A stretch of DNA of 64,000 bases. It comes from an uncultured Chthonomonas sp. Its GTDB lineage: Bacteria > Armatimonadota > Chthonomonadetes > Chthonomonadales > CAJBBX01. Under the pieces are notes generated by a model that was given only the letters and a program-made list of their open reading frames with translations, was not told where the DNA came from and ran no database searches. A program made the position numbers and the translations under genes. Of the stretch, positions 1 through 64,000 are shown in pieces. The stretch spans positions 1 to 64,000 of the forward strand of contig CAISJD010000207.1 of NCBI GenBank assembly GCA_903885605.1, written 5' to 3'. The stretch's first letter is position 1. The number at the start of each line of letters is the position of its first letter.

Positions 1-1
1 C

Positions 2-178
2 GTCCGCCGCTCCCGTGAGGCGAGCATCGCCGAGGGCCTCACCCAGACCCGGGAATACATGGACCGGTGCGGCACACCGGAGGGACACCTGATCCTCTTC
101 GACGCCCGCCCCGCCCAGACCTGGGAGCACCGCATCTTCCGCGAGGAGCGCGAGGGCATCACCCTCTGGGGGATGTAG
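2..178 (+). CDS. C-terminal end of AAA-like ATPase / PD-(D/E)XK-type protein (partial)
   Basis: The frame is open from the left window edge to TAG at 176-178, giving 58 visible codons. The segments EGLTQTREYMDRCG, EGHLILFDARP and ITLWGM match the familiar tail of bacterial ATP-binding proteins that have an AAA-like N-terminal domain and a PD-(D/E)XK nuclease-like C-terminal domain. Only the tail is visible, so the ATPase itself is inferred. The gene ends about 190 bases before the GH2 gene and is probably not co-transcribed with it. Confidence 0.55.
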   Translation, partial: VRRSREASIAEGLTQTREYMDRCGTPEGHLILFDARPAQTWEHRIFREEREGITLWGM

Positions 179-369
179 CGGACCGGGGCGGTGAGGCGCG
201 CTGTCGACTGGGTTCGCATAGCGCACCCGCGTCGGCGCATCGCCTATACGTTGTACTGGCCTCACCTGTCCCATCGGTCCCGCCTCACCCGCCCTGCCCA
301 CCCGCAGGTACACTCCCATACGAATGGGCCAAGGGCCCCTCGCGCCCGGCCACGGGAGGTGGTGCCGCC

Positions 370-3300
370 ATGCTTCTCCTCGCGCTCTGTGTCTGCGCTC
401 TGGCTTGCGCCTCGGCCTCGACGGCTCCGGCCGCGCCGCTGCGGGGCCGGGTGGTCTCGCTCGACAGCCCCACCGCGTGGGTGGTGGCAGCCGACCCGGG
501 CGACGAGGGCAAGGCCCAGCGCTGGTTCGCGGCGCCGCGGCCCGACGCCAAGGCCCTGCGCGTGCCGGGCACCATGCAGGAGGCCCTGGGCGAGGTCCAT
601 GGTGTGGCGTGGTACTGGCGCTCCGTGGACCTGCCGAAGGCGCGGCACAAGCAGGAGCGGCTGACCCTCCGCTTCTGGAGCGTGGACTACCTGGCCGAGG
701 TCTGGGTGAACGACGTGCCCGTGGGCCGCCACGAGTGCGCCGACGCCATGTTCGACCTCGACATCACGAAGGCCGCCCGCCCAGGCTCGACCAACCGCAT
801 CGCCGTGCGCGTGGTGAACCCCAGCGACCAGCCTATCGACGGCCTGGTGGTGGGCCAGACGCCGGGGCGCAACCGCGGCCCGGTCTGGGGCGTGGGCTCC
901 ACGTACAACGCCGGAGGCATCCAGGATTCGGTGGAGTTGCTGGCCGGTCCGCCGGTCCGCATCGCCGACCTCGCCCTCCGCCCTGACCCCAGGACGGGTG
1001 TCATCGCCGCCGAGCTCACGGTTGACAGCGCCCTGCGCAGCGCGGTGTTGGGCCACCTCACCCTGGTAGCCGCCGAGGCGTCGGGAGGACCCACGCTGGA
1101 GACGGCCACGGCTCAGCCGCTCATCAAGCCCGGTCGAAGCGTGGTTCGGGCCTCGGTGCGCCTGGCCGACGTCCGCCTGTGGCAACTCAAAGACCCGGCG
1201 CTCTACCGCGTCACCGCCCGCCTTGCCACCGAGGGCGGCGCCTTCGTGGATGAGACCTCAGTCCGCTGCGGGTTCCGCGACTTCCGGTTCGCCGACGGCT
1301 ATTTCCGCCTGAACGGCAAGCGCGTCTTCCTCAAGAGCGCCCACTTCGGCGGCGACTCGCCCCTCACCGGCATCGTGCCCTTCGACCCGAACCTGGTGCG
1401 TCAGGACTTCCTGCAGCTCAAGGCGATGGGTTTCAACATGGCCCGCTGCATCGCCGGGCTGGGCCGCCGGACCGTGATGGACCTTGCCGACGAGATCGGG
1501 CTCATGGTCTACGACGAGTCTTACGCCTCCTGGTGCATGCAGCCGTCGGCGCACCTGCCCGAGCGATGGAACGAGAGTGTCGGCGGCATGATCCGCCGCG
1601 ACCGCAACCATCCCAGCGTCGTCATCTGGGGCCTGCTGAACGAGACCTCCGACGGCCCGGTCTTCCGCCACGCCGTAAGCGCCCTGCCGTTCGTAAAGTC
1701 GCTGGACGACACCCGAGTGGTGATGCTCAACAGCGGCCGGTTCGACAACGGCCTGCCCGATAAGCCCGGTGAGCCGGGTAAGGCCCTGCTACCCGAAGCC
1801 TGGGCGCCAGTGCCGCACCTCAGCGTCCCGTTCGTGGCCTGCAACCGCACCGGCGCCGAGGTCACGCACGACGGCACCGTCTTCCCGACGGACCTCGTGG
1901 CGCTCCATGTGGGCGCTGCGGGTGAGCCGGCGGCCCTGCGCTTCACGGCGGCTGCGGACGGCCCGTACAAGGTGACGGCCCGCATCCGGGGCATCGCCGG
2001 GCCTCCGGCGCCGGGTCCGATCGCCACGTCGGCGGCCTGGCTCTTCGCGGCGGGGAAGCAGCTCTTCGCAGACACCATCAACTGCGGCGGCAAGGGCAAC
2101 GAGACCGCCTGGTCGGGCTCAGTCGAACTGAAGAAGGGGCAGACGCTGGACTTGCTCTGCGGCTCCGGCAACGAGACCTTCAACAGCGACACCACCGGCG
2201 TGGAGATCACCGTCACCGGTGCCGACGGCAAGGCGCACGACGCGGCGGCCGAGTGGTCCACACAGAGCAACCCCAACGGGGTCTGGAGCTACGGCTATCT
2301 GCCGTCCGCCGACCCGTCCCCGACCGGCTTCGTGAAGGCCGTGGGCGCCTCCAACGGCGTGCCGGCGAGCATCGGAAGCCTCAGCAACCCCGGCGCGGCC
2401 GACTGGCAGGACCTGTTGGGCGACAAGCACCCCTACCAGTCGTGTCCGCACACGGCGTCGGTGATCCACACGTTGCGCACCATCGACGGCGGCGGTGAGC
2501 GGCCGCTCTTCATCTCCGAGTACGGCTTCGGCAGCGCCAACAACCTGCTCCACCTCATGGGCCACTACAACCAGGTCGATGTGGGCTATGCCTTCGACCG
2601 CGCCGCGCTGGAGCGCCTCTTCAACGAGCAGTTCACGCCCGACTGGGAGCGCTGGGGCCTGGCCGGCCTCTTCGGCAACATGGAGAGCTACTTCCGCCAG
2701 TGCGTGGCCATGGAGGCGCAAGGCCGCCTGCTGGGCACGAGCGCCATCCGCTCCAACCCCCGCGTCGTGGCCCACAGCCTCACCGCCTGCCACGACACGG
2801 TGCTGGCCGCCGAGGGGCTCATCACCTCGTTCCGCGAGCCCAAGCCCGGCGTGCACGACGCCATGTCCGACGCCTGGTCGCCGCTTCGCTTCTCGGTCTT
2901 CTCGGAGCCGCTGCAGGCGGTCAGGGGCGGCACGGTCCGCATCGAGGCGACGCTGGTGAACGAGGACGCCCTCATGCCCGGCAAGTATCCCGTGCGCATC
3001 CAGATCCTCGGCCCCGGAGGCGCCATGCCGCTGGACAAGGTGGTGGAGATCGAAATCCCCGACCCCGCCACTGGGCCTGAGCCGCCCTTCGCCACGCCCA
3101 TCTTCGGCGAAGACGTGAAGGTCGACGGGCCTGGGGGCCGGTACCGCGTCTTCGCCCTCTTCCAGAGCGGCGCGGCGGCCGAGGGAGGCGAGGCCGAGTT
3201 CTGGCTGCATGACCCGGCCCAGATGCCCGCCGTGGGAGCCGAAGTGGTCCTATGGGGCGATGACCCGGAACTGGCCGCCTTCCTGCGCGATCAGGGCGTC

Positions 3301-3837
3301 CGCGTGCGGCCCTTCGCCGCGGCGCGGACGGGCGGCGTCATCCTGGCTGGGCGCGGCGCAGGCGACTGGGACGCCCTGAACCGACAGATCGCCGCGGGAG
3401 CCACGGCCCTCTTCCTCTGCCCGTCGGTCTTCGCCAGGGAGGGCAACGCCACGGCCCTGCTGCCCCTGGCCCACAAGGGCTCCCTGCTGACGGTGAACGA
3501 CTGGCTCTACCAGAACAACGACTGGGCCATGGGGCACCCGGCCTTCGCCGGCCTCCCCACGGGCCTGCTCGACTACCAGTACTACCGCGAGATACTGGGC
3601 AACCAGTTCTACAGCGGCCTCGACAAGCCCGACATCGTCATCAGCGGCATGATCAACACGTCGTTCGGCTACGCCTCGGGCCTCACGCTGGCGGCCTACC
3701 GCGTGGGTCAGGGCCGCATCGTGCTCAACAGCCTGCTCCTGCGCGAGAACCTGTCGCCGGCTCATCCGGTGGCCGAGCGCCTCCTGCGGAACCTCCTCAA
3801 CTGGGCGGCGGAACCAACCCGGCCCGACGGGCGGTAG
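370..3837 (+). CDS. Secreted glycoside hydrolase family 2 protein with inserted beta-sandwich
   Basis: This is a GH2-type exo-glycosidase (beta-galactosidase/glucuronidase/mannosidase superfamily), 1155 residues. ATG 370 is chosen because GGGAGGTGG lies just upstream and the next residues form a signal peptide (LLLALCVCALACASA). The upstream in-frame extension is Arg/Pro-rich and unlike protein. Domain order is sugar-binding jelly roll (about 40-190), Ig-like domain (about 195-300), TIM barrel, then C-terminal beta domains and a possible glutamine-amidotransferase-like tail. The acid/base Glu is in GLLNETS (residue 425) and the nucleophile Glu in FISEYGF (717). They are 292 residues apart, far more than usual, because a beta-sandwich is inserted between them (see findings). 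Substrate cannot be told from sequence. The aldo/keto reductase gene starts 36 nt downstream and is probably co-transcribed. Confidence 0.85.
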   Translation: MLLLALCVCALACASASTAPAAPLRGRVVSLDSPTAWVVAADPGDEGKAQRWFAAPRPDAKALRVPGTMQEALGEVHGVAWYWRSVDLPKARHKQERLTLRFWSVDYLAEVWVNDVPVGRHECADAMFDLDITKAARPGSTNRIAVRVVNPSDQPIDGLVVGQTPGRNRGPVWGVGSTYNAGGIQDSVELLAGPPVRIADLALRPDPRTGVIAAELTVDSALRSAVLGHLTLVAAEASGGPTLETATAQPLIKPGRSVVRASVRLADVRLWQLKDPALYRVTARLATEGGAFVDETSVRCGFRDFRFADGYFRLNGKRVFLKSAHFGGDSPLTGIVPFDPNLVRQDFLQLKAMGFNMARCIAGLGRRTVMDLADEIGLMVYDESYASWCMQPSAHLPERWNESVGGMIRRDRNHPSVVIWGLLNETSDGPVFRHAVSALPFVKSLDDTRVVMLNSGRFDNGLPDKPGEPGKALLPEAWAPVPHLSVPFVACNRTGAEVTHDGTVFPTDLVALHVGAAGEPAALRFTAAADGPYKVTARIRGIAGPPAPGPIATSAAWLFAAGKQLFADTINCGGKGNETAWSGSVELKKGQTLDLLCGSGNETFNSDTTGVEITVTGADGKAHDAAAEWSTQSNPNGVWSYGYLPSADPSPTGFVKAVGASNGVPASIGSLSNPGAADWQDLLGDKHPYQSCPHTASVIHTLRTIDGGGERPLFISEYGFGSANNLLHLMGHYNQVDVGYAFDRAALERLFNEQFTPDWERWGLAGLFGNMESYFRQCVAMEAQGRLLGTSAIRSNPRVVAHSLTACHDTVLAAEGLITSFREPKPGVHDAMSDAWSPLRFSVFSEPLQAVRGGTVRIEATLVNEDALMPGKYPVRIQILGPGGAMPLDKVVEIEIPDPATGPEPPFATPIFGEDVKVDGPGGRYRVFALFQSGAAAEGGEAEFWLHDPAQMPAVGAEVVLWGDDPELAAFLRDQGVRVRPFAAARTGGVILAGRGAGDWDALNRQIAAGATALFLCPSVFAREGNATALLPLAHKGSLLTVNDWLYQNNDWAMGHPAFAGLPTGLLDYQYYREILGNQFYSGLDKPDIVISGMINTSFGYASGLTLAAYRVGQGRIVLNSLLLRENLSPAHPVAERLLRNLLNWAAEPTRPDGR

Positions 3838-3873
3838 AGCCTATCAGCGCACCTTGCGCGAAAGGGGCAATCC

Positions 3874-4815
3874 ATGAATCGACGTGAGTTCCTGGCGGCG
3901 TCGGCCGCCCTGGCTGCGGCAGGCCTCGACCCCGTCGAAGCCGCTGCAGGCGGCATCCCAAAGCGGGCGCTCGGCAAGACCGGCGCGAAGCTCTCGATCA
4001 TCGGCTATGGCGGCATCGTTGCCATGGGCGCGGACCAGGCCGCCGCCGACCGCTCGGTCCGTGAGGCCTTCGACCGCGGCGTCAACTACTACGATGTAGC
4101 GCCCAGCTACGGCAACGGCGAGGCCGAGGAGAAGCTGGGCCCGGCTCTGGTCGGCCTCCGCCAGAAGGCCTTCCTTGCCTGCAAGACGGCAGCCCGCGAC
4201 CGCGCCGGCGCTCGAGCCGAGCTCGACCGATCGCTGCGGCGCCTGCGCACCGACCACTTCGACCTCTACCAGCTCCACGCCCTGACCTCCATGGCCGACG
4301 TGGACAAGGCCCTTGGGTCCGGCGGGGCCATTGAGACGCTGCAGGAGGCCAAGCGAAGCGGGCAGGTGCGCTTCCTCGGTTTCTCGGCCCACTCGGTGGA
4401 GGCGGCTCTGGCGGCCATGGAGCGCTTCCCGTTCGATACGATCCTCTTCCCCTTCAACTGGGTCTGCTTCGCGGAGGGTGACTTCGGGCCGCAGGTGCTG
4501 AAGGCCACCGAGGCGCGCGGCATGGGCTGCCTGGCGCTGAAGGCCATGGCCTACCGGCCCTGGCAACCGGGCGCCGACCGCGCCTATCCGAAGTGCTGGT
4601 ACGAGCCCCTCGCCGATCCGGCCATGGCGGCCCGGGCACTCCGGTTCACGCTCTCCGAGCCCATAACGGCCGCCCTGCCGCCCGGCGACGAGCGCCTCTT
4701 CCGGCTTGCCCTGGCCGTAGCCGAGCGCTATAAGCCCCTCTCGCGCACCGAGCGCACGGCCCTCCTGGCCGAAGCCGCCGGCACGGAGCCCATCTTCAGG
4801 CAGAAACCGGCGTAA
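3874..4815 (+). CDS. Aldo/keto reductase with Tat-like signal
   Basis: Aldo/keto reductase of 313 residues. The N-terminus MNRREFLAASAALAAAG carries a twin-arginine motif and hydrophobic stretch, so export by Tat is likely. The mature TIM barrel begins at RALGKTGAKLS. The AKR tetrad is visible: Asp74 and Tyr79 in YYDVAPSYG, Lys104 in LACKT and His135 in LYQLHAL. The start is supported by AAAGGGG seven bases upstream of the ATG. It lies 36 nt after the GH2 gene, so a periplasmic NAD(P)H-linked step on a released sugar or aglycone is possible, but this is inferred. It ends tail-to-tail with the UroD-like gene. Confidence 0.88.
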   Translation: MNRREFLAASAALAAAGLDPVEAAAGGIPKRALGKTGAKLSIIGYGGIVAMGADQAAADRSVREAFDRGVNYYDVAPSYGNGEAEEKLGPALVGLRQKAFLACKTAARDRAGARAELDRSLRRLRTDHFDLYQLHALTSMADVDKALGSGGAIETLQEAKRSGQVRFLGFSAHSVEAALAAMERFPFDTILFPFNWVCFAEGDFGPQVLKATEARGMGCLALKAMAYRPWQPGADRAYPKCWYEPLADPAMAARALRFTLSEPITAALPPGDERLFRLALAVAERYKPLSRTERTALLAEAAGTEPIFRQKPA

Positions 4816-4900
4816 GAGGATGATCACGGGCGGCACGGGGCGAGGCGCCTGACATGGCCGCCTGCCTGCTGCTTGCGGCCAAGGTCCTCGCCGCCGCCGC

Positions 4901-5995
4901 CTACCTCGCTACCGTGGCCGCCCTCGCTATCCGGGCCACCACCGCGAACCGCTCGGGGGTGACGCCCGGCGGGCACGAGTCGGAGTTGGCCAGGACGAAG
5001 GGCCCGCCTGAGCCGTCCTCGATCACCTGCTCGACGTAGGCCGGGAACTCGTCGTCCGGCAGGTTCAGGAACGCCGTGGGCTCGATGCCGCCGATGATGC
5101 CCACCTCGGTGCCGAGGATCGCCCGCGCCTCCCGCAGCGTGATGTTGCCCGTGGGCGGCGGCGAAAGGCTCTCCACGGCGAGGACGCCGCTCCGCTTCAT
5201 GGCGGGCAGCAGCCGGCGCAGGTGTCCGCACGCGTGCTGCACGTAGCGCTTGCCCATGCCGCCCAGCAGTTCGCAGTACCGCGCGATCTCCTGCTCGATG
5301 TAGCGCTCATACAGCTTCGGTGAGTAGTTCTGCGTGCTGGAGTCCTCGAACGTGAGCCAGAACTCGTAGGGCGCCTGCGCCGCCAGTTCGGCGCATCGCA
5401 GGTTGTTGGCGGCCATGGCCTCGATGAGCGCCTCGGTCTCACGCGGCGCGTCGGCCAGCAGCATCACCATCTCTTCGGTGCCGCAGGTATGCTCCACCAT
5501 GGCCTGGAAGGCGGTCTTGCCCCGGTAGACGAGCATGCCCAGGCTCAGCCCCTCGCGGCCGTCGCCGGCCAGGTGATCCTCGGCGGGCTTGGGGTCGTAC
5601 TCGATCCGCGTGTGCTCCTCGATCCATATCTGCGTCTTCAGGTCCTCCACGCTCTTCACAGGATGCTCCACGATGAAGGCCGTCCGGCCCGCGTCGCTGG
5701 TGGCGTGGACCGTCCGCAGCGTGCCGACCGGCGTCTCGAACTCGGCGGTGGCCCGCCGTCCCTCCTGCCATGTGCGCACCTCAAGCCCCGGCGTGCTCAC
5801 GCGCACAGGGCAGGGCGCGCCGCGCCAGAGCGGGTCGGCGCCGATGTCCTGGTGGAACCGCAACGCGCCGCGCGCCTGCACCTCGGCCGGGAAGCTCTCC
5901 CAGACGTAGGCCAGGAACGGAGCGAATGGCAGCCGGTCGACGGGACGGCCAAGGAGGGCGGCGGCAAGCCGCTCACGGGATGTCATGCTTTCCAT
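4901..5995 (-). CDS. Uroporphyrinogen decarboxylase (UroD)-like family protein
   Basis: UroD-fold protein of 364 residues with no signal peptide. MTSRERLAAALLGRPVDRLPF is the usual family opening, and HACGHLRRLLP (His254, Cys256) plus NSDSCPPGV (Cys341) resemble the metal-binding pattern of the MtaA-like methyltransferase branch. It is unlikely to be the haem-pathway HemE, which lacks that Cys arrangement. The start at 5995 has GGGAGGT upstream; a second ATG lies at 5986. Its start is 9 nt from the stop of the upstream GH42-like gene, so the two are probably one transcript. In Armatimonadota and Planctomycetes such proteins often sit with sugar genes, and their substrate is unknown. Confidence 0.82.
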   Translation of the reverse strand: MESMTSRERLAAALLGRPVDRLPFAPFLAYVWESFPAEVQARGALRFHQDIGADPLWRGAPCPVRVSTPGLEVRTWQEGRRATAEFETPVGTLRTVHATSDAGRTAFIVEHPVKSVEDLKTQIWIEEHTRIEYDPKPAEDHLAGDGREGLSLGMLVYRGKTAFQAMVEHTCGTEEMVMLLADAPRETEALIEAMAANNLRCAELAAQAPYEFWLTFEDSSTQNYSPKLYERYIEQEIARYCELLGGMGKRYVQHACGHLRRLLPAMKRSGVLAVESLSPPPTGNITLREARAILGTEVGIIGGIEPTAFLNLPDDEFPAYVEQVIEDGSGGPFVLANSDSCPPGVTPERFAVVARIARAATVAR

Positions 5996-6004
5996 GGCGG
6001 TAGG

Positions 6005-8224
6005 TTACCTCCCGCCCCGCACCAGACGCAGCCAGAGCGTATCGCCCCGGCGCACGGCGGCGGTCACGCGGGGGCCGTCGGTGCGCATGGCGACGCCGTC
6101 CAGCGGCTCGGCGGCCAGGCCCTGCGGCAGCGTCACGGTCAGGTCGCCGTCGCGGGCGGCATGTACGGCCAGGGTTACGCCGTCCGTCTGCACGATCGAT
6201 CCGTCCTGGGTCCAGAGGTGCGCCCCTGCCATGCCCGCCAGCCGCCGCAGCAGGTCCGCCGAAGCGCCCAGGTCGGTGATGATGACGGTGCACAGGCGAC
6301 CCAAGGTGCGCTCGGCGCAGGAGGTGCGGCCGTCGGCCACGAAGCGGCCCAGGATCGTGGCGGCTGGATCATCCACGGCCAGGCGTGGGCGCACCTCGTA
6401 GTCCGGGCCCCAGGTGAGGCCCTGCAGCGGCCCTTCCCCACGTGAGCGCACCCGGCCGGGGGCCTCGACGAGGCTGATGCCGGTGAGCCGCGACGCCGCG
6501 TCGGCGCTGAAGCCGCCGGGTAGCGCAGCGCCGGGCGCGTAGAGCCAGACGGCCATGCCTCCGTCGCGCTGCAGCCGCTTCCGCACCGCCGGTGCGCGGG
6601 CGCCCTCCAGGCCGAAGGCGTTGGCGAAGAGCGTCAGCTTGCAGCGCGGGGTGCGGCCCGCGGCGAAGTCATCCAGCGTGTAGAGGCCCACGGTGGCGCC
6701 GCAGCGGGCCATCTCATCGCGCAGGTGGAGGAGCGTCCAGTAGTTCACATCCCAGTCGTCGCGTACCAGCAGCCGCGAGCGCTCGTCGAGGATCAGCGCG
6801 CAGTCGGGCCGGTACGCGCCGCGTGTGGCGGTGAAGAGCGGCGCCCGCGCCTGCAGCATCCGCCACGACGCAGCGTCGTTGAAGGCCCCCAACGCGCCCA
6901 GGTCCATCCACCAGGTGCCCGCTCTATGCGCCAGGACCGAGGCCACGTTACGCCCCAGCACTCCCACCGTCTCGCGCCCATCGCGGGTGAAGGCGTCCTG
7001 CGTGCCCCACCACGGCGGAAGGTCCTCGCGGCGGATGGCGTGCGTGCGTGTGTCGTCCTCGTTGAGCCAGAGCTTGCCGTGGGCCGCCACGCTGTCGACC
7101 GGGGCCATGAAGGCGCCCGCCCCACCCGCGCCCCGGTCGCCGTAGGCATAGGGGCTCACCAGCACGTCCACGTCGGGGCAGTCGAGCACCTTCTGCAGGG
7201 CGTCGTGGCCCGAGAAGCTGCCGGGCAACTCGAACGTGTATCCGTAGAAGAAGACCGAGAGCTTCCGGCCGCCGGTCTCGCGCTTGATGACCCTCGCCCA
7301 GTCCCGGATGCGCTGGGCCACGAGGTCGGCGCTGTAGTCTGAGTAGTCGACCCAATCCCGCTGCCCCGGCATCTGGTAGAAGGCCTGCACCGGGCCCTGC
7401 CAGCCCACGGAGTGCATGGGGAAGCGGCCGGGCTCGGGGCGTGGCACTTCGGCGGAGGTCGGTGTCACCGGGCGGCCCCAGGCCTGTGCCAGCGCCCCGT
7501 CGGCGGGGTACTTCGCGGCCAGCCAGCGGCGGAAGCGCGTCTGGTTGGCGGCCGAGAGGTCGGGGCCCTTCTCCCGGTACTGCACGGCGAAGTTCTCGCT
7601 ATCCGGGCCGCCAAGGTGGTAGCCCATGATCTTGCCGCCGTACCGGGCGCCCTCGTAGTGGCGGATCATCCGCGCCATGCTCCGGTCGGTCGGCTCCCAG
7701 AAGAGGGGCGAGCCCGCCGAGAGGGGCGCATGGGAGCCGTCGGCGAAGAGGGCCTGGTCGCCCTCCGGCACGCCGCGCCACTCGTGCCACGTCCACGGCA
7801 TCCCCGGGAAGAGGCGCAGGATGATCTTCGCCTGCGGGTCGAGGTCCAGGATGAGGTCCACCTGCCGGTCGGCCCACTCGACGTCCGGCTCACCGTCGGC
7901 CTTCCGGGGCCACGTGAGCGGGATGGAGTAGAGGTGGATGCCCGACCGCGCGGCCAGGGCGACCTGCTCGCGCATATACTGCTCGCTCTGCTTCACCGCC
8001 GGCATCGCCTGCAGGTTGAAGAAGAAGATGAGCGGCGCGGTGGGCTTGCCGTTGACCAGGAGCCGCGGAGCGCCCTGCCGCACCCGCACCGAGGCGCTCA
8101 GGCGGGCCGCACCGGGGGCGCCGCCGGCCGGAATTCCGGCGATCAGCGCGGCCGCGACCGCGAGAAGGCCCAAAATGGCCCGGGAGTCTGTGAACCCCGG
8201 CACAGAGTTCTGCGTACTAGGCAT
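6005..8224 (-). CDS. Secreted GH42-like (clan GH-A) glycoside hydrolase
   Basis: Protein of 739 residues from ATG 8224, chosen because a signal peptide follows (ILGLLAVAAALIAGIPAGGA). No good ribosome site is visible, and an upstream in-frame extension would run through a hairpin. The body is a TIM-barrel hydrolase. IHLYSIPLTWP, KIILRLFPGMPWTWHEW and YHLGGPDSENF fall where GH42/GH5-type barrels carry their beta-strand ends, and KLWLNEDDTRTH resembles the nucleophile-strand region of GH42-like enzymes. A C-terminal alpha/beta and beta-sandwich part (about 520-739) resembles the beta-galactosidase trimerisation region. The exact GH family is not certain. It is followed after 9 nt by the UroD-like gene. 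Confidence 0.72.
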   Translation of the reverse strand: MPSTQNSVPGFTDSRAILGLLAVAAALIAGIPAGGAPGAARLSASVRVRQGAPRLLVNGKPTAPLIFFFNLQAMPAVKQSEQYMREQVALAARSGIHLYSIPLTWPRKADGEPDVEWADRQVDLILDLDPQAKIILRLFPGMPWTWHEWRGVPEGDQALFADGSHAPLSAGSPLFWEPTDRSMARMIRHYEGARYGGKIMGYHLGGPDSENFAVQYREKGPDLSAANQTRFRRWLAAKYPADGALAQAWGRPVTPTSAEVPRPEPGRFPMHSVGWQGPVQAFYQMPGQRDWVDYSDYSADLVAQRIRDWARVIKRETGGRKLSVFFYGYTFELPGSFSGHDALQKVLDCPDVDVLVSPYAYGDRGAGGAGAFMAPVDSVAAHGKLWLNEDDTRTHAIRREDLPPWWGTQDAFTRDGRETVGVLGRNVASVLAHRAGTWWMDLGALGAFNDAASWRMLQARAPLFTATRGAYRPDCALILDERSRLLVRDDWDVNYWTLLHLRDEMARCGATVGLYTLDDFAAGRTPRCKLTLFANAFGLEGARAPAVRKRLQRDGGMAVWLYAPGAALPGGFSADAASRLTGISLVEAPGRVRSRGEGPLQGLTWGPDYEVRPRLAVDDPAATILGRFVADGRTSCAERTLGRLCTVIITDLGASADLLRRLAGMAGAHLWTQDGSIVQTDGVTLAVHAARDGDLTVTLPQGLAAEPLDGVAMRTDGPRVTAAVRRGDTLWLRLVRGGR

Positions 8225-8262
8225 GGGACATTCATGTGCTGCAGGTCTCTGTATGCAACTGA

Positions 8263-8300
8263 GCGCCCCTCCCGCATAGGAGGGGCGCCGTTTCTTTTCT
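8263..8300. terminator. Perfect 10-bp hairpin with T-rich flank
   Basis: GCGCCCCTCC (8263-8272) pairs perfectly with GGAGGGGCGC (8279-8288) around a 6-base loop, and TTTCTTTTCT follows at 8291-8300 on the plus strand. It lies 17 bases after the stop of the minus-strand BtrH-like gene and 39 bases before the start of the GH42-like gene. On the minus strand the run is A-rich before and not T-rich after the hairpin. The T tract favours termination of plus-strand antisense transcripts, or weak bidirectional action. Confidence 0.5.
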
Positions 8301-8304
8301 AGGA

Positions 8305-11300
8305 TCATCCGGCCTCCATCTCCCGCACCGCCGCCTCCAGCCGCTCCATGGCCTCGGCCTCGCACCGTCGCGCTTCCCGCACTTGTGCGGCTATGCTCCG
8401 CCGCAGCTCCGCATCGGCCAGCCCCCGGCGAGCCTGATCACACCCGTCGTCGGGCCACGGCCAGACCCTGGCGCCTGCCGCTTGCTCCAGCAGGTCGGCC
8501 GCGGCAGTCAGGTGTTCTGCCGCTTCAGGCGTGGCAGGCGCCATGCCGCGAAGCCACCTCGCGCCCGCTCGCCGATCTTCGAGCATGCAGCACTGGTCGC
8601 CATGGACCATCACGCGGCGCTCCATGGTCTCGTCGTCGCCGGCCGGGTAGTCGGCATCGACCTCCAGCGCGTCGGCCCAGGCGTCGCAGGCGGCCAGGCC
8701 GCTCAGATGCTCGGGACGCTCAGGGCGCACCGGCGTTCGAGCCAGATCGATGGCCCACCGCAGCGTGTCGAGCAGGATGGACCTGGCGGACGCCCCCGGC
8801 CACCGGCGCTTGTCGCCCAGGACGAGGAAGCCCAGGTCGCCGGCCCACGCCGCCTGCTCGTGCCACTCGGTGCGCTGGTAGTAGCCGGGGCGGCTCCGGT
8901 CCTGGAAGTAGCTCCAGCCACAGAGCACGTCGCCGCCCCGGTCGTAGCCCGTCACCAGCCCCGCTTCGGGCGGACCGATGATCCCGAAGGCCACCACCGG
9001 CCGCCCGTGGCTGATGCTCTCCTTCATGGCCTCCAGCATAGCGCCGCGGTCGGTCGGCGGCACGATGGTCAGGGAGCGGTTGAGAAGCGCTTCGGCCCGC
9101 AGGATCGGCTCGTGGCCGAGGTACATCAGGTCCACGTTGCCGCCGTCGTCGCGTTGCCATAAGCGCCGGAACGCCGCGCCGGTCACCGCCATGAGGGCGT
9201 CTAGGCTCGCCTGGTCGCCGATGTGCCGCAAGGCGGCGTGGAGCGAGCCGGGGAAAGGGCAGAGGTTCACGTCGTAGCCCACCCGCGGCACATCGGGCAG
9301 TAGCGCGAAGTGGCTGGTCTCGCCCTCGCGCATGGCGGGCGGCACGGCCTCGTACGCAGACGCGGCCTGCTCCAAGTGCTGGATCGCGACCTCCTCGATC
9401 TCCATGGCCTCTCGCAACATCCCCTGCTGCCGACGACGCTGCTCGAGGCTCCAGGCCGACGGCTGCCGGCGGCAGGGCTCCAGACAGGGCAGGTCGGCGG
9501 CGCCGGCCAGCAGCTTGACCTCGCGCTCATACGCGGTAGCGGCGGCCAGCGCCTGCTCCTCGCCGTCGCCGTGGAGCAGCGAGGCATAGTCGCGCAGGTA
9601 GGTCACCGCCGCGCGCCGGGCGTCGATCAGGCACATCCAGACCCACCGGTTCAAGCCGTAGAGCCGGGCCAGGTCGCCGTCGGGTAGGGCGGCGTGGTCG
9701 CGGACGGTGAGGTCGTCCATCCAGGCCCCGAACGCCCCTCGGCCGTAGTACCACTCGTGGCCATGCACCGCGTAGCCCGCGTGGGCCCTGCCGCGGCGCC
9801 AGTTGCGGGCCGCCGTGCGCAGGCCGCCGACGAAGGCTGAGACCGGCGGCGCAGCTTGGGTGAACCCGGCCCAGTGGAGCTGGAAGCTCCCGCAGGCGGC
9901 CTGGGCCGAGATGTCGTAAGCTCCAGCCGTGCCGTAACGATGGACGCGCATGGTGCGCCCGCCGTCGGCGTACCCCACGATCAGGCCGATGTCCGGGCCG
10001 TCCACGGAGGCCATCACGGGCCGCCCGGCCTCGATGTGCCGCACCACGCGCAGGGCGTTGGCGTCGGCGACCGCGTCCTCTCCCACGCCGGGGAACTCGG
10101 CCTCCAGCTCGATCCCCATGGCGCGCTGCAGGTCGTCCCACTCCTCCATGAACTCGCCGCAGGGGCAGGCCATGTCCCAGCCGCCCAGTGTGTCGGGGTT
10201 CGACCAGCGGAGCCGGAAGGCCAGCCCCGTGGCGCCCATCATGTCGCTATACCGTAGCGGACGCTCGGTGACGGACGTGAGCGCTTCCACCGATCCGATG
10301 AAGGTGCAGTTGCGGCCCGCGCCGAACTCGAGGCCGGGTAGCCCGAGGATCTCGGTCCACCCGCCCTCGCGCACCACCCTGGCCGACGGGTTCGGCGCCA
10401 GGGACGCGTGGCGGGCGGTCCAACTCGCTTCGTCCATCCGCCGGATGGCTCGCTCCAGATGCGCGGCCGCCTCGGCGTCGCGGGTCCGCGCCAGCCGGAT
10501 CAGGGGCACGATCCGCCCGCGAACGTGCGCTTGCGCCAGCTTCTCGGCGCCCGATTGGTCGGCGATCATCCCGCCGGTGAACTCCCAGATCGCCCAGACC
10601 AGGTCGTGCTCGTCGTCAAAGCAGCCGGCAGCGGCCAGTAGCTCCGTTCGCGCCTCCGGGTGCGCCTCGGCCAGGAAGCGGAGGAAGCAGGCGCCGTAGG
10701 CACGCGCTTCGGCCAGGTCGCCGCCGCGCTGGTGGTGCACCAGCATGCGATGCATGAGCGTCTCGGCAGACTGTGCCGCAAAGCAGCGGTCGTCCAGCAG
10801 CTGCTCGGCCCAGGCGCTGAAGGCGGCTTGCCCACTGAGCCGCCCTCGCACATTGGGGCCACGCATGAGCCGCACGCCCAGCGCCAGCGCGGAGCGGTGC
10901 AGCGCGACCGCTTCGAGCCGGGGCTGCGGATCGCCGATGAGGGTGAGCGCCTCGGTCCCCGTGAACCAGCCGCGCTTGCGGAAGCGGCCGTCGGGCTCGA
11001 ACTCCACCCCGTCGGCGAACTCGGGCATGGACTGGAACGCGTTCCAGCCGATGAGGACGTCGCCGCCCTCGTCGTACCCGGTGACGAGGCAGGGCTCCGG
11101 CGGACCGATGACGCCCACGGCGATGACCGGACGCCCCTTCACCCGGATGCTCTCCACGATCCGCGCTCGCCACTCCGCCTCAACAGCCTCGGCCGGTAGC
11201 GACGGCCCGCACTCCGCGGCGAAGCCGGGCTTCAGCAGCGTTTCGCAGCCGTAGCCCGAGCCGGCAAGAGCCCGGCGGGCGGGCTCCATGGGATCGTCGG

Positions 11301-11589
11301 TCATGCGGAAGGGGCTGCCGTCGCCCATGTCCCAGGCGTCCGGCGTCATGATGCGGCGGAAGGCGCATCCCGAGAGGCCCAGCAGGTAGCAGTGGAGGTC
11401 GTGCCATGGGTCCACCGCGCCCCGGCGGCTCAGAAAGCCCAGGTCTTCGCCCCGAGACTGGAGGAACGACTTAATGCACGAGGGCAGCAGGTCGTCCTCA
11501 GGCGCGCCGTGGCCGTCGTAGAAGCCCACCTTCGGCAGGCCCTCCAGCAGGCAGCGGCCGGTTGTGTCGGTCTGTGTTGCGCCGGGCAT
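8305..11589 (-). CDS. Triple-module BtrH/C39-like (papain-fold-like) protein, function unknown
   Basis: Protein of 1094 residues without signal peptide. I see three related modules, each a roughly 160-200-residue BtrH_N/peptidase-C39-like core followed by a helical segment of about 150 residues: A 18-390, B 408-750, C 766-1090. Shared signatures are IGPPEPCLVTGYD (A, 161-173), VDGPDIGLIVGYA (B) and IGPPEAGLVTGYD (C), plus Ala-Trp helices (FSAWAEQLL, FGAWMDDL, CDAWADALE). A candidate nucleophile Cys opens B (NCTFIGS, Cys427) and C (LCPFPGS, Cys777), but in A its place is taken by another residue. The His usually before VTGYD is Pro-Cys, Pro-Asp-Ile-Gly or Ala-Gly here, so proteolysis is doubtful. 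AGGAGGAG precedes ATG 11589, which lies 10 nt after the upstream glycosidase stop, so the two are an operon. Confidence 0.7.
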   Translation of the reverse strand: MPGATQTDTTGRCLLEGLPKVGFYDGHGAPEDDLLPSCIKSFLQSRGEDLGFLSRRGAVDPWHDLHCYLLGLSGCAFRRIMTPDAWDMGDGSPFRMTDDPMEPARRALAGSGYGCETLLKPGFAAECGPSLPAEAVEAEWRARIVESIRVKGRPVIAVGVIGPPEPCLVTGYDEGGDVLIGWNAFQSMPEFADGVEFEPDGRFRKRGWFTGTEALTLIGDPQPRLEAVALHRSALALGVRLMRGPNVRGRLSGQAAFSAWAEQLLDDRCFAAQSAETLMHRMLVHHQRGGDLAEARAYGACFLRFLAEAHPEARTELLAAAGCFDDEHDLVWAIWEFTGGMIADQSGAEKLAQAHVRGRIVPLIRLARTRDAEAAAHLERAIRRMDEASWTARHASLAPNPSARVVREGGWTEILGLPGLEFGAGRNCTFIGSVEALTSVTERPLRYSDMMGATGLAFRLRWSNPDTLGGWDMACPCGEFMEEWDDLQRAMGIELEAEFPGVGEDAVADANALRVVRHIEAGRPVMASVDGPDIGLIVGYADGGRTMRVHRYGTAGAYDISAQAACGSFQLHWAGFTQAAPPVSAFVGGLRTAARNWRRGRAHAGYAVHGHEWYYGRGAFGAWMDDLTVRDHAALPDGDLARLYGLNRWVWMCLIDARRAAVTYLRDYASLLHGDGEEQALAAATAYEREVKLLAGAADLPCLEPCRRQPSAWSLEQRRRQQGMLREAMEIEEVAIQHLEQAASAYEAVPPAMREGETSHFALLPDVPRVGYDVNLCPFPGSLHAALRHIGDQASLDALMAVTGAAFRRLWQRDDGGNVDLMYLGHEPILRAEALLNRSLTIVPPTDRGAMLEAMKESISHGRPVVAFGIIGPPEAGLVTGYDRGGDVLCGWSYFQDRSRPGYYQRTEWHEQAAWAGDLGFLVLGDKRRWPGASARSILLDTLRWAIDLARTPVRPERPEHLSGLAACDAWADALEVDADYPAGDDETMERRVMVHGDQCCMLEDRRAGARWLRGMAPATPEAAEHLTAAADLLEQAAGARVWPWPDDGCDQARRGLADAELRRSIAAQVREARRCEAEAMERLEAAVREMEAG

Positions 11590-11599
11590 ATCTCTCCTC

Positions 11600-14500
11600 C
11601 TACAGGGGCCGCAGGGTCACCGAGCCGTCCCGGCCGATGGCCGCCGCCGCCGTGAAGGGCGCGCGCACCGTGCGCCCGCCCCACCGAAACGCGCCGCCGG
11701 AGCGGGCGCTGATCGTGACATGGGTGCGCGTGGCCCGGATCGTGAGCCGCGCGCCGCGGTAGAGGATGTCGCGGGCCTCCACCCAGGCCTGGTTGCTCGG
11801 CAGCCTGGGGCGCAGCGTCAGGCCCGCGGCGTTCGCTTCGGCGCCCAGGAAGCCGTGCAGCGCCACACCCGCGAGCATGGCGGTCTCTGGGAACTCGAAG
11901 CTCATCACGCCCGCGCCGCCGGCCGTGCCCCCGCCCTGCACGCTCCGGCCGTCGAAGAGCGGCCCTCCGCCGGTGAGCCTGTCGGGCTCGGCGTAGCGCC
12001 GGAGCATCTCCAGCAGGCGCGCGTAGCCGTCGTCGCCTCCCCGCGTCCGGAGCCGCGCGAGGATGTCGTAGTGGCTCTCGTAGAGGTCGGCGCCGCCGTT
12101 CTGGATCTGGTCGCCCCAGGGGTAGGCCGAGGCATTCTGCTGGGCCGCCCACCAGTCCGGGTTGTCGAGGGTGGTGCATCGCGGCCCGAAGCGCCAGGCG
12201 TAGATGTCGCCGGGCGTCAGCTTGCCCCGGGCGTCACGCGTGGAGCCGGTGTCGAGCCAGCGCAGCACGGCCTCGGCGCGGTCGGACGGCGCCAGGCCCG
12301 AGGCAACGGCCAGCAGGTTAACGAAGGTGAAGCCGAGGTCGTGCACGCCGCCATCTGCGTCGATGCACCCCACATAGCGGGCCGCGCCGTCGCCCTGCCC
12401 CCTGGCGGTCCAGTAGAGCTCGTTGTAGCGCTTGGCGGCGCGTCCGGCCAGGCGTCGGCACTCGGCGGCGCGGCGCGGGTCGCCGTAGGCTGCCTCCAGC
12501 TCCGCCATGGCGACGAGCGACCGGTAGAACCAGGCCCCGGCGTAGGCGTCGAGGTAGCCGAAGGGCAGGATATCGTAGTAGTTGTTGCCGATGGAGCGGC
12601 CGTTGAGACCCAGGTGGTCCCCATCGCCACACTTGCGGTCGAACTTCAGCACGCCCTCGGCCCGGCCGTTGAGCGTCTCAAGCTGGTAGGCCATCATCCG
12701 CCGAGCGCGCTCCAGCCAGTCCCACGTGTGCCCATCCTGCGCCGCCTTGCCGCCCAGCGTGGTGGGCTCCAGCGAGGAGAGCCACTCCACACCGGCATCG
12801 CTCCCCGTCGCCTCCAGCGTGTAGCGGCCCGCCGACAGCGGGCGCCCCAGGTCCACGGGCAGCCAGGCGTCACCGGTAGGTACGGATAGGGGTCCGCCGC
12901 TCCAAGCCTCCTTACCGCCGGCGTCCCGCAGCGTCAGGGCCACCTCGGGCTTCCAGCGCGTGCCGAAGTGGACCATCACCACCTGCCCCGGCCACGGCTC
13001 GCCGCCTCGGAAGGCGGGGCCCAGCAGGCGGTCGCCCTCCTGCGCCGAGGTATGCCAGATGCCGGTGCGCGGCGGGTCCGTGGTCGACGTGGTGGCCGGC
13101 TCGTCCAGCACCAGCAGCGTCTCTGTCCCGGCCGGCAGCGCTGTCGGCATCAGCGCCCAGGCGATGGTGTTGTCCGGCAGGCCGGCAATGCGGACCTCGG
13201 CCAACGGGGCGGCGGCGGCGCTGGCGGCATAGTCGCCGGTCCAGCGGAAGAGGCGGAGGCGTCCGCCGCTCTCGCGCGTAGACCAGGTGGGCGTGGAGAT
13301 GCCCACGGTGTTGTAGTCCGCGTCGGGCCGTATGACCTGCGCCACGGAGCGTCCCGGCGCCGAGGCCACGGCCAGCGGGTCCCAGCGGTCTACGCGGCGG
13401 GCCAGCGCGGGCCGCTGGGTGAGCGCGCCCGTTCCGAGCACGGGCTCCACGACCGGCGCCCGGAGCCGCAGCGCGAGCCGGTCGAACGCCGACGGCGCCG
13501 TGAAGGGCTGTGAAAGGCGCCGGTCCGCGGCGATCCGCACGGGCTGGTTGGCGACCTCCTGGGCGAGCAACGTCTTCGTTCCGTGCGCCACCCGTAGCCC
13601 GAAGTCGCGGCCCCGCGTGCGGCCTCGTTCCCTGGTCCAGAGCAGGTACTGGCGGATGGCGCAGATCTGCACCGCGTTCACGTTCAGGTGTCGCGTGTCG
13701 TAGCCGCCGGGGAAGGGCCACCCGCGCTGGTCGCCCCACGACCAGGCCAGGCCGTCGCGCCCGTAGCCGTCGTCACCCACCACCTGCCCGCTGAGCGGGT
13801 TGAAGACATCCTGCCGGTAGGGGCCATCGACATAGGAGTGGCCCAGGGCGCCCCACTCACCCCAGCAGGTGAGGCCCGTGCCCGAGGGGTACCAGTATCC
13901 GGCCTGCAGGTAGAAGTCGTTCAGCAGGCGGTTCAGGCTCGTCTTGCCGCCGGCGCTGTTGGCCAGCGGCACGTCGCTCGCGAACGCGAAGGAGGGGAGC
14001 CGCCCCTTCTCCAGCGCCACGCCCGGACCCGGCGGCGCGAAGCCGAGGCGGATCACCCGGCCCGTCGCGTGGAAGCGCATCACCAGCCGACCCAGTTCGA
14101 AGGCAAAGGTGGCGGTGGAGCCGGGCCCGCCGTCCAACGTGACCTGGGCTCCGTCCGCGGTCTGCAGGAGGAGGCTCCGGCCCTTGTCGTTCCGCAACGA
14201 GGGCAGGCTGGGCACGCGGCCCATGCGCTTGAAGGACTCGATCACCAGCGTGTGGCCGGAGCCGAGCGCGGTGAAGCGAAGCAACGCCGGATGGTCCTGG
14301 CGGTCGGCGCCCGTCGTGCGTCCGGTGAGGCGGTCGTAGAAGCCGTCAGGGCCGAGGTCGATGGGCCACTCCAGCACGGTGGGCCCCTGCCCCGGCAGCG
14401 TCAGGCGGAGGGTGCGTCCTCCCTGCTCGCGGCCCAGGCAGTCCTGCGTGAGCGCGAGCGTTCGGCCTTCAGCCGAGGCGGCCAGGCTCGCGCAGAGTAG

Positions 14501-14653
14501 CTCTGAGCCGAAGCGGCCCTTGCCCGAGGCGTCGCACCGCAGGCCGGTGAGCCGTCCGTCAGCCGCGGCTGCCTGCCAGAAGCCGTCCGGCGCGGCCGGA
14601 CCGGGAAGGGCCAGGCTCGTGAGCAGGCCGAGTGCGAGGAAGAGTGGTCCCAT
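11600..14653 (-). CDS. Secreted six-hairpin (alpha/alpha-6 barrel) glycosidase
   Basis: Protein of 1017 residues. ATG 14653 is preferred over 14680 because AGGGGGCG lies upstream and the signal peptide MGPLFLALGLLTSLALPGPA follows. Residues 30-600 are beta-rich. The last 400 form a six-hairpin glycosidase barrel with MMAYQLETLNG, YYDILPFGYLDAYAG, WAAQQNASAYPWGDQ and YESHYD, ending in a beta tail (LRPRLPSN, LTIRATRTHVTI) as in GH65/GH78/GH94-type proteins. An inverting glycosidase role is inferred from the fold; the family and substrate are not assigned. The BtrH-like gene follows after 10 nt. The gene diverges from the GH99-like gene. Confidence 0.72.
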   Translation of the reverse strand: MGPLFLALGLLTSLALPGPAAPDGFWQAAAADGRLTGLRCDASGKGRFGSELLCASLAASAEGRTLALTQDCLGREQGGRTLRLTLPGQGPTVLEWPIDLGPDGFYDRLTGRTTGADRQDHPALLRFTALGSGHTLVIESFKRMGRVPSLPSLRNDKGRSLLLQTADGAQVTLDGGPGSTATFAFELGRLVMRFHATGRVIRLGFAPPGPGVALEKGRLPSFAFASDVPLANSAGGKTSLNRLLNDFYLQAGYWYPSGTGLTCWGEWGALGHSYVDGPYRQDVFNPLSGQVVGDDGYGRDGLAWSWGDQRGWPFPGGYDTRHLNVNAVQICAIRQYLLWTRERGRTRGRDFGLRVAHGTKTLLAQEVANQPVRIAADRRLSQPFTAPSAFDRLALRLRAPVVEPVLGTGALTQRPALARRVDRWDPLAVASAPGRSVAQVIRPDADYNTVGISTPTWSTRESGGRLRLFRWTGDYAASAAAAPLAEVRIAGLPDNTIAWALMPTALPAGTETLLVLDEPATTSTTDPPRTGIWHTSAQEGDRLLGPAFRGGEPWPGQVVMVHFGTRWKPEVALTLRDAGGKEAWSGGPLSVPTGDAWLPVDLGRPLSAGRYTLEATGSDAGVEWLSSLEPTTLGGKAAQDGHTWDWLERARRMMAYQLETLNGRAEGVLKFDRKCGDGDHLGLNGRSIGNNYYDILPFGYLDAYAGAWFYRSLVAMAELEAAYGDPRRAAECRRLAGRAAKRYNELYWTARGQGDGAARYVGCIDADGGVHDLGFTFVNLLAVASGLAPSDRAEAVLRWLDTGSTRDARGKLTPGDIYAWRFGPRCTTLDNPDWWAAQQNASAYPWGDQIQNGGADLYESHYDILARLRTRGGDDGYARLLEMLRRYAEPDRLTGGGPLFDGRSVQGGGTAGGAGVMSFEFPETAMLAGVALHGFLGAEANAAGLTLRPRLPSNQAWVEARDILYRGARLTIRATRTHVTISARSGGAFRWGGRTVRAPFTAAAAIGRDGSVTLRPL

Positions 14654-14765
14654 GGTACGCCCCCTGTTGCGTTGCACCAAGGTTCGGCTCCCGGCAGCCC
14701 TCCTCCTGCTTGCCTTCGGTGTGCTACGCTTTGGTTACACCACAGGCGAACGAAAGGCCCACCGC

Positions 14766-15935
14766 ATGATCAGCGCGAACGACGCACCACCCAACCCGCC
14801 GCGCACCTTCCAGGTCGTCAGCTACTACTTCGGCAACTACCATCCCGGCGACACCCGGAACAGCAAGCTGAAAGGTCCCAACTGGTCGGAATGGGACCTG
14901 GTCAAGGCGGCCAAGCCACGCTTCCCCGGACACCGGCAGCCGAACGTACCGATGTGGGGCTACGAGGACGAGTCGGACCCCAGGGCTATGGCGCGCAAGA
15001 TCGACGCGGCCGCCGACCACGGCGTGGACGCCTTCCTCTTCGACTGGTACTACTACGACGACGGTCCCTTCCTGGAGCGGCCCATCGAGCGCGGCTTCCT
15101 GAAGGCCGCCAACAACAGCCGCCTCAAGTTCGCCCTTATGTGGGCCAACCACGACTGGATCGACATCCACCCCTACCGGCTGGGCGCCGAGCACAAGCTC
15201 CTCTACCCCGGCAAGGTGACGCCGAGCACGTTCGGCGCGATCGCCGGCCACGTCATCCACGACTACTTCCTCCACCCCAGCTACTGGAAGATCGAGGGGC
15301 GGCCCTACTTCTCCTTCTACGACCTCGGCAAGCTCGTCGAGAGCTTCGGCAGCGTTCCGGCCACCCGCGCCGCTCTGGACGCCTTCCGCGCCGGGGCCGT
15401 CGCCGCGGGCCTGCCGGGCCTCCACCTCAACGCCGTCGTCTGGGGCCAGACGGTCCTGCCGTCCGAGACGATGCCGACCGATCCCAAGCGCCTCGTCAAG
15501 GAGCTGGGCTTCGACTCGGTCACCTCCTACGTCTGGATCCACCACGTCCCGCTGCCCGACCAGCAGACCGACTTCAACCACGTCCGCGACGCCTACCTGA
15601 AGTACTGGGACGAGGCCCGCAAGACCTACGACGTGCCCTACTACCCCAACGTCAGCATGGGCTGGGACTCGAGCCCCCGCGCCCACCAGGACGACCCGTT
15701 CGGCAACACCGGCTACCCCTTCACCAACACCATCAGCGGCAACACGCCCGAGCGCTTCCGCGAGGCCCTGGCCATCACCCGCGAGCGCCTGCTGGCCGAG
15801 CCGCCCGCCCAGCGCATCCTCAACATCAACTGCTGGAACGAATGGACGGAAGGCAGCTACCTGGAGCCCGACATGGTGAACGGCATGAAGTACCTGGAGG
15901 CCATCCGGGACGTATTCGGGAAGACAGGAAGGTAG
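14766..15935 (+). CDS. GH99/WbsX-like domain protein
   Basis: Protein of 389 residues from ATG 14766. SYYFGNYHPG, WSEWDLVKAAKPRFPGH and NCWNEWTEGSYLEPD are hallmark motifs of the WbsX / GH99-like TIM-barrel family (endo-alpha-mannosidase related, also found in polysaccharide loci). The conserved core covers almost the whole protein. An in-frame ATG at 14652 would add LPAALLLLAFGVL, a possible signal peptide, but it would overlap the start of the divergent gene and leave no promoter space, so I prefer 14766. Whether the protein is exported is therefore open. Confidence 0.78.
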   Translation: MISANDAPPNPPRTFQVVSYYFGNYHPGDTRNSKLKGPNWSEWDLVKAAKPRFPGHRQPNVPMWGYEDESDPRAMARKIDAAADHGVDAFLFDWYYYDDGPFLERPIERGFLKAANNSRLKFALMWANHDWIDIHPYRLGAEHKLLYPGKVTPSTFGAIAGHVIHDYFLHPSYWKIEGRPYFSFYDLGKLVESFGSVPATRAALDAFRAGAVAAGLPGLHLNAVVWGQTVLPSETMPTDPKRLVKELGFDSVTSYVWIHHVPLPDQQTDFNHVRDAYLKYWDEARKTYDVPYYPNVSMGWDSSPRAHQDDPFGNTGYPFTNTISGNTPERFREALAITRERLLAEPPAQRILNINCWNEWTEGSYLEPDMVNGMKYLEAIRDVFGKTGR

Positions 15936-15997
15936 CGGGAAGAGGCGAGTGGCGGGCGCAGTCAGTCGGCGCCCGCCATCGGGCCCGGTTGCCACGC

Positions 15998-16014
15998 GTG
16001 ACAGAGGTGTGACA
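15998..16014. promoter_or_regulatory. 11-bp-spaced direct repeat, putative SARP operator 1
   Basis: GTGACA occurs at 15998-16003 and again at 16009-16014, exactly 11 bases apart, about 85 bases before the SARP-NTPase start. Read on the other strand it is TGTCACACCTCTGTCAC, matching the two sites at 22.4 and 22.8 kb. SARP regulators of the OmpR-like winged-helix type bind direct repeats with one-turn spacing. Autoregulation is inferred. Confidence 0.5.
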
Positions 16015-16097
16015 ATCGAACGGCAGTGAAGCGCACCCGGTTGTCGTGATGACACAATGAAGAGGTTGAGATTAGGAGGGATGGCTGGATCGCGCTG

Positions 16098-17909
16098 GTG
16101 ATCGCTGATGCCTGTGAGGTGAGCCCTGTGGAGCTTCCGTTGTCGCATATACCTTCGGCCGATGGCACCGAACCCAGAGGCCTGGAGATTCGCCTGTTCG
16201 GGTTGTTCGAGCTCTCTATCGATGGCATGGCAATCCCGGCCATCTCAAGGCGTGATGGCGACCGCATCCTGGCTTTCCTCATCTTGCAAGAGAGGCCCGT
16301 TTCGAAGGCTACCGTGGCCGATACCTTTTGGCCAGGAACCGGAAGTCAGGAGTCCCTGCGCCAGAGCCTGACCTCCATGAGACGCGCTCTCGGTGACCAC
16401 GCCTGGCGGCTTGGCGGCCAGGCCGGAGCGCTGAGCTTCGATACGACCGGAGCCGGCGTGGACGTGATCGCGTTCGACAACCTGGCCCGGTCCGATCGCC
16501 TGGAGGATCTGCTGTCTGCGGCCGCACTGCATCGTGCCCCGCTACTGGACGAGCGACACGAGGAGTGGGCCCGGAAGGCTCGGTCCGATCGGAAGCGTGT
16601 CCTGACCGACCTGCTCCACCGGGCCTCGCATCTGGCCCGCGATTGCGGCGACCTGCCGCGGTCCTGCGCCCTCCTGCACAGGCTGACGCGCGCTAAGCCT
16701 ACCATGGAACATGCCTGGTCCGACCTGATGGCCGTGCTAATGGCCAGCGGCGAACGGGCTGTCGCACTGGAGCAGTATGCCGCCTTCAGCACCTACCTGA
16801 AGTCGCGCCACGGCCTGGCGCCGTCACCGGAGATGGAGGCCATGCACACGCGACTACGAACCGACGAGGGGCGGCCATCCGATCCTGCGTCGGCGCCCGT
16901 CGGCCGTAGCGGCGTCGGTGGCGCCGTGCCCCTATCCTCGACCCTCTACGTCCAACGGGCCGCCGACGTGAGCCTTGCCGCGGCCCTCGATCGGGGCGAG
17001 TCGATCATTCGCATCCAGGGACCCAGGCAGACCGGGAAATCGTCGGTGCTCGCACGTGGCCTGCAGCATGCCAGGGCCCTCGGCAACACCACCTACGTCT
17101 TAGAGTTCGAGCGGCTGGCGGCCGAGGACCTTGCCTCCATGAAGACCCTCTGCCTCCGCGTGGCCTCGATCCTGGCTGCCCAGCTTGACGGCGACCCGGA
17201 TCCCGGAGCCGACTGGTCCGATGCCATGGGCCCCGGCGTGAACCTGGAGCGGTTCGTCCTGCGCCACGTGCTGGGCGAGAAGCCGACCCCCGTCGTCATC
17301 GCCATGGACGACGTGGACCGCCTGTTCACCTATCCCTTCGCCTCTGACTTCTTCGCCCTCCTCCGCGCCTGGCACGGCCGCCATGCGTTCGAGCCCGACC
17401 GCCCCCTGGGCCGTCTCACGATGGCGCTCGTCTTCGCCACGGATGCGCACCTGTATTTGAGGAACCTGAACCACTCTCCCTTCAACGTGGGCGCCCGCAT
17501 TGCCGTGGAGGACCTCAGCGCCGAGGAGCTAGACGAGCTCGTACGACGCTACGGCGCCACCTTCGGATCACGGGCAGAGCGGGCGCAGTTCCATGTCCTG
17601 GTGGGCGGGCATGCTTACTTCGCATGCAAGGCCCTGCAGGCCATGGAGGAGAACGGCTGGTCGGTTGCCGAACTTGGCGCTCACGCCGGGCGGGAGGACG
17701 GGCCACTGGCCGATTCCCTGGGAGCCCTGTGGCGGCTGCTGGGCTCTGACGCGGACCTCGTCGCCGAAGTGAAGGCTGTCCTGGCCGGCGGGAGATGCAG
17801 CGATGCAGCCTTCGATCGCCTCCGCTCGGGCGGTATCCTGGCCGGTGAACCGGAGCGCCCCCTCTTTCGGAGCGGTGTGCTGAAGACGTACCTGGCAGCC
17901 CACGCATGA
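16098..17909 (+). CDS. SARP/BTAD transcriptional activator fused to AAA-like (AAA_35-type) NTPase
   Basis: Protein of 603 residues with three parts: an OmpR-like winged-helix DNA-binding domain (29-128; IRLFGLFELSIDG, FWPGTGSQESLRQSLTSMRRAL), a bacterial transcriptional activator (BTAD) helical repeat domain (about 130-255; LKSRHGLAPSPEMEAMH), and an AAA-like NTPase (about 278-600) with P-loop QGPRQTGKSSV at 307-317 and Walker B VVIAMDDVDRL at 399-409. SARP proteins activate transcription and are often gated by their STAND-like NTPase. The start is GTG 16098; AGGAGGG lies 18 bases upstream, somewhat far, so the N-terminus could be off. The gene overlaps the next NTPase gene by 4 nt, implying translational coupling. 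Confidence 0.85.
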   Translation: MIADACEVSPVELPLSHIPSADGTEPRGLEIRLFGLFELSIDGMAIPAISRRDGDRILAFLILQERPVSKATVADTFWPGTGSQESLRQSLTSMRRALGDHAWRLGGQAGALSFDTTGAGVDVIAFDNLARSDRLEDLLSAAALHRAPLLDERHEEWARKARSDRKRVLTDLLHRASHLARDCGDLPRSCALLHRLTRAKPTMEHAWSDLMAVLMASGERAVALEQYAAFSTYLKSRHGLAPSPEMEAMHTRLRTDEGRPSDPASAPVGRSGVGGAVPLSSTLYVQRAADVSLAAALDRGESIIRIQGPRQTGKSSVLARGLQHARALGNTTYVLEFERLAAEDLASMKTLCLRVASILAAQLDGDPDPGADWSDAMGPGVNLERFVLRHVLGEKPTPVVIAMDDVDRLFTYPFASDFFALLRAWHGRHAFEPDRPLGRLTMALVFATDAHLYLRNLNHSPFNVGARIAVEDLSAEELDELVRRYGATFGSRAERAQFHVLVGGHAYFACKALQAMEENGWSVAELGAHAGREDGPLADSLGALWRLLGSDADLVAEVKAVLAGGRCSDAAFDRLRSGGILAGEPERPLFRSGVLKTYLAAHA

Positions 17910-20900
17910 GCGGCCCGCCCGGCTCGTTCTACGTCACTGGCGGCAGCCTGGCGCCGAGCGCACCCAGCTACGTCGCACGTAAGGCCGACGACGAGCTCTA
18001 CTCCGCCCTGGCCGACGGCCAGTTGTGCTACGTGCTCGACACGCGGCAGGTAGGGAAGTCCAGCCTCATGGTCCGCGCCGCCGCGCGCTTGCGTGCCGAG
18101 GGTGTGCGCGTGGCTGCCATGGACCTGAGCGGCGCAGGCCGGAATGTGGAGCCCGAGCAGTGGTACATGGGCTTGCTCCACATGGCCTCGTCGCAGCTCG
18201 ACGCGGAGGAGGCGTGCGAGGCCTTCTGGCGCCGCCACAGCTCCCTCAGCCCTGTGGTGCGGTTCATGGCCACCATCCAGGAGGTGTTGTTGGCCGCGTC
18301 CGAAGCGCCCCTGGTCCTTTTCATCGACGAGATCGACGCCGTGCGCGGGCTGCCATTTACCGCCGATGAGCTCTTCGCGGCGGTCCGTGCCGCCTTCAAC
18401 CTCCGCGCCGACCGGCCGGAGCTGCGCCGCCTTACCTTCTGCCTGATCGGCGTGGCGACACCCTCGGACCTGATCCGCGATGCCCGTACCACGCCCTTCA
18501 ACGTGGGCCGACGCATTGAGCTGACCGACTTCACACGGGAAGAGGCCGCCGGGCTTGCCGCCGGGCTGAATGCCAAGACGAACGGCGCGCGGCTCATCGG
18601 GCGCATCCTCCACTGGACCGGAGGCCACCCCTACCTCACCCAGCGCCTCTGCCGCGCCCTGGCCGAGACCGGGTGCGACGGCTCCGACGGCCAGGTCGAC
18701 CGCGTCTGCCGGGCCACCTTCCTCACCCGGCAGGCCCGGGAGGTGGACGACAACCTGGCCTTCGCCCGCGACCGGATCATGAGCCCCTACCCGGGCGCCG
18801 GCCTCGCGGCCACGCTGCTGCTCTACCGAAGCCTCCTTGACGGCCGCCGCCGGGTGCCCAACGACCCAACCGACCCGCGCGTTGCCCTCCTCCGCCTGGC
18901 CGGCGTGGTGAAGCCGGATGACGGGCACATCGCCGTGCGGTGCCGCATCTACGCCCGGGCCTTCGACCGCCGGTGGGTCGATGGCGCCTTGCCGGGCGAG
19001 GAAGTGCGGCGCATGCGGCGGGCACTCCGCGTGGGCTACCTGCGCGCATCGGCCGTCTGGGCCACCGGCATGGCGCTCCTCGCCGTGGCCGTGGGGCAGG
19101 CCTTCCGCGCCGGCGGTCTGGAGCGCCGGGTTGGCGCTCTGCGGAGCCAGGAGGCGCGCCTGAGGCGCAGCATGGCCGAGATGCAGCACCGGACGACCGC
19201 CATGGAGCGGCGGCAGCTGGAGATGCAGGAAGATACAGCCCGGACGCTCCGGAAGAACCGCGCCGCCGTGGCCGTCGAGCAGGCCCGCGCACGCCAGGCC
19301 GAAGCGCAGCGTATCCGCGCTGCCGCCGCAGCCGAGGCCATGCAGGGTGCCGTGGCGTCGGGCCTCGCGGTGGTCTCGGGCCGCGAAGTCGAGGCCCTTC
19401 GCACGGGCCTCCAGGCCGTTGAGCCCGCCGTGAACGAAGGTCGCGAGCCCCCGGAGGAGGCGCTGCAGGGCCTGGCCGACGCCGTGAACCAGGGCCTCGT
19501 GCGCCGCTGGCGCCGCCTCATGGATCGCCCCTTCACCGGCGTAGCCCTCTCCACAGACGGCCGCCGCCTGGCCGTCTGCTGGGACAGCGGTACGGTGCTG
19601 ATGCTTGACCCCGCCACAGGGCGCACGCTGCGTGCCATCCGGGCCGGTGGCAGGGTGAGGGCGATGGACTGCACCGACGATGGCCGACGGCTCATTACCT
19701 ACGGACTTGAGGGCAGGCTCTGCCTCTGGGACCTTGAAGCCCGGGGAGGTCCTGTGCGGCTCCGTACCTGGGAGATGGGCCCTCACTCGGACCCGAGGGC
19801 GCGCGTCTGCATGGGCCAAACCCGGATCGCCTGCAGCCGGGCGGGAGGGCGCTGCACCGTGGTGGAGATGGACGGCGCCGGGCAGGTTAACATGGAGAAG
19901 GCGCACACCGGCGCGATCACCGACATTGCCACGTCGGAAGAGCGACCCGTCGTCGCCACTTCGGGCACAGACGGTGCAGTCTACGTGTTCGAGGACACGA
20001 CCGGGAAGTTCGTGTCGGGCCACACCCAACACAGCCTAGCACCGACGTCGCTGAAGCGCAACAGCGAGGAGACCGTAAGGCTCGTCTTCACACATGACCG
20101 CCTCGTCTCCGGCGACAGCCGGGGATCCGTGTTCACGTGGGTCTGGGCGAGATCGGAGCTGCTCTATGAGAACCACCCGACGGCGGCTGCTCTGAACTGC
20201 CTTACCACCGTTGGAAGCCCCTATTTCGTAGGATTATCTTCGAAGACCAGACGTGTAGCGATTTGTATTTCAGCGCATATGGTTGATCCCTTGGCCGCAA
20301 CGGCTGCGGCCACGGACGGTACCGTACGTGTGGCCGGCGGAGAACACCAGGGCGGTTTCGCGGCAGTAGATGGTGACGGGACGGTGGAGATGTGGCGCTA
20401 TGCAGCCCGCCACAGAGGCAGTGTCGTGGAACAGGTGTCGTACGGCGAGGTGGCGGCGGACAACAGGACGGTCTACTACGGCGGCAAAGCCCCGGTAGTG
20501 TACCGCTGGGACGCCATAGGCGGCGACCTGCCGTTCATGATGGAGATGGCCCCGGCCGGCAGCTTGAGGGCAGTGGGCCACGTGGCCTGCAGTCCGGCAG
20601 GGCATGCCGTTGCCGTCGCCCTCGGCACCGATATCGTCCTGTACCCCGACGGCAAGGCCGAGACGTCCAGCCGGTGGCGTGCAGGCGAGAAGTACCTCTG
20701 GGCCATCGAGTGGACGCCTGACGGCTCCGCCTTCTACACGGCCTGCGCTGACGGCCGGGTAGCGCTGTGGGACGCGAAGACGCAGCGGCAAATGGCCGCT
20801 TGGCAGTTGCCGGGGAGCCCGCGCAGCATACGGGTGAGCCGCGACGGTGCCACGCTGGCGGCAGCCTGCGCTGACGGCGCCGCCTACGTCTGGTCGGCCT

Positions 20901-21415
20901 CCGGCGTGGCCGGTTTTCGCGCCTTCCTGCCGCCGGGCCGAGAGGTGGAGAGGGCCAAGACCCCGGCGACGCACTACCCCTGGCAGGCAGCCTGGTCGCC
21001 TGACGGCAAGCTGCTCGTCACCGCCGACGACGACGGCAACGCCTACCTGTACCGATCGACCGACGGCAAGGTGGTGGCGACGCTGCCGACATTTGGCGGC
21101 CGGCTGCTATCGGCCTACTTCTCGCCGGACGGCAAGAGCCTGCTCACAGCCGGCACCGACACCTCGGTGCGCCTGTGGGATGTGGCGACCGCCCTGGCCG
21201 CAGCCCGTGCCCGCCGACGGGCCCAACCGCGCCTGATCGTCCGGGCCCACCGCGAGGGCATCAACTCGGCCACCTTCTCGCCCGACGGGCAGTGGATTCT
21301 TACCACCTCCCGCGATACGACCGCCCGGCTCCTGCCCGCCACGGCAAAGGCCTACGTGCGCGCCGCCCGCGAGATGCTCGCGCTGGTGGCGCCCAGCGCC
21401 GCTGCGCCGCGCTGA
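17906..21415 (+). CDS. AAA-like NTPase with transmembrane segment, coiled coil and WD40 propeller
   Basis: Protein of 1169 residues. It opens with the AAA_35 signature (YVTGGSLAPSAPSYVARKAD), the P-loop-like DTRQVGKSSL at 45-54 and Walker B LVLFIDEIDAV at 136-146. A single hydrophobic segment lies at about 383-398, then a charged coiled coil (405-475), then a C-terminal WD40 region (about 540-1140) with LCLWDL, VALWDA and VRLWDV blade ends. Such NTPase-WD40 proteins are sensor/switch ATPases of the STAND type. The propeller would lie on the opposite side of the membrane from the NTPase if the segment spans once. A stretch near 20200-20300 is AT-richer than the rest and its blades are poorly conserved. 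ATGA overlap with the SARP-NTPase suggests the two NTPases work together. Confidence 0.83.
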   Translation: MSGPPGSFYVTGGSLAPSAPSYVARKADDELYSALADGQLCYVLDTRQVGKSSLMVRAAARLRAEGVRVAAMDLSGAGRNVEPEQWYMGLLHMASSQLDAEEACEAFWRRHSSLSPVVRFMATIQEVLLAASEAPLVLFIDEIDAVRGLPFTADELFAAVRAAFNLRADRPELRRLTFCLIGVATPSDLIRDARTTPFNVGRRIELTDFTREEAAGLAAGLNAKTNGARLIGRILHWTGGHPYLTQRLCRALAETGCDGSDGQVDRVCRATFLTRQAREVDDNLAFARDRIMSPYPGAGLAATLLLYRSLLDGRRRVPNDPTDPRVALLRLAGVVKPDDGHIAVRCRIYARAFDRRWVDGALPGEEVRRMRRALRVGYLRASAVWATGMALLAVAVGQAFRAGGLERRVGALRSQEARLRRSMAEMQHRTTAMERRQLEMQEDTARTLRKNRAAVAVEQARARQAEAQRIRAAAAAEAMQGAVASGLAVVSGREVEALRTGLQAVEPAVNEGREPPEEALQGLADAVNQGLVRRWRRLMDRPFTGVALSTDGRRLAVCWDSGTVLMLDPATGRTLRAIRAGGRVRAMDCTDDGRRLITYGLEGRLCLWDLEARGGPVRLRTWEMGPHSDPRARVCMGQTRIACSRAGGRCTVVEMDGAGQVNMEKAHTGAITDIATSEERPVVATSGTDGAVYVFEDTTGKFVSGHTQHSLAPTSLKRNSEETVRLVFTHDRLVSGDSRGSVFTWVWARSELLYENHPTAAALNCLTTVGSPYFVGLSSKTRRVAICISAHMVDPLAATAAATDGTVRVAGGEHQGGFAAVDGDGTVEMWRYAARHRGSVVEQVSYGEVAADNRTVYYGGKAPVVYRWDAIGGDLPFMMEMAPAGSLRAVGHVACSPAGHAVAVALGTDIVLYPDGKAETSSRWRAGEKYLWAIEWTPDGSAFYTACADGRVALWDAKTQRQMAAWQLPGSPRSIRVSRDGATLAAACADGAAYVWSASGVAGFRAFLPPGREVERAKTPATHYPWQAAWSPDGKLLVTADDDGNAYLYRSTDGKVVATLPTFGGRLLSAYFSPDGKSLLTAGTDTSVRLWDVATALAAARARRRAQPRLIVRAHREGINSATFSPDGQWILTTSRDTTARLLPATAKAYVRAAREMLALVAPSAAAPR

Positions 21416-21430
21416 GTGAGCCCGTCGCAC
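21411..21430. repeat. Copy 1 of 20-nt near-duplicate (GCTGAGTGAGCCCGTCGCAC)
   Basis: This 20-mer covers the stop codon of the WD40 gene. It differs at two positions from the 20-mer at 22781-22800, which ends in the first half of SARP operator 2. It suggests that a segment was duplicated within the island. Confidence 0.45.
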
Positions 21431-21443
21431 GCGCCAGGCGCCC

Positions 21444-22385
21444 TTACTCTCGCAGACCCAGCGCCACCGAGTGGATCCCGAGCGGCTCGGTGCGCACGTC
21501 AACGCCGGCGAACCCGGCCCGCTCCACGAGTCCGGCCAGCTCGCCGGGTGTGCGGTAGAGCATATCCGGATCCCAGTCCGCCACCGCAGTCACGAACTCC
21601 CGCTCGGAGTTCGGGTGCACGTGGGCGGTCGTCAGCCGGCCCCCCGGCGCCATGGCCTCGCGGATGCGGCTGAACAACGAGACGGCCGTGGTGTCCGAGA
21701 GGTAGTCCAGCAGACCCACGATCTCCACGATGTGCGGAGCCAGCGCTGCGGCCACTTTACCGGCGGCAAGCACATTGCAGCACTGCCACGTAACGGAGCC
21801 CAGCGCGTAGTGCCGCGCCAGTTCGCGGCTATACTCGATAGCGGATGCATCGCGATCAATGCAGTGGATGCTCACGCGGTCCAGCCCATCCATCGCCTCG
21901 AAGACCGCCTGGGCCGAGCCCGACGCTACGGACAGCACACGCACCTCGCCGTGGACATCACGTGCGGTGATGGCCTGGGCGCGAAGCGCTTGGGCGACGA
22001 GGCGGTACCGGTTGCGCAAGGCGCGGCAGTTCCGGATACCGAAGTAGAAGCGCTCCAGTGGGGTCGCGCCGGACGGGCGCCAGTTGTAGATCGCGTCCAA
22101 GGCCGGATAGCGTGCCGCCCCTGCCCGAACCCGCCGGATGCCGGCGCTAAGGCCATCGCAGAGCACGAACGCGCGATCCAATACGATGCCACGGCGCCGC
22201 CGCCGGTTCACCATCGCCGTTGGGGCCCAGATGAGCGGCGGGGCCAGCAGATGGTACAGAGGACCCGGTTCGCGTTCCATCGGCGTCGCCATCAGGCGCG
22301 ACGGCGGCGGTGCGCCGGCCCGGCTCCGGCGCGGGATGCCCGTCACCGTCTCAGCGGGGTCCTGCTTCCCCGTTTGCAGCCACAC
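21444..22385 (-). CDS. Class I SAM-dependent methyltransferase
   Basis: Protein of 313 residues. GTG 22385 is chosen because GGAGGTG lies six bases upstream and a TATCAT -10 box at 22407-22412 fits just before it. The ATGs at 22292 and 22280 lack ribosome sites. The Rossmann methyltransferase core is visible: VRVLSVASGSAQAVFEAM (motif I variant), IHCIDRDAS (acidic end of strand 2), IVEIVGLLDYLSD and GGRLTTAHVHPN. The first 120 residues, including RFYFGIRNCRALRNRYRLVAQAL, are helical and specific to the subfamily. The substrate is unknown. It ends 28 nt from the WD40 gene, tail to tail. Confidence 0.75.
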   Translation of the reverse strand: MWLQTGKQDPAETVTGIPRRSRAGAPPPSRLMATPMEREPGPLYHLLAPPLIWAPTAMVNRRRRRGIVLDRAFVLCDGLSAGIRRVRAGAARYPALDAIYNWRPSGATPLERFYFGIRNCRALRNRYRLVAQALRAQAITARDVHGEVRVLSVASGSAQAVFEAMDGLDRVSIHCIDRDASAIEYSRELARHYALGSVTWQCCNVLAAGKVAAALAPHIVEIVGLLDYLSDTTAVSLFSRIREAMAPGGRLTTAHVHPNSEREFVTAVADWDPDMLYRTPGELAGLVERAGFAGVDVRTEPLGIHSVALGLRE

Positions 22386-22406
22386 GTTGGCACCTCCATG
22401 TCCGAC

Positions 22407-22461
22407 ATGATAGGCCCACCCTACTCGAACGCGCGTTTCTGGTGCGTGACCGCTCCGTGAC
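22407..22461 (-). promoter_or_regulatory. Putative SARP operator 3 and promoter of the methyltransferase gene
   Basis: On the plus strand CGTGAC occurs at 22445-22450 and 22456-22461, exactly 11 bases apart; on the minus strand this reads GTGTCACGGAGCGGTCACG. A TATCAT -10 box lies at 22412-22407 without a recognisable -35 box, as expected for an activator-dependent promoter. Transcription would start near 22400, just ahead of the GGAGGTG ribosome site and GTG 22385. Confidence 0.5.
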
Positions 22462-22554
22462 ACTCCGGCGCCTGTGTCTTGTCGCGGACGGAGGCAGTGG
22501 ACCCGCCTGCGTAGATCGCTCTGGTCGGACCCGCGACGAGCCCATGTCTGCGTC

Positions 22555-22725
22555 GGGCCTGCCTTCGTGGCGGCGAAGAAGGCCAACAGGCCAGAGGCCC
22601 AGGCGGGCATCGTGACCGTGGCCATTGGGTTGCCGAACCCCGAGGTGCGGGTCATCGGGCCGACCATCTCTTGTGTCGGCGGCTTCCGGCTCCACGGAGG
22701 TTTCGCGGCAGGGCAGGAGGCCCCG
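22555..22725 (+). pseudogene. Decayed copy of the C-terminal part of the TPR-membrane protein
   Basis: Translated in this frame, GPAFVAAKKANRPEAQAG, IVTVAIGLP and FRLHGGFAAGQE align with GPAFVPRKKTNWPVATKG, IVAVAIGIP and FWLHKGFVVGLE near the end of the TPR-membrane protein at 23357-24064. The spacing between blocks is the same. No upstream TPR part or ribosome site is present, and the membrane segment contains charged residues (PNPEVRV), so it is a remnant. The open frame runs on out of homology to 22785. Confidence 0.6.
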
Positions 22726-22780
22726 CCGCGCTCACGGGCCGCCTACAGCGCGGCTCTGATGCGCGGTACCGGGCCCAGAG

Positions 22781-22812
22781 GCTGAGTGAGCCTGTCACAC
22801 AGTTGTCACACA
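22781..22812. promoter_or_regulatory. Putative SARP operator 2 (TGTCACACA twice, 11-bp spacing)
   Basis: TGTCACACA occurs at 22793-22801 and 22804-22812, exactly 11 bases apart, about 140 bases before the small beta-sandwich gene. It starts within a 20-mer (22781-22800) nearly identical to 21411-21430. It is the best-conserved of three similar sites flanking genes of this island. Confidence 0.55.
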
Positions 22813-22952
22813 TCGGTCCGGCGGGTTGTGCGACCATGGAGTTGCGTTGCACCCGGGGATGGGCCGTCAGCCGGGCCCTACCCGGGCAGCGCCGTAACCA
22901 GGAGGCCGGGGCCAAGGCAACGCTTGGTCAGCCCGTGGAGGAGAAGCCAGTC

Positions 22953-23192
22953 ATGCTTTACATCACCGTGCGCGTCGTCGAGCCGTCCGGCAGGCCCCGC
23001 GAGTATGCCCGCGTCTCCGTGAAGACGCCGGGCCTCTTCGGTGGTTGGCTGGCAGAGCAGCGCACCGACTCGAATGGCGAAACGGAGTTTGAGGTGAATG
23101 TGTCGGACTCGGACAAGATCGAGGTCTACGCCGACGGCTCCATCCTCTACGACGACTACCCCAGGTCTAGGATCACGGTGACGGTGCGGTAG
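22953..23192 (+). CDS. Small transthyretin-like beta-sandwich protein
   Basis: Protein of 79 residues with no signal peptide or membrane segment. GGAGGAGA lies 8 bases before ATG 22953. The pattern of alternating hydrophobic strands with PSGRPREYARVSV, TDSNGETEFEVN and a closing SRITVTV resembles a single Carboxypeptidase-regulatory-like/transthyretin-type domain. Function is unknown; a binding or assembly role is likely. It lies downstream of SARP operator 2 and 164 bases before the TPR-membrane gene, so it is probably part of the same regulated island. Confidence 0.65.
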   Translation: MLYITVRVVEPSGRPREYARVSVKTPGLFGGWLAEQRTDSNGETEFEVNVSDSDKIEVYADGSILYDDYPRSRITVTVR

Positions 23193-23278
23193 GCAGCGTG
23201 GGGCAAGTGCGCGATGTGTCGTAGCACTCGATCCTGCCTGCCGAGGCAAGAGCCCGAACCCAGTGCCTGCTCCCGCCC

Positions 23279-23328
23279 GGGGAATCCGACTGCCGGGGTG
23301 TCGTGGCGGGCGCGATGATCCGATTCCC
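23279..23328. repeat. Inverted repeat GGGGAATC ... GATTCCCC before the TPR-membrane gene
   Basis: GGGGAATC (about 23279-23286) and GATTCCCC (about 23321-23328) face each other across about 34 bases, in the gap just before the AGGAGG ribosome site of the TPR-membrane gene. It may be an operator or a structured leader; no known family is recognised. Confidence 0.3.
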
Positions 23329-23356
23329 CAGCTGAACCACAGCACAGGAGGCCACC

Positions 23357-24064
23357 ATGTCAGGCTGGTCAATCGAAGGGCAAACTGTTGTATCCTATAC
23401 TGATGATGTTGATTCGGAGGTTAGATCTGCTACATCTATCGATAACGAATTGGTGCGCGCCGATCGGCTGCAGTCGCTCGTCTCGGGTGACCTACGCTTG
23501 GCGTGGCAGCACGTGGCCGGCGCTCCGGCTCATGAGCAGCCACAGCTCATGGGCATCTGCGCCTCGACGGAGGCGCGAGTCCAGCTGGCCGTGTACGATG
23601 CGTACTGCAGGTTCGCTAGTCTGCCGGAGTACAAACCCAGGATTCAACACGCCATCGTGAGGGCAGCCGAATGCCTCTCCCAGGCGATCGAACAAGACCC
23701 TCGACCCGTCTACCACTACAACCTGGGCCTGGTGCTCACGATGCTGGACCGCAAGGCCGAGGCCGCCCGGATGTTCCAGCTCGCTGCAGACAGCGACGAC
23801 ACTGATATCGCCATAAAGGCTCGAAAAGAACTGGGTCGTCTTGGACCCATACGCGAACAAGCAATGGCCCAGGCCCCGCAGGCGGCGCCAGGCGGACCTG
23901 CCTTCGTGCCGCGGAAGAAGACCAACTGGCCTGTGGCTACCAAGGGGATCGTGGCGGTCGCCATCGGGATCCCACTGCTCGCAGTTCCCGTCATCGGCCT
24001 TGTGGTTCTTGGTCTGGGCGCCTTCTGGCTTCACAAGGGCTTCGTGGTGGGGCTGGAGACCTAA
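23357..24064 (+). CDS. TPR-like protein with C-terminal membrane segment
   Basis: Protein of 235 residues. AGGAGG lies just before ATG 23357. A helical region at about 90-165 (AECLSQAIEQDPRPVYHYNLGL, EAARMFQLAADSD) has TPR-like pairing. After a Pro/Ala linker and basic PRKKTNWP, a long hydrophobic stretch (about 197-226) forms one or two membrane helices, so the protein is probably tail-anchored with the TPR part in the cytoplasm. The first 35 codons are clearly more AT-rich than their surroundings, suggesting a recent or foreign 5' part. A degraded second copy lies at 22555. The role is likely protein-protein contact within the SARP/NTPase island. Confidence 0.65.
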   Translation: MSGWSIEGQTVVSYTDDVDSEVRSATSIDNELVRADRLQSLVSGDLRLAWQHVAGAPAHEQPQLMGICASTEARVQLAVYDAYCRFASLPEYKPRIQHAIVRAAECLSQAIEQDPRPVYHYNLGLVLTMLDRKAEAARMFQLAADSDDTDIAIKARKELGRLGPIREQAMAQAPQAAPGGPAFVPRKKTNWPVATKGIVAVAIGIPLLAVPVIGLVVLGLGAFWLHKGFVVGLET

Positions 24065-24529
24065 CCGCGCCGGCGGCCCGTCGAACCCGGCGCAATGACA
24101 CCAGAGGTAGGACCCAGACATCGGCCTGGTCCTTCTGCCTGGTACAGGCCAAGCCATGGCACCTGGTCGGCGCCCAACCTCTGTGACCGCTACCACGCCC
24201 CCCCACTCAGTGTATACTCCCTGTGCGCAACCGGTGCTTGACAAGCTCATCATCGCCCTATTCGGCAGTTGCGAGCAAGAGGAGCGACTCACCGGGCACC
24301 GTGCTGCGCCGCTTGGGCAGGACGGCCCGGTTATTGCCCGCTGCCTGCACAGTCCTAGCCGGGCGAGCGTCCTTGCGCGGCGACCGCCGCCGCGAAGCCG
24401 ACCGCCTCCGTGCCGAGATCGAGGCCGGCCTGCCCTCCGCCGGCGACCTCTCCAAGCTGAGGGCCCGACGGAAGCGGCTCGGCTGAACCATGGTGCGCAT
24501 GTGACGAACCCTAACATGAGGAGAGTTCC
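24065..24529. other. 465-base gap with no convincing gene
   Basis: Nothing here has convincing coding features. Short open frames on both strands are Arg/Ser-rich and lack ribosome sites. TATACT (about 24204) and TTGACA (about 24237) are present, but neither has a well-spaced partner box. The right end carries GAGGAGAG, the ribosome site of the isomerase gene. Confidence 0.4.
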
Positions 24530-25375
24530 ATGAAGATCGGGTGCTTTGCGTTGGTCGAGCCGTTCTGCGGCATGGAGCGGCAGTTCGAGGCCATCCGGGA
24601 GATGGGCATCGATTATGCCGACCTGACCGACAACCACGACGGCGCCACGCTGGGCGTCGAGTACGGCTTTGCCGCCTCTGTGAGCCTGGAGAGCCATCCG
24701 GCGAGGGTCCGCGCCATGGCCGAGCGAACAGGCGTCACGCTGACGGCCCTATGCGCCCACGCGAACCTGCTGGATCCACCCTCGCCCGACGTCTACGGCA
24801 CAGCCCAGATCATCAAGGCCGTCAAGCTGGCCGCACTCCTCGGCATCGACCATGTGATCACCACCGAAGGCGACCCGAAGACCGCGTGGGGTCACAACCT
24901 GAGCCCCGCGGAGCGGCTCTTCGCCACCGCCGAGAAGCTGCAGGCCCCCATCGAGTGGGCCGAGGAGCTCGGCGTGCAGCTGCTCCTGGAGCCGCACGGC
25001 ATCGTGACCGACAGCGTGGCGACCATGGGTGACCTGCTGGCGAAGCTGGGCCACGAGAAGAGCGTGGGCATCTGCCTCGACACCGGCAACAGCTGGCTCG
25101 GCGGATCGGACCCGGTCGACTTCGTGAAGGCGTTCGGCTCGCGCATCCAGCACGTCCACTGGAAGGACATGCCCGCCGAGATGGAGGCCCAGCGCGGCAC
25201 GGTGTTCGGCACCGGCATGTCGATCATCCCGGTGGGCACGGGCATCGTGGACGTGCACGGCGTCGTTCGGGCCCTGAAGGCCGTCGGCTTCGACGGCGCG
25301 ACGACGCTGGAGGTAGCAGGCCCCGCCAACGTCATGGCATCCGTGGCGCAGCTGAAGGAGTGGCTGGCGGAGTAG
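24530..25375 (+). CDS. Sugar phosphate isomerase/epimerase (xylose-isomerase-like TIM barrel)
   Basis: Protein of 281 residues of the AP-endonuclease-2/xylose-isomerase-like TIM-barrel family. Metal-binding positions are seen at strand ends: TTEGDP, LLEPHG, ICLDTGN and HVHWKDM, ending with LEVAG. GAGGAGAG precedes the ATG. It is followed after 77 nt by a Gfo/Idh/MocA dehydrogenase, a common pairing for inositol or keto-sugar catabolism, where one enzyme oxidises and the other isomerises or dehydrates. The precise substrate is not readable. The protein is cytoplasmic. Confidence 0.85.
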   Translation: MKIGCFALVEPFCGMERQFEAIREMGIDYADLTDNHDGATLGVEYGFAASVSLESHPARVRAMAERTGVTLTALCAHANLLDPPSPDVYGTAQIIKAVKLAALLGIDHVITTEGDPKTAWGHNLSPAERLFATAEKLQAPIEWAEELGVQLLLEPHGIVTDSVATMGDLLAKLGHEKSVGICLDTGNSWLGGSDPVDFVKAFGSRIQHVHWKDMPAEMEAQRGTVFGTGMSIIPVGTGIVDVHGVVRALKAVGFDGATTLEVAGPANVMASVAQLKEWLAE

Positions 25376-25452
25376 CGCCCCTCGCCGCCGCGGCTGACGG
25401 CATCCACGCTCATCGCATGACCTACGCCTGTGAGGCAGCAGGAGCTTGACCT

Positions 25453-26523
25453 ATGTCCATCATCAGAGTCGGCATCATCGGCCAGGGCCGGAGCGGGCGC
25501 GATATCCATGGGGCTTACCTGGCGACGGTGGCCGACCGGTTCGCCGTCGTGGCGGCGGTGGACCCGTTGCCCGAGCGGCGCGAACGGGCTGAGGCCGAGT
25601 ATGGCTGCGCTACGTTCGCCACGCACCAGGAGATGCTCGCCGCCTGCGAGCTTGACCTGGTGGTGAACGCCACGCCCAGCCGCCTGCACGTGCCCATCAC
25701 GCTGGAGTGCCTGAAGGCGGGCTTCAACACCCTCTGCGAGAAGCCGTTGGCCCAGCGCGCCGCCGACGTGGATCGCCTCATCGCCGCCTCGCATGCCTCC
25801 GGCCGGCTGCTGGCCATCTTCCAGCAGTCGCGCTACTCGCCGGTCTTCCTGCGCATCCAGGAGGTCATCGCGTCCGGGGTTCTGGGTGAGGTGGTCCAGG
25901 CCAACATCGCCTATGACGGCTTCCAGCGGCGCTACGACTGGCAGACCCTCACGTCGGAGATGGGCGGAAACCTGCTCAACACCGGCCCGCATCCACTGGA
26001 TCAGGCATTGCAGCTCTACGACCCCGAGGCCCAGCCGCAGGTCTTCGCCGTCATGCGCCACGTCCTGAGCAAGGGCGACGCAGATGACCACACGATGCTG
26101 GTCCTTCACGGCGCCGGGCGGCCCACGATCCGGCTGCAGATCACCAACTGCCGGCGCCTCGATGGGCCGACGTATGAGGTCTACGGAACCCAGGGCGGCC
26201 TCCGCGCCGGCATGTCGTCCGCGGAGTGGGAGTGGTTCGACCCGGAGGCGGCGCCTCAGGTGAGCCTGGTCCGCGAGCCGCTCTGCAAGCCCGACGGCAC
26301 CCCCAGCTACTGCTTTGACCCGCTGGAGTGGAACCGCGACGGCTGGCAGGCGCCCGAGGGCTTCGACACCTTCCGCGCCATGGTGGACGCCTACTACGCC
26401 ATGCTCCACCGCACGCTGACGGAGGGCGCCCCGCTGGAGATCACGCCGCAGCAGGTCCGGCGGCAGATCGTGGTCATCGAGGAGTGCCAGCGCCAGAACC
26501 CCCATATCTACCCGAACGCCTGA
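25453..26523 (+). CDS. Gfo/Idh/MocA family oxidoreductase
   Basis: Protein of 356 residues with an N-terminal Rossmann domain (VGIIGQGRSGRDIHG, VVAAVDPLPERRE, VNATPSRLHVP), the family signature CEKPLA at about 95-100, and a C-terminal alpha/beta domain with GGNLLNTGPHPLDQALQL supplying the catalytic His/Asp pair. It uses NAD(P) to oxidise or reduce a sugar or cyclitol in the cytoplasm. AGGAG lies nine bases before the ATG. It probably forms an operon with the preceding isomerase. It ends at a strong hairpin shared with the convergent lipoprotein gene. Confidence 0.88.
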   Translation: MSIIRVGIIGQGRSGRDIHGAYLATVADRFAVVAAVDPLPERRERAEAEYGCATFATHQEMLAACELDLVVNATPSRLHVPITLECLKAGFNTLCEKPLAQRAADVDRLIAASHASGRLLAIFQQSRYSPVFLRIQEVIASGVLGEVVQANIAYDGFQRRYDWQTLTSEMGGNLLNTGPHPLDQALQLYDPEAQPQVFAVMRHVLSKGDADDHTMLVLHGAGRPTIRLQITNCRRLDGPTYEVYGTQGGLRAGMSSAEWEWFDPEAAPQVSLVREPLCKPDGTPSYCFDPLEWNRDGWQAPEGFDTFRAMVDAYYAMLHRTLTEGAPLEITPQQVRRQIVVIEECQRQNPHIYPNA

Positions 26524-26550
26524 CCCGCCGACATGCCCCAGACGCAGCAC

Positions 26551-26584
26551 GGCCCCCGCGCCCGGTTCGCCGGAGGCGGGGGCC
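26551..26584. terminator. GC-rich hairpin between convergent genes
   Basis: GGCCCCCGC (26551-26559) pairs with GCGGGGGCC (26576-26584), and the loop contains a second CCGG-TTCG-CCGG stem. It sits in the 91-base gap between the dehydrogenase (+) and the lipoprotein (-), so it could terminate both. No T tract follows. Confidence 0.5.
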
Positions 26585-26614
26585 GGCTCGCTCTGCGCGG
26601 AGCCGAGACAGGCC

Positions 26615-28225
26615 CTACAGGCCGATCATCTGCTCCAGCACTACCTTCACGCGGGTATCGCCGCTCACGGTGAGCGGCGCAGGCACAGACGATAGGTCGC
26701 GCAACACCGCCGCTATGGCGTACTCACCTGCGGGCACCTTCAGTTGGAACGTGCCGTCGGCTCCCGCGCGGGTGTGGAACGCCGCAACAGGCCGGTCGGA
26801 GCCGTCCATGCTGGGGTCGGTCATGCTGGATAGCACCACATGGGCGCCCGCCGCGGGGACCTCAGCGCCGTCGCGCATCCGAACCGCCAGGCCGCTCACG
26901 ATGAACCGGTCACCGGCCGGTAGCGGATCCAGCGCCACGTCGGCCTGCACATCGGCGCCGGCCGCCACGGTCACCGTCTGCGTCGCGATGCGGTAGCCGT
27001 TGGAGTGCACGGCCAGCATGCGCTCACCCGAAGGAACCGTCAGGCTGTACTTGCCATTGGCGTCGGTCTCGGTGACCAGCAGCATATCGCCGGGCACGAA
27101 GCCGCCGCCGGAGGAGCCGGAGCTACCGGTCGAGATGCCCGAGTCATCGGTCGGCGGCGGCGGCGGGGCCTGCAGTCGGGCCGCGACCTTGGCGCCGGCG
27201 ATGGGCGCGCCCGTCGCCTTGTCCGTCACCACGCCGTAGACGGATCCGACGCGCGGCGTGTGGGGCGTCAGGCTGATGTCGGCGGTAGCTGTCTTGCCTT
27301 CGGTCACCGTGACGACCTGGGTACCGGGCTCAAAGCCGTGCCTCGAAGCGGTGGCCGTATAGTCGCCCGCCGGGACGTTGGCGATCAGGTAAGCGCCCTG
27401 ATTGTCGGTATAGGCATGGAGCGGCGGCGGCCAGACGGCAGGGCCGATCCCGTCGCGGACGGGCGGCAGGCTCTGGATCACCACATCGCCGGGTCGGTGG
27501 AGCCATATGAGCGCGCCGGCCACGGGGGTGGCCTCGCCCGCCGCGTTGATGGCCGTCACCGTACCCGCGACGGCGCCCGTAGCCTCGGCGGGAGCGGGGT
27601 CCAGCGCGGCATCACCTGCGGTCGTGGCGCCCTGCTTCACCTCCAGCAACAGCGACGTCGCGAGGAAGCTGGGCTTCTCGATGGTCGCCGCGTAGTTACC
27701 GGGAAGCAGGCCGCGAAGGGTGTAACTGCCTGCCGCGTCGGTGCGAGCATGGCGCACGGGCAGCGGCAGGATATCGGCGGTGTTGCTCACCACGGCGGGC
27801 GTCACCGTCACGCGGGCGCCGGCGATGGGGCTCTTGTCCGCAGAGGAGGTAACGAGCCCACTGATCTGCCCGGCGTCAGCCAGGATCACATCGCCCACGT
27901 CGGTCCGCCGCCCGCGGCGCACCTGAGCCACCAGCGAGGCGGCCTTGCCGCTCGTGCGGGCGACCACGGTCTGGTACCCTTCAGGCACGCTATCGAGCGT
28001 GAAGCTGCCGTCAGGCGCGGCCGTCGTACTCAGCGTGGTACCTTCGACAGAGACCTGGATCGCCTCGGCGCCTGCAGCAGCAGCCAACGCGTCCCGTTGG
28101 ATGAAGGCCGAACCCGAGAGGCTACCGAAGCCCAGCTTGTCGGCGCTACCGCCGCCGCCGCAGCCCCAGAGCGTTGATAACAGGAGCGCGGCCACCACCA
28201 ACAGCGGCCGCCTGGATGTGAACAT
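26615..28225 (-). CDS. Lipoprotein of repeated Carboxypeptidase-regulatory-like domains
   Basis: Protein of 536 residues. The signal peptide ends in the lipobox LSTLWGC followed by GGGGS, so it is a lipoprotein anchored in a membrane. The rest is about five CarboxypepD_reg-like/transthyretin-type beta-sandwich repeats. Each has a pattern such as GAVAGTVTAIN..., TPVAGALIWL, then TDNQGAYLIANVPAGDYTATA. A Pro/Ser/Gly linker (PPPPPTDDSGIS, SSGSSGGG) divides the fourth repeat. No enzymatic motif is present; a surface-binding or stalk role is inferred. GGAGG lies six bases before the ATG, and a well-formed promoter lies at 28276-28304. Confidence 0.8.
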   Translation of the reverse strand: MFTSRRPLLVVAALLLSTLWGCGGGGSADKLGFGSLSGSAFIQRDALAAAAGAEAIQVSVEGTTLSTTAAPDGSFTLDSVPEGYQTVVARTSGKAASLVAQVRRGRRTDVGDVILADAGQISGLVTSSADKSPIAGARVTVTPAVVSNTADILPLPVRHARTDAAGSYTLRGLLPGNYAATIEKPSFLATSLLLEVKQGATTAGDAALDPAPAEATGAVAGTVTAINAAGEATPVAGALIWLHRPGDVVIQSLPPVRDGIGPAVWPPPLHAYTDNQGAYLIANVPAGDYTATASRHGFEPGTQVVTVTEGKTATADISLTPHTPRVGSVYGVVTDKATGAPIAGAKVAARLQAPPPPPTDDSGISTGSSGSSGGGFVPGDMLLVTETDANGKYSLTVPSGERMLAVHSNGYRIATQTVTVAAGADVQADVALDPLPAGDRFIVSGLAVRMRDGAEVPAAGAHVVLSSMTDPSMDGSDRPVAAFHTRAGADGTFQLKVPAGEYAIAAVLRDLSSVPAPLTVSGDTRVKVVLEQMIGL

Positions 28226-28275
28226 GGGGTTCCTCCCTGAGCGCAGACGTGCGCAGACGACTTAGGATGTGAGAT

Positions 28276-28304
28276 ATCGTAACATACGGCGCGAGATCGG
28301 TCAA
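28276..28304 (-). promoter_or_regulatory. Sigma-70-type promoter for the lipoprotein gene
   Basis: On the minus strand TTGACC (28304-28299) and TACGAT (28281-28276) are separated by exactly 17 bases, giving a start near 28269 and a leader of about 45 bases. It overlaps the region upstream of recQ, which argues for a downstream recQ start. Confidence 0.5.
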
Positions 28305-28337
28305 GTGTCCCGGCGGCCGATTCCCGGGGCGCGCCCT

Positions 28338-30179
28338 GTGACCGCCGCAGAGCCTGCCTGCAGAGGGCTGTCCGCCGCCCTGCGGGAGATGTTCGGCTAC
28401 GACGCCTTTAAGCCGTACCAGGAGCCCATCATCGAGCAGGTGATGGCCGGCTCCGACGTGCTTGCCGTGCTGCCCACGGGAGGCGGCAAGTCGCTCTGCT
28501 ACCAGCTTCCCGCAGCGCTACTGCCGGGGCCGACGCTGGTGGTCTCGCCGCTCATCTCGCTGATGAAGGACCAGTTTGACAACCTGCCGCCGGCCCTGCG
28601 CGACAAGGCCACGATCATCAACAGCAGCGTGCCGCAGGACGAGATCCAGGAGCGGCTGGCCGATATTGAGCGGGGCCGCACCCGCCTTATCTACGCCGCG
28701 CCGGAGCGGCTCCGCCAGCAGGGCTTCCTCGAGCGCATGGAGCGGGTGGGCCTTTCGCTGGTGGTGGTAGACGAGGCGCACTGCGTCTCGGTCTGGGGTC
28801 ACGACTTCCGGCCGGATTACCTCTTCATCCGCCGGGCGCTGGAGCGGCTGGCCGAGGCAGGGTCGCGCCCGCCCCTGCTGGCCGTGACCGCCACCGCCAC
28901 CCCGGAGATGCAGCGCGAGATCCAGGCGCAGTTCGGGCGGACCATGAACGTGACCATGGCGCCGCTCTTCCGGCCCAACCTGCGGCTCGAGGCGCTCCGG
29001 TGCGCCGACAACAAGGAGAAGACCAAAGCGCTGGTGCGCATCTGCCGATCGACGCCTGGACCGGGCATCGTCTACGCCACGTCGCGCGCCAAGTGCGAGG
29101 AACTCGCCGACAACCTGCGCGGCGCAGGGATCGTAGCCGAGCACTACCACGCGGGCCTGAACCCCGATTCGCGCAGGATGACGCAAGAGCGCTTCATGGA
29201 GGGCCGCACACGCGTCGTGGCCGCGACCATCGCCTTCGGCATGGGGATCGACAAGCCCGACGTACGCCTGGTGGCCCACTACATGCTGCCGACCTCGGTA
29301 GAGAACTACATGCAGGAGGTGGGGCGCGCCGGGCGCGACGGCAAGCCCTCGCGATGCGTCCTGCTGCATACCGCCTCGGATCAGGGGATGCTGAGCCGGT
29401 GGATGCGTTCCGAGGCTGTGGACCTCGACGACGTGAAGGTCACCTACCGAGCCCTGCGCGCGATGCTGACCGCCGGGAGCCGCACCATCGATGCCGAGGA
29501 CCTCACGGAGGCGGCGTTCGGCGTCGGCCGGGTCGAAGAGAAGGGCACCGCGGTGCGAGTGGCCATCTCCATCATGGAGTCGTGCAACATGCTGGTGCGC
29601 CACGCCGACTATGGCCGCAGCCTGGTGGTTGAACTCCTGCCTGCCCCGCCGGCGGCCAAGATCACCATTGAGAACCTCATACGCCGGCGCCGCCAGCACG
29701 CCGAACTGAGGCTCGACGGCGTGGTCAGCTACGCCTCCAGCAGCCGGTGCCGCCACGCAACGCTGGCGCGCCACTTCGGCCAGGCGATGGAGCCCTGCGG
29801 CAGGTCCTGTGACCGGTGCGACGGCGGCGAGGAGCCTGAACCCCCCGGCAAGGCCGAGCGTTCCCGAGGGCGAAGCGCCTCCCGAACCGCGGCCCAGGGG
29901 AGGAAACTCGATCCCTCCTGGAGCGAGGCAAGCCCCTACGAGACCGAGCGGTTCGAGGCCCTGCGCGACTGGCGCAAGGGGGTCGCCGCAGAGGCGGAAG
30001 TCCCGGCCTTTGTGATCTTCGCAGACCGAACGCTTCGCGCCATCGCCGCCGCCAATCCCAGGCGCCTGGCCGACCTGGCGGGCATCACGGGGGTTGGCCC
30101 GGCCAAGCTGGAGCGCCATGGCGACGGAGTGCTGGAGGCCCTGCGCCGGGCCGAGCAGGACCCGGGCGGAGGCGACTGA
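28338..30179 (+). CDS. recQ: ATP-dependent DNA helicase RecQ
   Basis: 3'-5' DNA helicase acting in recombination and replication repair, 613 residues from GTG 28338. Motifs are PTGGGKSLCYQL (Walker A), VVDEAHCVSVWGHDFRPDY (DEAH box and RecQ signature), AVTATATP and VGRAGRDG (motif VI). The zinc-binding Cys cluster follows (SRCRH, EPCGRSCDRCDGG), then a Ser/Arg linker and a C-terminal HRDC domain (FVIFADRTLRAIAAANP, GITGVGPAKLERHG). The open frame extends to GTG 28269, with another GTG at 28305, but that region holds the divergent promoter and does not look like RecQ, so I chose 28338. None has a strong ribosome site. It has full RecQ length and no defect is seen. Confidence 0.93.
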   Translation: MTAAEPACRGLSAALREMFGYDAFKPYQEPIIEQVMAGSDVLAVLPTGGGKSLCYQLPAALLPGPTLVVSPLISLMKDQFDNLPPALRDKATIINSSVPQDEIQERLADIERGRTRLIYAAPERLRQQGFLERMERVGLSLVVVDEAHCVSVWGHDFRPDYLFIRRALERLAEAGSRPPLLAVTATATPEMQREIQAQFGRTMNVTMAPLFRPNLRLEALRCADNKEKTKALVRICRSTPGPGIVYATSRAKCEELADNLRGAGIVAEHYHAGLNPDSRRMTQERFMEGRTRVVAATIAFGMGIDKPDVRLVAHYMLPTSVENYMQEVGRAGRDGKPSRCVLLHTASDQGMLSRWMRSEAVDLDDVKVTYRALRAMLTAGSRTIDAEDLTEAAFGVGRVEEKGTAVRVAISIMESCNMLVRHADYGRSLVVELLPAPPAAKITIENLIRRRRQHAELRLDGVVSYASSSRCRHATLARHFGQAMEPCGRSCDRCDGGEEPEPPGKAERSRGRSASRTAAQGRKLDPSWSEASPYETERFEALRDWRKGVAAEAEVPAFVIFADRTLRAIAAANPRRLADLAGITGVGPAKLERHGDGVLEALRRAEQDPGGGD

Positions 30180-30186
30180 ACCCGCC

Positions 30187-30216
30187 TTGACGCCATAGCA
30201 CGCTAGCCGGTAGCAT
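30187..30216 (+). promoter_or_regulatory. Promoter of the Uma2 gene
   Basis: TTGACG (30187-30192) and TAGCAT (30211-30216) are separated by 18 bases. A start near 30223 would give a very short leader containing GGAGGAAG. The ATG at 30215 lies inside the -10 box, which supports ATG 30236 as the start of translation. Confidence 0.45.
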
Positions 30217-30235
30217 GGGTCCATGGAGGAAGCCG

Positions 30236-30856
30236 ATGAGTATCGCCGCCGTCGAACCACGCTGGACCGACGCCGACTACCTGGCCTTTGAGCGGGCGTC
30301 CGACGTTCGGCACGAATACGTTGACGGGATCGTCTACGACATGTCCGGCGGCAGCGTCGCGCATGCGCTTCTGATCGCCCAGCTGACGGCCGAGGTTGGC
30401 CTGCAGTTGCGCGGTAAGCCCTGCCGCCCGTACAGCGCCGACCTGCGCGTGCACAATGCTGAGACCGGCGCCTACACCTACCCCGACCTCACCATCGTCT
30501 GCGGCGAGGTGCAGCTCCTCGACGAGCAGCGCGATACGCTGCTGAACCCCACCGTGGTGGTGGAGGTCCTATCGCCCAGCACCGAGGCATACGACCGCAG
30601 CCGGAAGTTCGCCCACTACCGCCGCATCCCCTCGCTGCGCGACTACGTCCTGGTCAGCCAGGAGGCGCCGATCATCGAGGTCTTCAGCCGCCGCGAGGGT
30701 GACGCCTGGCTCTACACCCCCTACGAGGGCCTCGACGCCTCAGCCGAGGTCAGCTCCATCGGGTGCGACGTGCCGCTGGCCGAGGTCTACGCCGGTGTCA
30801 GCTTCGAGCCCCCGGCGGCCCCGGAGCAAGCGGCGAAGGAGCCGGTGGCGGGATAG
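30236..30856 (+). CDS. Uma2 family endonuclease-like protein
   Basis: Protein of 206 residues of the Uma2 (DUF820) restriction-endonuclease-like family, common in multiple copies in cyanobacteria and Armatimonadota. RHEYVDGIVYDMSGG, YPDLTIVCG and VVVEVLSPSTEAYDRSRKF carry the PD-(D/E)XK residues (Glu, Asp, Glu, then Lys). GGAGGAAG directly precedes ATG 30236. The biological role of the family is unknown; many members are near mobile elements, and here a transposase remnant follows. The protein looks intact. Confidence 0.88.
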   Translation: MSIAAVEPRWTDADYLAFERASDVRHEYVDGIVYDMSGGSVAHALLIAQLTAEVGLQLRGKPCRPYSADLRVHNAETGAYTYPDLTIVCGEVQLLDEQRDTLLNPTVVVEVLSPSTEAYDRSRKFAHYRRIPSLRDYVLVSQEAPIIEVFSRREGDAWLYTPYEGLDASAEVSSIGCDVPLAEVYAGVSFEPPAAPEQAAKEPVAG

Positions 30857-30988
30857 GCAGGTACCGCAAAACGTTGATTGTGGTCGCGCTCGGCGGTTGC
30901 TGACAGCAGCGTTCGCGGGCGCACTTGGCGTGCGGACGCTGACCAACACCGTCTGTGCTCTGTGGCGATCCCGGAAGGCAAGCCTGCA

Positions 30989-31349
30989 CTAGCCCGGCTT
31001 CCACAGCACGAACGCGAGGAAGCAGGCCAGGATGTGGGCCTGCACGCGCCTCTCGGTCTGGTGCCGGATCGGCCTCAGTCCGAAGTCGGTCTTGTGTAAA
31101 CGGAACGCGGGCTCCGCCTCGGTCAGTTGGATGCAGGCGCGCCAGAGGTCTTCGGCCGGGCAGTCCGTGACGGTGCTTCTCAGGACATAGCTGCCCTCGC
31201 TCAGTTCGGCCCACTCGCGCCACTCATCGACCTTCAGCCACGCCACACTCGCGCGGCCGCGGACCGGTCGCGGTCCGGTAGCTCTCGACGAGTTGCCAGT
31301 GCACATAGGCGTTGCCACGCCGGGCCCGCCGACACTTTCGCAGGTACAT
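30989..31349 (-). mobile_element. Broken IS1634-like (IS4 group) transposase remnant
   Basis: Reading from 31349 on the minus strand, MYLRKCRRARRGNAYVHW and LVESYRTATGPRPR match the N-terminus of IS1634-type transposases. After a frameshift, SEGSYVLRSTVTD, LTEAEPAFRLHKTDFGLRPI and AHILACFLAFVLWK match the C-terminal region. The whole DDE catalytic core between them (several hundred residues) is missing, and the C-terminus stops early at 30989. It is a deletion remnant and cannot transpose. Terminal inverted repeats were not found. It lies in the 564-base gap 30857-31420, which otherwise holds no gene. Confidence 0.75.
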
Positions 31350-31420
31350 GCCGCCGGTATGGCCGATCGCCGGAGGCCGGCATGATCGCGGCCACTGACA
31401 CCGGCGGTTGCCGCGCGGGT

Positions 31421-34400
31421 TCATTGGACCATGAACACCTCTCGCGCCTCCGAGGCGGACATCGGCGCCGTCTGCGGGGCGAACGCGCCGGACAGCGCGC
31501 CATCGACAAGGCAGTCCAGGAGGTACCCGGCCTCCGGTAGCCCGTTGCGGATGCCCGCCAGTACGCGCAGGGAGCAGACGAGCAGCTTGCCCTGCCCGAT
31601 GCGCCCCTCGGTTACGAGGCCGCATCGGTACAGCTTGGTGCGGTTCCTCGGATCGGGCCACGGCGCGGCCGACGCCGGGTCGAAGTCCGCCTTCAGCGCC
31701 CAGACCACCGGGGCCAGCCGGCTGCGCTCAATGCCGTTCGACGTGGTCAGGTCCACTGCCGCGACCTCCGCACCGAAGAGCCTGATGTACTGCAGGGCGC
31801 AGTAGCCGTCGCCGGGGAAGCCGCGAACCGCGGGATGGTCCTCGACCATGGTGCCGATGCTCCGCAGGCCCTGCGGCCAGTACGGGGTCGGTATTGTGCG
31901 GGCCATAACGCCCTCCTCCGCAAGAAGGACCGCGGTGCCGCCGCCGGCGATGTAGTCCAACAGCGCAGGGCTCACCCTGTCGGCGACAGCCAGACGGGTC
32001 GTACCGGACAGCGTGGAGGCCTGTGCGCCGTAACGTGCGCCGATGGCCGCCTCGCCGATCAGGTTCGCCACGCCGGTGCGGGCCGGACCGGGCTTCGTGG
32101 CCGGAAACACCCAGAAATCCCACGAGTTGGCCTGCGTGCAGGAAGGCGCGTCCAGTCGGACGTCCAGGGTCAGCTTGGCGGCTCCGCCCTCGCTTCCGGG
32201 AGCCAGGGCCACCTTTGCCACCTCCTTGACCTTTCCAACGGCAACGTCGATGTGGTCGATGGTTCCTGACGCCACCACGTGCGACGCCCGCCGCAGGCTC
32301 CACGACAGCTTCCCGCCGGCGATGGGAGCCGCGCCGTAATGGGAAACGATGATCCCGATCTGTTTGGTCTTGCCGGCTTCGAGAGCCCGGTCCGACGAAG
32401 CTGCGCTGATGAGCAGGACCGTCTCGCGGTTGAAGCGGCTGAACGGCTCAGGGTCCGGGAACTTCTCCGGCTCATAGAACATGTTGAGCAAGCCCAGGCA
32501 GGGCGGATCGCCCTCCACGCCGCCGGGCAGGTCGGTCATGAGCCAGTAGTTGTAGCCGTCCAGCGTGGGCGACCGGCGGGCGGCCTCGTAAGCGTCCTTG
32601 AGGTACATGCCGAAGTAGTCCAGCGAGGCCTTGCGGATGGCCGGGTACCGGTCAGTGAGCCCGTAGTCGGCAATCTGGCGAATGTGCACCGCGACGCAGT
32701 CGTTGTCGACGACCACGCCGGTGTACTTCGGGAGGATCGACAGTTCCGGCAGACTGCCGGCATACACGTTGTTGAACTCGTGCCAGATGTGCGGCTTGTC
32801 CTTGGTGGACTGGGCCGCGCTCGGTTCCGTGACGAGCGCGCCGATCCTGCCGTCAACCGGGTCAACCATGAAGTGAACCCGGGTAGGGGTCTCAGCGGCT
32901 CCATTGATGGCAAGCGTCAGCTGCGCGCCGTCGTACGTCACGCCGATATGGTTCCATTGGCCGGCCCGCAGGGATGCCGCGGACCGGGCCACGTTCATCA
33001 TCCACTGCCCGACGAGCAGCTTGCCGGTCCCTTCCTCGCCGTCCATCGAAAGCAGGAAGCCCGAGCCGCCCGACGCCGCGCCACACGAGAAGGGCGTACC
33101 GAAGTCGCCTTTGGCGAAGCCGCTCGGCCTGACCCAGAGCGAAAGGCTGAAGGGATCATTGCCCCTGGCGAATGCCTCCGGCGCTGCGCGTCTCAGATCG
33201 ATGCCGGGGGTCGCTTCGCCAAACCGGACCGCGCCGACTGATGCCTGCACCGGCACGGGGCCCTGGGCGCCGAATGATCCCGCCGGCATGGTGGGCGAGT
33301 AGGCGCCATGCCGGCCGTGCCCGCTCAGGTCGGCCGCCCTGGCTCCCGGGCGATCGTTCAGGGCCCAGTAGCCGGAAGGGCGCATGGCGCGCACGAGGGC
33401 GCGGAGCTCGGGGCCGGTCCCGGCAAGCCTTGCCATCTCAGCCGTCGGCAGGCACGTGCGGAAGTACGCCACCTCCGAGATATCACCCCGGAAGGGCTGC
33501 GCAGGCTTCGCGGAGGCATCGCTATCGCCGAACTGGGCGGCAAGCGTGACGATGTCCGTCGGGAAGATGCCCGTCCCTTCGGAGGCGATGAAAAGCCGGG
33601 TAGGATCGGTGCTCTTGAAGGTCTCGTGGGCATACCGGACGTATTCCATCCATTCGGGGGTGGCGGCACACTCGTTCCCGGCCGACCACGCGTACCACGA
33701 CGGGTGGTTCCGGTGCTCCCGGATGATCTGCGGCACCATCTTCTTGTAGAGCGGGATGACCTCGGACTGCCGGGGCCAGGTGTTCCAGTAGGCCGCCGCT
33801 TCCGCGAGGATCAGGAAGCCCACCTCATCGGCGGCGTCAAACACCTCCTTGGACGGCGTATGGCCGAGGTACCGGAAGCCGTTGAACCCGTACCGCTTGC
33901 ACTGCTTGATGCGCTCGGCGTAGACAGCCTTGTCCGGCACAAGGGTGCCGGTGATCGGCTCCACGTAGTCGTCGCCCAGGCCCCGAATGAAGTAGGGTCG
34001 ACCGTTGAGGAGGAGGGCGCCTCCGGGGCCGGTGGTGATCTCCCGCATGCCGAACCGGTCCCGCTTTTCATCGACGGCGGCGCCGCCGTGCGAGAGGACG
34101 GCCTGGACCCCATAGAGGAACGGGTCCTCGGGTGTCCACGGGTGCACGCGGCGGAGCTTGACGTCAAGCCGGACCGGCGCGCTCACCGACTCGCCGTCGC
34201 GGAACCGCACCGTCGCTTCCGCGTCACCTCCCGCCCCGCCGCCGGCGGCCGCGACGGTTACCCGGAGCCTGCCGTCCCACGCGTTGCCGCAAACGGCGCG
34301 CTTGAGGCAGACCTCCACGGCAGCCGACCGGCTCGCCAGGTGCGGGGTGATGTTCAGCGTGTCGATGTACGGGTCCGTGCGCGCCTCCAGCCAGACCGGC

Positions 34401-34978
34401 CGGTACAGCCCGCCCCAATGCGCCCAGTAGTTGAACATCCCGACGGGGCCTGGCCGGACGACGGCATCCCTGTGGGGATCATGGCTTCCGGAGACGCTGT
34501 CCACGCGGCACGCGATGGTGTTGACGGCTCCAAACCGGGCGGCATCGGTGATGTCGAATTCGTAGGGCGTCAGGTAGTGCTCGACCGTGCCGGTGCGAAG
34601 CCCATTGACATAGACATCGCCCAGGGCGGTCACGCCATCCATGTGGATCCAGACACGCTTACCTTGCCAGTTCGCCGGAACCTGAACCGATCGCCTGTAC
34701 CATGCCTTGCCCTGGTAGTCGTTGCGAAGGTGGTTCCTGGCCGGCCCGAACCCTTGCGCCTGCCAGTTGCCGGGGACCTTGATCTTGTCCGGATAAGCGG
34801 CATCCGCGCTGAACCAGCCCTGGGCAACGCCCTCATCCTTTGGGTCCATCCGGAACTCCCACACTCCGTTGAGGTCGAGGGTGGGGCGTGGCCCTGCGGC
34901 GAGCGCCGTAGTGCGAAGCATCGTTGCCATGAGTAGACTCCAGATTGCCGTGCCGATAGCGCGTCCAAGGTGCGTCAT
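31421..34978 (-). CDS. Secreted glycoside hydrolase family 2 protein with inserted LamG-like domain
   Basis: Protein of 1185 residues with a signal peptide (SLLMATMLRTTALAAG). Domain order is sugar-binding jelly roll (33-200), Ig-like domain (200-310), then a TIM barrel with acid/base Glu436 in WSAGNECA and likely nucleophile Glu734 in IWHEFNN. Between them a LamG/concanavalin-like domain is inserted in permuted order (see findings). C-terminal beta domains and an alpha/beta glutamine-amidotransferase-like part (about 980-1150; GGGTAVLLAEEGV) follow. It is an exo-acting beta-glycosidase by family; the substrate is unknown. It overlaps the upstream GH43-like gene by 4 nt (ATGA), so the two are translationally coupled. 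Confidence 0.82.
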   Translation of the reverse strand: MTHLGRAIGTAIWSLLMATMLRTTALAAGPRPTLDLNGVWEFRMDPKDEGVAQGWFSADAAYPDKIKVPGNWQAQGFGPARNHLRNDYQGKAWYRRSVQVPANWQGKRVWIHMDGVTALGDVYVNGLRTGTVEHYLTPYEFDITDAARFGAVNTIACRVDSVSGSHDPHRDAVVRPGPVGMFNYWAHWGGLYRPVWLEARTDPYIDTLNITPHLASRSAAVEVCLKRAVCGNAWDGRLRVTVAAAGGGAGGDAEATVRFRDGESVSAPVRLDVKLRRVHPWTPEDPFLYGVQAVLSHGGAAVDEKRDRFGMREITTGPGGALLLNGRPYFIRGLGDDYVEPITGTLVPDKAVYAERIKQCKRYGFNGFRYLGHTPSKEVFDAADEVGFLILAEAAAYWNTWPRQSEVIPLYKKMVPQIIREHRNHPSWYAWSAGNECAATPEWMEYVRYAHETFKSTDPTRLFIASEGTGIFPTDIVTLAAQFGDSDASAKPAQPFRGDISEVAYFRTCLPTAEMARLAGTGPELRALVRAMRPSGYWALNDRPGARAADLSGHGRHGAYSPTMPAGSFGAQGPVPVQASVGAVRFGEATPGIDLRRAAPEAFARGNDPFSLSLWVRPSGFAKGDFGTPFSCGAASGGSGFLLSMDGEEGTGKLLVGQWMMNVARSAASLRAGQWNHIGVTYDGAQLTLAINGAAETPTRVHFMVDPVDGRIGALVTEPSAAQSTKDKPHIWHEFNNVYAGSLPELSILPKYTGVVVDNDCVAVHIRQIADYGLTDRYPAIRKASLDYFGMYLKDAYEAARRSPTLDGYNYWLMTDLPGGVEGDPPCLGLLNMFYEPEKFPDPEPFSRFNRETVLLISAASSDRALEAGKTKQIGIIVSHYGAAPIAGGKLSWSLRRASHVVASGTIDHIDVAVGKVKEVAKVALAPGSEGGAAKLTLDVRLDAPSCTQANSWDFWVFPATKPGPARTGVANLIGEAAIGARYGAQASTLSGTTRLAVADRVSPALLDYIAGGGTAVLLAEEGVMARTIPTPYWPQGLRSIGTMVEDHPAVRGFPGDGYCALQYIRLFGAEVAAVDLTTSNGIERSRLAPVVWALKADFDPASAAPWPDPRNRTKLYRCGLVTEGRIGQGKLLVCSLRVLAGIRNGLPEAGYLLDCLVDGALSGAFAPQTAPMSASEAREVFMVQ

Positions 34979-35784
34979 GGTCTGAACCCGATCTGCCGGC
35001 TCCGCGGCGGCTCCAGGGGCAGGTCGAGGCAGGCGAGGCTGAGATCACGGTAGGTGTGGCTCACGCTGTCTCCGCCCGGCGCGTCGTAGAAGATCGCCAA
35101 CCGCTTCCCCACAGGGGTCACGGTGGCCATGCCGATGCACCTCTTGCTCCACGTGCAGTTCCGGCCGTCCCACTCGCTGATGTCCCTGGTCCAGAAGACC
35201 CGCGTGGCATCGGTGTACATCAGCCCATCGTGGCGGCCGATGTGGTTCACGAACAGGAACCAGGTCTTGTTGGCCTTCTCGTAGTGGATTGACGAGTTCT
35301 CGATGTCGTAGTGCCCGGATTCGAACAGCGGGTCAGGGTCAGGCGTCCACGTCGCGTTAAGATTCCTCGTCCGCGCGATGCCGATGGCGCCGGGCGAGCC
35401 GGCGAACCCCGAATCCGGTTCGCCGGCCTGCCCCAGGGTCAGCATGCGGCCGTGGCGGGTCCAGTTGACCAGGCCCTTGCTCGTGGCGAGGCAGACGAGG
35501 TACCCCTGCGGCCCGAGGCCGTCGTAGAAGAGGTGGTAGGTGTCTCCCTCCTTCACGATGCTGGGCTCGCGCATGCCGTTGAGATTGCACTTGTCTGGCC
35601 CTTCGCCATGGCGGAGGATGCGCCCCTGGTCCCACGTGGCCGCGCGGTACGCCGGCTCAGGCGCGGGGTAGCTCTCGCGGTTCGGGCTCTGTCCGGCTAC
35701 CGTCTGCGGCCGCCCGGGCGGCATCCCTGCGGCGAGGAAGGAGATGGCCAGCAGACCAGCGAACGCAGTGACCGGAAACGTCAT
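34975..35784 (-). CDS. GH43/GH117-like five-bladed beta-propeller protein, secreted
   Basis: Protein of 269 residues. ATG 35784 has GGAGGG seven bases upstream and is followed by a signal peptide (MTFPVTAFAGLLAISFLAAG). NGMREPSIVKEGDTYHLFYDG, GLVNWTRHG and WFLFVNHIGRHDG are typical blade motifs of GH43-type and related propeller glycosidases. The acidic residues at blade ends (REPS, YDIENSS) could be catalytic. The family is not certain, and arabinosidase, fucosidase or lyase-like roles are all possible. It is coupled by a 4-nt overlap to the GH2 gene, so the two enzymes probably act on the same glycan. Confidence 0.7.
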   Translation of the reverse strand: MTFPVTAFAGLLAISFLAAGMPPGRPQTVAGQSPNRESYPAPEPAYRAATWDQGRILRHGEGPDKCNLNGMREPSIVKEGDTYHLFYDGLGPQGYLVCLATSKGLVNWTRHGRMLTLGQAGEPDSGFAGSPGAIGIARTRNLNATWTPDPDPLFESGHYDIENSSIHYEKANKTWFLFVNHIGRHDGLMYTDATRVFWTRDISEWDGRNCTWSKRCIGMATVTPVGKRLAIFYDAPGGDSVSHTYRDLSLACLDLPLEPPRSRQIGFRP

Positions 35785-35854
35785 TGGGTTCCCTCCGCAG
35801 TCACACGGGCGACCGTAGCGGCGACGATGCCCGATGAGCCCGGCGCGACGATCC

Positions 35855-37930
35855 TCACTCTCCAACCACCCCCACTTCCACGAGGCGCAGCCCACGCTTG
35901 GCCGTGTTCCGGCCGAAGTCGATCCGCACGTGCGTCGCCTGCACCGGCGCGAAGCGCACGCGGCTCCGCGAGGTGACGCCCGCGCCGGACAGGGCCGCCA
36001 CCTGCCGAAATGTGATGCCGTCGGTGGAGACCGACACCGTGGCTCGGTCCGGGATGCGCGACGGCGGGATCTGCTGTCCGTCGCCCTCGAAGTAGTCGAC
36101 GAAGGCGCCGCGCACCGTGCGCGTCCCGTTCAGCGAGATCGTGACGACCTCCTCCTGCTCGTCATCGGCGAACGTGATGCCGTCGTTGAAGGAGCCGTCG
36201 ATGAGGTTGCTGATCGCGTTGGGCCGGTCCGCCAGCACGTCGTTCTTGGGCGCCAGGGCCGACGGCGAGGCGACCTTCGCGCCGTCGAAGCCGAACGAGA
36301 CGCAGTTCGCCTTCTCCTCTACGCGCCGGAAGACGTCGAGCAGCTTCGGCCCCTCGGGCAAGGCGGCCAGCCGCTGGAAGAAGCCGCCCGTGGCCGGCTT
36401 GCGCGGGTGCTCCCGACCGTTCTCGTCGAGGAAGGACGTGTGTGGCGTGATGACGCGATCGCCCATCCGCGCCAGTTGCCGGATGGCCCGTAGCGGCAGC
36501 GTCCGCTCGATGACGAAGACACGAGCCGACGCGGGCAGCTTCCTAAGTTCGTCGGTGAGGACCAGCTCCAGGTCGCCCGGCGGCATCTGGTCGCAGATCC
36601 TCAGGCAGGCGTCCATGTGGTTCTGCGCCGACACGGTGTAGTGGAGCGTCTCCTCGGGAAAGTAGACGCGGACCTTGCCGGGCCTGTACGCTGCGAAGCG
36701 GCCGGGCTCGGCGGCGTAGGCGTCGCCCAACTCCTTCCACGCCTGCCCGTTGGCCGTTCGCCGCTCGCCGTTGCCCTTGATGAGGCCCCAGACCTCCTCC
36801 CGGCCGCACCAGGCCATGGCGCCCGCCGATGGGCCGCCCACGTCGGCCACCAGCTGGAACGCGCGGGGCTTGACGCCCGGAACCTCGGCGATGAAGAGCC
36901 GCGAGCCGGCAGCCGCCGCGAACTTGGAGAGGGTGCGGTACTGCGGGTAGTACTCCAGCGTGTCGCTATACAGGTCGGCGGAGAGGAAGCCGCCGGTCAT
37001 CGCCGCGGTCCGCATGCTTGGGCCGCAGGCGGGCACCGTGGACGACCGGATATCGGCCAGCGCACCCAGCGGGTTGAGCAGGCAGCCGCCGGCCCAGACC
37101 GCCCCCGGCGCCTTGCGGCGGATGGCGTCGCGCAGGCCGAACAGCACGTCGCGCTGCATCAGGTCCATGGCACGGCGCAGGTCGTAGGTGCGGCGGCTGT
37201 TCACGGCGGAGGGGTCCACGGAGCGGCCGTCGGCAGCCATGATGCGCGGGGTCTCGACCTGCTCAAAGCTCGCGTACGATGCGCCCCACTCGCGGTTCAG
37301 CGCACCGACCTTGCCGCCGTACATGGCGGCCAGCTTGCGCCGGAACGCCGCCGGGAACCGGACGCTCTTCTCGTGCTTGTAGGTGTTCCACCACCAGCTC
37401 TCGTACCAGCCGTAGACGATCTGTTCGCCATACTTCTCTGTCAAGTGTTCCACCACCAGCATCGTGAACCAGACGGTGGGATCGGCGTTCTCGGGCACGT
37501 GGAGCGACATCCAGGCCTTGGTGGTCCAGTCGCCGCGCACCTCAGGCGAGGGGCAGACGTTGGGTGTGAAGCCGTGCTTCACCATCCAGTCCATGAGCGC
37601 GTCGAGGCTCCGCCAGTCGGGTGGGCCCAGGCCGCTGGGGTCAAACCGGCCATCGGCCGCCCAGGCAAGCAGCTTGCGCTCGTCGATACCGACCTCGCTG
37701 GGGTAGAGCGGAAATCGGACGGCGTTGCAGCCCAGCGACTTCAGGTAGCCCGCATCCTCGTCGGTGAGCGGCCAGTAGCGGGCCAGTAGCTCCGGCGGCC
37801 CCACGTTGTACTGGTTCACCCCGAAGAGGAACCGTGGGATGGGCGGCAGGGCGGCGGGAGGCGAAGCGGCGGCACAGGAGACCGCGGCAGCGAGAAGGCA
37901 GAGGATCAGGAGGGCATTGCATCTGGTCAT
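35855..37930 (-). CDS. Secreted clan GH-A barrel protein with C-terminal discoidin-type domain
   Basis: Protein of 691 residues with a signal peptide (ALLILCLLAAAVSCAAA; the Cys suggests a possible lipoprotein). A TIM barrel of GH5/GH42 type covers about 35-400, with GVNQYNVGP, GCNAVRFPLYPSE, IVYGWYESWWW and LFIAEVPGVKP, where Glu residues stand at expected strand ends. A flavodoxin-like trimerisation-type region follows. Residues about 560-691 form an F5/8 type C (discoidin) carbohydrate-binding domain (ISNLIDGSFNDG, VTISLNGTRTVRGAFVDYFEG, THVRIDFGRN). The ribosome site is weak. It belongs to the minus-strand hydrolase run. Confidence 0.7.
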   Translation of the reverse strand: MTRCNALLILCLLAAAVSCAAASPPAALPPIPRFLFGVNQYNVGPPELLARYWPLTDEDAGYLKSLGCNAVRFPLYPSEVGIDERKLLAWAADGRFDPSGLGPPDWRSLDALMDWMVKHGFTPNVCPSPEVRGDWTTKAWMSLHVPENADPTVWFTMLVVEHLTEKYGEQIVYGWYESWWWNTYKHEKSVRFPAAFRRKLAAMYGGKVGALNREWGASYASFEQVETPRIMAADGRSVDPSAVNSRRTYDLRRAMDLMQRDVLFGLRDAIRRKAPGAVWAGGCLLNPLGALADIRSSTVPACGPSMRTAAMTGGFLSADLYSDTLEYYPQYRTLSKFAAAAGSRLFIAEVPGVKPRAFQLVADVGGPSAGAMAWCGREEVWGLIKGNGERRTANGQAWKELGDAYAAEPGRFAAYRPGKVRVYFPEETLHYTVSAQNHMDACLRICDQMPPGDLELVLTDELRKLPASARVFVIERTLPLRAIRQLARMGDRVITPHTSFLDENGREHPRKPATGGFFQRLAALPEGPKLLDVFRRVEEKANCVSFGFDGAKVASPSALAPKNDVLADRPNAISNLIDGSFNDGITFADDEQEEVVTISLNGTRTVRGAFVDYFEGDGQQIPPSRIPDRATVSVSTDGITFRQVAALSGAGVTSRSRVRFAPVQATHVRIDFGRNTAKRGLRLVEVGVVGE

Positions 37931-37963
37931 GGGCGGCTCGTGTCCGATCTTGGGCCGTGAAGC

Positions 37964-37990
37964 CCTTGAGGGCGCTCAGCGCCCACAAGG
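37964..37990. repeat. Strong interrupted hairpin between two hydrolase genes
   Basis: CCTTG-A-GGGCG pairs with CGCCC-A-CAAGG around a CTCAG loop: ten base pairs with one A/A mismatch. It lies 34 bases upstream of the GH-A/discoidin gene and after the GH106-like gene. No T tract follows on the minus strand, so it may be an intrinsic terminator lacking its tail, an RNA processing site or an interspersed repeat copy. Confidence 0.4.
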
Positions 37991-38089
37991 CCCTATTTGG
38001 CCGCCCGCGCCCCGAATCCCTGCGCGGATACCGGTGGCGGCGGCCCGACGCAACCCGGGTCCAGGCACGCCGGGGTTCCGCCGCCGAAG

Positions 38090-40813
38090 TCACGACCGTC
38101 CTGCCTTCACAGTGGGCCCGGGACCTTGCACCACGAAGAGGCCGGCGAAGGCTCCTATGGTGAGGGTGGCAGGCGCGGAGCGGCGTTGGATGCTGCCGTC
38201 TGCTGGGTCGTAGATCCACACGACTGCGGAACCGGCGCCCGAAAGGCGCAGTCGGAATGACGCCCGGTCGGCGCTGTTATTCACGATGTAGTTGAGGCGA
38301 TGGGCGCCGCGCACGTACCGTCCGACGTACAGGCCCTCGCCCGTACCCTCGACGCGCAACCGGAACCCCGGCGGCGTGCATGCTCCGAGGGCCGCCGCGA
38401 CCTGTGCGGGCGCCGTCACGGGTGTTGATGCGACGGCCCGGCGCACGGCATCATGCTCTGATGGGGCATCGCCAAGTCTCGGCACAGAACCCGCCCAGAT
38501 GACCCTACCGCCCGCGCGCTCAAAGGACTGCAGCTTCCGCAGCACAGCCAGGGGAAGGAGCTCCACCTGGGGCATGACGACGGCGGCATACTCCTGCCGG
38601 CCGATGATCAAGCGCCCGCCCCGAACCGTACCGGCCAGGACGGCGTCGCCGTCCACCCATCCGAAGTCGATGTGCCGGCTATACAGGCCGCGGATCAGGG
38701 GGTCCTGGACCTTGAACAGCGCCTGCATCGCCTCAGGGCGGCCGAAGATGGCGTCTCCCCAGTTCTTGTGCGTGGGACGAACCCAGGCCTGGAAGGACTC
38801 GATCGGGTAGTAGAGTGCGACGGTCGCAGCCCGGCGCGCACCGCGGAGCATGACGCAGAGCCGGCCCACCTGGTCGTTCAGCCGGCGGTAGGCGTCGGGC
38901 GTGTAGCGCTCCCATAGGCAGTAGCTGGTCACCAGATTGGCGCCCGCCAGCGCGGCCATGTTGACGACCCGCATGGTTCGCTCCGGCGTAGGGTTCAGGC
39001 AGGGCTTTGCCCGGTCAATGATCGGGTCGATGAGGACGCTGACGGTGGTGCGGCCACGGAGTTCAGCAGCGGAACTGATGAGACGGGGCATCCAGAAGTT
39101 CCAGTAGGCGCCGGGGTCGGGCATGGGCACATCGCATCCGGGCACCTGCTGATCGCCGATGGCTCTGAGGAAGTTGCCGTACTCCACGACGTGCATGTCC
39201 ATCCGCTCTTCCAGGAGCAGGTGGCCGCCTGAGCGCACGCCGTTCGCTTCGGCCCAGCGTGCGATCCGGCCTGAAACGTTGTCCGAGTAAGCGTTCCCCA
39301 CCGTCTCGTAGAAGTGCCGGCGCGTGAGCTTCGCTTCGTCCGTGTCGCCGCCGAACAGAGCCGGGAGCAGCGGCAGCAGGTCGTACCCGTGATCGCGCCG
39401 GAACCGCGCCGGAAGCCCCTCGTGCCAGGGCGCGAAGGGGACGCCGTCGGGCCGCTCCCCACCGGCGTGCCACGTGGCGCCCAGGTGGGGCTCGTTGGTG
39501 TAGAAGGCGTCGACCTTGCCCTTGAGCGTGGCGAGGCGCCGGGCGTACTCGGCGTGCGTCAGGTCGACGAACTTCGCTGCGGCACGAGGATCGAGCAGGT
39601 TGGGGTAGCGCCCTGTCGTGCCGAACCCCGCCATGGTGCCTCGAGCCGGGCTGCCCGCGTCGTTGTTCACCTGCAGCGCGAAGGCGTGCAGTTCCCATGG
39701 ACCCGCGAGGCCGGTCGCCTCCACCCAGGCCGCCGAAGGCGTCACCGGCTTGCCTGCCCCGTAATCCGGCCGCCCGTCCTTCACCGGGTAGATCGCTGCC
39801 GAAACGAAGCTCTCGGCCTCCCTGGGCAGTTCGATCCGAGCGACCTCCGGACCCGTCCCGCTCCGTGTGAGCGGGCGCAGGCAGCGCAGTTCCAGCGCGG
39901 GATCGCCTTCGACGACGCGTCCGCCGGCCTGTCCGCTGGGATACCCGTTGTCGTCGGCAACCCATACCTGCATCCCCGCCTGCTTCGCCAGGCGGATGTT
40001 GGTCTTCATATTCTCCCATGCTTGCTCATTTTGCAGATAATTCTGCATGCTCATGAAAAGCATCAGCCCGCCAATGCCGTAGTCGCGCATTTTGCTGATC
40101 GGGAGCAGCGCGCCGTTGTGGCCGCTGTACTGGACGATCCTGTAGGTGTTTGGGGGATCGCGAAACGCCGCGTCGAGGGCGCCCATGGCGCCGGGAGCGG
40201 TCGGCCTCGGCCTGGCGCGCGCCGGTCGCGATCCGGGAGGGAACGCCGTCACCGTCACGTTATCGAGGCCCGGCGTGGTATCCCACAATGCGGCGAACTG
40301 CACCCTGATCGCCGTGCCCGCCGGTACGCCGGCCGCGACCAGCGTCTGCCCGGCCCCGGCCTGGTATGTCGAGGTCGCCAGTACGGCGCCGGCCCCGTCC
40401 AGGATCGCCGCCCTGACGCCGCCGTCAAACCCCCAGGGCTCCGAGACATCGATGGAGAGGACGACGTCGGAAGCTGCCGTGAGGACGCCCACCGCCTGCT
40501 CGAGGTTTCCCAGCTGCGCCACATTGCAGGTCGGCGGCGTCGGGCCTCCGGCACGGTTCACGCTGTAGCGGGTATCCGTGGCGGAAGACGCCCAGCCCTG
40601 CGGCACGCCGTGGAGCCACCCGTTGGCCTGAGTGTCGGCCAGGCCCGCCAGATCCCTGAAGTCGCCATTGCGAACAAGAAGCTGGTTGGGCATTGAGTCG
40701 GGCATGGCGGCTCCCTGGGGCCGGCCGACAGCCGGGGTCATCCCGAACAGAACCAACAGCACGGAGCTAACCCATGCATTGGCTGCAACACGAACGCTCG
40801 AACTTGGGTACAT
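38090..40813 (-). CDS. Secreted GH106-like (alpha-L-rhamnosidase-like) glycosyl hydrolase
   Basis: Protein of 907 residues from ATG 40813, with GAGGG seven bases upstream and a signal peptide (VSSVLLVLFGMTPAVG). Residues about 45-200 form a carbohydrate-binding-like beta-sandwich (LLVRNGDF, LDNVTVTAFPPG). The catalytic part has VWVADDNGYPSGQAGG, matching the GH106 alpha-L-rhamnosidase signature, plus FYTNEPHLG and GHLLLEERM with acidic residues at strand ends. The C-terminal region is an alpha/beta domain (AAVVMPQVELLP) and a closing beta-sandwich. Rhamnose removal from a branched glycan is likely from the family but not proven. Confidence 0.72.
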   Translation of the reverse strand: MYPSSSVRVAANAWVSSVLLVLFGMTPAVGRPQGAAMPDSMPNQLLVRNGDFRDLAGLADTQANGWLHGVPQGWASSATDTRYSVNRAGGPTPPTCNVAQLGNLEQAVGVLTAASDVVLSIDVSEPWGFDGGVRAAILDGAGAVLATSTYQAGAGQTLVAAGVPAGTAIRVQFAALWDTTPGLDNVTVTAFPPGSRPARARPRPTAPGAMGALDAAFRDPPNTYRIVQYSGHNGALLPISKMRDYGIGGLMLFMSMQNYLQNEQAWENMKTNIRLAKQAGMQVWVADDNGYPSGQAGGRVVEGDPALELRCLRPLTRSGTGPEVARIELPREAESFVSAAIYPVKDGRPDYGAGKPVTPSAAWVEATGLAGPWELHAFALQVNNDAGSPARGTMAGFGTTGRYPNLLDPRAAAKFVDLTHAEYARRLATLKGKVDAFYTNEPHLGATWHAGGERPDGVPFAPWHEGLPARFRRDHGYDLLPLLPALFGGDTDEAKLTRRHFYETVGNAYSDNVSGRIARWAEANGVRSGGHLLLEERMDMHVVEYGNFLRAIGDQQVPGCDVPMPDPGAYWNFWMPRLISSAAELRGRTTVSVLIDPIIDRAKPCLNPTPERTMRVVNMAALAGANLVTSYCLWERYTPDAYRRLNDQVGRLCVMLRGARRAATVALYYPIESFQAWVRPTHKNWGDAIFGRPEAMQALFKVQDPLIRGLYSRHIDFGWVDGDAVLAGTVRGGRLIIGRQEYAAVVMPQVELLPLAVLRKLQSFERAGGRVIWAGSVPRLGDAPSEHDAVRRAVASTPVTAPAQVAAALGACTPPGFRLRVEGTGEGLYVGRYVRGAHRLNYIVNNSADRASFRLRLSGAGSAVVWIYDPADGSIQRRSAPATLTIGAFAGLFVVQGPGPTVKAGRS

Positions 40814-40914
40814 GACACGGCCCTCCATGGGCGCCGACCCGGGTCTGTCGGTACGATGACACAGGCGCAGGTAACTGGTAGGAGACCCAGTCCGTGAGCA
40901 GCATCGGTGATGTG

Positions 40915-43900
40915 CTACCGAATAGGGTTCGGCGTCAACAGCTCCTCTCCGGCAAGGCTCAAGCGCGAAGCGTCCATCACAGAAGCCGTTGCACGGCCCG
41001 AGATCGGCGCCCGGACCACCGCGTAGCGGGCATCGGTTCGCAGTCCGTCGATGTCGACCTCATTGCGCTTCGGGTTTGCCACGACCCACTCCGTGCACTC
41101 CTCGCTGAGGTGCAGGCGCAGGACCGTCGTGTCGGATGTATCGATCAGCACCTCGATGGCGGAAGCTCCTGCGGACTCGGCGATCCGGCCCTCGTCATAC
41201 ACGGGCGTCGCCCCGGGGTTGTTCGTCGATGGGCGTGGCTTCCATGGGCGGTGCGGCCAGTACACCTCGGTCCACGTCAGGCGCCGCCCGGCGACAGGGC
41301 GGCCCTCCCACACGTAGCGCATCTGGTACGGCGCTACCTCGGTCCGCGGGTCATCATCACGCCGGTCGATGACCTGCAAGCGGCAGTCCGGGCGCGGGGC
41401 GAACCAGACCAGAAGATCGGCAGGCGGCGTCCGTAGCGCGACGGCCCCGTTGGAGGCGATCGGGGCGGTCATGTACGTGTTCGCCCAGTGCGCCCCGACC
41501 TGGGGCCCGATGTTCTGCGTGTTCCAGGTCGGGCCTACTATCGCGGGGAAGGCCTCCTCGAACACGACCGTCTCGCGCGACACGAGGCACAGGTCCTTGA
41601 TCAGGATGAACTCCCGCTCGAATCGAACCGGCAGGCCCAGGAAGCTCCCCACGGAGACCCGGGCGAAGGTGGCTTGCGCAGTATCGCAGAAGTGGTCCAC
41701 GCGGCTGGTTTGTGCCGGCAGGGAGCCCTGCTTCCAGTCCTCACCAAAGAAGGTCCGGTCCTTCACGTAGCGCCGCGGCGCCTGACCCGACAGGTCCTCA
41801 AGCAGCACCCGGTTCTCTACGCTGCCTCCTTTGGTGGAGGCGATCTGGGTGAACGGCGCGCCCCAGCGCGTCAGCCCCATGATGCCGCCGGGATTGGCCG
41901 GGAAGCTGGTCGGGCAGAGCTCAACGAGGCCGAACAGATCGCCGGGGCCCCACCCGCCGCGCAGGATCAGCTTGTCGGGCACCGGCTCTGCGCCAAAGAC
42001 CCAGCTACAACAGACATGTGCCCGGAGCGGGTCCGGATCGAGGTCCGGCAGGTAGCGCCCGGCGATGGCCTTGTCTGTATGCGGTATCCGGAAGGACGGC
42101 AAGCGATCCGTGAGTTCGGACGCCGCCCTCGGCGTCCTGGGCGCGACGCGATCATCGGCGAACAGCCAGGCCAGAGCCACATGCTGCCCTGTCTCTCGGC
42201 CGGTCAGATAGCCGTCGCCCTCGTACGCAGGGGTCTGGTAGCGCAGGTAGTTCATCGCCCGGTGTGCTGCAAAGCGCAGTTCGCCGTCGCGCGTCCTCGC
42301 CGCAACCAACTCCAGCATGAACACGCGAAACGCGGCGGTGCTGTTCCAGCCGCCATTGGGGCCGTACGGGTTGATCGCGCCGTCAGGGGTGACCTCCGCC
42401 GCGAAACGGCGCCACAGCTTCAGCATGCCGGGATCCGTGACGGCCCGGTCGTCGCCCAGGTACTGGTCGCCCGCGCAGAGCAGCATCAGGACGGGGCCGA
42501 CCAGGTAGCCGGTGTCGTTTTGCGCCAGATCCTTTGCCCGCCAGAAATCCTGGAAGCCCAGCTCGGCGTAACGCCTCCAGTGTGCCGCCTCGGCGATATC
42601 CGGGTACCACTTGGCGGCGAGCCCCTTGGCGAGGGCCTCGGGCATGGAGCGGTGACAGCCGCCGCGCCACTCGACGGGTTCTGTGTCCCACACATGCAGG
42701 TTTCGGCAGTAGTAGAGCCACATCTCCCGGAACCAGGGCTCATCGGGCTTCAGCATCCCGCCGGCCATCAGGTGCTTGCGGTACAGCGGAATGAAGGCAG
42801 GCTCCTCGATGAACTGCCAGAACCACCCCTTGCGTGTAACTTCCTCGCGAAGCGCCCGGTGGAAATCCTTGAGCATGGTGATGATTGCCCGACCAAGGCG
42901 CCGGTTGCCCGTCTCCACATACTTCGCGAGTACCGGCATGAAGCTCTGAGGGCCGGACATGCCCATGGCAGGCTTCTTCGCGCACTCCAGCAGTCCTGAC
43001 CCCTCGATCCATCGCATGTAGGTCGTGCGCGTGACGCGGTCCTGGGGGATCGGGTAGTACGCCGGATTGCGCACATCAGGCTCGCCGAACCGGTAACGGC
43101 TCGGACCAGGTGAGTAGGCGGATCTGAGGTCGACCCACCGGGGCCCGATCGCCCGCGACACGAGGCTCGGGTAGTCCCGCTCGAAGCGCTCAAATGCCGC
43201 ATCGGGACCACCCTCGAGCACATACAGGTGGCCGCGCACCGTGACGGCGGCACCAGGCTCGATGCGCCCGAACCATGGGAAAAGATGGAAGCACGCCCGA
43301 TCATCGCCCACATTTGCCGATGCCCACGCGGCCTGCTCAAACGCGAGCGCCACTGTGTGGCTTCGGTCCCGGCTCGTGAGCGCCACGATCGGGAGGTCGA
43401 ATGTCTCGGACCCGTTCACCCACCAGCCCCAGTGTGTCGTAGGTCCTCCCCGACGGCAGAGGGCAAGGTGCTGCTCGCCGCGGGAGAGGCGCGCCGCGCC
43501 GAACGGGAGCCGGCGTCCCTCAGAGCAGACGTAGAGCCGGTGGTACAGCTCGGACCAGGTGCGGTCGGCGCCCTGGCCGGTCGGGTCCGGACGGAACCCC
43601 GGCGCCTCGGTGGTCGGAATGCATGTATGTACCTGCACCGCATCCAACGCCACGGATCCCACATTCGTGAGCGTGTATGCGAGTTTCAGGCACTCCTCGG
43701 CCTGTACGACCTCGACGCGCACGCGGACCCCTGCCGCGTACGTCCACGTGTAGCTCCACTTGTCACCGTCTATGAGCCATGAGCGATCGCCGTTGCCCGG
43801 CTCCGCAGGCAGCTTCACCTGGAACAGGCCGAAGTCGCGCGATCCCGTGACCACGCCCTCGCACGTGCGGAAGTCCAGCAAGTCACCTGGGTGGAGCCGG

Positions 43901-44040
43901 GACCTGACGTTCAGCCCGCCGGCCTCGCTGCCGGGCTTGATGCCTACGCTCAACATCGCCTGACCTCCACCCTGACGAGCCGATAGACCGGCCGATGCGG
44001 CCATGCACGGCGCCAGAAGGATGAGCATCGCAGCGCCCAT
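40915..44040 (-). CDS. Large secreted alpha/alpha-toroid protein, family unknown
   Basis: Protein of 1041 residues. ATG 44040 is chosen because TGAGGG (overlapping the stop of the upstream gene) is its ribosome site and a signal peptide follows (AMLILLAPCMAASAG). The N-terminal third is beta-rich (KLAYTLTNVGSVALDAVQVH). The middle (about 370-650) is helical, with Trp/Tyr-rich repeats such as FMPVLAKYVETGNRRLG and WFREMWLYYCRNLHVW, as in alpha/alpha-toroid glycosidases or polysaccharide lyases. The C-terminal third is beta-sandwich. I do not recognise the family; heparinase II/III-like lyase is one option. It lies 14 nt after the FGE-sialidase fusion gene, in one operon. Confidence 0.65.
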   Translation of the reverse strand: MGAAMLILLAPCMAASAGLSARQGGGQAMLSVGIKPGSEAGGLNVRSRLHPGDLLDFRTCEGVVTGSRDFGLFQVKLPAEPGNGDRSWLIDGDKWSYTWTYAAGVRVRVEVVQAEECLKLAYTLTNVGSVALDAVQVHTCIPTTEAPGFRPDPTGQGADRTWSELYHRLYVCSEGRRLPFGAARLSRGEQHLALCRRGGPTTHWGWWVNGSETFDLPIVALTSRDRSHTVALAFEQAAWASANVGDDRACFHLFPWFGRIEPGAAVTVRGHLYVLEGGPDAAFERFERDYPSLVSRAIGPRWVDLRSAYSPGPSRYRFGEPDVRNPAYYPIPQDRVTRTTYMRWIEGSGLLECAKKPAMGMSGPQSFMPVLAKYVETGNRRLGRAIITMLKDFHRALREEVTRKGWFWQFIEEPAFIPLYRKHLMAGGMLKPDEPWFREMWLYYCRNLHVWDTEPVEWRGGCHRSMPEALAKGLAAKWYPDIAEAAHWRRYAELGFQDFWRAKDLAQNDTGYLVGPVLMLLCAGDQYLGDDRAVTDPGMLKLWRRFAAEVTPDGAINPYGPNGGWNSTAAFRVFMLELVAARTRDGELRFAAHRAMNYLRYQTPAYEGDGYLTGRETGQHVALAWLFADDRVAPRTPRAASELTDRLPSFRIPHTDKAIAGRYLPDLDPDPLRAHVCCSWVFGAEPVPDKLILRGGWGPGDLFGLVELCPTSFPANPGGIMGLTRWGAPFTQIASTKGGSVENRVLLEDLSGQAPRRYVKDRTFFGEDWKQGSLPAQTSRVDHFCDTAQATFARVSVGSFLGLPVRFEREFILIKDLCLVSRETVVFEEAFPAIVGPTWNTQNIGPQVGAHWANTYMTAPIASNGAVALRTPPADLLVWFAPRPDCRLQVIDRRDDDPRTEVAPYQMRYVWEGRPVAGRRLTWTEVYWPHRPWKPRPSTNNPGATPVYDEGRIAESAGASAIEVLIDTSDTTVLRLHLSEECTEWVVANPKRNEVDIDGLRTDARYAVVRAPISGRATASVMDASRLSLAGEELLTPNPIR

Positions 44041-44054
44041 GCGGACCGGCGCCC

Positions 44055-46934
44055 TCACGGCATCTGCCGCTCGGACTGCAGGCGTCCGCGCCGGTCGTAG
44101 AGCCTCGCCGGTCCCTCGGCGCGGTCGCCTCGCCAACTGGACTCGGCCTTGCGGCGGCCATTCTCCCACCATTGGGTCCAGACCGACGTGCCGTCCCCGG
44201 CTCTCCGCCACTGCCACTCCCGCCGCCCGTCGGGGCGCCAGTAGGTCTCCAAGCCGACCTTGCGCCCGAGGTTCCAGGTGGCTTCGTACTGCTTGCGGCC
44301 GTCGGGGTAGAACCAGGCCTCCCGCCCATGCATCAGCGGGCGCCCGTCGTCGCCCACTCCGAGGCGCCACTGGAGCCGGACACGTCCATCCGGCCGTCGC
44401 TCCTCATGGGCCTGGACGCCACGCACGCCTGTTGCAGCAGGTCGAAGCATCGCCTCATCCACCGGCGCGGGATCGTCCGCCAAGATCCACGCCTCGTTCA
44501 TCTCAAAGTGCATGCAGGGGCGGTTCATGGTGGTCAGCAGGTGGATCACGCCGTTGGGCGCCTGGCGGGCGACCGAGTAGCCCAGGGTCGTCGCGCCGGG
44601 CAGCCCCCCGAAGAAGCTCGGGCCGACCTCGTGGGGCAGGGCGCCGGGCAGCCTCTTGATGCGCCAGGTCTGTCCATCGTCGGATGAGAGCGCAACGTAG
44701 CTCCCGGCCATGTCGGCTCCGGCAGGCCGGACGCCGCCGGTGCGCTGGAGGTCCGCCGCAAAGAAGAGCCGTCCGCTCGCCAGCCGCAGCAGCGACGGGC
44801 GCTGGTTGCCGCCCTGTGCGCAGAACGGCGAGCGGTCCACCTGCCACGTGGCCCCACCGTCGGCCGATATGGCGCGGGGCATATACCCATCGATGTCGGA
44901 GTTCTTGCCGCCCATGCCCAGGATGCGCCCCTCCCCGAGCAGGCAGAACGCCGTATGCCTGCCTGCAGTTCGGCCGCCTGTGTCACGCCAGGTGTCGCCG
45001 TCATTCGGGCTCGTCCATAGCACCGACGTCGAACCGGCGGCATCACTGGAGAGGAACATCGATCCGTCAGCGCCGCGGAAGGCGCTGTTGATCGGTTGGC
45101 GCGAGTGGGGACCAATCTCGCCGTCGAACGCAGGGAACCGGACCTCGCCCCAGGTCGCGCCGCAGTCCTTTGAGGTCGTCCACTGGAACGGAAAGGCGCC
45201 CGCGCCGAACTTGGGCGATCCCCAGAAGAGGTGCATCGCGCCCCCATCCGACCAGAGCAGGGGCGCGTGGTCGTTGGCGCTCGGCAGGTCGATGAACGGC
45301 GAGGGCATATCCCACTCGTCGGATCCGAAGCGGAGGCGCGCGGCGATCAGGGAGACCTCCGGCTCGTACTCCTTGTAGGACGTGTAGTACACCGCCAGCA
45401 CGTCGCCGTTGTCGCACACTGCCAGCGCCGGGCTGTGGTTGTGCCCGCGGAACGACGGATGCAGCCCCACGGCGTCGATGGCGGCCTGGTACTCGGGACG
45501 GGCGTCGGTCTCCAGCGGCGTCGGGAGCGCAGGCCGCCTGCGGAAGTGGGGGCGGGCCGGATCCGGCCCCTGGCGCGCCCATGCCCCCGGAGTACGCACG
45601 CCCTGCTGCGCCAGGGAGGCCGAGGGCGCCGTCGGGCGGGTGGCGGGCGCAGGCGCCTGCACTACCCGGAAGCCGATGGTGTGGCGGCCCGGGCCGTCGT
45701 CGGCGCCGCCGGGCAGGAGCGCCGCGACGGCCTGGACATCCTGTGCATCGTGGGAGACGGCGCCGGCCGGGATCGGCGCCCGGGCGCTTCCGGGTAGCGT
45801 CCAGAAGAGGCGCAGCTCAGCGGGCACGGCGCTGTTTGAGTAGCGTAGGACGACACGATGGCGCCGCCCCTCCTCCAGCGCCACCGTGCCACGGCGAACG
45901 CCTGCCTGGCCGAGGCCGTCGATCACGGTCGCGCCGTCGACCGACAGGAAGAGCCGCCCGCCGGCCTCAGCCTCGATGACGGTCTCGCCCGACGCCGGCG
46001 CCGTGAGCAGACCGTGCCACTCCGCCGACCAGTCGCCGCCGCGGATCCCGTCGCCGCTCCAGTCGCGCTGCAACTCCATCAACGGGTCCCGGGTCTGCGG
46101 GCGCTCGAAGTTGCTGGATCCGTACCAGACGCCTGTGAGGCCTGGGCGCGGGGCGCCGGCCGCCAGGCGACGTCCGCCGGGAGGAGGCCCGAAGGACGGT
46201 GGCATGCCGGCCCGATGCCAGGGCCGCGAGTACTCCGTTGCGGGCACAAAGCGGTACGAGGGATCGAGGTGGTCCAACGTGCCGCCCCGGACCACGCGCA
46301 CCACGCCGTGCTCGGGACCTACCGGATCGGCCTGGAGGCCGGGTGCGTACTCGCCGTACCAGTCCGCGCACCACTCCAGGGGGCCCGACGCCATGCCGCG
46401 GACGCCCCATCGGTCGGCCGACCGGCAGGCGTACTCCCATTCGGCCTCTGTCGGCAGGCGGTACGGCTTGCCCTCCCGCTTGCCCAGCCACGCGCAGAAC
46501 GCCACGGCGTCGTGCCACGAGATGCCGCAGGCAAATCCATCAACCTCGCGGAGCTCGGCATGGGGCCGGAACTGCCGGTATTGCTCGGAGGTGACCTCGG
46601 TGGCCGAGATATGGAACGGCGACGCCAAGCGGACCGGATGAGCTGGACGGCGGTCCCACAGCCCCTCGTCGTCTCCCATGGTGAACTGCCCGGCGGGTAT
46701 GGCGACCATCTCCATGCCCAGCGAGTTGCGAACGGCTCCGCCCTGGACTGCCACGTCTGCACCTCCCTTCACCATCGGCCAGATCAGGCACGCCACGAGC
46801 GCGGACGCGAGGCAGAACAGGGCTCGTGCGGCTTGCCGGGGTGTCGGCCCGGTGAACGGATCGGTGCGGCGCCTGACGGTGGTCTGGAGGCCGGCCCCTG
46901 GACGGCTTCGCCGGCGCTCCGCTTTGGTCTGCAT
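44055..46934 (-). CDS. FGE-sulfatase-like / PA14 / sialidase / YwqK-like multidomain fusion, exported
   Basis: Protein of 959 residues from ATG 46934 (GGAGGAG upstream). It has a basic N-terminus then a membrane or signal helix (ARALFCLASALVACLIWPMV, 36-55). An FGE-sulfatase (SUMF) domain starts at NSLGMEMVAIPAGQFTMG (70) and runs through YRLPTEAEWEYACR and VVRGGTLDH. A PA14-like domain (about 262-400; TGVWYGSSNF, LFLSVDGATVIDG, RLFWTLPG) interrupts it, and the SUMF end HTIGFRVVQAP comes only at 418-428. A sialidase-type propeller covers about 475-830 with Asp-box motifs (SKDCGATWGE, SADGGATWQ, SSDDGQTWR). The C-terminus (845-959) carries YwqK/MORN-like repeats (FYPDGRKQYEATW, YWRPDGRREWQW, WWENGRRKAESSW). 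FGE catalytic Cys pair is not evident, so it is more likely a binding than a formylglycine-forming domain. Confidence 0.75.
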   Translation of the reverse strand: MQTKAERRRSRPGAGLQTTVRRRTDPFTGPTPRQAARALFCLASALVACLIWPMVKGGADVAVQGGAVRNSLGMEMVAIPAGQFTMGDDEGLWDRRPAHPVRLASPFHISATEVTSEQYRQFRPHAELREVDGFACGISWHDAVAFCAWLGKREGKPYRLPTEAEWEYACRSADRWGVRGMASGPLEWCADWYGEYAPGLQADPVGPEHGVVRVVRGGTLDHLDPSYRFVPATEYSRPWHRAGMPPSFGPPPGGRRLAAGAPRPGLTGVWYGSSNFERPQTRDPLMELQRDWSGDGIRGGDWSAEWHGLLTAPASGETVIEAEAGGRLFLSVDGATVIDGLGQAGVRRGTVALEEGRRHRVVLRYSNSAVPAELRLFWTLPGSARAPIPAGAVSHDAQDVQAVAALLPGGADDGPGRHTIGFRVVQAPAPATRPTAPSASLAQQGVRTPGAWARQGPDPARPHFRRRPALPTPLETDARPEYQAAIDAVGLHPSFRGHNHSPALAVCDNGDVLAVYYTSYKEYEPEVSLIAARLRFGSDEWDMPSPFIDLPSANDHAPLLWSDGGAMHLFWGSPKFGAGAFPFQWTTSKDCGATWGEVRFPAFDGEIGPHSRQPINSAFRGADGSMFLSSDAAGSTSVLWTSPNDGDTWRDTGGRTAGRHTAFCLLGEGRILGMGGKNSDIDGYMPRAISADGGATWQVDRSPFCAQGGNQRPSLLRLASGRLFFAADLQRTGGVRPAGADMAGSYVALSSDDGQTWRIKRLPGALPHEVGPSFFGGLPGATTLGYSVARQAPNGVIHLLTTMNRPCMHFEMNEAWILADDPAPVDEAMLRPAATGVRGVQAHEERRPDGRVRLQWRLGVGDDGRPLMHGREAWFYPDGRKQYEATWNLGRKVGLETYWRPDGRREWQWRRAGDGTSVWTQWWENGRRKAESSWRGDRAEGPARLYDRRGRLQSERQMP

Positions 46935-47050
46935 TCCTTGTTCGCTCCTCCGGGCCCACAAGCCCTGCCGGCCGGCGTCGAATCCCCCGATCCGGCGCTC
47001 GGAACAGCGCCTCCAAGCGCTCCGCCACCGGATAGGTTTGATCATACCCC

Positions 47051-47091
47051 TTGACACGCTGGTACATGCCTGTTATCCTATGGTCGGACCA
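47051..47091 (+). promoter_or_regulatory. Promoter and putative operator of the GntR-LacI regulator
   Basis: TTGACA (47051-47056) and TATCCT (47074-47079) are separated by exactly 17 bases, a near-consensus sigma-70 promoter. The palindrome TGGTC-G-GACCA (47081-47091) lies over the expected start of transcription, the place for an autoregulatory operator. A TATGAT box on the minus strand (47047-47042) may serve the divergent fusion gene, though its -35 is poor. Confidence 0.55.
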
Positions 47092-47101
47092 TGCCGATAC
47101 C

Positions 47102-48271
47102 ATGAAGACACCAACGAGCGACACTGGCCTGACCGACACACCGGCAGCTGAGAGGGCCGCGACCTGGCTCCGTACGGCGATTGCCGACGGGCGCTGCCGC
47201 GCCGGAACATGGCTTCCGGCGGAGCGCATGCTGTCGGACCAGATCGGCGTGGGCCGTCCGGCCGTACGCGAGGCGCTGGCCGCACTGCAGCGCGAGGGGC
47301 TTGTTGAGCGACTGGCCGGAGGCAGGCCGCGCGTCGCCTCGTGGACGGCCGAACCGGACGCGCAGGCCACGTCGGTGCGCAGGGCGCGGAGCGTCGTTGC
47401 CGCCATTATTCCCCAGCCGCCATCCTACACGATCGCACACGCGATCCAGGGCGGCCTGAGCCGGGCGCTCACGCGAACACACGCCCGCATGGGGCTCCTG
47501 GTCTACGACACATATCTGGCCGGCGGCGAGCAGGCCTCCCACGGAGTGCATCCCGAGACTGAGGCGCTGCAACGCGCCGAAGCCGAAGGGGTGGCAGGCA
47601 TCGTCGTCTGGGGCTGCGGCGCCCAAGGGTCGGAGGAGGCGCTGCTTCGCCTGCAGCGCTCCGGCGTGAGCGTCGTGTTCGTAGATCACCGGCCCGGGTC
47701 GCTCGCGTTCGATTTCGTGGGTGTGGAGAACCGCTCAGGCGTTCGGGATGCGGTGGCCCACCTGGTCGGCCTGGGCCACCGCAGGATCGGTTACCTGTCA
47801 CATCCGGAACGGCAGTCAACCATCGTCGAACGTGAGGAGGGCTACAGAGAAGCGCTGCACAGGCACGGCCTGTACCTCGACCCCGCGCTCCTGTTCCGAG
47901 GAGGGTCTTCGTTCGAGGTGCGGGCGGCAGAAGCCCTGGCTCAGTTCATGGCCCTGCCGTCACCCCCAACCGCCGTCATCGCGTTCAATGACCTCCATGC
48001 GTTCGACCTGATACGATCTGCCGGAGAGAGGGGACTGCGAGTGCCGATCGACCTGAGCGTGGTTGGGTTCGACGATGCCGAGCAGTTCTCGCCGCAGCCA
48101 TCCGTGCTGACGACCGTGCGCCAGCCGTTTCGTGAGATAGGGTATCGGGCGGGCGACCTGCTGCTGAGGCGCTTGGGTTCGGGTGCGCCGATCAGCGAGC
48201 CGCGGCTCCACATCCTGCTTGCCCCGACGCTTACAGTGCGCACGACCACAGCGAAGCCGCCCAACCGCTGA
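47102..48271 (+). CDS. GntR-type HTH / LacI-type sensor transcriptional regulator (AraR-like)
   Basis: Protein of 389 residues. The N-terminal GntR winged helix is at about 15-80 (WLRTAIADGRCRAGTWLPAERML, VGRPAVREALAALQREGLVERL). The C-terminal periplasmic-binding-protein-like sugar sensor of the LacI family is at about 95-385 (VAAIIPQPPSYTIAHAIQGGL, GIVVWGCG, HRRIGYLSHP, AVIAFNDLHAFDLI, LSVVGFDDAEQFS, LTTVRQPFREIG). This architecture is that of AraR: a repressor released by a sugar. ATG 47102 is used, as upstream in-frame starts lie inside the promoter. It is divergent from the hydrolase run and is the best local candidate for its regulator, which is inferred. Confidence 0.88.
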   Translation: MKTPTSDTGLTDTPAAERAATWLRTAIADGRCRAGTWLPAERMLSDQIGVGRPAVREALAALQREGLVERLAGGRPRVASWTAEPDAQATSVRRARSVVAAIIPQPPSYTIAHAIQGGLSRALTRTHARMGLLVYDTYLAGGEQASHGVHPETEALQRAEAEGVAGIVVWGCGAQGSEEALLRLQRSGVSVVFVDHRPGSLAFDFVGVENRSGVRDAVAHLVGLGHRRIGYLSHPERQSTIVEREEGYREALHRHGLYLDPALLFRGGSSFEVRAAEALAQFMALPSPPTAVIAFNDLHAFDLIRSAGERGLRVPIDLSVVGFDDAEQFSPQPSVLTTVRQPFREIGYRAGDLLLRRLGSGAPISEPRLHILLAPTLTVRTTTAKPPNR

Positions 48272-48370
48272 AGCTGGTGAAGGAGCCGGACCGGTGAAAT
48301 GGCCTCGCCGTAGTCCGTCGAGGCAACTACGCAACCTCTGCACCGCGCGCATCATGCAAAGGAGTATGCA

Positions 48371-49285
48371 ATGGCGCATCGTAAGGGTTTCACCCTGATC
48401 GAACTGCTCGTAGTCATCGCGATCATCGCGATCCTGGCAGCCATCCTGTTCCCGGTGTTCGCCCAGGCACGCGAGAAGGCGCGGCAGGCCACCTGCCAGT
48501 CGAACCTGAAACAGATCATGAACGCATGGATGATGTATGGCCAGGACTACGACGAGACCGGCCCGCCGCTGTGGAACTACGGCGGCGGCGTGGCTGGGCC
48601 GTACACTGGCGGCGGGGCGGACTGGTACTGGCCGGACCATGTCTACCCGTACATCAAGCTCGGCAAGGCGCGCAACGCCAACAACACCAAGGCGAACTGG
48701 GGCGTGTTCACCTGCCCGACGAGCTACGCGACCAACACCCAGATCGACTGGGCGACCGCCGGAGGGTGGGGGAACACAACCTACGGCATGAACCAGAGCC
48801 AGATCAACAACGACGCGGTGAACCCGGAGGGCGCGTGCAGCGCCAATGCGCTGTTCTGCGGCGGCTTCTACAGCAACCTGGCCCTGGGCGCCACGATGGC
48901 GAAGCTTACCCACCCGGCCGAGTCCATCATGTTCATGGAAGGCGAGATCGGCGCCGGTCCCTACATCAAGGGAGGGTACGATCCGCGCAACGACGCGATC
49001 CTCCAGGGCTGTTACCCGGCATCGGGCACCAGCCCGGCGGGTTACTCGGGTATGCGCGCCATCAAGCGGGCCTCCAACCAGTCCGCGTACCTGGGCCGCA
49101 AGCTCCGGGACGGCTATTACAACGAGGACGGGACTGTGAACACCACCGGAAGCGGCGGGACCTCGCCTCGGTGCAACGACCGAGCCCTGCACCCGCATGG
49201 AGTTCAGAACGTGGCATTTTCCGATTGCCATGTAAAGGCGGTTCGTGACACCCTAATGAAGTGGTATACAGCAAGTTCAGAATAG
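48371..49285 (+). CDS. DUF1559-type prepilin-like (type II pseudopilin) protein
   Basis: Protein of 304 residues. The prepilin signal [19 protein letters not shown] has the expected Gly before Phe and Glu at +5, so it is cleaved and N-methylated by prepilin peptidase. The next block [17 protein letters not shown] is characteristic of Armatimonadota. The C-terminal part ([31 protein letters not shown]) is the DUF1559 head domain, proposed to be a surface or secretion-associated protein. AAAGGAG lies seven bases before the ATG. It is preceded by the regulator gene, 99 nt away. Many such genes occur per genome in this group. Confidence 0.9.
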
Positions 49286-49309
49286 GCGACGCTAACCACT
49301 GACTGCAGG

Positions 49310-49348
49310 CAGGTTCCGCTCGGCCCCGGAAGGGCTGGGCGGGACCTG
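49310..49348. terminator. Two-tier hairpin between convergent genes
   Basis: CAGGTTCCGC (49310-49319) pairs with GCGGGACCTG (49339-49348) with one wobble pair, and the loop holds a further five-pair stem around CGGAA. It fills the 65-base gap between the pseudopilin gene (+) and the beta-helix gene (-), so bidirectional termination is likely, although no T tract follows. Confidence 0.55.
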
Positions 49349-49350
49349 TC

Positions 49351-50670
49351 CTACTCCCTGATGTTCTGGCCGGTCACGACCCTTGCCTTGCCCCGCTTCT
49401 CCAGCTTCAGGCCGCCCTTGAAGCGCGTTGCAGTGACGATGACGCTCTTCGCCTTCGGCCCGACCAGCAGGTGCCGGCGCGCCATGTCCGTGAAGTCGCA
49501 GCCGTCGATGGTGAGCCCGTTCCCGTTGGTGTAGATCCCGGGCAGCCCTTCGTCCTTCCAGTCCTTGGGCACGAACGGGCCGCCGGGCCAGTAGAAGTGG
49601 CAGCCAATGAACGTGGCGCGCCCCTGCCCGTTCAGCGATGCGTAGACGGCCCGCGCGTCGCCCTTGCCCACGTGCGGCTGCTGGTAGCCCGTGGCGAAGA
49701 TGCCGCAGTTCACGAACTTGACGGGGCCAAGGCTGCCCTCGCGCACTTCGATCCCCGCGTTGATCTGGCAGTTGGTGAAGAGGAACCCGGCGTGGACCTG
49801 GCTGTACTCCACCAGGACCCCCACGTCGCAGACGTCGGCGCCCGAGTTCAGGATCAGGCCGTTGCCGGCGTCCGTGCGCAGGGCCGTCATGTGGAAGCCG
49901 ACCTTGTAGCCGAGGCAGAAGACGTTGGTGAGCATCTCCCAGTCGGTCCGCGCGAAGATGAACGCCGTGGCGTTCTTGCGGGTGAACGGGATCAGCTTCT
50001 CGGTCCAGAAGGGCCAGAAGTGGATGTCCTCAAGCCGCCCGCAGTCCAGGCAGACGTCCACGAAGAGGCCCGTGTGCAGCGGCTGGCCGTAGAGGCCCCG
50101 CACGAGGTGGCGGCCGCAGGGGAACGTGCCGAGGTCGACGCCGTTCCACGGATTGACCAGGAGGACGTCGGTGACCGTGACGTTGTCTCCCTCGCCCCGA
50201 ATGCACCAGGGGTAGGCGACGGGCTTCTCGGCGTCCTGCTCCGGGTACATCACCGTGATGCCCTTGAGCCCGGCGTTGGCGTTCAGCTTGATGAACGGAT
50301 CGCCGGCCTCGCTGCCGCGCCCCTCCACGGCAAGCAACGTGCTGCCCTTGAACTGGCTCCGCGCCGTCGGGGCACGGAAGACACCCTCCAGCGTAACGTT
50401 GTCGTGCACCGTCAGGTGGCCCTTGATCAGGTAGTTCCCGGTGGGCACCCGGACAATGCCGCCGCTCTCGCGGCCCACCGTGTCGAGGGCCTTCTGGAAT
50501 GCCGCCGTATCGTCGGCCTTGCTGTCGCCTATCGCTCCGAAGGAGAGCACGGACCGATTGCCCGGCTCATCGGCTGCATGGGCCGCGGACGCGAGCGAAC
50601 CTGCCAGGGCGGCCGCGATGCCCCAGGCCACCAGACCCCAACTCCACCGCTTCGTCGTGACAGCCGACAT
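49351..50670 (-). CDS. Secreted right-handed beta-helix protein (pectate-lyase superfamily)
   Basis: Protein of 439 residues with a signal peptide (GLVAWGIAAALAGSLASAAHA). GGAGGGG precedes ATG 50670. VLSFGAIGDSKADDTAAFQ and GGIVRVPTGNYLIKG are the opening of the Pectate_lyase_3/GH55-like beta-helix family. The rest shows the regular beta-helix coil pattern (LKGITVMYPEQ, VKFVNCGIFATG, TIDGCDFTDMARRHL). The family includes lyases, rhamnogalacturonases and tailspike depolymerases; the active-site residues cannot be assigned here. It is likely an extracellular polysaccharide-degrading enzyme. Confidence 0.75.
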   Translation of the reverse strand: MSAVTTKRWSWGLVAWGIAAALAGSLASAAHAADEPGNRSVLSFGAIGDSKADDTAAFQKALDTVGRESGGIVRVPTGNYLIKGHLTVHDNVTLEGVFRAPTARSQFKGSTLLAVEGRGSEAGDPFIKLNANAGLKGITVMYPEQDAEKPVAYPWCIRGEGDNVTVTDVLLVNPWNGVDLGTFPCGRHLVRGLYGQPLHTGLFVDVCLDCGRLEDIHFWPFWTEKLIPFTRKNATAFIFARTDWEMLTNVFCLGYKVGFHMTALRTDAGNGLILNSGADVCDVGVLVEYSQVHAGFLFTNCQINAGIEVREGSLGPVKFVNCGIFATGYQQPHVGKGDARAVYASLNGQGRATFIGCHFYWPGGPFVPKDWKDEGLPGIYTNGNGLTIDGCDFTDMARRHLLVGPKAKSVIVTATRFKGGLKLEKRGKARVVTGQNIRE

Positions 50671-50848
50671 ATCAAACCCCTCCGTTCTGATTTCCCCGGT
50701 TCCGTGCTTCGTCAAACAGCGCCTTCGCCGGCCATGCATCGCATCGGCCTGCCCGCGGCGCCCACCTCATCCACTCACAGATCAAATGCCGGCCATTCGG
50801 CTTCACGCGATGCTCGTCTCCTGCCTGCCGACGGGCCATTGCGCTCGC

Positions 50849-51937
50849 CTACGGCTTCCATACCGTGCCGGCGATATGCTGGTGCGGTTCCTGAGCGGTA
50901 GCCCAGTAGTACAGTGCCACCAGATCTCCCGTATGGTTGGTGGTCAACTGGGGGTATCCGAAATCGTGGTCGCCGAACTTGTCCGGCTCAAAATCGTCGC
51001 GCAGCACGATCTCTGAACCCCACGACCTTGCCCCGTCGGCGCTCACGCGGGCGAAGAGCTTGCCGCGCGAACGGTCACCGTAGGCGCAGGCCACCCGCCC
51101 ATCCTTGAGCGCCGTCAGCGCAGGGGGATTGCCGTTCTCAAGGCCGGTCTCGCCGACGCGGCTCAGGAATGCCCACGACCGACCGTTGTCGCCCGATGCG
51201 TAGCAGTCCAACCAACAGGGCATATCGGCGTCCTGAATGTTGCGCCGTCGCAGCGCGACCACAAGGGCTCCGTCCTCTAGCCGTCCCACGGCGGGCATCA
51301 CCGCACGGTGCGGGTCGTCGAGCGGAACGATCCAGGCCACGAAGCGGAAGCTCCTGCCGCCATCGGTAGTCTCAACCACGAAGCTCTTGTCAGTCGCGAT
51401 CTGGCCCGGGGTGCTTCTGGTAGGTCGCGCCGACATGAAGAGCATGCAGGAACGAGGGCCGGTGGCCAGGTAGCGCGTGCGCGCCGTCAGGTCCATGCCC
51501 CGGAGGTTCTGGTCGTCCATGAGCGTACCGAACCGGTAGGGGCCGCGCCAGCGTCGCCCACGGTCCTCGGAGACGAAGAATGAGCCTACCGGGTCGTGTG
51601 ACCCGTGGTATCCCACGCCTACGACGCGCAAGGCTGAGCCCGGAGCCTGGAACTCGAAACCACCGGGGGAATGCGTTGGCAGGCCGCCGTCCCCCACGAA
51701 GTTCGTGGGATCCTCGGCCGTCCAGGTTCTACCACCGTCGAGACTGCGCGCCAGTCGGCTCGCAACCCCCGGGGCGGCGTCGCTGCCGCCCTCCAGGTTG
51801 TGGCCCGGCTGCTCCACGTAAGCGCCGGAGGAGAAACCTACCAGGATCTCCCTGCCGTCGTCCCAGCTCCACAGGCCGTTGTTGGCGGGCCAGCCGCAGA
51901 ACTTGCCGGTCGCACCTGACACCATCACGTGCTTCAT
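50849..51937 (-). CDS. BNR/Asp-box sialidase-like beta-propeller protein
   Basis: Protein of 362 residues without signal peptide. Five Asp-box motifs are visible: SLDGGRTW, SEDRGRRW, TTDGGRSF, SGDNGRSW and SADGARSW, spaced as in a six-bladed sialidase-type propeller. YHGSHDP and FMSARPTRS lie in loops. The canonical sialidase Arg triad cannot be placed with confidence, so it may act on another sugar or be non-catalytic. The ribosome site is weak. The 186-base gap upstream contains a CTGCCT-CTC-AGGCAG hairpin at 52037-52051. Confidence 0.72.
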   Translation of the reverse strand: MKHVMVSGATGKFCGWPANNGLWSWDDGREILVGFSSGAYVEQPGHNLEGGSDAAPGVASRLARSLDGGRTWTAEDPTNFVGDGGLPTHSPGGFEFQAPGSALRVVGVGYHGSHDPVGSFFVSEDRGRRWRGPYRFGTLMDDQNLRGMDLTARTRYLATGPRSCMLFMSARPTRSTPGQIATDKSFVVETTDGGRSFRFVAWIVPLDDPHRAVMPAVGRLEDGALVVALRRRNIQDADMPCWLDCYASGDNGRSWAFLSRVGETGLENGNPPALTALKDGRVACAYGDRSRGKLFARVSADGARSWGSEIVLRDDFEPDKFGDHDFGYPQLTTNHTGDLVALYYWATAQEPHQHIAGTVWKP

Positions 51938-52123
51938 CGGTCGGGCCTCACTTCAGTTGGCATTCTGTCGGCGGCCGCCGATCGCAAGGAGCGAGACGAG
52001 GCCGCGCAACAGGAACTGGGCTAGTCAGGCCCATCGCTGCCTCTCAGGCAGGCGCCCTGCGGGAAGCGCCGTGCCCCGTGCGCGTCGGCAGGATGTCTCC
52101 GCTCTGCATCGTCCGCACGTTCG

Positions 52124-53197
52124 TTACGGCCGGGGCGCCGAGACGCGGGCGATCTTGGCCAGCCTGCCGGCCGGAAGCACTACCACCGGGCGCCCCGGCG
52201 GGTCGACCGCGAGGGGCGTGAGCCGGCGACCGTCCCAGCGGAAAACCTGCGGCTGGTCCTCGTCCCGATAGCAGAAGCCCGCCACGAGCCGGCCTTTGTA
52301 GGCGGCGACGTAACCTTGCGTCAGGAGCCGGTACCACGCCGGGGCCGGGTTGCCGTAGGTATCGGTCCAGCGGTCGGAGTCTTCCAGCGATGTGCCCTCA
52401 AGCCATCCCATCCAATCGCTCAGCAGGACGTGGCGTGGGTCGACCTTCAGGGCCTTGAGCCATTGGCGCCGGTAGAGGGCGCCCCCCTCCCGGGAGATGC
52501 CCGGCGGCGAGAGATCCCATCCCGGCCAGAACGACATGCACTCCTTGACGCCGGGCAGGTTCGGGTCGGAGCCGTAGCCCCAACCGCCGTCGGTGGCCTG
52601 CCGGCTGGACCAGAAGAAGTGATTGGTCCGTCGGATGGTCCATCGGATGTCGGTCCACTCGGGCCACACGTCCTTCTCGACGTACCAATGGAGTACCGGC
52701 TTGCCGGCATCCCGCAAGTAGCTGGGACGTGAGGCGAAGGTCTTCCACAGGTAGTCCACGGCCTCAAGCCAGGCGTCTCGCTTGGAGTGCTGGTTCAACT
52801 CGCCCCCGGCGGCGATGGCGATGGGAATGCGGGACCGGGCCGGCTTTGCGTCCATGAAGTCGAACCAGGCCTTGATGAGGCCGTCGATGCGGGAGTTGTC
52901 GACCCACACGCAGTTCGTGTCGTCCATCACGATGAAGTCGACGCCGCACTCCCGCATCTGCCGGTACTGGCGCTCCATCACCTTCGGATCGGCCGACGAC
53001 TCGGGCCCGCCGATGGGAAGCGCCTGCCCGCGGGACCGGACCTCGGCCCAGTGGCTGTTCTCAAACCCGGCGGAGTAGAAGACGGTGATGTACCATACGC
53101 CCACTTGGCGCTTGGAAGTCGGCGCACCGTGGGCGCCTGCAGCAAGGCCCAACACAGCCAGGGCGATAGGTACCCACAAGCGAGAGCGGCACGGCAT
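52124..53197 (-). CDS. Secreted GH71/GH99-like TIM-barrel protein
   Basis: Protein of 357 residues. ATG 53197 is chosen because AGGAGG lies eight bases upstream (inside the coding extension of the earlier ATG 53215) and a signal peptide follows (WVPIALAVLGLAAGAHG). VGVWYITVFYSAGFENSHW, CGVDFIVMDDTNCVW, YLRDAGKPVLHWYVEK and WMGWLEGTSLEDSD fit a GH71/GH99-type barrel as seen in Armatimonadota and Planctomycetes. The substrate may be an alpha-mannan or alpha-glucan, unproven. A consensus-like promoter lies at 53362-53390. Confidence 0.65.
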   Translation of the reverse strand: MPCRSRLWVPIALAVLGLAAGAHGAPTSKRQVGVWYITVFYSAGFENSHWAEVRSRGQALPIGGPESSADPKVMERQYRQMRECGVDFIVMDDTNCVWVDNSRIDGLIKAWFDFMDAKPARSRIPIAIAAGGELNQHSKRDAWLEAVDYLWKTFASRPSYLRDAGKPVLHWYVEKDVWPEWTDIRWTIRRTNHFFWSSRQATDGGWGYGSDPNLPGVKECMSFWPGWDLSPPGISREGGALYRRQWLKALKVDPRHVLLSDWMGWLEGTSLEDSDRWTDTYGNPAPAWYRLLTQGYVAAYKGRLVAGFCYRDEDQPQVFRWDGRRLTPLAVDPPGRPVVVLPAGRLAKIARVSAPRP

Positions 53198-53582
53198 TCG
53201 GGCATCCTCCTGCATTGGCGCAGGGCGCGACCTCGGGGCCAAGCAAGATGGCCGGCTGGGACAGCAACGATGGAGTTCGCCAGTCTCCGGCAGCAGAACC
53301 TGCGGTGCGGCCCCACACTGGCCCGCACCGCGGCACGTGGTACGGGCGACACCTATTCGCCATTATGGACCGTCGGCCCGGAAGTTTCAACACAAGACGC
53401 GCGACAGGACAACCCTCCGCCCGGGGCATACACGGACTGCTCACGCAGGGGTGGCCCCAACATGCGTTGCCTTCTACAACCTGCACGCGGGGCCCCGCGT
53501 CTTCGGGAGCCGTCTGCACAGGATTGCATCGTCGCTCAGGCCTCCGGTAGCGGGCCTCGTTCGCGCAGGGGCTTCAGCCGCA
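53198..53582. other. 385-base gap: promoter region with a perfect 16-bp palindrome
   Basis: No gene is visible. The minus-strand promoter at 53362-53390 would give the GH71/99-like gene a leader of about 160 bases. A perfect palindrome ACGCGGGGCCCCGCGT lies at 53485-53500, without a loop, so it is not a usual terminator; it may be a protein-binding site or chance in GC-rich DNA. Confidence 0.4.
53362..53390 (-). promoter_or_regulatory. Sigma-70-type promoter for the GH71/GH99-like gene
   Basis: On the minus strand TTGAAA (53390-53385) and CATAAT (53367-53362) are separated by 17 bases. Each box matches consensus at five of six bases. Transcription would start near 53355. Confidence 0.5.
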
Positions 53583-56468
53583 CTAGCGGCTACGCGCAGC
53601 CTCACGGAACAACCCCGCGGCCGGGTCCTCGGTGAGGATGGCGGACTGCAGGAACGCGCAGTCGCGAGAGATGATGCCCTCGTAGTCGGTAGGCGTGCCG
53701 TCCCACTTGAGGATGGAGTAGCACTTCCCCGGCTCGTTCACCACGCCCATGTAGAAGCCGCTGCCGTTGGGAAGGATGCCCTGGTGCTGCCGGCGGAAGA
53801 TCTCGCGCTTGATGATGTCGGCCTTCTCCTTCATGCCGACGCTGGAGAAGGCCATGATGGCCGGGACGGTGTCCTGGGGGAAGATGCCGCCGTTGCAGTA
53901 GTAGGGGAACTCGTGCTTGCCGTAGTCGGCGAAGTTGTACTCGTCCGGCACATCCTCGAGGTTGCCGGGAATGCCCCAGTAGAGCCCGGTGTAGTCGCCC
54001 AACTCAGGCGCCATGTAACGGACCACCTTGCCCTTGGCGCTATCGAAGTAGCTCGCCGAGGCGAGGTCGTCCCAGAGCTGCTGCATCACATCGCGGGCCG
54101 TCACCTTGATGCCGGCATCCTGCTCCAGGCAGTCCGCGATGCCGAAGAGGGCGGCGTTCTCCTGGATGATCGGGTTGGAGTAGTCATGCCGCTTGCCGTC
54201 CTGGCCTATCCACCAGATGTAGCGGCGTTTGGCCGCGTCGAAGAAGGTCCGGTTGTAGACGCGCCGCATCCGCACCGCCCAGTCGGCGTACCGGTCCGCC
54301 GCCGCCGCCTCGCCGATGTCGCGCATCATTCGGGCCACACCCAGCAGCGACTTGTAGGCCTGGCCGTTGACCATGGCGTTCTTCCAGCCGGAGCTGATGG
54401 TGTCATAGCCCGTGTCGCCGAACTGGTTGCGCCCGTTCCCGTCGCGGAAGGTCTCGATGAGGCCGTCGCCGTCGAGGTCTCGGGCGATCAGGTAGTCCGC
54501 CGCGCGGGTGAGGACGGCGCGGTTGGCCTCCACGAACTGCCGGTCGCGGGTGCTCAGGTAGTAGTCGGTGGCGGAGTTGAGCACGCCGGTGTTGGCGTCG
54601 GCCGAGATGTTGCCGGTCTGCAGCACGTAGTCCAGCGATCCGTCGGCGTTCATGCGCTGGTTCAGCCAGAACTCGACGGTCTTGCGGGCGACCTTGTTCA
54701 GGTCGATGCCCAGGATGCGGGCCGCGCCGCCCATGCCCGCCAGCCACTGGAGGTTGCGGTCCATGTTGCACGAGACGGGGTCGGAGATGACGTTGTTGCC
54801 CGTGATGCCGCCGGGCGAGCCGAGCCACCCGGAGCCGTCCTCCTGCGGCTTCATATAGGGCGTGATCTGGAGGAGCGAGATGAGGCCGCGGCGGACCCTG
54901 GCCCACTCGGCGGCGGAGACGCGGCGGCTCGGCTTCTCCAGGCGTGCGGGACGGAAGACCAGCGTGCGCGCCGTTGTGGCGGGGTCCAGCACGGCCACCC
55001 GAAGGTCGATCTTCTTGTAGAGGCGGCTGCCTGTGAAGACGCAGTCGAGCCGCTCGTTCGGCTCCTCGCCGCTCAGGCGGAGCTGACCCATGTCCAGCGC
55101 GCTGATGATGAGCGGCGCCTTCACGACGCCCTCGTCTCCCCACTCCTCGGCCAGAACCGTGGTGCCCATGGCGCGCGGATCGAAGGGGATCAGCAGTTCC
55201 GCGCGGGCCACGCGCCCTGCGCCCGGGCCGGAGAGCGCGAAGCGCATGGTGAGCTCCTGCCGCACCTGCTCCACGGTCCAGTCGATGCGCGCGCCGACGC
55301 AGGCATCGAAGCCGTACTCGGCGCGTCCGCGGCGAAGGCGGCACGTGGCGGGCAGTTCGGCGGAGTCGACCTGCGTCCCGTCGTCCAGCGTCACTATCAG
55401 CCGGATCGGCTCCCGGAGCAGGTTGGTCTTGGCGCGGTCGCCTCCCTCGGTGTCGATGCCGAAGTCGATGACGGCGGCCGACGCGCGCGACGCGGCGAGG
55501 TTGTAGACCGTGCGCCCGGTCGGGGTCCAATCCTTTCCTGTGTTGGAGGGCTTCGGGCGGAAGTTGCCGATCTGCATGGGCTCCTCGAAGGGCGCATCTG
55601 TGAACGCAATACTGATGGGCGAGAGCATCTCGGGGCCTCCTATGCGCCGGACAGGGGCGCCGGGGTTGGGCGCGTCGGTCCGCCACAGGGTCACGTCGTT
55701 GCTGGTGAGGTTGGCCGCATAGAGCAGGCCGTCGGGGCCGATCGCGAGGCAGACCGGGGTGCCGAGGCCGCCGCCTGCGCCCGCCCACTCGGTGGTCTGC
55801 TTGCCGTCGAAGCGCAGGACACGGTTCTGGTTCGTGCTCTGGTAGGCGTTGCCGGAGGCATCGAACGCCAGGCCCCACGGCGCGTGGTTCGACTGCGGCG
55901 TCCAGACATCGGCCAGGGCGGTCGCGCCCTTCATGTCGGAGGCGCGTAGCCCGAATGCGCCGAAATCGGCCATGACCAGCCGGTCGCCGACCACCGCGAT
56001 CTGGGTGAGCCCGGAGGGCGATGCCGCGGCCACGTCGGCCTTCCACGCGCCGGTCTTGCCGTCGAAGCGCTTCACCTTCCCGTCGCCCTGGCTCGCCACC
56101 AGCAGGTCGCCCTGGTACCATGCCATGCCCGTGGCTCGGGCAAGGTGGCCGGGTTGACCGGCCGGGGCGTCGGTGAGGGTCCCCAGCCGCCGCCCGGTGC
56201 GGCCATCGAACATGACGACCGACCCCTGTGTGCCGGGGACGCCCGTGGAGACGTACCAGCGGCCGTCGGGGCCGGCCAGTAGCGTGTTGGGCAGCGGGAC
56301 GCCGCGGATGAACGTGCCCCGGTGCCGACCGGTCTTCAGGTCGTACCGCTCCACCTTGCCGGAGCCGTGCATGAGCACGAGGAGGTCGGGCTCAGGCCGC
56401 TCGGTAGGCGCGACGGCGAGCCCTGCGGTCATGAGGGCCGGCAACGCAAGGGCGGCAAGACAGGTCAT
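53583..56468 (-). CDS. Secreted beta-propeller / six-hairpin glycosidase-like protein
   Basis: Protein of 961 residues. ATG 56468 has GGAGGT eight bases upstream and starts a signal peptide (MTCLAALALPALMTAGLAVA). The N-terminal 300 residues form an NHL/YVTN-type propeller (LLAGPDGRWYVSTG, MAWYQGDLLVASQGDGKV, LAIGPDGLLYAAN). A central beta-sandwich follows, then an alpha/alpha barrel (about 560-950) with CNMDRNLQWLAGMGG, DRQFVEANRAVLTRAADYL, RDLDGDGLIETF and YDTISSGWKNAMVNGQAYKS, as in bacterial six-hairpin glycosidases of GH63/GH94/GH37 type. Asp/Glu residues at GDTGYDTIS and GLYWGIPGNLED may be catalytic. The propeller fused to the hydrolase may bind the glycan. Confidence 0.68.
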   Translation of the reverse strand: MTCLAALALPALMTAGLAVAPTERPEPDLLVLMHGSGKVERYDLKTGRHRGTFIRGVPLPNTLLAGPDGRWYVSTGVPGTQGSVVMFDGRTGRRLGTLTDAPAGQPGHLARATGMAWYQGDLLVASQGDGKVKRFDGKTGAWKADVAAASPSGLTQIAVVGDRLVMADFGAFGLRASDMKGATALADVWTPQSNHAPWGLAFDASGNAYQSTNQNRVLRFDGKQTTEWAGAGGGLGTPVCLAIGPDGLLYAANLTSNDVTLWRTDAPNPGAPVRRIGGPEMLSPISIAFTDAPFEEPMQIGNFRPKPSNTGKDWTPTGRTVYNLAASRASAAVIDFGIDTEGGDRAKTNLLREPIRLIVTLDDGTQVDSAELPATCRLRRGRAEYGFDACVGARIDWTVEQVRQELTMRFALSGPGAGRVARAELLIPFDPRAMGTTVLAEEWGDEGVVKAPLIISALDMGQLRLSGEEPNERLDCVFTGSRLYKKIDLRVAVLDPATTARTLVFRPARLEKPSRRVSAAEWARVRRGLISLLQITPYMKPQEDGSGWLGSPGGITGNNVISDPVSCNMDRNLQWLAGMGGAARILGIDLNKVARKTVEFWLNQRMNADGSLDYVLQTGNISADANTGVLNSATDYYLSTRDRQFVEANRAVLTRAADYLIARDLDGDGLIETFRDGNGRNQFGDTGYDTISSGWKNAMVNGQAYKSLLGVARMMRDIGEAAAADRYADWAVRMRRVYNRTFFDAAKRRYIWWIGQDGKRHDYSNPIIQENAALFGIADCLEQDAGIKVTARDVMQQLWDDLASASYFDSAKGKVVRYMAPELGDYTGLYWGIPGNLEDVPDEYNFADYGKHEFPYYCNGGIFPQDTVPAIMAFSSVGMKEKADIIKREIFRRQHQGILPNGSGFYMGVVNEPGKCYSILKWDGTPTDYEGIISRDCAFLQSAILTEDPAAGLFREAARSR

Positions 56469-56557
56469 GTGGCCGACCTCCAGAAGGTAGGACGCGGCCA
56501 AGCGCCGACATCGTCCCCGGACTATACCCGCACCGGCGCGACGGTAGGCGGGGGCCG

Positions 56558-57826
56558 CTACACCCACCACCAGGGCACGGCTCGCACTCCGGGCGCCACC
56601 GCGCACGGCGCATCGCAGGTGGCGACGAGGGTGCCGGGCACGTCCGGTTGGCCTGCCAGCGCCCGCCACTTCTGCAGCGCCGCCGCGTGGCTCGGCGTCA
56701 CGGTGGAGGTGGCCTTGATCTCCATCGGATGGACCATGCCGTTCCACTCGACAAGTAGGTCCACCTCGAGGCCGTCGTGGGACCTCCAGAATGAGAGCGG
56801 CGGCGGCAGGCCCCGATGCCGGAAGAGCTTCACCCACTCGCTGACCACCGCCGACTCCATCAGCGGGCCGATGAGCGGGCCGCGCAGAAGCGGCTCCGGG
56901 CTGTGGAGGCCCAGCAGGAAAGTCACGAGCCCCGGATCGAGGAAGAAGAGCTTGGGGCTCTTGACCAGCCGCTTGCCGAAGTTGGCGTGGAACGGCGGCA
57001 GCAGGTAGATGACGCCTGCGGCCTCCAGCACCGACAGCCAGGAGCGCGCCGTCGGCGCCGCTACCCCTGCATCACGCCCCAGGTCTGTGACGTTCAGCAT
57101 CTGGGCATTGCGCGCCGCCGCGAGCCGCACGAACCGATCAAACGCGCTCAGGCTACCGACGTTCAGTACCTGCCGCACGTCCCGCTCGAGGTAGGTCTGG
57201 TAGTAACTCGCGTACCAGAGCTCACGATCGACTTCCGGGTTTGATCGCATCTCCGGGTAGGTCCCGCGCAGCAGCCAGTCGGCCGGCGTCGTTGGCGGCT
57301 TGGTTCCGTCATCGGCGGCCTGCAGCCGCATCAGGAGGTCATCCGGTCGGGGGCATGCCCGGTCGCTGCCGGTGATCTCCTCGGCGGCCAGCGGGAGCAA
57401 CGAGAGCACGGCGGCACGGCCCGCCAGCGACTCGGTGACATTCTGCATCAGCGCGAACGACTGGGACCCGGTGAGGATCCACCGACCCGGCGCACGATCC
57501 GCGTCGACGGCGGCCTTGATGTAGGGCAGCAGTTCGGGCGCATACTGGATTTCGTCCAGGATCGCCGGCGGCGGGTTGTCGCGCAGGAAGCCCACCGGGT
57601 CGGCCAGCGCTCGCGCGCGTGTGTCCGGGTTCTCCATGGAGAGGTACCGGTGCGTGGCGGCCCACCCGTGGCGGAGCAGTGTGGTCTTGCCGGACTGACG
57701 CGGGCCGGTGACGACCGCCACCGGAAAGGTGCGCAGCGCCCTGCGTAGTGTGCCGTCGAGAGTGCGTGGGATCATGGATGACATGATGGACTCATGCAGA
57801 TCGAAAGTCAAGCCTTCGATTTGCAT
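56558..57826 (-). CDS. AAA_14/DUF4143 ATPase with PD-(D/E)XK-like C-terminus
   Basis: Protein of 422 residues. ATG 57826 has AGGAG eight bases upstream. Walker A is VTGPRQSGKTTLLRHG (40-55), Walker B is PPAILDEIQYAPELLP, and the sensor segment is RWILTGSQSFAL. The C-terminal DUF4143 domain holds a winged helix (DLGRDAGVAAPTARSWLSVLEAAG) and a nuclease-like EVDLLVEWNGMVHPMEIKAT. This large family is common near mobile DNA and its function is poorly known. The unusual 12-residue extension before MSSMIPRTL may belong to the protein. It diverges from the BlaI-like gene. Confidence 0.85.
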   Translation of the reverse strand: MQIEGLTFDLHESIMSSMIPRTLDGTLRRALRTFPVAVVTGPRQSGKTTLLRHGWAATHRYLSMENPDTRARALADPVGFLRDNPPPAILDEIQYAPELLPYIKAAVDADRAPGRWILTGSQSFALMQNVTESLAGRAAVLSLLPLAAEEITGSDRACPRPDDLLMRLQAADDGTKPPTTPADWLLRGTYPEMRSNPEVDRELWYASYYQTYLERDVRQVLNVGSLSAFDRFVRLAAARNAQMLNVTDLGRDAGVAAPTARSWLSVLEAAGVIYLLPPFHANFGKRLVKSPKLFFLDPGLVTFLLGLHSPEPLLRGPLIGPLMESAVVSEWVKLFRHRGLPPPLSFWRSHDGLEVDLLVEWNGMVHPMEIKATSTVTPSHAAALQKWRALAGQPDVPGTLVATCDAPCAVAPGVRAVPWWWV

Positions 57827-57926
57827 GTTACCGTCTCCTGACGCTCTTGACGCGGCCGGCAGGGCTGCCGCGAATGGACGTACCGGGCAGCTCCGCCAAA
57901 GTGCTGGAAACACTGCACTGCAGGCC

Positions 57927-57954
57927 TTGACATCCCCGGCAGAGGTGCTAGAAA
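57927..57954 (+). promoter_or_regulatory. Possible promoter of the BlaI-like gene
   Basis: TTGACA (57927-57932) and TAGAAA (57949-57954) are 16 bases apart. No TACA/TGTA palindrome of the BlaI-MecI type overlaps it. Confidence 0.35.
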
Positions 57955-58010
57955 ACCAGCGTGTCGACCCGAGACCCTTGTGGCGGTCGGGCCTTCTCTG
58001 GAGGCGGCAC

Positions 58011-58307
58011 ATGCCGAATGGGGCGGTGCGCGGGCTCAGCCGGCGCGAACGGCAGATCATGGATATCGTCTTCGCCAGGGGCTCGGCCACGGCCGGCGAG
58101 GTGCTGGAGGCCCTGCCGGACCCGCCCAGCTACTCGGCGGTGCGGGCGCTCCTCCGCGTGCTGGAGGAGAAGGGCCGGCTCACGCACCGGCGCGACGGCG
58201 CGCGGTACGTCTACAGCGCCACCGAACCTCACGGCGTGGCCGCCCCCGACGGCCCGGAGCCGGGAGCCGGCTACCTGCTGCTGGTGACGCCCACCGTGGT
58301 GAAGTAG
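58011..58307 (+). CDS. BlaI/MecI/CopY-family winged-helix repressor, short C-terminus
   Basis: Protein of 98 residues; GGAGGCGG lies before the ATG. LSRRERQIMDIVFARGSA, AGEVLEALPD, YSAVRALLRVLEEKGRL and RRDGARYVYSA are the Penicillinase_R winged helix. The usual C-terminal dimerisation helix (about 30-40 residues) is replaced by a Pro/Gly-rich tail (GVAAPDGPEPGAGYLL), so dimer formation is uncertain. No BlaR1-type sensor protease is nearby. It may repress genes elsewhere, or be decaying. Confidence 0.78.
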   Translation: MPNGAVRGLSRRERQIMDIVFARGSATAGEVLEALPDPPSYSAVRALLRVLEEKGRLTHRRDGARYVYSATEPHGVAAPDGPEPGAGYLLLVTPTVVK

Positions 58308-58386
58308 GCCCCACGGCGCGGACCGAGTGGCTGGGTTAGAGCGGCCTGACGGCTGACCAGATCCTGGATATCCGGCACGGAGCGTG

Positions 58387-58641
58387 TCAAGGGGATCACT
58401 TTCCTACGTCAGAGAAGTGATCCCCTTGACGGGCGAGGCTCAAGGGTATCACTTTCCTACGTCAGAGAAGTGATCCCCTTGACGGACGAGGCTCAAGGGG
58501 ATCACTTTCCTACGTCAGAGAAGTGATCCCCTTGACGGGCGAGGCTCAAGGGTATCACTTTCCTGTGGCAGAGAAGTGATCCCCTTGACGGGCGAGGCTC
58601 AAGGGTATCACTTTCCTACGTCAGAGAAGTGATCCCCTTGA
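58387..58641. repeat. Five-copy tandem array of 43-nt hairpins, 53-nt period
   Basis: Hairpins start at 58387, 58440, 58493, 58546 and 58599. Each is TCAAGGGGATCACTT, a 13-base loop, then AAGTGATCCCCTTGA. A 10-base spacer (CGGGCGAGGC) separates copies, so the period is exactly 53. Copies 1 and 3 have perfect arms; copies 2, 4 and 5 carry GGGTATC on the left arm, giving one mismatch. Copy 4 has a variant loop and copy 2 a variant spacer. Because arms alternate, neighbouring copies can also pair with each other across the spacer. It lies between the BlaI-like gene and the convergent propeller-glycosidase gene. It resembles BIME/REP-type elements but no transposase partner is seen. Confidence 0.9.
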
Positions 58642-58686
58642 GCAGGGCTGGACCCCAGACTGAGACACCGCGCACAGCCCCAGCCG

Positions 58687-58738
58687 CTGGTTGAGTAGGT
58701 CCGCGCCGCCTTTGCGCGGGCCGTATCGAAACCACCGG
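58687..58738. repeat. Interspersed palindromic repeat of GGTTGAGTAG ... GTATCGAAACC type
   Basis: CTGGTTGAGTAG is followed by GTCCGCGC, a short loop, GCGCGGGCC, then GTATCGAAACCACC. This is the same outline as the short palindromic repeats common in actinobacterial and other high-GC genomes, which start with GGTTGAGTAG and end with TATCGAAACC. It is 45 bases beyond the hairpin array. It may fold as one long hairpin. Confidence 0.55.
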
Positions 58739-58784
58739 CGCGCCCTCGCCACGGCTGGTGCGGAGCGGCGGCCCGCCGTGGTCT

Positions 58785-58832
58785 CGGTACACGGGCCGCA
58801 TCGACTTCCTGCAGGCCCGCTACCACAACTAG
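58785..58832 (+). pseudogene. Possible scrap of an Rhs-core protein
   Basis: Translated in this frame the bases give RYTGRIDFLQARYHN then a stop, similar to the YTGRE...LRARYYN core of Rhs-repeat proteins with an internal deletion. The preceding 60 bases in frame show no further likeness. It is too short to be sure. Confidence 0.25.
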
Positions 58833-58836
58833 CGGA

Positions 58837-60660
58837 CTACTTGCCGGCGTCGCCGATCACACCGTGGTACCGGCCCAACCAGTACGGCAGCAGCCAGAAG
58901 GTGCCCTCGGTCTCGGCGGTGCCGTTGCCGCCCTCGTCCAGCACGTAGGGGTTCGAGTTCCAGCGTGTGGCGCGGCGCTCGTTGTTCGGCAGCACCCGCG
59001 TCGCCTCGGCCCGCTCGAAGCGGTCGGGCGGACCGGCAATGGTGATGTCGGCGCGGTGGCTGCTCTTCGTTCCCCACTCAATGAGGTCCAGCGGGCAGTT
59101 GCGGAGCCACTCTACACCGTCCTCCACGCCGCAGGGCTGGTCTGTGACGGCGGCATACATGAAGTTATAAAAGGGCGAACCCTCCGGCTGCAGGATGCGC
59201 TGGGTCCGCTCCAGGCTCATGAGGTAGATGCGTCGCAGGGCCGGGTCCTTCTCAAGCATCAGGAGCGGGTAGTAGGCGCACCAGGCCAGTTCATCATCCG
59301 AGTGGTTGTTGGAGAGGGGCGGCAGGGTCTTCTGGTCTACCGTGTTCAGGGCGTAGTGGTGCTTGCGGATCATCTCCTGGTAGGCATCCTTGAAGCGCTG
59401 GTCGCCGCAGATGTGCGAGGCCACCTTCAGGTAGCAGAGCAACTCCAGCGAGTTGAGGCCGTGCTCCTCGATCCAGCGCGGGTTGTCGTTGATCTCCTTC
59501 GGGTTCCAGACGCCCCACGTGGTGTGCTTGCCGCTGGGACCTATCAGGTACCAGTCGTGGTCCATCAGGTAGTTCGTAGTGGCGCGGATGTAGCCGGCGA
59601 TGCGCTTCTTCTCGGCGGCCGTGGCCACCAGCTCATGGTAGATGTAGAAGGCCATGTAGTGGCCGTCCACCTCATCGGACGAGGTGTCGTCCTTCCAGTG
59701 GTAGTCCGGGTACTTCGGGTTGACGTAGCCCCAGTTGGGGTCGTTGGGGTCGCGGCCGTCGATGTCCTCATCGTTGCGCTTCACGGCGCGGGCCATGAAA
59801 CCGGGAATGCCGGTGACGTCATGGAGGAAGAACATGGCCTCGGCGCTCTTACGGGCCAGCGCGCGGGCCTCGGGCGAGCGGGTGGCTGCATAGCGGAAGC
59901 TGGCGGCGGCGACGTAGAGCGAGGTCCACAGGCCATCGTTGTCGGTGGCGTCGAACCGGAACGAGGTGACATCGCCGGGCCGCGTCAGCCGGCCGTCGGC
60001 CACGTAGCCGCGGCGGTTGTGGCGCGCCACGGTGGTCTCGTAGTAGGCGGCCTTCTCGGCCATGGTCGACTTGCGGAAGGCGATCTGCGCCACACCGGTG
60101 GCGGTCTGCACCCATGCGTCGCAGGGGGCGCCGGGCTGTGCGGGAGGCGCCAGGGAGATGGCCTTCACGTCATCGTCGCAGAGCCAGCGGCGGCTTGCGT
60201 AGTAGCGCCACTTGCCGCCCAGCAGCCGCTCCGCGCCGGCGGAGGTGCCTGCCCAGACGGAGCCGTCGGCTCCAAAGGCGATCTGCCGCACATCCAGCAC
60301 GGGAAGCCCGGCCGCGCCGTTGATCACCTGCCAGGCCCCGGCGCCGTAGACGGCGATGCCGGCGTCGGTACCCACCCAGATGTGCCCAGCCGCGTCGGCC
60401 GCGGAGCAGTTGATGCGGGCCCCGATCGGCGGCTTGACCCCGGCCGGAAGCGACACCGCGGCTGCGGTCACATCCAGCGGCGCGCCGGCCTTGGCGGCGG
60501 CGGCGCTGCCTTGCGCCGGATCGTACTTGCGGCTGGAGTCCTGGTAGAAGGGTCCGATCTTGTAGACGTTGGTCACGCGCCGGGGCTGCGCCATGGCGCC
60601 GCAGGCCGCGGAGGCCAACGTGAGCGCCAGTACCAGGCCGGCAGGATCGCTAAGGGACAT
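58837..60660 (-). CDS. Secreted protein with regulator-type propeller and alpha/alpha-barrel domain
   Basis: Protein of 607 residues. ATG 60660 is preceded by AGAGGTGAG and followed by a signal peptide (LVLALTLASAACGAMA). Residues about 80-200 have propeller repeats of the two-component-regulator type (GHIWVGTDAGIAVYG, GSVWAGTSAGAERLLGGKW). Residues 210-600 are an alpha/alpha barrel with TSLYVAAASFRYAATRSPEA, GHYMAFYIYHELVATAAEKK, HGLNSLELLCYLKVASHI and HSDDELAWCAYYPLLML. This barrel fits glycosidase or lyase-like six-hairpin proteins. The catalytic residues are not assigned. The combination may let the propeller recognise the polymer. Confidence 0.65.
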   Translation of the reverse strand: MSLSDPAGLVLALTLASAACGAMAQPRRVTNVYKIGPFYQDSSRKYDPAQGSAAAAKAGAPLDVTAAAVSLPAGVKPPIGARINCSAADAAGHIWVGTDAGIAVYGAGAWQVINGAAGLPVLDVRQIAFGADGSVWAGTSAGAERLLGGKWRYYASRRWLCDDDVKAISLAPPAQPGAPCDAWVQTATGVAQIAFRKSTMAEKAAYYETTVARHNRRGYVADGRLTRPGDVTSFRFDATDNDGLWTSLYVAAASFRYAATRSPEARALARKSAEAMFFLHDVTGIPGFMARAVKRNDEDIDGRDPNDPNWGYVNPKYPDYHWKDDTSSDEVDGHYMAFYIYHELVATAAEKKRIAGYIRATTNYLMDHDWYLIGPSGKHTTWGVWNPKEINDNPRWIEEHGLNSLELLCYLKVASHICGDQRFKDAYQEMIRKHHYALNTVDQKTLPPLSNNHSDDELAWCAYYPLLMLEKDPALRRIYLMSLERTQRILQPEGSPFYNFMYAAVTDQPCGVEDGVEWLRNCPLDLIEWGTKSSHRADITIAGPPDRFERAEATRVLPNNERRATRWNSNPYVLDEGGNGTAETEGTFWLLPYWLGRYHGVIGDAGK

Positions 60661-60747
60661 CAGGGTCTCACCTCTAAGTGGGATTGGGTCGCGAACGGGC
60701 GGAACCATACACTGCTGTACGGACGCGCGACCCGAACCGCACCGGCG

Positions 60748-62589
60748 TCACAGTACGCCCACATGCACGGACGACGGCCGATCGGACGTATGGTACACAC
60801 GGATCGTGGCCTTCTTGAAGTCCTCGGAACGGGCCTTGTGGATGTCTACGAACGTCTGCGGGTTCCGGTCCACCAGCGGGAACCAGCTGGACTGCACCTG
60901 GACCATGATGCGGTGCCCTGGCTGGAACGTATGGAGCAGGTCGGGCATCTCGAACTTCAGGCGGGTCACCTCGTTGGGCTTCATCGGCTCGGGCTTCGAG
61001 TAGCTGTTTCGGAAGCGGGCTCGGAAGACGTCGCCGCGGAGCAGGTTCTGGTAGCCGTCGGCGCCCTCTTCGGGCAGCACGTCAATCACCTTGACGACGA
61101 AGTCGGCGTCGGTGCCGCTGACACTGACGTAGAGGTCGGCGGTGAGCGGGCCGGCGATAGTGAGCGGTCGCGTGAGCGGCTCGGAGCGGTAGGTCAGGAC
61201 ATCCTTGCGCGAGGCCGCGAAGCCCTGGTCGTCCACCATGTACTCGCGGGTGCGGCTGGTGATGCGGCCGGCCTGGTGGGGCACCGGCACGGCGGGATCG
61301 CTGACGTACTCGTCGAACTCGCTGCCCGATGCGGCCGGCCCGTCGCCCACGCCCAGCGCTCCGCCGGGCAGCAGGCGTAGCGGCGTCTCCCTCAGGTTGG
61401 CGGGCGGCCACTGGCGGAACTCGCGCCACCGGTTCGCACCAGTTTCAAACACAACGGCGGCGGGCATCTCCGGCCGGCCGGAGCCGCGGAGGCAGGCGTC
61501 CAGGAAGGGGAACTCTATCTTCTCCTGGTAGTAGGTCGACGTGTCGATCCCGAACCGCATTCCGCCGAACGTGGAGCCTCCGCCGTCGGCCCACATGCCG
61601 TGGTACCAGGGGCCCATGCAGAGGGTGGAGGCATAGGCCGGGTTCTGGGTGACGGTGGCCCGAGCAGTCTTCAGTGCGCCCCAGCAGTCCTCGGCGTCGA
61701 ACCAGCCGCCCACTACCAGCGTGGGGCAGGTCACCTTCTGCATGGCCTTGGGCAGGCTGCGAACCTGCCAGTAGCCGTCGTAGTTGGGGTGCTCCATGAC
61801 GTCCTTCCAGACGCCGTCGGTGCCGGGAAAGTACTTCTCGGTGATGCCCGCCAGTGTGCCGTTCTGCAGGAAGAAGGAGTACGCGTCGCCGCCGAAATCG
61901 ATCGCCGGGGCGGCCGGGCGTGCGGGATCGGGCGTCTCGCCGAAGCGGGCGAAACTGACGGCGTCCATGAGGAAGAGGGCCCCATGGTGGTGGAAGTCGT
62001 CACCAAGGAACCAGTCCGAAACCGGAGCCTGGGGCGACGAGACGCGCAGGGCCGGGTGGCCCCGCACGGCGCCGAGGGCAGCGTAGTAGCCCGGGTACGA
62101 GATGCCCCAGAGCCCCACGCGGCCGTTGTTGTCCGGCACGTGCTTCACAAGGTAGTCGACGGTGTCCCAGGTATCGGTGCTCTCATCGGCATCCTGCGGT
62201 CCCGGCGAGCCGCCCAGCAGCGGTCGGATGTTCTCGAACTTGCCCTCGGACTGGCCCTTGCCACGCACGTCCTGGTAGGCGAAGATGTAGCCGTTCTCCA
62301 CGAAGCGCGAGGAGCCGCTGTGCCCCTGCCGCATCTCGTTCGGGCCGTAGGGGCCCGCCCCGTACGGGGTCCGCTCCATGAGGATCGGATGCGTTCCGGG
62401 CTTTGCCAGGGGCACGTAGACGGCGGTGTAGAGGCGCACGCCGTCGCGCATGGGGATGCGGTACTCGATCTTGCCGTAACCCGCCAGGCCGGCCGCGGAG
62501 GCGGGCGCCCAGGCCCCCAGGACCGGAAGCAGGACCGCAGAGGCCGCCAGCCGGAAGAGCGTACGCCTCTCGAACAGGATTGGTGACAT
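60748..62589 (-). CDS. CocE/NonD family (X-Pro dipeptidyl-peptidase-like) hydrolase, Tat-exported
   Basis: Alpha/beta hydrolase of 613 residues with a Tat-type signal (FERRTLFRLAASAVLLPVLG). The N-terminal S15 domain contains RDGVRLYTAVYVPL, VRGKGQSEGKF and the nucleophile Ser164 in WGISYPGYYA. The Asp is likely in GGWFDAEDC and the His in MGPWYHGMW. A C-terminal jelly-roll (about 430-610; AGPLTADLYVSVSGTDADFVVKVIDV) is typical for CocE/GAA and X-Pro peptidases. It hydrolyses esters or N-terminal X-Pro-like bonds, probably outside the cytoplasm. The start has GGGAGG, a little far. It lies downstream of the FKBP gene across a palindromic repeat. Confidence 0.87.
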   Translation of the reverse strand: MSPILFERRTLFRLAASAVLLPVLGAWAPASAAGLAGYGKIEYRIPMRDGVRLYTAVYVPLAKPGTHPILMERTPYGAGPYGPNEMRQGHSGSSRFVENGYIFAYQDVRGKGQSEGKFENIRPLLGGSPGPQDADESTDTWDTVDYLVKHVPDNNGRVGLWGISYPGYYAALGAVRGHPALRVSSPQAPVSDWFLGDDFHHHGALFLMDAVSFARFGETPDPARPAAPAIDFGGDAYSFFLQNGTLAGITEKYFPGTDGVWKDVMEHPNYDGYWQVRSLPKAMQKVTCPTLVVGGWFDAEDCWGALKTARATVTQNPAYASTLCMGPWYHGMWADGGGSTFGGMRFGIDTSTYYQEKIEFPFLDACLRGSGRPEMPAAVVFETGANRWREFRQWPPANLRETPLRLLPGGALGVGDGPAASGSEFDEYVSDPAVPVPHQAGRITSRTREYMVDDQGFAASRKDVLTYRSEPLTRPLTIAGPLTADLYVSVSGTDADFVVKVIDVLPEEGADGYQNLLRGDVFRARFRNSYSKPEPMKPNEVTRLKFEMPDLLHTFQPGHRIMVQVQSSWFPLVDRNPQTFVDIHKARSEDFKKATIRVYHTSDRPSSVHVGVL

Positions 62590-62630
62590 GCCTGCGCCGA
62601 ACCTCCCCGGACTGTGCGTGCCCGATAGGG

Positions 62631-62685
62631 GTAGGGGCGGGTTTGAAACCCGCCCCTACGACGGGTTTGAAACCCGCCCCTACGA
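62631..62685. repeat. Long perfect palindrome with tandem partial copy
   Basis: GTAGGGGCGGGTTT (62631-62644) and AAACCCGCCCCTAC (62646-62659) are perfect inverse complements around one base. The following 24 bases (62662-62685) repeat 62638-62661 exactly. This GGGGCGGGTTT/AAACCCGCCCC element is of the type seen scattered in many high-GC genomes. It lies between the FKBP and CocE genes, both minus strand. Confidence 0.8.
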
Positions 62686-62725
62686 CACGGATGTGCGCCG
62701 ACCGGGCGCGCCGGAAACCCGCCGC

Positions 62726-63478
62726 CTACTTGATGGACAGGAGCTCCACCTCGAAGATGAGGGTGGTGTCAGGGCCGATCTGGCGGCCGGCGCCGCTGGG
62801 GCCGTAGGCCAGGTTGCCGGGGATGACGAGCTGCCACTTGGAGCCCACCGGCATCAGCTGCAGGGCCTCAGTCCAGCCCGGGATCACGCCGGTGACCTGG
62901 AAGGAGGCCGGCGTGCCGCGCTTGTAGGAGCTGTCGAACTCGGTACCGTCGATAAGGGTGCCGCGGTAGTTGCACTCGACGGTGTCGGTGGCCGCGGGCT
63001 TCTTGCCGTCCCCGGCCTTCAGAATCTTGTACTGCAGGCCGCTGGGAAGGGTCACGACGCCCTCGGCGGTCTTATTCTTGGCGAGGTAGGCCTCGCCCGC
63101 CGCCTTGTTCTTAGCGCCCACGGCAGCCATCTCCTTCATCTGCTTGCCCTGCATCTCGGCCTGCCACGCCATCATCACGGCGTCGATCTGCTGCGACGTG
63201 AGCAGCGGCTTGGCGCCGGAGAGCGTATCGCGCAGGCCACGGACCACCGCCTCGACGTTGACCGCGATCTTCTGGCTCTTCAGGTTGCGCGCCACGCTGT
63301 AGCCGATGCCGTAGCTGACCTTGTCCATCTGCGTCTTCAGTTCCACGGACTTGGCTGCCTCCTTGGGCGTCGGGGCCTTGGGGGCCTTGGTAGCTTTGGG
63401 GGCCTGTCCCATTGCCGCGCACGCGGCCACGCCCAGCGCACCGGCCACGACAGCGGCCATCCAGATACGGTTCTTCAT
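62726..63478 (-). CDS. FKBP-type peptidyl-prolyl isomerase (FkpA/Mip-like), exported
   Basis: Protein of 250 residues. ATG 63478 has AAGGGGA five bases upstream. The N-terminus (MKNRIWMAAVVAGALGVAACAAMGQ) is a signal peptide, with VAAC a possible lipobox. An Ala/Lys/Pro linker is followed by a helical FKBP_N dimerisation part (about 45-145; KVSYGIGYSVARNLKSQKI). The FKBP domain is at about 155-250 (LPSGLQYKIL, GTEFDSSYKRG, VIPGWTEALQLMPVGSKW, IPGNLAYGPSG, TLIFEVELL). It catalyses proline isomerisation in folding of exported proteins. Active-site residues look intact. Confidence 0.92.
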   Translation of the reverse strand: MKNRIWMAAVVAGALGVAACAAMGQAPKATKAPKAPTPKEAAKSVELKTQMDKVSYGIGYSVARNLKSQKIAVNVEAVVRGLRDTLSGAKPLLTSQQIDAVMMAWQAEMQGKQMKEMAAVGAKNKAAGEAYLAKNKTAEGVVTLPSGLQYKILKAGDGKKPAATDTVECNYRGTLIDGTEFDSSYKRGTPASFQVTGVIPGWTEALQLMPVGSKWQLVIPGNLAYGPSGAGRQIGPDTTLIFEVELLSIK

Positions 63479-63601
63479 GCGTTCCCCTTCGTTGTGTGGC
63501 GCACCGTGCCGCCAGAGCGGCCGGGCAGGACGTACCCCATCGCATATCGCGCGGCGCCGGGCGTCATTATGGGTGCCTGCGGCCAATCCGTCAAGCGCAG
63601 G

Positions 63602-64000
63602 TCAGCGCGGAAGCTGGTCGGGCCGCAGTCCGGGCTTCCACTCCTCGTTCGCGCGGAACTTGAAGGACGTTGGTTTGTACTCGCCCACCAGGCTCACGTC
63701 GGCTTTGGCAGGGATCTTCCTCTCCAGCCCCACCGCCCAGTAGGCCGCGTTCACCAGCATGCACCGAACGCCTTCGCTGAGCAGGTCGGTAGAGGCGCCC
63801 ATCGTCGTCGTGAAGACCCGCGCCGCCTTGCCCGCGCTACCCGTATAGGTGCGGGTCCAAGCCACAGGCATCATGGGGTGGTTCTTCTCGTCCACTGCGG
63901 GCGACGCTGGATCGAGCGCGGCGGTCACCTCGCCCAGGAGGATAGGCGTGCTGTCGCCGGGCAGGGGCAGGTTGACCTGGTACACGTCCGTGGGCCCCCA
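63602..64000 (-). CDS. C-terminal part of ThuA-domain protein (partial)
   Basis: The frame is open to the right window edge; 132 residues plus the stop are visible. GPTDVYQVNLPLPGDSTP, ILLGEV, HPMMPVAWTRTYTG, RVFTTTMGASTDLLSEG and LVNAAYWAVGLE match the end of ThuA-like (trehalose-utilisation, glutamine-amidotransferase-fold) proteins, widespread in Planctomycetes, Verrucomicrobia and Armatimonadota. The function in those groups is unknown, probably sugar-related. The GTG at 63985 is within the domain and not the true start. Confidence 0.85.
   Translation of the reverse strand, partial: WGPTDVYQVNLPLPGDSTPILLGEVTAALDPASPAVDEKNHPMMPVAWTRTYTGSAGKAARVFTTTMGASTDLLSEGVRCMLVNAAYWAVGLERKIPAKADVSLVGEYKPTSFKFRANEEWKPGLRPDQLPR

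Follow-up and report, generated by a model that had tools for sequence, protein, structure and literature searches.

We analysed a 64,000-nucleotide stretch of the genome of an uncultured Chthonomonas sp. (the window), which contains a 6.8-kb island around a gene for a SARP-type regulator. We observed that a TGTCAC-type hexamer occurs twice, at an exact 11-bp register, in three intergenic sites of this island. The sites and the neighbouring genes are as follows.

15998..16014, minus strand: site 1, TGTCAC-N5-TGTCAC, read as TGTCACACCTCTGTCAC on the minus strand and as GTGACAGAGGTGTGACA on the plus strand
16098..17909, plus strand: SARP-AAA_35 gene (603 aa), OmpR-type winged helix, BTAD and AAA_35 NTPase
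17906..21415, plus strand: AAA_35-WD40 gene (1169 aa), Pfam AAA_35 (1.7e-27) and WD40 (1.4e-33)
21444..22385, minus strand: methyltransferase gene, Pfam Methyltransf_20 (1.5e-13), GTG start at 22385 after GGAGG
22446..22462, minus strand: site 2, TGTCACGGAGCGGTCAC on the minus strand, forward towards the methyltransferase gene
22793..22809, plus strand: site 3, TGTCACACAGTTGTCAC on the plus strand, forward, before the beta-sandwich gene
22953..23192, plus strand: small beta-sandwich gene (79 aa), with orthologs of 76% identity in two congeners
23357..24064, plus strand: TPR protein gene, hydrophobic C-terminus

The SARP-AAA_35 protein has the two features of a large-type SARP, an OmpR-type DNA-binding domain followed by BTAD (Pfam 4.8e-13) and a C-terminal NTPase domain (AAA_35, 2.2e-51). 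A profile of its residues 9-255 matched structure chains of AfsR (E about 1e-20) and EmbR. The start of the AAA_35-WD40 gene overlaps the end of the SARP gene by four bases (ATGA), and its product consists, in order, of the NTPase, a hydrophobic segment near residues 381-400, a coiled-coil-like stretch and the WD40 repeats. The hydrophobic segment, picked out by eye, is a probable transmembrane helix. No effector domain was seen in the island. Genes were called by a simple script based on codon scores, and most of the genomes compared below are MAGs.

The first-pass annotation had reported these three repeats at 11-bp spacing, and they are indeed present. Site 1 has the coordinates given there, while site 2 lies at 22446-22462 rather than 22445-22461, and site 3 ends at 22809 rather than 22812. 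Site 1 is reversed (GTGACA...GTGACA) relative to the SARP gene, 83 bp from its listed GTG start, with a -10-like element, CACAAT, 38 nt downstream. Site 2 is about 60 bp from the methyltransferase start, and from our reading of the sequence it is followed at 33 nt by TATCAT, additional turns away yet still in phase. The beta-sandwich site, site 3, has a degenerate third unit, GGTCCG, at 22815, and its -10 is a poor one.

Occurrence of the repeat in the genome

Taken singly, TGTCAC hexamers show no enrichment in the window (16 against 24.7 expected); the paired, spaced form is enriched. Genome-wide pattern searches found the exact form to be rare: TGTCACN5KGTCAC matched five times in the 5.6-Mb genome, against none for a reversed-letter control. 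Three of these five matches are inside the island, and they are all the noncoding ones. The remaining two are within coding sequence, one in a long predicted gene (C72:12071) and the other in a glycosyltransferase gene (C115:8725). The shorter form TGTCAN6TGTCA had six exact matches against none in controls, of which two were on the window's contig (C207), two on C60, and one each on C129 and C205. The C205 match (C205:6126), along with several in relatives, was dropped for lying inside a predicted gene. When one mismatch was tolerated (TGTCACN6GTCAC), 36 matches were obtained against 28 in the control; at this near-control level, only the exact sites are informative.

The island in congeners

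In the congeners G001 and G002, the beta-sandwich orthologs are directly 3' of the AAA_35-WD40 gene, and are preceded at about 90-100 bp by GGTCACGCCGTTGTCACGCA, the counterpart of site 3 (L105:13133 and L106:12992). Since the 3'-terminal part of the WD40 reading frame runs into this counterpart, the conservation of the repeat could be partly due to coding. The SARP-proximal repeat is missing from the two closest SARP orthologs, those of G001 and G002 (about 51-56% identity). The methyltransferase gene had no match in the orthologous islands of G001 and G002. The TPR gene also had no match in the orthologous islands, and it has no repeat of its own in the window. The earlier proposal of a single regulon made of two NTPases, a methyltransferase, a beta-sandwich protein and a TPR protein is therefore partly supported and, in its five-gene form, over-stated.

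Two other features of these congeners may be recorded here. The closest SARP ortholog in G001 (G001:C83, L106 8313 region) is split by a TAG stop between its SARP and AAA_35 parts. In both genomes, TGTCACAGCGCTGTCAC precedes a conserved lipoprotein gene (L193 5477, L199 5004), whose HGH and SCH motifs, seen by eye, suggest a caspase-like fold.

The repeat upstream of SARP genes in relatives

The SARP-AAA_35 and AAA_35-WD40 pair is widespread within the order. The named relatives belong to Chthonomonadales and other Armatimonadetes MAGs, and similar proteins are also present in Acidobacteria, Verrucomicrobia and others. Allowing up to one mismatch, we observed the repeat within about 510 bp upstream of eight of 29 full-length SARP-AAA_35 genes, compared with 0.1 in shuffles; the other 21 had no close match. 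We further examined 84 SARP-type genes that were fetched by protein similarity only, leaving out loci found by the motif search and counting the window's gene. The reversed repeat, again with at most one mismatch, was upstream of seven of them at 11-bp spacing, compared with none at spacings of 8-10 and 12-18 and one at 19. Reversed sites directly precede SARP-AAA_35 genes in several genera, and the SARP-AAA_35 proteins bearing the repeat fall on deep, separate branches. In six out of six independent SARP-AAA_35 genes with a reversed site, the best -10-like hexamer was 15, 26 or 37/38 nt downstream, an 11-bp phase (shuffle value 1e-4, to be discounted about tenfold because this phase was picked once the data had been seen).

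That a short motif clusters by chance would fit the control-level frequency of the one-mismatch versions in the genome, as well as the frequency of TGTCA-N6-TGTCA in order-level relatives, which is near control overall. However, the exact matches are clustered (five and six, with none in either control), the repeat recurs at one spacing before independent SARP genes, and the beta-sandwich site is conserved. We consider this explanation highly improbable: the data from relatives leave it very little likelihood at sites 1 and 3, and for site 2 taken alone it is possible.

Paralogous cassettes

The genome has three cassettes of SARP-AAA_35 and AAA_35-WD40 genes, on C207, C60 and C108. The C60 SARP gene is preceded by four copies of TGTCAG at 472, 483, 494 and 506 (L024 472-511), that is, at spacings of 11, 11 and 12. 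This array, its spacing and the downstream -10, GCGCAATACTG, are kept in G001 and G002, and hence in three species. Since the sites are TGTCAC on C207 and TGTCAG on C60, it appears from these upstream sequences that a single genome has two SARP-AAA_35 paralogs differing in half-site. The third cassette, on C108 (L025 4738-10336), has no repeat upstream of its SARP gene, which starts 19 bp past the preceding gene, for a 3-keto-disaccharide hydrolase.

A C60-like array of four copies was also seen on C129, before a gene for a secreted protein, and a shorter array precedes a DUF7948/SBBP gene in G001. Arrays of three to four TGTCAG or TGTCAT copies, upstream of the paralogous SARP gene and of genes for secreted or DUF7948/SBBP proteins, were noted at L024 472-511, L067 6707-6746 and L185 400-427.

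Sites across the phylum

When 237 genomes of the phylum were searched, exact TGTCACN5TGTCAC was clearly above control in family f14. The genes downstream of the sites in this family encode secreted proteins of large size, several of them Ig-like in sequence, and the sites are built of TGTCACG units with a TATCA-like -10 after them. Among 51 forward noncoding sites, 22 had a -10-like hexamer 10/11 or 21/22 nt downstream (shuffles gave 4.5, with a maximum of 13). The published SARP promoter layout has this same geometry between repeat and -10 (PMC10936776, PMC4393881).

By a rough estimate, SARP genes are within several kb of about nine of 38 site loci, which is above the density expectation. 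In one family, the number of SARPs per genome correlated with the number of sites (rho 0.40); with a partial value of 0.18 given genome size, this correlation was not used as evidence.

Large SARPs of other kinds are present in most site-bearing genomes. Some of these genomes, among the matches listed, show only N-terminal SARP domains of such other large SARPs with the SARP-AAA_35 profile, and G089 has one site and no SARP match in its genome. It follows that the binder could be some other SARP or a winged-helix regulator of a different kind. As the motif precedes secreted Ig-like genes, including in genomes whose best SARP-AAA_35 profile matches are N-terminal SARP domains of other large SARPs, the TGTCAC repeat looks like a motif of the wider SARP family that is not confined to the island.

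These observations bear on whether the repeats of the window, even as true SARP operators, might be bound by a different SARP of the genome. The genome has 12 BTAD matches that offer other candidates, and elsewhere TGTCACG sites occur where the SARP-profile matches listed are N-terminal domains of SARPs of about 1000 aa, and adjoin the genes of such SARPs (L322, L359, L362, L363). However, the noncoding exact sites of the genome cluster only at the SARP-AAA_35 islands, on C207 and (as TGTCAG) on C60, plus the one array on C129, and in several genera it is SARP-AAA_35 genes that the reversed sites directly precede. A different binder thus seems unlikely, and we retain the SARP-AAA_35 of the island as the favoured one.

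In G188, which gave hardly any match to SARPs, we also observed a run of four TGTCAC-like units (L326 2211-2249), placed between a response-regulator gene and a groES (Cpn10) gene.

Comparison with the Pho box

The half-site TGTCA, the 11-bp register and the winged-helix fold are all shared with the PhoB Pho box of E. coli and with the PhoP box, and we evaluated whether a PhoB/PhoP response regulator might bind the repeats as Pho boxes. The E. coli PhoB consensus, TGTCAT-N5-TGTCAT/C, has nearly the same half-site and the same spacing (PMC10294691), PhoB and SARPs have the OmpR-type winged helix in common, and AfsR and PhoP sites overlap in Streptomyces (PMC10936776). However, none of 21 PF12849 (pstS-type) loci in 15 genomes, the window's included, had a TGTCAC or TGTCA repeat in the promoter, and the phoU promoter also lacked a TGTCAC repeat. 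In addition, six Fimbriimonadaceae-like genomes of family f14 that have TGTCAC sites elsewhere carry CTTAACA-type 11-bp repeats before pstS, so that the PhoB-type regulator seems to use another word in this phylum. Identity with the Pho box is therefore disfavoured, being largely refuted by the pstS and phoU promoters, and we regard it as very improbable.

The CTTAACA-type direct repeats upstream of the pstS-type genes (L384, L385, L386, L390, L391, L398) are probably an armatimonad Pho box. The PhoP box of Bacillus is similar to them.

Interpretation

SARPs are mainly known as actinomycete antibiotic activators. Like Streptomyces SARP/AfsR and its afs box, the island combines an OmpR-type winged helix and BTAD with direct repeats one turn (11 bp) apart, and as in the large Streptomyces SARPs, the regulator is fused to an NTPase. 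In SARP operators, the direct repeats follow one another at 11 (or 22) bp, and the 3' repeat stands about 8 bp (10 nt from the hexamer) away from the -10. All three sites have the 11-bp spacing; the afs box operators have two or three repeats, with the -10 about 8-10 nt from the last. The island differs from the AfsR system in its half-site, TGTCAC(G), in its phylum, Armatimonadota, and in the reversed orientation of the regulator's own site. Its NTPase domain is of the AAA_35 type, and a further AAA_35 protein, this one with WD40 repeats, is encoded by the adjacent gene. In relatives, the sites have as putative targets genes for secreted proteins, Ig-like or beta-rich, unlike the antibiotic genes of AfsR.

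The 11-bp-only spacing, the orientation, the conservation in relatives and the -10 geometry of the sites as a class agree with the earlier view of the repeats as SARP-linked operators, a reading that is well supported by the comparison of genomes. We consider it probable that they are operators of SARP-family regulators, and that they are most likely bound by the SARP-AAA_35 encoded at 16098-17909; the binder, like the sign of control, we infer. The SARP-AAA_35 would bind as a side-by-side dimer, with one winged helix on each TGTCAC half-site and a single turn of DNA between the two. At the forward sites before the methyltransferase and beta-sandwich genes, it would activate transcription from a position next to RNA polymerase. 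At its own promoter, the reversed site, helically phased with the -10, points to autoregulation. The co-encoded AAA_35-WD40 protein is presumed to be a sensor partner that would switch the SARP through its AAA_35 domain.

Together, the cassettes and sites may, tentatively, be read as an armatimonad two-gene switch (a SARP-AAA_35 and a probably membrane-anchored AAA_35-WD40 protein), held in several paralogous copies with paralog-specific words, TGTCAC and TGTCAG, that controls secreted beta-rich surface proteins phylum-wide; we hold this broader scheme to be possible, with more doubt than confidence. Regulated NTPases and a complex lifestyle are also the common theme with the NTP-dependent conflict systems of multicellular bacteria, and the paper on them makes no mention of SARP, AAA_35 or Armatimonadetes (PMC7159879). 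Our literature search found no paper on a SARP in Armatimonadetes or on TGTCAC with a SARP.

These findings would place the promoter logic of SARPs in a barely cultured phylum, where it appears tied both to a cassette of paired NTPases and to proteins that are secreted. They provide a concrete candidate operator sequence for the SARP family outside the actinomycetes, and paralogs with different half-sites could help to read its recognition code.
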